A stretch of DNA of 27,747 bases from Bacteroidaceae bacterium (GTDB taxonomy: Bacteria > Bacteroidota > Bacteroidia > Bacteroidales > Bacteroidaceae), in contig JAFYYO010000430.1 in NCBI GenBank assembly GCA_017557475.1, positions 1 to 27,747 of the forward strand, read 5' to 3'. A program made the translations under genes and the position numbers. This document shows positions 1-27,747 of this stretch, piece after piece. The notes under the pieces were generated by a model, which saw only the letters and a program-made list of their open reading frames with translations, was not told the DNA's origin and searched no databases. Within the stretch, counting starts at the first letter, position 1, and each line of letters starts with the position of its first letter.

Positions 1-2678
1 AGTACTTCAAAAGCAGCTACAGGAGTTTCTCCTTCACTGATAATTACCTCCTTCTCAGCAGAGAGGGTGCTTCCATCAGCATAAGAAACCAAGCAATTGA
101 CCGTATAGGTTCCTGCCTCAGCAAAAGTAAAGGTCGGACTCATGCCGTGCAAGACTGGCATCTGTGTGTCGGCAACCGTCCATACCCACTCGGTTGCATC
201 GAGCAAGGTGTTGGCAGTAAGACGGAAAGGAATGCCAGGCATATGAGTTGTTGCTTCCTCTGTGATGCTTAGTGTTGGCGTTGCCGCAGTACCCGAGAAA
301 GGACTGTCATCTAAGGTAACCTGATGAGTGCCTATCGTAAAGAAGCTGGCATGTTTGCCGCTCACATACTCGCGCAACTTCGTCTCTCCATTTACTACGA
401 TGGTATCCATTGGCAAATATACCAACAGATCGGGTTGCAGGGCAGGAGCTGCAATTCGTACACGCATATTGTTCTTTATCTCAGCCTGTGTGCGAACTGT
501 CTTCCAGACACGAACCTCATCTAAACCGCCAATCCACCATTGGTTGATGTCTGCAGTACGACCGAACTGAAGATCACCAAAAGCAACGAGCCCCGAATAT
601 GTCTTAGAGGTAATCGTCCCCTTCTTAGCACCATTGACATAAAGTGTCAGCACGCTTCCGTTTATAACAATGGCAATGTGATTCCATTTGCCTAGAGCAG
701 AAAAGACACTGCTGACATTCAGACGGTCTGAGCCAGAGCTATCCCATCCTACGGATAGTGTTCCATCGCTGCTGTTATGGAAGAGGAACTTGCCCCAACC
801 AGGACCTACCTGATGCGTGTAGCTGACATTTCTGTCATTGCGCATCCAAAACTCAATGGTAGCTTTCCCCAGCATCTCGGAGATGGCATTGGGAATAGTG
901 ATGCCGCTCTCGTTCAACTCGACGATTTGATTATCTCCAGGTTGAGGTATCTGCGACACGACTGTATTTGAGGAAGCCGACTCCTGCTCGTATTGTCCTG
1001 CTTGATAAACGGCTCTAACCGTATAGACATCGGAAGCTCCAAGAGTAGGAGTAAAGCACGTCTGATCTGCTGGTATTTGGGCCACCAGACTTGTTCCCTC
1101 ATAGACATGATAACCTGTAAGCGTTAGGCTGGAAGCCTGTGGAGCCGACCATACAAGCACGCCATCCTCAAGGCTGAGGTTGGTAGGAGGATAAAGTTGC
1201 TCGCCCGGCACAATCACGCTGATAATAGTCTCACGTCCTCGATTCCTAATTGTTACATTCTTCTGCTCGAAGGGGATCTCCACACCTTCATTGTCTATCT
1301 CATAATTAATAATGGAGGCATTGTAGATTTGACCTGTACCTTTGGCATTCTCTGCCGTCTTGACGATGAAGAAGTACTTCAAAGGCTTTGTACGGTCCAC
1401 AGAGAAAGTCAAGTCTGTAAGGTCATAACCGAACTCCATCGGCTCATAATGCATGCCATCAACCCATCGCCCAAGCATAGGAACCTCAGGAGCAGGACTG
1501 GCACCCAGAGTATTGCCGGCATAGCGGAAGTGCTCAAAAGGAATCGTTCTCTCGGCTCTGGATGCATTCAAGTTCTCAGACACACCTGCAGAAAGCAAAA
1601 GCTCGCTTCGACGAGAATAATCCATTGTAATCTTGATGGTACGAAGAGGGCGGTAATCCTGACGGATGACGTAAGCACCAGGTGTCCAAGTCCAGACATC
1701 GTTGTTTACAGCAAAGCTATACTTGTAAGGGCAATAGATGAAGCCTTTGTTCTCCCAACCATCGCCCCAAGAGTTTGCAATAATCCATGCTCCAACCTCG
1801 TCTTCTTCTACCTCGCCAATGATGCCGTCGCTATCAAGGTCGAACTCAATGCGGTCATCGTATCCGCAAACTGTGAGAGCATGGTTGAAGGTGTCGCCCC
1901 ACTTCATCACATACTTCATATTGGTCACGCCTGCTGCATCGTTTGCATCGGAAGAAGGGATGTAGCCCCAAGTACCGTAAGCAGCCACACCTATGCCAGC
2001 CACACCGCCACCGTGCATTGTCTCGTCGCCGCTGTGGTTGTAGAGCCATTCCTTAAGTTCCTGCCTACCTTCGGGAGTGTTGGTAGGAGCAAGACTGAAG
2101 TCATAGGCCGACTTGTTCCACATAGCGCTGAACCACTTGTCGTAACCTTGCATCCAACCATAGTCGGGGTCGTCGTGAGTCTGAGGTCCGAAGAGTCTAC
2201 TATAGGTACGTCCGCCGTATGTGGGAACATTGGGGATGCCTATTGCTTTTGCCATTCCCTCTGTTGTGCTGGTCTGATAAGCCAACAGCCAAGTGAAGTG
2301 CGACGGATACTGATTCTCTGGCAGAGAAGCGTCGGCATCACGATAGCTGTTTATCTCATGCGTGAACTGATAACCAACACCTGCAGCCGAGCCGCAGGAG
2401 CCGCCATCCTGATTGAAGATAGGCGGGAAGTACTTGTCCTGCCCATTATAGACGTAAGGAGGCAATTGTGTCTGTGCTTTTGCCTTTCGGGCTTTGCGGC
2501 GAGCCACATAGTCGGCAGGCTGAGCCTTAGGACTAACATCATACTTAAGATTGGGAAAGACACTACGGTCTATCTTTACGACCTTGCCATCAGGCAAAGT
2601 GTAATCTTCTATTTGCGCCATTCCGCTAAGTGCTGGCATAAGACTTGCCACCAAAAGCAGACCCTTCAAGTTTCTCAT
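1..2678 (-). CDS. Secreted papain-like (C1 family) cysteine protease with Fn3, LamG and PKD modules; C-terminus cut off by window edge
   Basis: Reading the minus strand from the ATG at 2678-2676 gives 892 open codons running off the left edge. Residues 1-22 are a signal peptide (hydrophobic core, ending SGMAQ). A basic, propeptide-like stretch follows, then a papain-type core. The likely catalytic Cys95 lies in NQDGGSCGSAAG, His266 in FNHALTVCGYDD and Asn302 in IIANSWGDGW, matching the Cys-His-Asn order of C1 peptidases. Residues 280-291 form a canonical EF-hand-like loop (DLDSDGIIGEVE) between the His and the Asn. Downstream I see an Fn3-like domain (about 496-575), a LamG/concanavalin-like domain (about 580-733, with WNHIAIVINGSVLTLYVNG) and a PKD-like domain (about 803-886). 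It probably acts outside the cell, cutting protein or peptide after carbohydrate or surface binding. No clear TAnnTTTG promoter lies in the 83-base gap upstream, so readthrough past the terminator there is possible. The family call is firm; the substrate is unknown. Confidence 0.88.
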   Translation of the reverse strand, partial: MRNLKGLLLVASLMPALSGMAQIEDYTLPDGKVVKIDRSVFPNLKYDVSPKAQPADYVARRKARKAKAQTQLPPYVYNGQDKYFPPIFNQDGGSCGSAAGVGYQFTHEINSYRDADASLPENQYPSHFTWLLAYQTSTTEGMAKAIGIPNVPTYGGRTYSRLFGPQTHDDPDYGWMQGYDKWFSAMWNKSAYDFSLAPTNTPEGRQELKEWLYNHSGDETMHGGGVAGIGVAAYGTWGYIPSSDANDAAGVTNMKYVMKWGDTFNHALTVCGYDDRIEFDLDSDGIIGEVEEDEVGAWIIANSWGDGWENKGFIYCPYKYSFAVNNDVWTWTPGAYVIRQDYRPLRTIKITMDYSRRSELLLSAGVSENLNASRAERTIPFEHFRYAGNTLGASPAPEVPMLGRWVDGMHYEPMEFGYDLTDLTFSVDRTKPLKYFFIVKTAENAKGTGQIYNASIINYEIDNEGVEIPFEQKNVTIRNRGRETIISVIVPGEQLYPPTNLSLEDGVLVWSAPQASSLTLTGYHVYEGTSLVAQIPADQTCFTPTLGASDVYTVRAVYQAGQYEQESASSNTVVSQIPQPGDNQIVELNESGITIPNAISEMLGKATIEFWMRNDRNVSYTHQVGPGWGKFLFHNSSDGTLSVGWDSSGSDRLNVSSVFSALGKWNHIAIVINGSVLTLYVNGAKKGTITSKTYSGLVAFGDLQFGRTADINQWWIGGLDEVRVWKTVRTQAEIKNNMRVRIAAPALQPDLLVYLPMDTIVVNGETKLREYVSGKHASFFTIGTHQVTLDDSPFSGTAATPTLSITEEATTHMPGIPFRLTANTLLDATEWVWTVADTQMPVLHGMSPTFTFAEAGTYTVNCLVSYADGSTLSAEKEVIISEGETPVAAFEV

Positions 2679-2704
2679 ATAATAAACGTTATTTATATAT
2701 AAAG

Positions 2705-2742
2705 TAAAAAGGGAGCCTCCGGGTTTCCCCAAAGAGCTCCCT
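2705..2742 (-). terminator. Rho-independent terminator, probably bidirectional
   Basis: The arms AGGGAGC (2710-2716) and GCTCCCT (2736-2742) pair perfectly, with a further CCGGG/CCCC-type inner pairing. On the minus strand the hairpin is followed by five T (2709-2705), 20 bases past the stop of the 1508-residue gene. On the plus strand it is followed by CTTTT. It separates that gene from the cysteine protease gene. Confidence 0.8.
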
Positions 2743-2761
2743 CTTTTAATAGACTGGCTAT

Positions 2762-5700
2762 TTACTTAACCAGAACTTTCACGCCATTGAGGATGTACAT
2801 GCCCTTGCCCATAGTCTTCAGACTGTTGAGCGTTGCGCCTGTGCGGAGCAGCTTGCCGTCCATGCTGTAAACATTTCCGGGCTGGCTGATCTTACCAAGA
2901 GCAGTAGGAGCATCAATACCGTCGGCCTTGTCACCTGCCTCGTCGAGGAAGATAGCAAAGTCATAGTCATCATTGGTATCGAAGAGCGGGCAAATGTCGA
3001 GGTCGAGAACAACGGCACCAGCGCCCTCATAATAGGTCGTCTTGTCAAAGTCAGCAAGATTAGCTGCACATGCTGCATGGTTGCCAGAGAAGTAAATCTC
3101 ACGAGCAGCAAGATTATGGTTAGCGACGCAACCAATAAGGCCATTAATGGTATCGCCCTGGGCTACGAACTCGGGATTTGCAGCCACGGTGAACTTCATA
3201 GGTTCTGCATCGTCTTCATCGGCCATATAACTCAACGTGTCTCCAAAGATATAGAACACGGGTTCACCAGCTTTAATGGTCTGAATTTCCTTCACAGCCA
3301 AGAATGAGCCTTCGTCTTCAACAATGAATCTGCCAAGGCAAGTGTAGAGAGCGCCACCATCCTGAATCTCAGGAGTAAGATCAACTGCGCTAGTCCATCC
3401 ATTGATCTTACCGGGCTTGATATCCCTATAGAAGGTGAAGTCCTCGAGAGGTTCTTGACCAATCTCTTCTGCCTCGCAGATAACGAGACCTGAATTGGTA
3501 GTAGGATCTGTCGTACTCCATGTGCAGAATCTGCGGTTAGATTCTCCAGCATGCAGGTAGTTGAAGCTTACACCACCGAGGGTCTTAGCACTCAGCAAGC
3601 TTCTCTCATAACCGATTGCCTTGTATGTGCTGACGTCAGGAATGGTTCTCAGATAGATATTGTTCTGGTTGCCACTGGTACCGCCGACGAAGACATAGAG
3701 ACCTGTAGCCTTGTTCTGGATTACATAGGAAGGATCAGCCTTGTCCTTGCTTGCGGGAAGAACTGCCTTACCGACATTAGTATTGAAATCATCCTTGAAT
3801 GCATTGTAGCCCTCAGCAGCAGCAGCGAGGTCTTCTGCGGTCACATCCTTAAGGAGAACCTTGTTGGCTGTGTTGTAAGCCTCAAGGAGAGTTTGAGCTG
3901 CAGCAGATTCTACATTAACCGTTACAGGATAAATCTGGAACTCAGAAACGTGGAAGTAGGTAAACTTCGTGTTGTAGTCGGCAGCAGTCAAGTTTTCTGC
4001 GAACGGATCGAACTCGATATTGCTACCGCCGTCAGTACCATATCTGTTAGTCATAGAGAAGCGCAGATAGCTGTAGGAACCACCCAGGTCGATAGGCTGG
4101 CTGGTAGCGGGAGTTGAAGCGTTGACGTATGGAGTCTCCATGTAACCAATATTGGTCCAGTTCTCTGCATCATTACTACCTTGAACATACATACGAACGA
4201 CGTGGCCATTAGAGGTATTACGACGACCTACATATACCTGAATGAAACCAGATACGGGCTCTTCGAAGGCAACCTGCAGATAAGGAATTGCACAATATGT
4301 CTTTGAGTAATCACTGTGCCAATAGGTTGAGAAATCGTTGTCGATGAGACAATTGGTCTCGAGTTTCTGACCGTCATTGCCGGGATAAGAAGCGTTACTT
4401 GAGAACTGAGAAGCCTTGGTGATAAGGCCCTTGCCCTTCGCAGTAACACACAAATCGAGAGCCATACCCATATTCTCCTTCACATCCTGGAAGAGAGGAG
4501 TATAATCGGCTTCGTCTGACTCAGCAGTTTCAACCTCAATGAAGCGGAACTTGCTGGCATCCTTGTCTTCAATTGCGTCGTCGTTCATGAAGAACAAGCG
4601 ATCGCCATCGCGAAGGTCTTCACCGCCAATAGCTTCAAGCCATTGATAGGTCACTTCGACATCTTCACCATCTTCATTCTGTTCGGTTACTTCTTCTGAC
4701 TCTAATTTAGCAGCAGTTACGAAAGTACCCCACATAGTCTGCTGATCCTCTTGAGTAAGATTGTCGCATTTGTCGCCACCTTCTTTACTGAAGCCGTAGT
4801 CATCAAACATTTCTTCTGTTGGGTACATGATACGATACCACTTGTCTGTCTCGATACCGTTGGCCTGACTCAAGAAGCTCTTCTTCATAGCCTTGAACAT
4901 TGCTATGTACTGGCGAATCTGAGCATCGGTGTAATTACCTGCTTCATCATAAGCCTTGACTTCATTATAAAGATTAGTGAAGTCGTTGACAGTAGACATG
5001 TCAGACCACTGACCTGGGTTGTTACCTTCTTTGACACATGTGGTTGCGTCTTTATATGTTACCAAAGCTGCACGCAGTTCAGCGGGATCGATGATACCTG
5101 CTTCCAGGAATGCATTGTATGCATCCAGCAGAGCCTGATAAACTTCAGGAGTGATGTCCTCGTCGGCTACAGCAAGGTTTTCGTAATAAACAGTCTCAAG
5201 ATTCTCGGCAACCTCACCCATCTGAATGAACTGAGAGTTCGGATTTGCTCTTTGTGTAAAGAACTGAATCTCGGCTGCATGCCAGAAAGTACGGAAGCTG
5301 TAATCCTTATATGCAGTATCATAAACAAGAATACGTATATACGGATAAGAATCCTCTACAGTGATAGGAACGAAGTTCTCTGCACCCGCATCAGTATTCT
5401 CAAGTGTTATGTCAGCAATAAGTTCCCAATCCTCATCTTCGTTCTTCAGGTTATCTGTACCCAAGATTACTAAACTCTTAACACGGTCGTTGTCAGCACC
5501 AGCTCTTTCGCGGAGATAGAAAATGACTTCGCCAACCATATCTGCCATACCGGAGATTTGCAGATAGTGGTATTCGTTGCCTTCGTACACCATCTTGTTA
5601 TCGTTATTTGAGCTATGCCAACTGGTGTGCCAGAATGTCGATCCATCATTATCAATCAGGTATTCGAGGTGCTGACCTTCGGACTCGTCACTGTGAGGGC

Positions 5701-7288
5701 TGGAAAGTTGAGAAGCAGAGGCTATATAGTTTGTACGGATAGAGTCCTTTGCAAGTACCATAGCTTCGTAAACTTGTTCACGCAACTTCTGGTTCTGAGC
5801 TACCAGAAGGTCATGATTCCTAATAACGGGGAACTGTGCGAGGATTTCTTCTACCTCCTCTTCGGAGACAGGCTCAAGATACCATTCGCTGGCACCACCG
5901 TCATCGCTATACTTGCTTTTACCTGCGGTGCTCGCCCAGAAACTAACCACCAAATCCTTGCCTGAGTCAACACCCTTGTTGTGGCCCAGTTGATGAACGT
6001 AATCGCCACTATGTCTGGTACCGCTGGCAAGACGGATATTAAAGAGATCCTTGAGTTCATCTTCAACATAATCTTGATCAGCATAGTCGAACACAACATG
6101 ACTTGCATCGTCAACGTCTGTTGTGAGGTGCATGCGGTTATCTGCACCGGGAGATTCAGAGAGGCTGATGTATTGCTCCATGCCGACATTCCAGATTGCT
6201 ATGCTGTCGCCGTGCTGTTCGAGTTTCCATATCTGGTTGGCATAGTTGCTCTTGAGTGTACCATAAGCGCCATAACCCATATTCTCCTCATCGAAGGGAG
6301 CAAGGAGAACCTTGTCAACATATCCAGACTCTGATGCTTCTGACTCGTAGCGCAAATCGGAGATGATGCGATAGTAGCCGTCGCCCATATCACGAAGCGT
6401 GTATGGCTGCTCACTGTCGAGCACAGCTTGGAAGAGAGAGTCAGCTTGTGCGCTCAAAGCTTCAGCACCTTCCACAGTTAGGCCGCCGAGTTCAGCGTCG
6501 ATAGAATACTCGTCAACCAGGTCGAGCAGCTCAAGGAACTTATCGTAAGTCTCCCAATCACGCATCTGCCCGTACTCGGCTTCACCGTCTCTATCACACA
6601 TATTCATTCCTTCGCCATCGTAATCCCCTAAATATTCTAAATACTTCGTGTAGATTGCATCAAGTATACCACTAATTACTGTGAAATCCGAAGGAGATTC
6701 GAACGTCCAGATATAAGCAGGTTCGTAGCTGTAGCAGGGAACGAGGTTACCAGCGTCATCATACACAGGTTCGTTTTCCTCCCCAATCTCATAGGTCCAG
6801 AAAGCACGACCTGCGTCTGCCCAACTGCTAGTGCCATAGGCAGTGTTGCAGGAACGAATGGCAATCTTGCCAGACTCGTTCATATAGGGCACTTGGCGTT
6901 CCCAGTCATTACGGTTGTTACTACCGTCAAGACGGAATGAACCATAGTGTAGGACGCACACACTATTCTCCAGTGTACTGTTGGAGAAGTGGGAACCTGT
7001 TCCTGGGTCTATATTAAGACCAACATCATACAGGGCACCTCCAGAAGTCTTTGTTACATGGAACAAATCAACGAGTTCCTCATCTTCGAATACAGCAAGT
7101 TTACCTTGGCTGGTAATGTAATACTTTACACCATCAACTTCTGTCGTAATGAAGTAATCCCTGCCATCTTTGATTGAATTCATTGCAGCCTGATACTCTG
7201 ATTCAGGAGGATCCTGAGCAAAAGCACTGCTGCTAAATGTGATGAATTGAACAAGCAACGTCATCACTAACAAGTAAAACTTTCTCAT
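2762..7288 (-). CDS. Very large secreted lectin/discoidin mosaic protein (1508 aa)
   Basis: The protein starts with a signal peptide (1-24, ending SSAFA). The N-terminal module (about 25-200) is clearly paralogous to the N-terminus of the 1463-residue protein at 11281: both carry a TEVDG.KYY segment, then an IR(S/T)CNT.Y segment and an FWTY segment. A second lectin-like stretch (about 300-475) resembles ricin-type folds in its Y..I and WKLE repeats. Two F5/8 type C (discoidin) domains follow, at about 520-680 (EYLIDNDGSTFWHTSW) and about 950-1125 (NCLIDNDFSTYWHSDYS). Helical FIVAR-like linkers and a further lectin-like region lie between and after them. The C-terminus has the VYSMDGKLL...GKGMYILNG motif. 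I see no catalytic domain, so a glycan- or surface-binding role is the inference. It has its own -7 element at 7357-7364. At 1508 residues it is unusually long for a protein without a visible enzyme domain. Confidence 0.9.
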   Translation of the reverse strand: MRKFYLLVMTLLVQFITFSSSAFAQDPPESEYQAAMNSIKDGRDYFITTEVDGVKYYITSQGKLAVFEDEELVDLFHVTKTSGGALYDVGLNIDPGTGSHFSNSTLENSVCVLHYGSFRLDGSNNRNDWERQVPYMNESGKIAIRSCNTAYGTSSWADAGRAFWTYEIGEENEPVYDDAGNLVPCYSYEPAYIWTFESPSDFTVISGILDAIYTKYLEYLGDYDGEGMNMCDRDGEAEYGQMRDWETYDKFLELLDLVDEYSIDAELGGLTVEGAEALSAQADSLFQAVLDSEQPYTLRDMGDGYYRIISDLRYESEASESGYVDKVLLAPFDEENMGYGAYGTLKSNYANQIWKLEQHGDSIAIWNVGMEQYISLSESPGADNRMHLTTDVDDASHVVFDYADQDYVEDELKDLFNIRLASGTRHSGDYVHQLGHNKGVDSGKDLVVSFWASTAGKSKYSDDGGASEWYLEPVSEEEVEEILAQFPVIRNHDLLVAQNQKLREQVYEAMVLAKDSIRTNYIASASQLSSPHSDESEGQHLEYLIDNDGSTFWHTSWHSSNNDNKMVYEGNEYHYLQISGMADMVGEVIFYLRERAGADNDRVKSLVILGTDNLKNEDEDWELIADITLENTDAGAENFVPITVEDSYPYIRILVYDTAYKDYSFRTFWHAAEIQFFTQRANPNSQFIQMGEVAENLETVYYENLAVADEDITPEVYQALLDAYNAFLEAGIIDPAELRAALVTYKDATTCVKEGNNPGQWSDMSTVNDFTNLYNEVKAYDEAGNYTDAQIRQYIAMFKAMKKSFLSQANGIETDKWYRIMYPTEEMFDDYGFSKEGGDKCDNLTQEDQQTMWGTFVTAAKLESEEVTEQNEDGEDVEVTYQWLEAIGGEDLRDGDRLFFMNDDAIEDKDASKFRFIEVETAESDEADYTPLFQDVKENMGMALDLCVTAKGKGLITKASQFSSNASYPGNDGQKLETNCLIDNDFSTYWHSDYSKTYCAIPYLQVAFEEPVSGFIQVYVGRRNTSNGHVVRMYVQGSNDAENWTNIGYMETPYVNASTPATSQPIDLGGSYSYLRFSMTNRYGTDGGSNIEFDPFAENLTAADYNTKFTYFHVSEFQIYPVTVNVESAAAQTLLEAYNTANKVLLKDVTAEDLAAAAEGYNAFKDDFNTNVGKAVLPASKDKADPSYVIQNKATGLYVFVGGTSGNQNNIYLRTIPDVSTYKAIGYERSLLSAKTLGGVSFNYLHAGESNRRFCTWSTTDPTTNSGLVICEAEEIGQEPLEDFTFYRDIKPGKINGWTSAVDLTPEIQDGGALYTCLGRFIVEDEGSFLAVKEIQTIKAGEPVFYIFGDTLSYMADEDDAEPMKFTVAANPEFVAQGDTINGLIGCVANHNLAAREIYFSGNHAACAANLADFDKTTYYEGAGAVVLDLDICPLFDTNDDYDFAIFLDEAGDKADGIDAPTALGKISQPGNVYSMDGKLLRTGATLNSLKTMGKGMYILNGVKVLVK

Positions 7289-7356
7289 TGTTTGAATAAT
7301 TTAGGTTTTAGTTAATAATATGTTTATTTTAGGTTGAAAATACAACATTTCCTTCG

Positions 7357-7364
7357 CAAAGTTA
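7357..7364 (-). promoter_or_regulatory. Bacteroidetes-type -7 element for the 1508-aa gene
   Basis: The minus strand reads TAACTTTG, a perfect TAnnTTTG match, 68 bases upstream of the start codon at 7288. I do not see a TTG at the expected -33 distance, so this is a half-match. The long A/T-rich leader is typical of this phylum. Confidence 0.6.
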
Positions 7365-7456
7365 AAATTTATGCCGGAATTCTACATCATTATCCTAACA
7401 TTTTTTTCTTCTTCTTAAGTATTTTTAACAGAATTGGACACAAAAGAGGAGAAGTT

Positions 7457-7473
7457 CCTGCTTTGAGAGCAGG
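7457..7473. repeat. Small perfect inverted repeat in intergenic region
   Basis: CCTGCT-TTGAG-AGCAGG forms a perfect 6-bp stem with a 5-base loop in the 340-base gap between the 1508-aa and CotH genes. It is followed on the plus strand by TAAATTTT. It could be a weak transcription stop or a regulator site; nothing in the sequence decides which. Confidence 0.4.
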
Positions 7474-7500
7474 TAAATTTTCCCACATTATATATAATAT

Positions 7501-7540
7501 AAGGCGCGCGATGTTTTTCGACAAAGCACGCCTTATTTTC
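7501..7540. terminator. Probable hairpin terminator downstream of the CotH gene
   Basis: AAGGCGCGC (7501-7509) pairs with GCACGCCTT (7526-7534) with one mismatch. The plus strand continues ATTTTC; the minus strand continues into an AT-rich run (ATATTATATAT). It lies about 95 bases beyond the CotH stop codon, past repeat array A, and could end that transcript. The U-tract on the minus strand is poor, so confidence is moderate. Confidence 0.5.
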
Positions 7541-7624
7541 AAACCAGGCACGGCTAATTGCCAAACTAAACACGTCTAATTGGCCAACTAGGCACGGCTA
7601 ATTGGCCAACTAGGCACGCTTAGT
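7537..7624. repeat. Intergenic 22-bp-period repeat array A (4 units)
   Basis: Four head-to-tail units lie at 7537-7558, 7559-7580, 7581-7602 and 7603-7624, each exactly 22 bases with no spacer. The shared core is CAACTAGGCACGGCTAAT with variants. Units 3 and 4 are identical over their first 16 bases. The array ends four bases before the CotH stop codon (7629-7631, minus strand). The units match those of arrays B and C: A3 and the first unit of array C differ at only three of 22 positions. Since 22 is not a multiple of 3, the array is not coding. Function unknown. Confidence 0.85.
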
Positions 7625-7628
7625 TTTC

Positions 7629-10600
7629 CTACTTAACGAGAACTTTCTTGCCGCCCTTGATGACAATGCCCTTGAAGCGGCTGTCCACGCGCTGTCCGGC
7701 AAGGTTGTAGAGGGCGTTCCCACGAAGGTCTTTAAGGTCCTTAGAGTCTTTAGCATCTGCAAGGCTGATGCCGTCCACGATAGACTCGAAGATGCGGAAA
7801 GTGGAACCATTGTCCGTCGTGCTTCTCGCATCGTTCCAGAACTTCAGCGGACCACCGCCTCCTCCGAACTGATTGATACATGTGTATTCGGTTCCAGGCA
7901 CACGCAGGACGAAGCCATCTCGGTTGGGAATCAAGTCCCAAGAATACTCGCCAGAACGCATCACTGCCAAATCTCCGACTGCCGTAAGCGACTCGCTGAA
8001 ACCGCTGCTACGATTGTAAACGACGACATGATAGGGGTCTCCGCCAAATGCCCACAAGTAGGGGTTGGAGAAGAGTTCATCCTCGGTAGCATCACTAACA
8101 GGATAATAGGGTTCGCTCTCTTGGCGGGCAACGTAGTAATCGCTGCGGATGGTCATATCGTACCAGTAGATGTCTGTCTCATTGGAAGAGAAGAAGAAAG
8201 GACCTTCCCACTGCACTTCGTAATCGATGGTTGTATCCTCCGTGATTTGATAAGGGATATCGTAGGGCTCCAAGAGTTTGACGAATGCATTTTTCCATTG
8301 GCTGGAAGGTGCAGGAGGCTCTGCTCCACTCGGCATCTGACGAGTCTCCGAACCTACAACTTCGCCATTGAAGATGTATCGGTTGGTGACTGTAAGCAAC
8401 GACTGCGAAGCCAATGCGAGGGCTTCAGTCGGGTCGAAGTCGCCAGCTTCCTCTATCATAAAGCGGTTGCCAGCATCGGGAGAGCTGTAATCATTTATAA
8501 CAAGGATTGAGGTGTTGTGATTGAAGTAGAGTGTCTGGCCATAGTCGCTGGTACATGTCAACATGTAGAGATATGAGCCATTGGGTTTCGTAGGATCGAA
8601 AGTGATGGGTGTGCCAAGCATGTTCACCCAAGTACCATTGTTATTGTAGGCCAGATACATCTTCGTAACTGGACTGTAGATGTAATTCTGTCCTTCAATG
8701 GTAATGATGGCAAACTGAAATTCCTCGTCCGTCGCATCCCATCGTTGCTGCTCTGTAGTGAGACCTGTGTGGTCTTCTGTCAATACCAAAGCACCACGCT
8801 CGCAACTGATGTAGTAAAGTTTGTCGTTAGCGAACTCGATGGGTTCAGCAGGTTCTGGTATCTCGGGACGGACGCCGTTGATGATGTCGTTGTAGATTTG
8901 CGTTGTGCGCGACTCAAGCCATGTAGCAGCCTTTAGTGCCTGTTGAGCATAGTTAGTATTGTCTCCCCACTTCGAGCGATTATCGTCGAAAGAGTACTTT
9001 GCAAAGTCGTAGTAATCCTGGCAGTACTCGAGGAGCTCCTGCAAACCGTTGTTCATGAACTCTTCCCACAGTTCGGTATAGACATCGTTGAGCGGCTCAT
9101 ACTTCCAGCGAAGGTCGCGAATGAAGTCGCGCACCTCGAACGCAGGCATATCAATCCAGTAGTTGTCGGTAGCTCTGCTCATGAAATAGGTCTTATTCTG
9201 CTCGTAGCCAAAGCACCAGTCGAGGTCCCAAACAGGACCAAAGATATACTTGCTATCATCGTCTTCGTAGTTCTCACGATAACAGAAAGTGCTCTTCGGA
9301 TGATAGAACTCGTAATTGAGCGTCAGTTCGTTCACCATCATAAAGCGAACGAGTTGCTCAATATCGACGTATCTCGAGATGTCCTGTCCGCGATAGAGTG
9401 CCGTCAGGAAGCGGTTGAAGTCCGTTTCGATGATTTCAGGTGTCAGGCTCGTTATCGTCGTCGGGTCGGAGAAGTCGGGCTCCTTAATGTTGATAGGCAG
9501 ACCATAAGGACTGGAACGGAACTTATATGCCTCATCGTAGTAGGAGTCCAACTCGAGCATAGCAGCTGCTGTCTCATCGGCAATATCAACGCTATTGTTC
9601 GAGAAGCCGACCTTCTCTGTGAAGTTGTAACTGCCACGATACTCGCCGTTGAGGTACAAATCAACAGGAACGATATGGTTGGCACCAGAAGCTCCCATCA
9701 GGTTGGCAGCCTTCATGCCGATGGCATTCGACATCAACGAACCTGTCTGATAGTTGGAAAGCAGCACCCACGACCTGCCCTTTGTCATACCCAGAGGCTT
9801 TAGCTTCTCGGCAAACTTCAGTCGATAAGGCTTCTTCGGCCAGCTCCAGCTACTATTGCCTCTGCCCTTGATCTGCACAGGAGTAGCATCCATCGACGGG
9901 AAGATGCCGTGACCATCGATGGTGATGGTAGCATTCTTGTACTCTGTCTTGCTGGTAATCGACAGTCCGTCTTCTGTGTCGATGTAGATGGTGGGCACCT
10001 CTGCCCTATCTGTCAGCCAATCGATGTGAACACGCATGCCTCGTCCATAAGGCTGCATCGAATAAGTCTCACCCTTTGTATCACTCTGTGGTAACAATAT
10101 CGTGCATCCTGTTCGAGCCACAAGATAGTAGATGTCTTTGTCGAAACGCAGGCGTTCACCAATATCTTCTTGAAGTCTGCCATCCACATAGACATGCACA
10201 TCTTCATCGGAGACGCCGAATGTGGGCGTCAAGCGTTTGCCGATGGCACCTATAGAAGCAGAAACAGTATCCTCCTCTATTACACAATTTACGGCACCGA
10301 AAAGTTGGTCGTTGGTCTTCTTGCTGAACTTGAAAGTGTCGAAAGTCGGGAAGTCCGGCTTCTGCTCACTCACAGAATCAACATCGTCAAGGTTATAAGT
10401 GAAGTTCTGACCGATGTTAGTCTCGATGACGAGCTGCCCGCCTTGCTCTGTTTGGTTGGTGACATACTCGAGCGGATAGGCCTCAACACGGCCATCTTTA
10501 AGGTAAACGTGCAGAGCTTCAGGGAAGACGATTGGAGCATACTCATTAGTAAGATTCCCGGGATCTGTGCCTGGGTCGGTGCCTGAGCCATCCTTATTAT

Positions 10601-11105
10601 AGAAGACAAAGCGCTCGTTTGCAGACGTTCCACCACTACCACTATAAGTCCCAAGCATGTTCGTCCCACTACGAAGATTCCAATAGTAACTGGTATCCAT
10701 AGTACTCTGTACGCTGAAAGCGCCGTCAGCTCCCTTGATAATGTTCCAATATTGCGAGCCGTCGTCAGGAGACAGGCTGGTAATCGTCATGTACTTATAG
10801 TACTTATCCACACGGCCATAAGTGAAGACAAGAAACTCGTTCGTAGCTTCATTGCGGATAGTGTAGCCAGATCGCGTATTCGTAATCACCCAATAGGCAT
10901 CGGCCGTCCTCTCCTCCTCGCCTGTTACGTAATAAATATAGGGATCGACATTGTGATAGGAGCCCAATCCAAGATATCCTTCCTCCTTGGTACAAGAGAT
11001 GTAATATACGCCATCTGCAATGGGAGAATCAGCAAGAGTCACCTGAGGGAGACTTCCCCACAAGGCAAAAAAGCATATTAAAAGAGTAAAAAAACGATTT
11101 GTCAT
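7629..11105 (-). CDS. Secreted CotH-kinase-family protein with lectin-like modules (1158 aa)
   Basis: The protein has a signal peptide (1-25, ending VTLA-D) and an N-terminal ricin-like module (about 30-170, beginning GVYYISC). A region at about 195-250 reads VYLKDGRVEAYPLEYV with LDDVDSV, and a CotH domain spans about 370-730. CotH hallmarks are VQIKGRGNSSW (410-420), KKPYRLKF, the region around YNFTEKVG, and FGPVWDLDW (622-630), which carries the acidic pair expected of CotH-type atypical kinases. The C-terminal third (about 755-1125) is a lectin-like module shared with the 1463-aa protein (GGGGGPLKFWND here, GGAGGSLKFWDS there). The extreme C-terminus is YNLAGQRVDSRFKGIVIKGG. CotH proteins phosphorylate secreted proteins in Bacillus spores, and similar domains occur in extracellular carbohydrate-degrading systems. 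Here it may modify surface proteins, but the substrate is unknown. The start is supported by a TAnnTTTG element 24 bases upstream. Confidence 0.9.
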   Translation of the reverse strand: MTNRFFTLLICFFALWGSLPQVTLADSPIADGVYYISCTKEEGYLGLGSYHNVDPYIYYVTGEEERTADAYWVITNTRSGYTIRNEATNEFLVFTYGRVDKYYKYMTITSLSPDDGSQYWNIIKGADGAFSVQSTMDTSYYWNLRSGTNMLGTYSGSGGTSANERFVFYNKDGSGTDPGTDPGNLTNEYAPIVFPEALHVYLKDGRVEAYPLEYVTNQTEQGGQLVIETNIGQNFTYNLDDVDSVSEQKPDFPTFDTFKFSKKTNDQLFGAVNCVIEEDTVSASIGAIGKRLTPTFGVSDEDVHVYVDGRLQEDIGERLRFDKDIYYLVARTGCTILLPQSDTKGETYSMQPYGRGMRVHIDWLTDRAEVPTIYIDTEDGLSITSKTEYKNATITIDGHGIFPSMDATPVQIKGRGNSSWSWPKKPYRLKFAEKLKPLGMTKGRSWVLLSNYQTGSLMSNAIGMKAANLMGASGANHIVPVDLYLNGEYRGSYNFTEKVGFSNNSVDIADETAAAMLELDSYYDEAYKFRSSPYGLPINIKEPDFSDPTTITSLTPEIIETDFNRFLTALYRGQDISRYVDIEQLVRFMMVNELTLNYEFYHPKSTFCYRENYEDDDSKYIFGPVWDLDWCFGYEQNKTYFMSRATDNYWIDMPAFEVRDFIRDLRWKYEPLNDVYTELWEEFMNNGLQELLEYCQDYYDFAKYSFDDNRSKWGDNTNYAQQALKAATWLESRTTQIYNDIINGVRPEIPEPAEPIEFANDKLYYISCERGALVLTEDHTGLTTEQQRWDATDEEFQFAIITIEGQNYIYSPVTKMYLAYNNNGTWVNMLGTPITFDPTKPNGSYLYMLTCTSDYGQTLYFNHNTSILVINDYSSPDAGNRFMIEEAGDFDPTEALALASQSLLTVTNRYIFNGEVVGSETRQMPSGAEPPAPSSQWKNAFVKLLEPYDIPYQITEDTTIDYEVQWEGPFFFSSNETDIYWYDMTIRSDYYVARQESEPYYPVSDATEDELFSNPYLWAFGGDPYHVVVYNRSSGFSESLTAVGDLAVMRSGEYSWDLIPNRDGFVLRVPGTEYTCINQFGGGGGPLKFWNDARSTTDNGSTFRIFESIVDGISLADAKDSKDLKDLRGNALYNLAGQRVDSRFKGIVIKGGKKVLVK

Positions 11106-11128
11106 GTTAATTAATAGTTAATGCGCTG

Positions 11129-11136
11129 CAAAGATA
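11129..11136 (-). promoter_or_regulatory. -7 element for the CotH gene
   Basis: The minus strand reads TATCTTTG, a perfect TAnnTTTG, 24 bases upstream of the start at 11105. No TTG sits at the usual -33 spacing. It is divergent from the strong promoter at 11180-11209; the two -7 elements are about 70 bases apart, so one regulator could act on both. Confidence 0.6.
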
Positions 11137-11179
11137 ACACTTTTTTCAACACATAACCATAAAAAAGTTCGGTTTTTAT

Positions 11180-11209
11180 TTGGCATATAATAAATAATGT
11201 ATATATTTG
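11180..11209 (+). promoter_or_regulatory. Full Bacteroidetes promoter for the 1463-aa gene
   Basis: TTG (11180-11182), 19 bases, then TATATTTG (11202-11209) match the TTG / TAnnTTTG promoter consensus at ideal spacing. The leader to the ATG at 11281 is about 70 bases and A-rich, as in highly expressed genes of this phylum. Confidence 0.8.
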
Positions 11210-11280
11210 TCGGGAAAAAGAGAGAAAAGAAAGTAATAATCTTACAATAAACCCTATTTATTAACTAAAAACAAATCATC

Positions 11281-14200
11281 ATGAGAAAAATCAAACTTCT
11301 CTTGGCCGCCGCGCTATCAATGATAGCATGGACAGGCGTGATGGCGCAGACAGTTGCAGAATATGAAGCTGCTCTTGCTGCCATTACTGATGGTGCCAAG
11401 TACCGCATCTGTACTGAGGTCGATGGCACAAAGTATTATGTGACCGCTGGAGGTACCTTGACAGCTGACAAGGCTAAAGGCGATGCCTTTGCCTTCGCAA
11501 AGATTACCGAGACATCGGGAGACGGTCCTTACGTAGTGGAAGAAACCACCCCAGCTGTTGGCATTCAATTGACCAGCAGTGCAGGTACGAGATTCACGAA
11601 TGGTCCTCTGAACAACAACTTGGCTGTTCTTGACGTTAGCAACTTCAGCACTTCAACGAACAACCGAGCCCCTTGGGAAAGTCAGGTATTCTTCTTGCAA
11701 GGCGGCAAGTTTGCCATCCGCACCTGCAACACTATTTATGCTGAAAGCAGTTGGAGAGACGCTGGCAGAACGTTCTGGACTTATAAAGTTGCTGAGGCAG
11801 TTGTTACTCCTCAGTATTCCTACACCCCCGCTTATGTTTGGGAACTGGAAGAGTACACAGAGACTGCCGAACAGGTAGCAGCCCTCGCTAAAGTACAGGG
11901 CTGGCCCGCATATATTCAGAGCGCCGCAGGCCTTGTAAAGGATTTCAACAAGTATTACAGCAATGCCAAGCAGACCACTGAAGGTTCTTACGAGGCTCTT
12001 CTTGATCAAGATTATACTACCTTCTTCCATTCTTGCTGGAGCGATGGCCCAGATGAAGACCACTATCTGCAAGCCGAGTTGTCTGAGGCTACTCAGAAGT
12101 TCGAGTTCTACTACAAGAAGCGTTCACAGAACAACAACAACCGTCCTACCAAGATCATCATCTCTGCCGGCAACGAGAAAGAAGGTGAGTTCACAGAAGT
12201 TACAACCATTAACTCAGGACTCCCCACTGAAGAATCCGTTATTGACTACATGTCAAGCCAGATTGACCTTGGTGCTGCCTATAAGTTTGTCCGCTTTACC
12301 ATCACAGAGACAAACAATAATGCAGAATGCAACGGTCACAAGTTCTTCACCTTCTCTGAGTTCTACATGTTCCCAGGCAATGATGCAGCTGCTCAACTTG
12401 CTCCCCTTTATAACCAATATTCCTCTACATTGGCAGGAGACCTTACAGAGACAGAGGTTTCACAGATTAATACTCTCGACGTGCTTTTGAAGACTGCCAT
12501 CGCTACAGTAACTGTTACCTATGAGCTCTACGAGGCTGACGGAACAACATTGGTTGGTTCGAAAGAAGTTGTACAGAAGCCCTATAGCGATATAGAGATT
12601 CCTTCTTCTCTGCAGCCCAACTCAACGTTCTATACTGTTACCACAGAAGGAACCATTGGCGATACAGACTGCACAATCAAGATTATCCGTACACTCAAGC
12701 CCGAGGTAGTTGGCGCATTGGATGAACTGTCGAACAACAAGGCTTACACCATTACCTGCGACCGCGGTGCTATGCTGACCAACGGCACAACCATCGCCTC
12801 CACATCAAACAGCGAATATGCAGCATCCGCTCCCGGCAAGTTCGCTATCATCAGCTATGAGGACAACTACTACATCTACAGCGTAGCAGACAGCAAGTTC
12901 GTTGCAAACAATGGTTATCTGGTTGAGAAACCCAGCAATGGTGTGCTCGACGCTATCCAGATGACTCCGATGACCACCGTTCCCTACTTCTTCTACTATT
13001 TTGTAACAGAAAATGGAAACTATGGTGTCAACACCAACGGAACAGGCGCTCTCGGAGGCATTGTCATCAACAGCTGGATGAATGCTGACCCAGGCAACCA
13101 GTATTACATGATTGAGGCAGCTGACTTCGATCCAACCAATGCATTGAAGGCTTTGGACGAACAGTTCCATCCCGCTTATTCTGTAATATACAAGGTAAAG
13201 GATGCCTTCGATAACATTATCTTCACATCCGATCCCGAACCCGTAGAACAAGGTACTGTCATTACCACTCTGCCCGAGAAGTATCACCGTACATTCTACA
13301 CCTACGATGAGATAAATGTAACTGTTGAGACAGCCGGTGGCACCGATGCTGTGTTTACAGCTACATGGAACGGTCCGTTCGAGATTTCCGAGAACTTCGA
13401 GAACGCACACTGGTACGATATGGCAATACGCTGGGAAACAGGTACAAAACCATATTACGTAACGACTGCCGTCAAGGATGGTGACGGTGCCTATAAGACA
13501 CAGTTGGCCAACACAGAGGGTCTCGTTGAGGATTCCTATCAGTGGGCATTCGCAGGTGATGGTTACAACGGCTTCAAGGTTATCAACAAGGCTGAAGGCG
13601 CAAGCAAGAGCTTCGGTTGGACAGATGCCGCACAGACCAATGCCGGTATTCCTACCGTAATGGCTGACGACGAAGGTAATCACCTTTGGAAGATTGTTGC
13701 TTCTACCAAAAACACTGTTCCTGCTGGCTCATTCTGCCTGAATGTTCCCGGCACAAACCTCTACATCAACCAGTATGGTGGTGCAGGCGGTTCCCTTAAG
13801 TTCTGGGACAGCGCCAACAATGTAGGCGACCCAGGTTCTGCCTTCACAGTAATGGAGGTTCCGAGTAACTTCGCTGAGTTCGTTGAAGAAGAAATTTCTC
13901 CAGCTCTCGACGTTACAGGCTACTTCGCATTTACCGACGAGGCTAAGGCTGCTATCGGCTACGATGAGAGCTACAAGACAGAATGCCCCTTCGAGCAGTA
14001 CAAGAGCATGAAGGATAACTTGGCTGAAGCTTTGAAGGACATCAACAACTTCGTACTTCCTCCAACAGGCGTTTACTTCCTGAGGAACAAGGCCTATACT
14101 AGCAAGAACTACATGGGCATTGATCCCAGCGACGCAAACATGTATGGTGACTACGCAGCACCAAATCAACTCAAGAATTATGTGACGTTGATTAAGACAG

Positions 14201-15672
14201 GCGACGTTACTTATAAGATTGGTTTGATGGGCAAGTTCGCTCCCGCTACTGTAGCACAGAGCACACCCGTAAAAGCTAGCACCGAAGCTGGCGAATACAC
14301 CGTTGTTATTACGAAGCCCGGCTATGCAGCATTCCAGGCTGACACAGAAAGCGACATGTCTTGCCTGCACCGTCGTGCAGAGGGTGACATCGTAGGTTGG
14401 TCAGCTGATGCCGATGCTTCTATGTGGGCAGCAGAAGATGCTCAGAGCATCAACCTCACTGTTGGCGAAGCAGGCTATGCTACCGCTTACCTGCCCTTCC
14501 CCGTAGAGATTGGTCAGACTCTCTCTGTTCCTGCTGCTAAGGGTGCTTGGACATTCGACGACGGCACAACCGGAACTCTGACAGCCACTAGTGGTGTATC
14601 AGTTGCCGATGGCGTTGTAACCGTTCCTAAGGGCGGCAACTTGGCAATGTCTACTGGAGTTGAAGAACTCGGCACTTACACCTTCATGTTTGATGTTATG
14701 GTTCCTGCAGACCAGGCAACAGATGCCTCACTCAGTGGTTACACTGCCCTCTTCCAGAACAAACCCAACAATGACGGTGACGGAAGCTTCTTCATCTACT
14801 ACAAGAAGAAGGATGGCACAAGAAAGGTTGGTCTTAATGCAGGTGGCTTAGGCTACGGAGGCGCTATTGAGTTGGGTACTTGGTACCGCATTGTATTCGT
14901 GGCAGAAAACTCTCAGGCTACTGTATATGTTAACGGTGAACAGACTGGAGCTGCTACCGCTGCAGTTGCAGAACACTGGTTGTTGAGTAATACGGTTCTC
15001 TTCTTTACCGACAACGACGGCGAGGAGAATGAAGTTAAGGCAGACGAGATCCGCTTCTGGGATGTAGCCCTCACAGCTGACGAGGTTGCAATGCTCGGCG
15101 CTTATGGCGATCCCGAACCTGTATCGGAAGGCGTTACTGCTTACACTGGTCTCATTGAGGAAAGCCAGAAGTATCTGGAACTGATTCCTGTTGAAGAAGT
15201 TATTCCTGCATATACAGCAGTTATCCTGAAGGGCGAACCCGCTGTTTATGAGTTTACTATCCCCGCTGTTGAGGCAGACGAAGATGGTAATGGTCTGAAG
15301 ATCTACTACGGTACCGACGTTGACGGTGGCGAAGCTCTCGTCAAGGAGAAGGCTGAACCTCTTGAGAACGACCTCTTGGGTACACTCGAGCCTATCCCAG
15401 CTGAAGGCTACTATGTTCTGGCTAAGCCCGAAGGTGAAGTAATTGGCTTCTATCTGGCTGATGAAGGAACCATCGCAGCAGGCAAGGCTTATCTGGATGT
15501 TCCCGAAGGATCAGGTATTAAGGCTATCATCTTTGCTGACGACGCTGCTACTGGCATTGCCAATATCGAGAAGAATGTTGAGGATGGTCGCATCTACAAC
15601 GTCGCTGGTCAGCGCCTGAGCAAGATGCAGAAAGGCGTTAACATCGTAAACGGCAAAAAGATTCTCTTCTAA
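11281..15672 (+). CDS. Very large secreted lectin/discoidin/LamG mosaic protein (1463 aa)
   Basis: After a signal peptide (1-22, ending GVMAQ), the N-terminal module (about 23-190) is paralogous to that of the 1508-aa protein. An F5/8 type C-like domain follows at about 221-365 (LLDQDYTTFFHSCWSD). A long module at about 480-855 is shared with the CotH protein (YTITCDRGAM; DFDPTNAL; WYDMAIR; FCLNVPGTNLYINQYGG). Another lectin-like stretch lies at about 930-1055 and a LamG domain at about 1086-1276 (WYRIVFVAENSQATVYVNG). The C-terminus is YNVAGQRLSKMQKGVNIVNG. No catalytic residues are recognisable, so it is probably an exported glycan-binding or surface-layer-like protein. Codons look strongly biased (AAG, AAC, TTC, GGC), and the promoter and downstream terminator are strong, so high expression is inferred. 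A 52-codon ORF follows 20 bases after its stop. Confidence 0.9.
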   Translation: MRKIKLLLAAALSMIAWTGVMAQTVAEYEAALAAITDGAKYRICTEVDGTKYYVTAGGTLTADKAKGDAFAFAKITETSGDGPYVVEETTPAVGIQLTSSAGTRFTNGPLNNNLAVLDVSNFSTSTNNRAPWESQVFFLQGGKFAIRTCNTIYAESSWRDAGRTFWTYKVAEAVVTPQYSYTPAYVWELEEYTETAEQVAALAKVQGWPAYIQSAAGLVKDFNKYYSNAKQTTEGSYEALLDQDYTTFFHSCWSDGPDEDHYLQAELSEATQKFEFYYKKRSQNNNNRPTKIIISAGNEKEGEFTEVTTINSGLPTEESVIDYMSSQIDLGAAYKFVRFTITETNNNAECNGHKFFTFSEFYMFPGNDAAAQLAPLYNQYSSTLAGDLTETEVSQINTLDVLLKTAIATVTVTYELYEADGTTLVGSKEVVQKPYSDIEIPSSLQPNSTFYTVTTEGTIGDTDCTIKIIRTLKPEVVGALDELSNNKAYTITCDRGAMLTNGTTIASTSNSEYAASAPGKFAIISYEDNYYIYSVADSKFVANNGYLVEKPSNGVLDAIQMTPMTTVPYFFYYFVTENGNYGVNTNGTGALGGIVINSWMNADPGNQYYMIEAADFDPTNALKALDEQFHPAYSVIYKVKDAFDNIIFTSDPEPVEQGTVITTLPEKYHRTFYTYDEINVTVETAGGTDAVFTATWNGPFEISENFENAHWYDMAIRWETGTKPYYVTTAVKDGDGAYKTQLANTEGLVEDSYQWAFAGDGYNGFKVINKAEGASKSFGWTDAAQTNAGIPTVMADDEGNHLWKIVASTKNTVPAGSFCLNVPGTNLYINQYGGAGGSLKFWDSANNVGDPGSAFTVMEVPSNFAEFVEEEISPALDVTGYFAFTDEAKAAIGYDESYKTECPFEQYKSMKDNLAEALKDINNFVLPPTGVYFLRNKAYTSKNYMGIDPSDANMYGDYAAPNQLKNYVTLIKTGDVTYKIGLMGKFAPATVAQSTPVKASTEAGEYTVVITKPGYAAFQADTESDMSCLHRRAEGDIVGWSADADASMWAAEDAQSINLTVGEAGYATAYLPFPVEIGQTLSVPAAKGAWTFDDGTTGTLTATSGVSVADGVVTVPKGGNLAMSTGVEELGTYTFMFDVMVPADQATDASLSGYTALFQNKPNNDGDGSFFIYYKKKDGTRKVGLNAGGLGYGGAIELGTWYRIVFVAENSQATVYVNGEQTGAATAAVAEHWLLSNTVLFFTDNDGEENEVKADEIRFWDVALTADEVAMLGAYGDPEPVSEGVTAYTGLIEESQKYLELIPVEEVIPAYTAVILKGEPAVYEFTIPAVEADEDGNGLKIYYGTDVDGGEALVKEKAEPLENDLLGTLEPIPAEGYYVLAKPEGEVIGFYLADEGTIAAGKAYLDVPEGSGIKAIIFADDAATGIANIEKNVEDGRIYNVAGQRLSKMQKGVNIVNGKKILF

Positions 15673-15692
15673 CTAACATTCAAGATTCAAAT

Positions 15693-15851
15693 ATGAAAAA
15701 GGTCTATTTGATTCCTGCCTTGAAGGCAGAAGAGGCTCAAGCAGCTCAGATGCTGGCAGAGAGCCTGCCTATCATCAAAGACAAGACCGTCAGCGGTGAT
15801 GATGCTCTCACTAAGGAAAGTTTCGCCTGGGATATCTGGGGCGAAGAATAA
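15693..15851 (+). CDS. Small 52-aa protein of unknown function
   Basis: The ATG at 15693 opens 52 codons ending TAA at 15849-15851, 20 bases after the stop of the 1463-aa gene and 24 bases before a strong terminator. It is therefore almost certainly in the same transcript. The peptide begins MKKVYLIPALKAEEAQAAQM and ends FAWDIWGEE. It has no hydrophobic signal-peptide core, no cysteine, a helix-prone N-terminal half and an acidic, tryptophan-rich tail. Codon use resembles the upstream gene (GCT, AAG, GAA, CTG). From memory, short Bacteroidales proteins starting MKK-x-Y-x-x-P with an acidic/aromatic tail are common and mostly uncharacterised; I cannot verify homology here. Possible roles are a peptide precursor, a small accessory protein of the big neighbour, or a signalling peptide. 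Confidence 0.75.
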   Translation: MKKVYLIPALKAEEAQAAQMLAESLPIIKDKTVSGDDALTKESFAWDIWGEE

Positions 15852-15875
15852 GACATTCACTTAAACTCTTTAACG

Positions 15876-15910
15876 AAGGCAGTTCCCTCATGGGGGACTG
15901 CCTTTTTTTT
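15876..15910 (+). terminator. Strong Rho-independent terminator
   Basis: Arms 15876-15887 and 15893-15904 (AAGGCAGTTCCC with GGGGACTGCCTT) form a 12-bp stem with one G-T wobble and a 5-base loop, followed by a run of eight T. It ends the transcript of the 1463-aa gene and the 52-aa ORF. Confidence 0.92.
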
Positions 15911-15941
15911 GTGTTAAAGAAGACAACCTCGCTGGCAGCGT

Positions 15942-16051
15942 TGACGAATTAGCCACGCATAGTTGGCAAACATAACGTGGATTGTTTGCAATCATTACAC
16001 GTGTTATTTGCAAACATTACACGTGTCGTTTGCAGACATCACGTGGATCGT
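15942..16051. repeat. Intergenic 22-bp-period repeat array B (5 units)
   Basis: Five units of exactly 22 bases start at 15942, 15964, 15986, 16008 and 16030. Units 2-5 begin TTGCA or TGGCA and share CAAACATTACACGTGT or CAAACATAACGTGGAT variants; unit 1 is more divergent. Units 3 and 4 contain the palindrome ACACGTGT. The array sits 31 bases after the terminator T-run and 70 bases before the TTG of the next promoter. Unit 4 differs from the seventh unit of array C at three positions. No spacers, no coding potential, function unknown. The rest of this 345-base gap holds only the terminator and promoter. Confidence 0.85.
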
Positions 16052-16120
16052 TCTACAAAGCTCCATGAGGAATCAATTCCTACTCCCTAATGATATTGTC
16101 CAAAATAATCAGCAGAATTC

Positions 16121-16151
16121 TTGGAGCTAAGAGTAAAAAGCAGTAACTTTG
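16121..16151 (+). promoter_or_regulatory. Full Bacteroidetes promoter for the DUF3472 gene
   Basis: TTG (16121-16123), 20 bases, then TAACTTTG (16144-16151). A candidate TTG start codon at 16149 lies inside this -7 element, so translation cannot begin there. The ATG at 16197, about 45 bases downstream, is the real start. Confidence 0.85.
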
Positions 16152-16196
16152 CATACGACATTACACATAATTAATAATTATACCTTATTATATATT

Positions 16197-19100
16197 ATGA
16201 AAAAGGGATTAATCGCACTAGCCTGTTTGGCTCTGACGTCCATCATGCCGACCTACGCCACCGACTGGCAGGAAAAGACAGACACCATTTGGCCTGCTCG
16301 TCACTATCGCGAACTCAACGGACTGGCGACAGGCGATCAGCGTTCGAAGTCCTCCATTAGCTGGAGTTATACTGAGGGTTCAGTCCTCGTCTATGGTATT
16401 CACTTCCCAACGGGACACGTTCGTGCCGATGCCGTGTTCAAGGGAATAGGCGGCAAGCGTGTCACCTTCGGTGTGCGCATCGTGCATCCGGCAACCGGCA
16501 CTGTTGTACTTGAGACCAGTTCCACAAGCACCAAAACCACATCGGCACAGCAGACAATGGAAATCATGCCCGACACGGAGATGCCCTACGACGGCTGGTA
16601 TCGCTTCGAGCTAACTTGTCCTAACGGCTCGTCAACACTTAGCCAACTCGATCTTCTCCTCTTCCAACGCACATCTACACTCAAAATCACCGACTCCGAC
16701 ATATTCATGGCTCCCAGCGTACACCTATGGTGGAGCACAAAAGTGCCAGGCGCTCCTTCAGGGCAAGCCTACAACTGGAGCTACCTCGAAGTGATGTATC
16801 CCAGCGAATATCGTCAGCCAGCCACCTATCAGATGGCTATCGGCACCGACGGCATGTACTCTGGCATACAGATGCCTACGCACGGATTGGACGATTATGG
16901 GCACTCTGTACTCTTCTCAGTATGGGATAATGGCGACGTAGATAAAGACAAGAACCTGCCCGACATCATGCGTTCCGCTGCCGTTGACCTCGGTCCAGAT
17001 GCCTATGCGACTCGTTTCGGAGGCGAAGGCACAGGCTCGAGCATACGCTATCGCCGCGATGACTTCTGGGAGTTCGACCATTGGGTACAGTTCCTCTACA
17101 ACGTGCGTCCCGACATCATCTGCGTCACAGACTCACTCGGAAACGTCACAGAATACGAAAGCACCCTGCAGACCGTCTGGTTCAAGATGGCAGAGGAACC
17201 CGACTGGCACTATATGGGCACCCTTCGAATGGCAGGTGCCAACCGCCTCACCTCGGGCATCTACTCGTTCCTGGAGAACTTTGGCGACAGAGGCGGCAAC
17301 CTGATGCGTCGCTGCTACTTCCGCAACGGAGCCATGCGCTCAGCCGCTGATGGCAAATGGTATGCGCTCAATCATGCCGGCTACGGACATACGCAAGACA
17401 ACGGCGCACGCAACTCTCGCTACGACTACGGGCACGGCCTTACCAGTCTCTTCGATAAGACCTTCTACTTGGAGACAGGCGGCTACATGGGTAAGCGAGA
17501 TAGTCTCGACACTTGCGAGCCTCCAGTTCAGGGCGAGATGCCTTGGGTAGATACCATCAACATTGCCCGTCTGGAGCAACGCGTAGATGAAGGTGTGCTT
17601 CACTATCAGACAAAGACCACACAATCGCGCATAGAATTAACCCGCACCGTCTCCGACCCTGCCACTTGGAAAGTCATCAAATGGAGCGATGAAGAGACTG
17701 TCGGCGAAGGCGACAACGGACGCGCTACCATGATACTCGACGGCAACATCAGCACCTACTATCACAACAAATGGAAGAACGGCGAGGTAAAGTATCCCCA
17801 CTACTTCGACATCGAAGCACCTGATACCGTCACGATAAGTTCCATTGGGCTCTATCAGAGCCGTGAAAGCGAGTATCGCGCAAAGAAGGTGACAATCTCC
17901 AAGTCTGATAATGGAACGAGTTGGAAGACCGTTGGCTCCAACCTTACCATAGAGGATACCGACTACCCAACCATTCCTTTGCCACAGCCAGCCACAGGTA
18001 AATACTTCCGCCTGCGCTTCACGTCTGGCTACGGAACCAACCTCGTCATCAACGAAGTTTACTTCAAGCATGAGTACCGCCTCGATGACCTGCTTGCCCT
18101 CGCACAGCAAATCATCGATGAATCCGACACTTGGAGAGCTTATGCACCTGCCGACTTAGAGGGACTGATGGCCGTCTATGCAGATGGGACCTGCACCGAT
18201 AAGGAGGCTTTGCTTCAAGCTCTTGAGGACCTCGCCCATACGGCACAGCCTCTCACCTATGGTGTCGTCGACAAAGCAGAAAGCTTCACGCCGTTGGCAG
18301 TCTATCAGCTTCACAATCTCTCGGGACGTGGCGACGTCATCTCAACTGCTGAAGGCGTGCCCACCATTGTGGCTTCCAATGCATCGAATGCACTCGAGGG
18401 ATACCGCCAGCCATGCTCCGTAACCAACCCATACTGCAATTGGATGATACTTCACTCCGACAAGTACCACGAGTACTACCTCTACAACCTCGGAGCCAAG
18501 AAGTATCTCAACGTTGATGGCTCAACCGTAATACTTTCCGAGACACCCATTCCAGTCAACATTCAAAAGAGTGGCAAAGGCTTTTCGATAAGCTTCAATG
18601 GCAAGTATCTGGGCGTGAGTCCAAGCATAGAGAAGCCTGTGGTGCAAGTCTCATCAGCTGGCACCAACTCCATCTTCCAGTTGCGCACCAATCAATACTT
18701 GAGACCCGATGAGAGTGTCGTATATGAAATGGCTACCGAAGCAGAGCAAGCGCTCCATGACAACATCTCCGAACTCATCTATCAACAAGCCTTGCAGACC
18801 TACGCGAAAGCCTTCGTTGCCCAGCCAGACTTGAGTTCACTACTCATCCGCAACAGCACGTATCTCACCTCCAACGCCAACACGACACAACAAACTGAGC
18901 ATAATCTTGCCAAACTCATCGACAAGAAGACCGACACATACTACGAGACATGGTATAGTGGCATCACATGGCCGCAGGAGATGTCCTACATACAGGCGCA
19001 CCTCAGCACCGTTCTGGAGGCCTTTGCCTTCAGCTTCACACCCTCGCAGAACCCAGATTACGGTCTGCCTGACATTCCTACAGACATCATTGTCTCTACT

Positions 19101-19607
19101 TCGACCGCTCCCAAGAACTTCGTGCCTGTGATTGAACTTACGGAAGGAATGCCATCCTCTATCGATGAGAGCTACGTCTCGCCCGTCATCTTTACCGACG
19201 GAAACACGCGATACATACGCTTTCAGGTCATGCAAACCATCGGCCAACGTGCTGATAGCCACATCTTCGCCATGAGTGAGTTCCAAGTACACAAGGCTAT
19301 CATCGACGAGGAAGCATCGCCTTATTACATGAAGTCTAACGTGAAGGAAGCCTTCGATGCACTATTGGCGGAAATCCAAGCAATGCGTCCCCTCCTCGTA
19401 GCAAACACTGCTACAGCCGAAGACCGCGAGTCTTTGAGCCAAGCTATTGAGCGAGCAGAACTTGCTCTGCAGACTGCCGATGAGATAAAACTGCCCTTCT
19501 CCGACCTCTCTTCAAGAGAGCAAGTCATCTACAACCTTGCCGGTCAGCGTGTAAACAAGATTGGAAAAGGCATTTACATTGTGAATGGAAAGAAAGTATT
19601 GAAGTAA
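16197..19607 (+). CDS. Secreted DUF3472-family protein with discoidin and lectin-like domains (1136 aa)
   Basis: The ATG at 16197 is chosen because it gives a clean signal peptide (MKKGLIALACLALTSIMPTYA) and the longer reading starts inside the promoter. The N-terminal part (about 25-145) looks like DUF5077. The next part (about 160-430) matches DUF3472, with WHYMGTLRMAG, YSFLENFGDRGGNLMRRC and the asparagine/tyrosine-rich NSRYDYGHG segment. An F5/8 type C domain lies at about 476-620 (ILDGNISTYYHNKW) and a ricin-like stretch at about 697-830. A second discoidin-like domain spans about 878-1028 (KLIDKKTDTYYETW). A helical linker and the tail YNLAGQRVNKIGKGIYIVNG close the protein. DUF3472 proteins are usually found among glycan-degradation genes, but their reaction is not established to my knowledge. 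It is probably exported and carbohydrate-associated. It has its own promoter and terminator and so is likely monocistronic. Confidence 0.88.
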   Translation: MKKGLIALACLALTSIMPTYATDWQEKTDTIWPARHYRELNGLATGDQRSKSSISWSYTEGSVLVYGIHFPTGHVRADAVFKGIGGKRVTFGVRIVHPATGTVVLETSSTSTKTTSAQQTMEIMPDTEMPYDGWYRFELTCPNGSSTLSQLDLLLFQRTSTLKITDSDIFMAPSVHLWWSTKVPGAPSGQAYNWSYLEVMYPSEYRQPATYQMAIGTDGMYSGIQMPTHGLDDYGHSVLFSVWDNGDVDKDKNLPDIMRSAAVDLGPDAYATRFGGEGTGSSIRYRRDDFWEFDHWVQFLYNVRPDIICVTDSLGNVTEYESTLQTVWFKMAEEPDWHYMGTLRMAGANRLTSGIYSFLENFGDRGGNLMRRCYFRNGAMRSAADGKWYALNHAGYGHTQDNGARNSRYDYGHGLTSLFDKTFYLETGGYMGKRDSLDTCEPPVQGEMPWVDTINIARLEQRVDEGVLHYQTKTTQSRIELTRTVSDPATWKVIKWSDEETVGEGDNGRATMILDGNISTYYHNKWKNGEVKYPHYFDIEAPDTVTISSIGLYQSRESEYRAKKVTISKSDNGTSWKTVGSNLTIEDTDYPTIPLPQPATGKYFRLRFTSGYGTNLVINEVYFKHEYRLDDLLALAQQIIDESDTWRAYAPADLEGLMAVYADGTCTDKEALLQALEDLAHTAQPLTYGVVDKAESFTPLAVYQLHNLSGRGDVISTAEGVPTIVASNASNALEGYRQPCSVTNPYCNWMILHSDKYHEYYLYNLGAKKYLNVDGSTVILSETPIPVNIQKSGKGFSISFNGKYLGVSPSIEKPVVQVSSAGTNSIFQLRTNQYLRPDESVVYEMATEAEQALHDNISELIYQQALQTYAKAFVAQPDLSSLLIRNSTYLTSNANTTQQTEHNLAKLIDKKTDTYYETWYSGITWPQEMSYIQAHLSTVLEAFAFSFTPSQNPDYGLPDIPTDIIVSTSTAPKNFVPVIELTEGMPSSIDESYVSPVIFTDGNTRYIRFQVMQTIGQRADSHIFAMSEFQVHKAIIDEEASPYYMKSNVKEAFDALLAEIQAMRPLLVANTATAEDRESLSQAIERAELALQTADEIKLPFSDLSSREQVIYNLAGQRVNKIGKGIYIVNGKKVLK

Positions 19608-19623
19608 AAGGCACTAATCAAAG

Positions 19624-19655
19624 AAGGCAGCCCCTGCAAAGGAGCTGCCTTTTTT
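19624..19655. terminator. Bidirectional terminator between convergent genes
   Basis: AAGGCAGC (19624-19631) pairs with GCTGCCTT (19644-19651), followed by six T on the plus strand (19650-19655) and by TTCTTTG on the minus strand. It lies between the DUF3472 stop (19607) and the PspC stop (19677) and can serve both. Confidence 0.85.
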
Positions 19656-19676
19656 CGTTTTCCTTCTGTTCGGACA

Positions 19677-20495
19677 TTAGAACATATGAAAGAGCATCTT
19701 GCCCCACATAGTAAAGACGAAGATAAATGGAAACAGTGCGCAGATGCCGATGACAATGAGTATGGCCTTCAGGCAACCTTTGTTCTCGTTCTTGACAACG
19801 ATTGGTTCTGAGTCGTTCATCACTTGCTGAGCGAGGTTGTCGGGTGTGATATCCTTACCTTGTTGACGCAAACGATCCTCTGGAGTTATGGCTGCAGGGG
19901 TCACAAGCCACATTACTATATATATAATAGGAAGGGGAAGGCCGATGCCGAGAAGCGTGAGGGCGATGGCTCCGAGACGCCAAATGACTGGTTCGCCTGC
20001 TTCGAAGTACTTTGCTATACCAGAGCAGACGCCGCCCAAGACCTTGTCGTCGGCACAACGATAGAAGCGATGCGTGCGAACATGCTCACGACCTTTGTCA
20101 TAGGTGTCGCGAGTAAATCGTTCTGCATCCTTGGCAAACTGCTTGAAGTCTTCCTTGAAATGAGTTTCCGAGCCTGTATTGCTCTCCTGTTTATTGTAGT
20201 TCGCGAAGGCACTTTCGGCTTTGTTGTTAGTATCGCCAGCTATCTGTTCGGCATTTCCAATCGTGTCGATAATTCCCTTTACTACAGAGATATCGATGGC
20301 CGTCATACCTGCTTCACGCTTTTTCCACAGGAGTTCTGCCACACGATGCTCAATATCGTCGGCAATCTCATCGCCTCCTTCCTGACGTGAGAAGTAGCGT
20401 TGCATACTATTCAGGTAGTTCTCCAAGAGATTGTAAGCATCCTCATCTATATTATATAATGTACCGAAAAGGTTGATGCTGATGTTCTTTTTCAT
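19677..20495 (-). CDS. PspC-domain inner-membrane protein (272 aa)
   Basis: The N-terminal cytoplasmic part (1-60, LFGTLYNIDEDAYNLLENYL...DDIEHRVAELLW) is the form seen in Bacteroidetes PspC proteins. A charged linker (about 100-140) leads to the PspC domain at about 143-205 (RCADDKVLGGVCSGIAKYF) with its hydrophobic segment (about 170-198). A second membrane segment lies near 243-265. PspC-family proteins take part in envelope-stress (phage-shock-like) responses in other bacteria; the partner here is unknown. It lies 27 bases downstream of a PadR-type regulator gene in the same orientation, an arrangement that suggests an auto-regulated stress operon driven from 20876-20883. Confidence 0.9.
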   Translation of the reverse strand: MKKNISINLFGTLYNIDEDAYNLLENYLNSMQRYFSRQEGGDEIADDIEHRVAELLWKKREAGMTAIDISVVKGIIDTIGNAEQIAGDTNNKAESAFANYNKQESNTGSETHFKEDFKQFAKDAERFTRDTYDKGREHVRTHRFYRCADDKVLGGVCSGIAKYFEAGEPVIWRLGAIALTLLGIGLPLPIIYIVMWLVTPAAITPEDRLRQQGKDITPDNLAQQVMNDSEPIVVKNENKGCLKAILIVIGICALFPFIFVFTMWGKMLFHMF

Positions 20496-20522
20496 TGTTT
20501 TATCGTTTTATGTGATTAATAT

Positions 20523-20846
20523 TTACTGCTTTAGAATGTTTACGGTCCTTAGGATTTCCTCCCAACTGGCATCAAGCTGAGTGAGAGCTTCCTGTCCATC
20601 ATCGGTCAGGACATAGTACTTTCGAGGCGGTCCTTGCGTACTCTCACGCCATTCATACCCGAGAAGTCCGTCCCTTTTCAACCTTGAGAGCAAGGGGTAG
20701 AGCGTTCCTTCCATCACAATCATCTCGGCTTCATGCAACCTTTGAATGATGTCGTTCGCATAGCAAGGCTGGTGTCGGAGCAAAAGCATGATGCAGTATT
20801 CGAGCATACCTTTGCGCATCTGCGATTTCGTGTTGTCCGTATTCAT
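20523..20846 (-). CDS. PadR-family transcriptional regulator (107 aa)
   Basis: A short winged-helix repressor. The PadR signature is visible as the first helices (MLEYCIMLLLRHQPCYANDI), the recognition region MEGTLYPLLSRLKRDGLL and the wing GPPRKYYVLTDDGQEAL. The length is typical of the small PadR subfamily, which has a single C-terminal dimerisation helix. It is the first gene of a two-gene operon with pspC. A perfect 7-bp inverted repeat at 20897-20915, just upstream of its -7 element, is the likely operator, so it probably represses its own operon in response to an envelope or small-molecule signal. Confidence 0.92.
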   Translation of the reverse strand: MNTDNTKSQMRKGMLEYCIMLLLRHQPCYANDIIQRLHEAEMIVMEGTLYPLLSRLKRDGLLGYEWRESTQGPPRKYYVLTDDGQEALTQLDASWEEILRTVNILKQ

Positions 20847-20875
20847 TTATTATAACTTTTCTCGTTTTGATACTG

Positions 20876-20883
20876 CAAAGGTA
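20876..20883 (-). promoter_or_regulatory. -7 element of the padR-pspC operon
   Basis: The minus strand reads TACCTTTG, a perfect TAnnTTTG, 30 bases upstream of the padR ATG (20846). The -33 TTG is not at ideal spacing; the inverted repeat occupies that region. Confidence 0.65.
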
Positions 20884-20896
20884 GGCATAATATGAA

Positions 20897-20915
20897 TACC
20901 TTGTATCGCAAGGTA
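20897..20915. promoter_or_regulatory. Candidate PadR operator (inverted repeat)
   Basis: TACCTTG-TATCG-CAAGGTA is a perfect 7-bp inverted repeat with a 5-base spacer. It lies 13 bases upstream of the padR -7 element, over the -33 region. Its position and symmetry suit a dimeric winged-helix repressor. Assignment to PadR is by location only. Confidence 0.6.
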
Positions 20916-21019
20916 CTAAACTTTAACATCTTTTAATACTTGGGGCGTTCTTCCCGTCGATTAGGCACATCATGTTGAAAGGCGCTCCCAATGCGGGTTT
21001 CACACGATACAGGCCAAGT

Positions 21020-21195
21020 CGGCAGACTAGGCACGGCTAATTGATCAACTAGACGTGGCTAATTCGCAAACTAGGCGTGGCTAGTTGGCGAACTAGGCGT
21101 GGCGTGTTTGAAATCATAACGTGTAATGTTGGCAAACATAACGTGTATCATTTGCAAACATAACGTGTGTCGTTTGAGGACAATCCACGTAATGT
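21020..21195. repeat. Intergenic 22-bp-period repeat array C (8 units, two subtypes)
   Basis: Eight in-register 22-base units start at 21020, 21042, 21064, 21086, 21108, 21130, 21152 and 21174. The first four are subtype 1 (CAAACTAGGCGTGGCTAGT and variants, matching array A). Units 5-7 are subtype 2 (CAAACATAACGTGTATCAT and variants, matching array B), and unit 8 is degenerate. The switch happens without any change of phase. Units 6 and 7 differ at three of 22 bases. The array lies between the divergent padR and alkaline phosphatase genes and ends 66 bases before the TTG of the phosphatase promoter. The remainder of this 488-base gap holds the two promoters and about 100 unremarkable bases at 20916-21019. 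Confidence 0.88.
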
Positions 21196-21241
21196 TTTAC
21201 GAGTTGACGAGCAGACAAAGGACTCTTACAACTAAAAGATG

Positions 21242-21262
21242 AAAGAAAAATAATTTTTCTTT
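21242..21262. promoter_or_regulatory. A/T palindrome abutting the alkaline phosphatase promoter
   Basis: AAAGAAAAAT (21242-21251) and ATTTTTCTTT (21253-21262) are perfect 10-bp inverted arms separated by one base. The right arm runs into the -33 TTG at 21262-21264. It may be a regulator site or simply an A-tract element that boosts the promoter. Confidence 0.45.
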
Positions 21263-21291
21263 TGCATTTTGCCCAATTTTTCATAACTTTG
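21262..21291 (+). promoter_or_regulatory. Full Bacteroidetes promoter for the alkaline phosphatase operon
   Basis: TTG (21262-21264), 19 bases, then TAACTTTG (21284-21291) match the phylum consensus at ideal spacing. The start codon follows 43 bases later at 21335. Confidence 0.85.
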
Positions 21292-21334
21292 TACGCAGAT
21301 TGGATAATTATATAACTTAAAATAAACAACAAAC

Positions 21335-22726
21335 ATGAAAAAGCGTATCTTTTCAATGCTGAGCATCCTCGTGATTGCTCTTGCTGCCTTTGCTGAAGGC
21401 AGAGCCAAGTATGTGTTCTATTTCATCGGTGATGGAATGGGTGTGAATCAAGTCAATGCAGCCGAGACCTATCTTGGTGCGCTCGAAGGCCGCATTGGTA
21501 TTCAGGAACTTTGCTTCCCCAGCTTCCCCTACTTTGGCCTCATCAACACTCAGAGTGCCACGAATGGTGTGACCGACTCGGCTGCAGGCGGAACTGCTTT
21601 GGCTTGCGGGCACAAGACGAAGAACGGTGCTGAAGGCATGCTGAAGGACTTAGAGACACCCATTACAAGCATTGCTCAATGGGCTCATGATGCAGGAGCG
21701 GCAGTTGGCGTATCGACCAGTGTGAGCATAGATCACGCGACTCCTGCGGCTTTCTACTCGCATGTTCCAAAGCGCAGCATGGCTTACGAGATTGGTTCTC
21801 AACTGCCAGGCACGGGCTTTGACTTCTTTGGAGGAAGTGATTTCGTTAAGCCCAACAATCCAGATGGCGGTCCAGACCTCTATGCACAGGCTCAGGCTGG
21901 CGGCTACACGATTGCTCGCGGCTACAAGGATTACCAGAAGAAAGCCAAGAAGGCCGACAAGATGATTCTCTTCCAAACTGAGGCTGCAAGCAAGATCGAC
22001 AACAGTTGCATCCCTTATGCACTCGACCGTACGAAGGACGACCTTACCCTGCAGGACATCACTCGCGCAGGTATCAACTTCCTCATGAAGAAGCAAGGAC
22101 TTCGCGATGGCTTCTTCTTCATGGTAGAAGGCGGCAAGATCGACTGGGCTTGCCACGCAAACGACCCCACTTTCATCAGCGAACTCATCGATATGGACAA
22201 TGCCGTTAAGGTGGCTTACGAGTTCTATCAGCAACATCCAGACGAGACACTTATCGTCGTAACTGCTGACCACGAGACTGGCGGCCTTGTTCTAGGTCGC
22301 GGAGCTTACGAGTTGAACCTCAAGGCAATTGCTTCTCAACGCATGAGTATGGTGAAGCTCGAGCGCGAACTCAAGGCTAAGAAGGAGAAGATGGGCGACG
22401 CTTTTACATGGGAAGAAGGCAAGAAGTTCCTCACCGAGAACTTTGGCTTCTGGGGAGATGTGAAGGTCAGCGACGACCAGGCAAAGCGTCTCGAGAACTC
22501 TTTCAACGAGTTTAAGGCAGGCAAGGAAGGTGCTGATCGCGTTTGCAGCACAGTTAAGCACGTCATGTCTGAGTGCGCAATGATTGGTTGGCAGAGCGGC
22601 GGCCACAGCAACGGCTACGTTCCCGCCTTCGCAATCGGCGTAGGAGCAGAACAGTTCCATGGTCGCTTCGACAACACCGAAATCTGCAAGAAGATGGCAA
22701 AGGCTGCAGGTTGGGAAGTTAAATAA
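21335..22726 (+). CDS. Periplasmic/secreted alkaline phosphatase (463 aa)
   Basis: A phosphomonoesterase of the alkaline phosphatase superfamily. After a signal peptide (1-20, LSILVIALAAFA) the metal-site motif YFIGDGMG appears (Asp33). The nucleophile motif TDSAAGGTA follows (Ser82), then IDHATPAAFYSH (Asp133-His134), VEGGKIDWACHANDP, VTADHETGG and finally GGHSNGYVP near the C-terminus, supplying the remaining metal ligands. The length is normal for the family. It would release phosphate from organic phosphates outside the inner membrane. It heads an apparent operon with the GH43-like gene 28 bases downstream and the coiled-coil gene. A full promoter, an A/T palindrome and repeat array C lie upstream. 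No PhoB-box assignment is attempted. Confidence 0.95.
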   Translation: MKKRIFSMLSILVIALAAFAEGRAKYVFYFIGDGMGVNQVNAAETYLGALEGRIGIQELCFPSFPYFGLINTQSATNGVTDSAAGGTALACGHKTKNGAEGMLKDLETPITSIAQWAHDAGAAVGVSTSVSIDHATPAAFYSHVPKRSMAYEIGSQLPGTGFDFFGGSDFVKPNNPDGGPDLYAQAQAGGYTIARGYKDYQKKAKKADKMILFQTEAASKIDNSCIPYALDRTKDDLTLQDITRAGINFLMKKQGLRDGFFFMVEGGKIDWACHANDPTFISELIDMDNAVKVAYEFYQQHPDETLIVVTADHETGGLVLGRGAYELNLKAIASQRMSMVKLERELKAKKEKMGDAFTWEEGKKFLTENFGFWGDVKVSDDQAKRLENSFNEFKAGKEGADRVCSTVKHVMSECAMIGWQSGGHSNGYVPAFAIGVGAEQFHGRFDNTEICKKMAKAAGWEVK

Positions 22727-22754
22727 ACAAGAATAACAATAAAGGTAAAAAGAT

Positions 22755-25451
22755 ATGAAAGGAAGAACACTTATTCTCGCTTTACTGCTCTTCCTCCCTC
22801 TCACCATCATGGCTGAGGGAGGCAAGAGTCAGGTTCCTCTGGCAGACCCATACATTCTGCTCGACGGAGACACTTACTATGCCTACGGAACAAACGATGC
22901 CAACGGCATCCGCTGCTACACAAGCAACGACCTACGGCTATGGAAGTACGAAGGCTTGGCCCTGAACAAGAGCAATACAACTGAAACGCAATGGTTCTGG
23001 GCGCCTGAGGTCTATCACATTGGAGACAAGTACATCATGTACTACTCTGCCAACGAGCACCTTTTCGCCGCAACTGCAACCTCTCCCAAAGGACCTTTCG
23101 TGCAGGTTGGTTCCTATCAGATGGAGAGCCTCATCGGCAACGAGAAGTGCATCGACTCGCACGTCTTCTTTGATGTCAAAACCAATGGAGACACCATCGC
23201 TTACATCTTCTTCGTGCGCTTCAATGACGGCAACTGCATCTGGCAAGCTAAGCTCGGCGATGACTTCATCACTCCTGTTGCTGGCACTTTGCGCAAATGC
23301 TTTGCCGCATCACAGTCGTGGGAACTCATACAGGGCAGAGTCAACGAGGGGCCTAATGTCATTAAGTACAGGAACACATACTTCCTGACCTATTCCGGCA
23401 ATGACTATCGCTGTCAGGACTATGCCGTAGGTTATGCCACAACGACAAACATTGCCTCGGGCACTTGGACGAAGTTCTCGAGCAACCCTATCCTTCGCCG
23501 TTGGGACGACCTCGTAGGCACAGGCCATCATTCGCTCTTCTACGACAAGGAGGGCAACTTGCGCATCGTCTTCCATGCCCACAACAGCACAGAAAGCGTT
23601 CAAACTCGCCTGATGTACATCGGCACGATGAAGTTCCAAACCAACAAACTTGTGATGCTTAACGACCCGATTATTCGTCCCACGCTCTCTACTTCTGCGC
23701 CATATAGCCCTGAACTTATCACGCAGAAATGGGGTTTTCAAGACGGCGGAGCGGTCACCGTAGATTTGAACAATGACGGAAACCAAGACATCGTGACCGG
23801 TGGTTTCGGCAATACAGTTCAGAACTCCGCCACAGATGAAGACACAAGCAAGCGCATGTCCTACCTTGCACAATTCTCTTCAACGACTCACAAATGGACG
23901 AAGGTTTCGACGGCCCCACCCTTTCAGGTAGCCGATTATCCTTCCATCATTCCCTGCGATATCAATAATGATGGGAACATGGACATCATTGCCTTCGAGC
24001 AAACGGGCTATGACATTACCGAAGAAGCCTACACCGGCAACTTCGGACACGAAGGCATCTTCCTGGGCAAAGGCAACGGAACCTTTGAAGAAGTCGAGTT
24101 GCAGCTCCCTTTCGACATCAAAGCTCCTTGTAATGCGGAAGTCATCGACATCGACAACGACGGGCGTCTCGACATCATTCTCGTTGGTCATCAAGGCGAA
24201 ACGAACTGCAACATCATCCTGCACAACCAGTCGACTGATGCATCTAACCTCAGTTTTACAGTCGAACCTTTTGAGGAAGAGTTCTTGCTTCGCGAGGCAA
24301 TCATCCAACCTGCCGACTTCAACAACGACGGCTTTCAAGACTTCGCTATCTCTGCACTTGTGGATGAAATGGAAGGACAATTGCGTTTTACGGATGTTTA
24401 CCTCAACAATCCTGAAGAACATGGCAAATTCATCCGCCTTGGATTGGGCGAAAAAGGCGCCAACATCAAGCGCAAGTCCAACGGAGCCTTGCAGGTTGCC
24501 GACTTCAACGACGACGGCTGGCTCGACATCATGCTTTCAGGACTTGGCGAACAATCCTCGGGAGAATCAGCAACTCGGCAGCGCATCTACCTCAACAAGA
24601 AGACGGAAGTGCCCAGTTTCAGCGCAATAAGTTGTGACTTCCAGACAGATACCTACACGCTATCTTCTGCAGCCAGCAACTCTGCAGGCGTGATTGATTG
24701 GGACGGAGACGGCACATACGACATCCTCATTGGCGGTAAAAAGTCGAATGTCTACGGAGGAATGCTCTACCTTAATGACGGACAAGGACGCCTCAAACGC
24801 AACGTGGCCATCCCCGGAGCCACAGGAGCTTGCATCACTTTTCCTGATTATAATGGAGACGGACGCAAAGACTTCCTGCTATGCGGCCTTTCGATGGACA
24901 ACAATTACCTGACCTCAGCACAGCAAGGCCGCAATGCCATCCTCTGCTATAACCTCTACCCTATTCCATCACAACCTGATGCGCCGCTTGCTCCAACCTT
25001 CGATAAGCAAGGCAACTTCGTGACGCTCTCTTGGCAAGCACCAGAGTCGGCACACCCAGGCTTCACCTACGAAATCTTTATCAAAGACGAAAACGGCGAC
25101 CTCATTAACAGCACACCAGCCTTCATAGGCAGTACAAAGGATGGAGTTCGCAAAGTGAATCGCCTTGGACGAGTAGGTTGCATGACAGAATGGAAGTTCT
25201 TCCCCACAAAGCCAGGCACATACACTTGGGGTGTACAAACTGTCGATGCGGCTTACACAGGCTCTGTCTTCACTGAAGGACCGCAGTTCACCGTCACAGA
25301 AGCAGACATCACAACCGACCTTAAAGACCTTAGGAACCAAGCCACTAAGAGCCTTATTTACAATCTTGCAGGGCAGCATCTCTCCAAACCACATAAGGGA
25401 ATCAACATAATCAACAACCATAAAACAACTATTAAAACCTTAAAGCAATGA
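22755..25451 (+). CDS. GH43-like glycosidase fused to a seven-repeat FG-GAP propeller and Fn3 domain (898 aa)
   Basis: After a signal peptide (1-20), residues about 27-300 form a GH43-type five-bladed propeller. The three acidic residues expected in that family can be placed at Asp31 (LADPYILL), Asp134 (CIDSHVFF) and Glu198 (RVNEGPNV), so it is probably active on an arabinose-, xylose- or galactose-containing glycan; the substrate is not deducible. Residues about 337-705 carry seven FG-GAP/VCBS-type Ca-binding repeats of the form D-x-N/D-x-D-G (DLNNDGNQD, DINNDGNMD, DIDNDGRLD, DFNNDGFQD, DFNDDGWLD, DWDGDGTYD, DYNGDGRKD), consistent with one integrin-like seven-bladed propeller. An Fn3-like domain (about 735-845) and a degenerate YNLAGQHLSKPHKGINIIN tail follow. 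Its stop overlaps the next start by ATGA. Confidence 0.88.
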   Translation: MKGRTLILALLLFLPLTIMAEGGKSQVPLADPYILLDGDTYYAYGTNDANGIRCYTSNDLRLWKYEGLALNKSNTTETQWFWAPEVYHIGDKYIMYYSANEHLFAATATSPKGPFVQVGSYQMESLIGNEKCIDSHVFFDVKTNGDTIAYIFFVRFNDGNCIWQAKLGDDFITPVAGTLRKCFAASQSWELIQGRVNEGPNVIKYRNTYFLTYSGNDYRCQDYAVGYATTTNIASGTWTKFSSNPILRRWDDLVGTGHHSLFYDKEGNLRIVFHAHNSTESVQTRLMYIGTMKFQTNKLVMLNDPIIRPTLSTSAPYSPELITQKWGFQDGGAVTVDLNNDGNQDIVTGGFGNTVQNSATDEDTSKRMSYLAQFSSTTHKWTKVSTAPPFQVADYPSIIPCDINNDGNMDIIAFEQTGYDITEEAYTGNFGHEGIFLGKGNGTFEEVELQLPFDIKAPCNAEVIDIDNDGRLDIILVGHQGETNCNIILHNQSTDASNLSFTVEPFEEEFLLREAIIQPADFNNDGFQDFAISALVDEMEGQLRFTDVYLNNPEEHGKFIRLGLGEKGANIKRKSNGALQVADFNDDGWLDIMLSGLGEQSSGESATRQRIYLNKKTEVPSFSAISCDFQTDTYTLSSAASNSAGVIDWDGDGTYDILIGGKKSNVYGGMLYLNDGQGRLKRNVAIPGATGACITFPDYNGDGRKDFLLCGLSMDNNYLTSAQQGRNAILCYNLYPIPSQPDAPLAPTFDKQGNFVTLSWQAPESAHPGFTYEIFIKDENGDLINSTPAFIGSTKDGVRKVNRLGRVGCMTEWKFFPTKPGTYTWGVQTVDAAYTGSVFTEGPQFTVTEADITTDLKDLRNQATKSLIYNLAGQHLSKPHKGINIINNHKTTIKTLKQ

Positions 25452-26071
25452 GAAAGACATTACTTATTGTGTTGATGCTCGTAGCATCATCCTTCGTTGC
25501 ACAAGCGCAGGGCTTTAGAGTTTATCGCAGCGACGGAACTGTCTATCAGTTCAGTTGGGTTGCAGACAGTATTGCATTCTATGAAGGCGAAGGTGATCCC
25601 GATTGGGTGGAGCCTATACCAGAGGAAGTGCGAAATGCAATCACAGAGCTGCAGAGAAGTATTGGTACGCTGCAATCTAGTGTGCATAGCATACAAGCAC
25701 GTGTCGATATGAATGCTACAAGCATTGATAACCTTAGAGACAACGTCACTGCTCTTCAGATGCGAACTGTTTCTCTTGAGGCAGTAGCCTATGAAAGCAG
25801 AGAACGCATCAACAACCTGGAAGAAGGCTATGCCATGCTAAGAGACAAAGCCGATGAAAGTGAAGTAAAAATCCAAGAACTTCAGATGCGAAATGCAAAT
25901 CTTGAGACAATAGTCGCTAATAACAACAATCAAATCGAAGTCCTTCAGGAAGACAATGCCATGCTGAAGGAAAGAGTTGAGAACAACGAACTGTTTATCC
26001 GTGATCTCTTGACCATGATCAATGCTTTGGAAACACGAGTCAGAAACCTCGAGGATCTTATCGCGCAATAA
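25448..26071 (+). CDS. Secreted long coiled-coil protein (207 aa), translationally coupled
   Basis: Its ATG overlaps the stop of the GH43-like gene (ATGA at 25448-25451), so translation is probably coupled. It has a signal peptide (1-20, MLVASSFVAQAQ) and no lipobox cysteine. The short domain FRVYRSDGTVYQFSWVADSI is a motif common at the N-termini of secreted Bacteroidales proteins, and a similar VYLKDG...VDSV segment occurs in the CotH protein. From about residue 58 to the end the sequence is a nearly continuous heptad coiled coil (ITELQRSIGTLQSSVHSIQA, INNLEEGYAMLRDKADESEV, LETRVRNLEDLIAQ). It may be an oligomeric stalk or scaffold holding the upstream enzyme. No family name can be given. 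Confidence 0.85.
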   Translation: MRKTLLIVLMLVASSFVAQAQGFRVYRSDGTVYQFSWVADSIAFYEGEGDPDWVEPIPEEVRNAITELQRSIGTLQSSVHSIQARVDMNATSIDNLRDNVTALQMRTVSLEAVAYESRERINNLEEGYAMLRDKADESEVKIQELQMRNANLETIVANNNNQIEVLQEDNAMLKERVENNELFIRDLLTMINALETRVRNLEDLIAQ

Positions 26072-26087
26072 ATAAGCTTGCCCTCCT

Positions 26088-27747
26088 CTACTTCACAGGA
26101 GCAGAGGGAGGCGTAGATGCTTCATCGGTGCCCCACTGTTTATTGGGTTGATTGCCCATCTCAAGGACCAGTGTGGCACCGTTTTTTATGTCTTCTTGGC
26201 TGAACCAAGGTTTGTTCCAAGCCTTGCCATTGAGGGTTGCGCTCTGGATGTATTTGTTATCCCGACTGCTTCCCTTTGCGATGATGTGGAGTTCCTTTCC
26301 TTCTGGCAACTTGATGCGAATGTCCGTAAAGAGTGGCGAACCGATATTGTAGGCAGGGAAGCCTGGGGTGACGGGATAGAAACCCAGCGACGAGAAGACT
26401 ACGAAGGAAGTCAATCCGCCTCCGTCTTCATCGCCAGGAATGCCCATCACATCGTTGCGGAACCAAGTGTCGAGGCACTGACGGATACGCTTTTGCGTCT
26501 TCCAAGGGGCACCGGCATAGTTATAAATATAAGGAATATGGAGGGAAGGTTCGTTGGCCATCGTGAATTGTCCGATGTTGCCTGTCTGGTCGGGTAGTTG
26601 ACCGTAGAATTGCCATTTGCTTCGTCCCATAGGTTCTGTGAAGGTTCGGTCAAGCTCGCGAGCCATTGCTTCACGTCCTCCCATCAGTTTAGCAAGGTCT
26701 GAGAGGTTGTGCTGAACGTCCCAACGATAAGTCCAACCATTGTTCTCGTCGTAGGCTTCCCTGGCACCTATGCCACCACTGAAGCGATAATCGAAGTCGG
26801 GAATGAAGTTACCATCCTTGTCTTTCGGATGGAAGAAGAGCGTCTCTGCATTCCAAAGGTTGCGATAATTGTAGCTGAGAGCGAGGTATTTGGCAGCCTC
26901 TTCCTTCTTCCCTAAGAACTCAGCAATGCGAGAAAGGCACCATTCATCGTAGCTTGTACCTAAAGTGACGGCGACTGGTTGACGCTTCTCGAAGCCTTGC
27001 ACTTTGGGATCAGTCTCTTCTTCGCCTTTTGCAAGTGCAGGGATGTAGCCCTTCTCCTTGTAGAACTTATCGATACCATCGCCTGCAGGTTCTCCACACC
27101 AAGGCGCCAAAGTCTTTTCCTCGATGCCACGACGGCAGTATTCGAAGCCTCTTTCGGCATCCACGTTGAGCCCTTTCCAGAGTGCATCGGCCACCATTGC
27201 CACGCCATGATTACTGTTCATCCTGCGTGTATCGCCCGTCATTTCAGGGAAAGTTGGCATCCATTTCGTGCCCATCTGCTCGGCCATCCTGAGGTAACTC
27301 TCGATGATGTTCTCTTCCTTTTGGGGCTGAATGAGTGCTCTGAGAGGATGAGCTGCACGATAAGTGTCCCAAATCCAGTCGTCGGTATAGAAAGGTTTGC
27401 CGCCATCGTTGTGCACCTGACCGTCGAATGCCGAGTAGTATCGCCCTTCTTCACTGAGGCAGACGGGTCGTTCGAAGGTCCGATAATAAGAGGTGTAGAG
27501 CACAGTCTTCTGGTCTTCCGTGCCGCCTTCCACAAGGATGTTGCTCAGCGTTTCGTTCCATTCCTTGCGACCATCCTTGATAACCTTGGCCATATCGAAC
27601 TCCTTTCCTTGCTCGCGATTGAGGTTCGTCTCTGCTTGTTCCTGGCTGATGAGGGAGAGTCCATAGCGGAAACGAATCGTTTTCGTGCCTTTGGGGAAGC
27701 GGAGAGCCGCGCATGCTCGAGGCTCTTCAGTAATCCATTTCTCCGAT
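26088..27747 (-). CDS. GH92-family glycosidase (alpha-mannosidase-like), N-terminus cut off by window edge
   Basis: The reading frame stays open from the stop at 26088 through 27747; translation of 27594-27747 gives TIRFRYGLSLISQEQAETNL, a normal GH92 segment, so the ATG at 27593 is internal. About 552 residues of the catalytic part are visible. GH92 hallmarks are YTDDWIWDTYRAAHPL, GYIPAL, FTMANEPSLHIPYIYNYAGA, APWKTQKRIR and GIPGDEDGGGLTSFVVFSS followed by LGFYPVTPG. GH92 enzymes are Ca-dependent exo-alpha-mannosidases that work on N-glycans and other mannans. The GDEDGGG variant replaces the commoner GNDDCG-type motif, so linkage specificity is open. The gene converges on the coiled-coil gene, with 16 bases between stops. 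C-terminal tail PPSAPVK lacks the YNLAGQR motif. Confidence 0.93.
   Translation of the reverse strand, partial: SEKWITEEPRACAALRFPKGTKTIRFRYGLSLISQEQAETNLNREQGKEFDMAKVIKDGRKEWNETLSNILVEGGTEDQKTVLYTSYYRTFERPVCLSEEGRYYSAFDGQVHNDGGKPFYTDDWIWDTYRAAHPLRALIQPQKEENIIESYLRMAEQMGTKWMPTFPEMTGDTRRMNSNHGVAMVADALWKGLNVDAERGFEYCRRGIEEKTLAPWCGEPAGDGIDKFYKEKGYIPALAKGEEETDPKVQGFEKRQPVAVTLGTSYDEWCLSRIAEFLGKKEEAAKYLALSYNYRNLWNAETLFFHPKDKDGNFIPDFDYRFSGGIGAREAYDENNGWTYRWDVQHNLSDLAKLMGGREAMARELDRTFTEPMGRSKWQFYGQLPDQTGNIGQFTMANEPSLHIPYIYNYAGAPWKTQKRIRQCLDTWFRNDVMGIPGDEDGGGLTSFVVFSSLGFYPVTPGFPAYNIGSPLFTDIRIKLPEGKELHIIAKGSSRDNKYIQSATLNGKAWNKPWFSQEDIKNGATLVLEMGNQPNKQWGTDEASTPPSAPVK

Follow-up and report, generated by a model that had tools for sequence, protein, structure and literature searches.

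Three intergenic 22-bp arrays in a Bacteroidaceae contig as probable members of a dispersed, lineage-specific superfamily of quasi-palindromic tandem modules

A stretch of 27,747 nucleotides from a Bacteroidaceae bacterium (the whole of the DNA analysed, hereafter the window) carries spacer-less tandem arrays of 22-bp units in three separate intergenic gaps, which raises the question of what these units are and why their length stays constant while their bases differ. The original prediction proposed that selection acts on the spacing, with cooperative protein binding on one DNA face or a structured transcript as possible roles. We suggest that the arrays very probably represent, in this window, a superfamily of quasi-palindromic 22-bp tandem modules that are dispersed between genes and specific to one lineage of gut Bacteroidales; the superfamily is apparently undescribed. 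What was observed in the sequences about this repeat, from its period and dyads to its co-variation, dispersal, turnover and genic surroundings, is given below.

The arrays are real in all three gaps. Tandem Repeats Finder (TRF) returned period-22 rows at 7526-7618 (score 109), 15984-16039 (84), 21021-21103 (96) and 21106-21176 (93), all with 0% indels, and an additional, weaker and overlapping row of the same period at 21098-21167 (score 56). Segments of 66 bases reached up to 53 matches at lag 22 and 49 at lag 44, compared with at most 35 at other lags from 10 to 59. In 200 dinucleotide-preserving shuffles of the window, 18 arrays scored at least 50, three of them with period 22; the best shuffle score was 71, and none reached 84. 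Units from different gaps had been described as being as alike as neighbours, and the distances given for them were exact: A3 and C1 differ at 3 positions, as do B4 and C7. B2 and C6 also differ at 3 positions, the same distance as for the closest neighbours within loci. At the array edges, units B1 and C8 are degenerate, B1 differing from B2 at 11 of 22 positions and C8 from C7 at 11. By TRF, array A starts 11 bases earlier than stated (7526, not 7537); it overlaps the stop codon end (7629) of a minus-strand CotH-kinase-like gene. Array C is two sub-families fused, the left one nearer to A and the right one nearer to B. Upstream of array B is a terminator-like hairpin (15875..15905), a kind of site that occurs 10 times over the whole region compared with 11.7 in shuffles, i.e., without excess. 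After array B comes a TAACTTTG box, a motif of the type found in Bacteroidota promoters. The features are collected in Table 1.

Table 1. Repeat arrays and neighbouring features in the window
Feature	Positions	Strand	Basis or remark
Array A, about 5 units of 22 bp, type CTAGGCACGGCTAATTGGCCAA	7526..7635	.	TRF, lag matches, unit comparison
CotH kinase domain gene, ends at array A	7629..11105	-	
Terminator-like hairpin, 14 pairs and T tail, after upstream gene	15875..15905	+	Consensus match
Array B, 5 units of 22 bp, type ATAACGTGTNNNGTTTGCAAAC	15942..16051	.	Flanked by terminator-like hairpin and DUF3472 gene
DUF3472 and F5/8 type C gene, downstream of array B	16197..19607	+	
PadR-type regulator gene, divergent from phosphatase gene, array C in between	20523..20846	-	
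Array C left part, units nearer array A type	21010..21108	.	TRF, unit comparison
Array C right part, units nearer array B type, 22-bp register unchanged	21098..21200	.	TRF, unit comparison
Alkaline phosphatase gene, downstream of array C	21335..22726	+	

The prediction had implied that such arrays recur in related genomes, and there they are present and widespread, in both motif-based and motif-free counts. The window's DUF3472 protein, used as query, gave 32 loci with titles naming Bacteroidaceae, Prevotellaceae or Bacteroidales MAGs, mostly from the rumen or elsewhere in the ruminant gut among those with a stated source; the lineage is known here mainly from rumen MAGs. On the stretch from PspC/PadR to alkaline phosphatase, the nearest relative was G001 (the genome of locus L001), with a DNA identity of 88-89%, in a comparison covering 139 genomes from the genus to which G001 belongs. 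The loci and the window together span 659 kb; among their intergenic arrays with a period of at least 10, 39 of 74 have period 22 under a simple ORF filter and 47 of 88 with a codon-model gene caller. The fraction is similarly 76 of 130 in genome G015 (393 kb, 20 pieces). In the 11 of these pieces whose selection did not rest on a known match (220 kb), periods 22 and 44 make up 50 of 72 arrays, and 36 of the 105 gaps of at least 66 bp contain such an array; in the nine pieces chosen for a known match they make up 31 of 58, and in ten unselected pieces of G253, 23 of 35. The repeat comprises about 1.6% of the sampled sequence of G015 and around a tenth of its intergenic DNA. Intergenic arrays of periods 14, 15 and 16 are numerous too in the pieces of this genome, L063-L082 (6, 8 and 13, respectively). 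Period 22 was found in 9 of 19 intergenic arrays of genus pieces without the motif, in 8 of 15 of family pieces, where all eight were short (2.0-2.6 copies), and in 2 of 15 of the 40 phylum pieces; the piece totals include six all-N pieces (L120, L167, L172, L180, L194 and L195). The last of these counts speaks against a general Bacteroidota trait, and the motif-free counts by rank thus indicate a trait concentrated in one genus-level lineage and fading outward.

Modules fall into two classes by their core, CGTG/CACG in class I and CATG, CGCG or GCGC in class II. In a motif-based search, pairs of TTKGCAAAC 14-44 bases apart were sought, with the reversed pattern (pairs of CAAACGKTT) as a control. 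In 18 relatives' genomes, 99 pairs were found in 13 genomes, 95 of them at a spacing of 22 or 44 (the exceptions were 18, 18, 21 and 30), and the control gave none. At least 26 of 121 genomes matched in the genus sample. In the family sample 23 of 151 genomes matched, with scattered spacings and a few at 22 outside G001, and the control also matched in six of these genomes. The phylum sample gave 4 of 80 genomes including G001, the other three with one match each and none at 22. One genome of the family sample, G167, had 21 matches to the reversed control, which points to a repeat of its own. A phage origin was rejected, as both repeat patterns gave no match in viral contigs.

That the register is kept while bases change had been put forward as a test, and it is borne out by motif spacings and by mismatches relative to indels. 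Spacings between repeated intergenic 9-mers in G015 peak at 22 (127), 44 (50) and 66 (18), compared with 2, 0 and 0 at 23, 45 and 67 and with 22, 5 and 4 at 21, 43 and 65. Among 89 matching flank units one module past the TRF ends, 27.3 matched best at the exact register, while each other offset received 1 to 7. Period-22 arrays had 16.9 mismatches per indel position (over 8894 compared bases, 1278.7 mismatches and 75.9 indel positions; 154 of the 182 arrays free of indels), compared with 4.9 in arrays of other periods (425.9 and 86.2; 70 of 109 free of indels). TRF prefers indel-free arrays, a bias that is common to the arrays of other periods. Spacers outside arrays showed 2.4 substitutions per indel, a rough guide from eight short comparisons in which events were counted. 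Period 23 was rare, with 4 intergenic arrays in the 33 sequences compared with 39 of period 22. In a few species a period of 21 accompanies or replaces that of 22, and arrays with palindromic units and a period of 21 or 42 lie at L013:18616-18699, L019:7496-7591 and L029:5649-5718. The claim that spacing is under selection is thus partly supported, namely in that the register is kept as bases diverge.

Each module consists of two arms that are largely reverse complements around a core, with a second dyad at the module junction (TTKGCMAA or GCAATTGC), 11 bp from the core dyad. The self-complementarity of period-22 consensuses exceeded that of shuffles with z of 10.9 in G015 (74 arrays), 10.5 in G253 (48), 8.3 in the loci (45) and 10.9 in G267 (9), compared with 0.6, -0.8, 4.9 and 2.3 for intergenic arrays of other periods and 1.9, 1.2 and 2.9 for coding arrays; as a group, the other-period arrays of G015 had no palindromic excess. 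An early, weak test on single consensuses had given p < 0.05 for 10 of 39 intergenic period-22 arrays and 2 of 21 of other periods. When 96 distinct class I units were centred on CGTG, 425 of 672 arm cells were paired compared with 283.9 expected, with all four Watson-Crick types present at each distance from 2 to 8. Restriction to arrays with a single CGTG (87 distinct units of 90 arrays) gave 380 Watson-Crick pairs in 609 cells (251.9 expected), and one array per genome (13 genomes) gave 53-62 of 91 over ten draws compared with 31-38, in excess of every permutation. Only arrays with CGTG entered the class I test. Class I pairs at distances 5 and 9 from the axis were near expectation (5 slightly above). 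For CATG-centred units, 127 of 224 arm cells were paired compared with 93.7, those at distances 4 and 5 being below expectation. This arm co-variation indicates that pairing has been kept more than a fixed base sequence, though it could partly reflect a template-switch 'correction' of quasi-palindromes rather than selection. One contig end (L225:6-203) forms a single large palindrome of 22-bp modules, which may be an assembly fold-back.

Class II takes the form of a cassette in which three 22-bp palindromes, all near-perfect, follow one another (TTGC...CATG...GCAA), with arm variants that include TTAAAT...ATTTAA and TTATAC...GTATAA. The run length was exactly three in 24 of 26 runs and two in the other 2; one four-unit run occurs in G267 (L228). 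No such runs were found in the genus, family or phylum pieces. The palindromic register extends weakly for one module on each side at the exact offset (4.8 and 5.0 of 11 pairs, compared with 1.6 to 3.8 at other offsets). Across the 139 genus genomes, pairs of GCAATTGC ranged from 0 to 123 per genome, with the highest counts in G008 (123), G267 (80), G015 (65), G270 (36), G005 (35), G016 (22) and G012 (22); they were absent from 104 genomes, and in some of the 35 matched ones they were not at spacing 22. Among the matches listed, cassette centres were genome-specific.

Comparison of orthologous gaps shows turnover of the arrays, with other units or no array in place. Gap C holds arrays of differing units in the window, L001, L002, L003 (by eye), L004 and L031, and measures 36 bp instead of 304 in L027 and G196. 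Arrays in gap B occur in L001, L002 and L031, with none in L011, and those in gap A in L001 and L002, with none seen in L031. By eye, the orthologous gaps A-C have no common ends; the cassettes of G267 partly share flanks, with common aligned stretches of up to 282 bp whose starts and ends differ. The mean distance between class I units within a genome was 8.26, compared with 9.15 when permuted (sd 0.25; minimum 8.35 in 500 permutations). Dispersal, partly common flanks and concerted change together argue that blocks of modules are copied within genomes. In gap C of L031 (L031:15526-16380), two copies of a long GC-rich repeat, partly of period 44, lie around 22-bp modules.

How does the repeat compare with known systems? 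Plasmid iterons, such as the 22-bp ones of R6K, are spacer-less direct repeats of about two helical turns; however, they have few copies, one origin, one sequence and a cognate Rep protein, whereas here many chromosomal arrays change in sequence. REP/BIME elements (GTAG and CGTC super-families, some with RAYT transposases) are dispersed intergenic palindromes, often in hundreds of copies. The present repeat resembles them in its short palindromes, extragenic position, high copy number, mosaic clusters and genome-specific sequences, whereas REPs bear an unpaired GTAG or CGTC tag and form mostly head-to-head dimers, often with spacers. The present modules run head-to-tail at 22 bp without spacers, and neither tag was enriched in 176 unit consensuses (GTAG 14 compared with 25.9 in shuffles, CGTC 18 compared with 23.9); within 12 bp of class II cassettes, counted without a control, GTAG occurs in 2 and CGTC in 8 of 26. 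The CGTC-type REPs of Bacteroidetes are described with stems of 8-9 bp, loops of 4-5 bases and no transposase link (PMC3733652), and such a stem-loop is close in size to one class II palindrome. Because these REPs, on that account, need no transposase, it is the missing tag and the head-to-tail 22-bp tandem that separate the two. The original prediction, which knew of no named bacterial element of this form, was too strong here, as BrickBuilt exists: a 23-nt spacer-less intergenic minisatellite/MITE of Porphyromonas gingivalis with 19 dispersed copies, whose array length differs between strains and whose description also mentions 22-nt tandem repeats in that species (PMC4596501). Like the present repeat it is a dispersed, spacer-less intergenic tandem of about two turns in Bacteroidales; BrickBuilt has one unit family of 23 nt and a leader and tail with terminal inverted repeats, and is reported only from Porphyromonas, whereas the present repeat has 22 nt, many unit sequences per genome and co-varying arms. 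BrickBuilt is the closest in form and REP/BIME the closest in behaviour. The TAACTGA intergenic direct repeats of Beggiatoaceae, of which 169 sets are reported from one draft genome, are similarly abundant, with a unit of 7 bases compared with 22 here (PMC4679880). A CRISPR array is ruled out by the lack of spacers between repeats. No published description of the 22-bp repeat was found in the literature searched, which comprised open-licence papers.

A Y1_Tnp search of the 139 genus genomes gave a match in 62, over the cut-off in 53, and 6 of the 9 array-rich genomes had one; no Y1 transposase was found in G001, G008, G016 and G253 despite their arrays or cassettes. Strong Y1 matches were present in 4 of the 7 genomes with at least 20 cassette pairs compared with 22 of 132 others (p 0.023, post hoc), and no class II cassette lay within about 1.5 kb of five Y1 genes. 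A RAYT/REP link was rejected because Y1 presence is inconsistent across array-rich genomes. Two array-rich genomes have 22-bp arrays less than 1.5 kb from Y1 transposase genes (L155:525-695 and L240:1048-1219). Absence of the hairpin nuclease SbcD as a permissive cause was also rejected: SbcD (TIGR00619) was over the cut-off in only 13 of the 139 genomes, and at least 5 cassette pairs were present in none of these 13 and in 14 of the other 126, which is no real contrast.

Gene context bears on whether the repeat acts as RNA or as DNA. In G015, 79 arrays of period 21, 22, 43, 44 or 66 divide into 51 in co-directional, 14 in convergent and 14 in divergent gaps, compared with 133, 22 and 31 among all gaps of at least 66 bp; in the 33 loci the arrays are 28, 6 and 18 and the gaps 122, 16 and 45. 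No clear preference for a gap type or gene orientation thus appears in either set. Array-to-start distances below 100 bp are rarer than expected (17 of 172 compared with 48.4). When the count is limited to CGTG-core arrays whose arms pair at 4 or more positions, 22 in co-directional gaps are sense and 19 antisense (p 0.76), i.e., without bias. Neighbouring class I arrays lean to the same strand (23 compared with 12, p 0.09), and CGTG leans to the G-rich strand of its piece (41 of 61, p 0.01), weak hints of a possible replication-strand effect. An RNA-level element, with hairpin rods in transcripts that serve as 3' ends, RNase barriers or terminators, would account for the co-varying arms, for the position of array A at a stop codon and for the folding of arrays A and B, which as RNA exceed shuffles on both strands (z -2.9 to -4.8), array A as one rod (-4.8 for the minus and -4.0 for the plus strand). 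However, the lack of a sense bias, the arrays in divergent gaps (14 of 79 in G015; 18 of 52 in the 33 loci), the place of array B after a terminator-like hairpin, the weak plus-strand fold of array C (z -1.7 left and -0.1 right, little or no better than shuffles) and the absence of Rfam matches above the gathering score in the window and six array-bearing loci all speak against it. We therefore consider this explanation improbable, and the structured transcript of the original prediction is disfavoured; since there is no strand bias and all gap types are used, the evidence points to DNA rather than RNA.

Another account would be ordinary minisatellites, in which tandem duplication and slippage produce the arrays and the period is kept by descent, without function or special copying. 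Unit turnover at orthologous gaps and mixed divergence are typical of these, and all units may descend from one 22-bp ancestor. Yet period 22 dominates over dissimilar units in G015, indels per mismatch are about three times rarer than in other arrays, and neither arm co-variation nor the triple cassette is expected from slippage, such that this reading is disfavoured and, in our view, very improbable. A more serious competitor is that the arrays are docking sites, each dyad binding a dimer of a nucleoid or segregation protein on one helix face and thereby organising the chromosome or its supercoiling. A dyad spacing of 11 bp and a strict 22-bp register are compatible with one-face binding, and independence of transcription, rarity near start codons and the triple cassette also fit; there is an analogy in SegB, which binds palindromes scattered over archaeal chromosomes (PMC12284271). 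One sequence-specific protein, however, should fix the arms, which vary yet tend to stay complementary; the core of class I, CGTG, is no palindrome in its own right, and cassette counts run from none to over a hundred between species of one genus. We regard docking as possible but unlikely.

The kept pairing, the probable action at the level of DNA and the probable copying of blocks lead instead to a BIME-like, self-spreading intergenic repeat, which we slightly favour as the best explanation as a whole. The repeat would work at the DNA level because either strand could form module hairpins or a cruciform. Blocks of modules would be copied by recombination or by hairpin-using template switching, resulting in spread and homogenisation inside a genome, and tolerance for arrays would be largely confined to spacers at a distance from promoters. 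A module length of two turns would be kept because copying, or a bound structural protein, needs it. For the self-spreading mechanism taken by itself, we see the case as evenly balanced. Against the explanation as a whole, the searches brought up no copying enzyme, and Y1 is absent from several array-rich genomes. The arm pairs that fall short (distances 5 and 9 in class I, 4 and 5 in class II), the arrays of period 21 or 42 and the weak plus-strand fold of array C also stand against it, and the strand leanings of class I arrays are not predicted by it. Moreover, a purely selfish repeat would not need the degree of regularity seen in the class II triple and in the tight register, and this could mean a host function.

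We speculate, with considerable doubt, that the 22-bp palindromic modules and the three-hairpin cassette might form a dedicated chromosomal DNA system of this lineage, in which a candidate architectural or copying protein reads shape over sequence. If true, this would be a bacterial repeat code with pairing and spacing as its conserved features. In any case the arrays amount to a natural experiment, as the sequence changes but pairing and spacing persist. They also allow a clear test of the idea that two-turn DNA arrays are read by shape in some bacteria. A practical point concerns annotation, as crude ORF calls overlie a number of these arrays.
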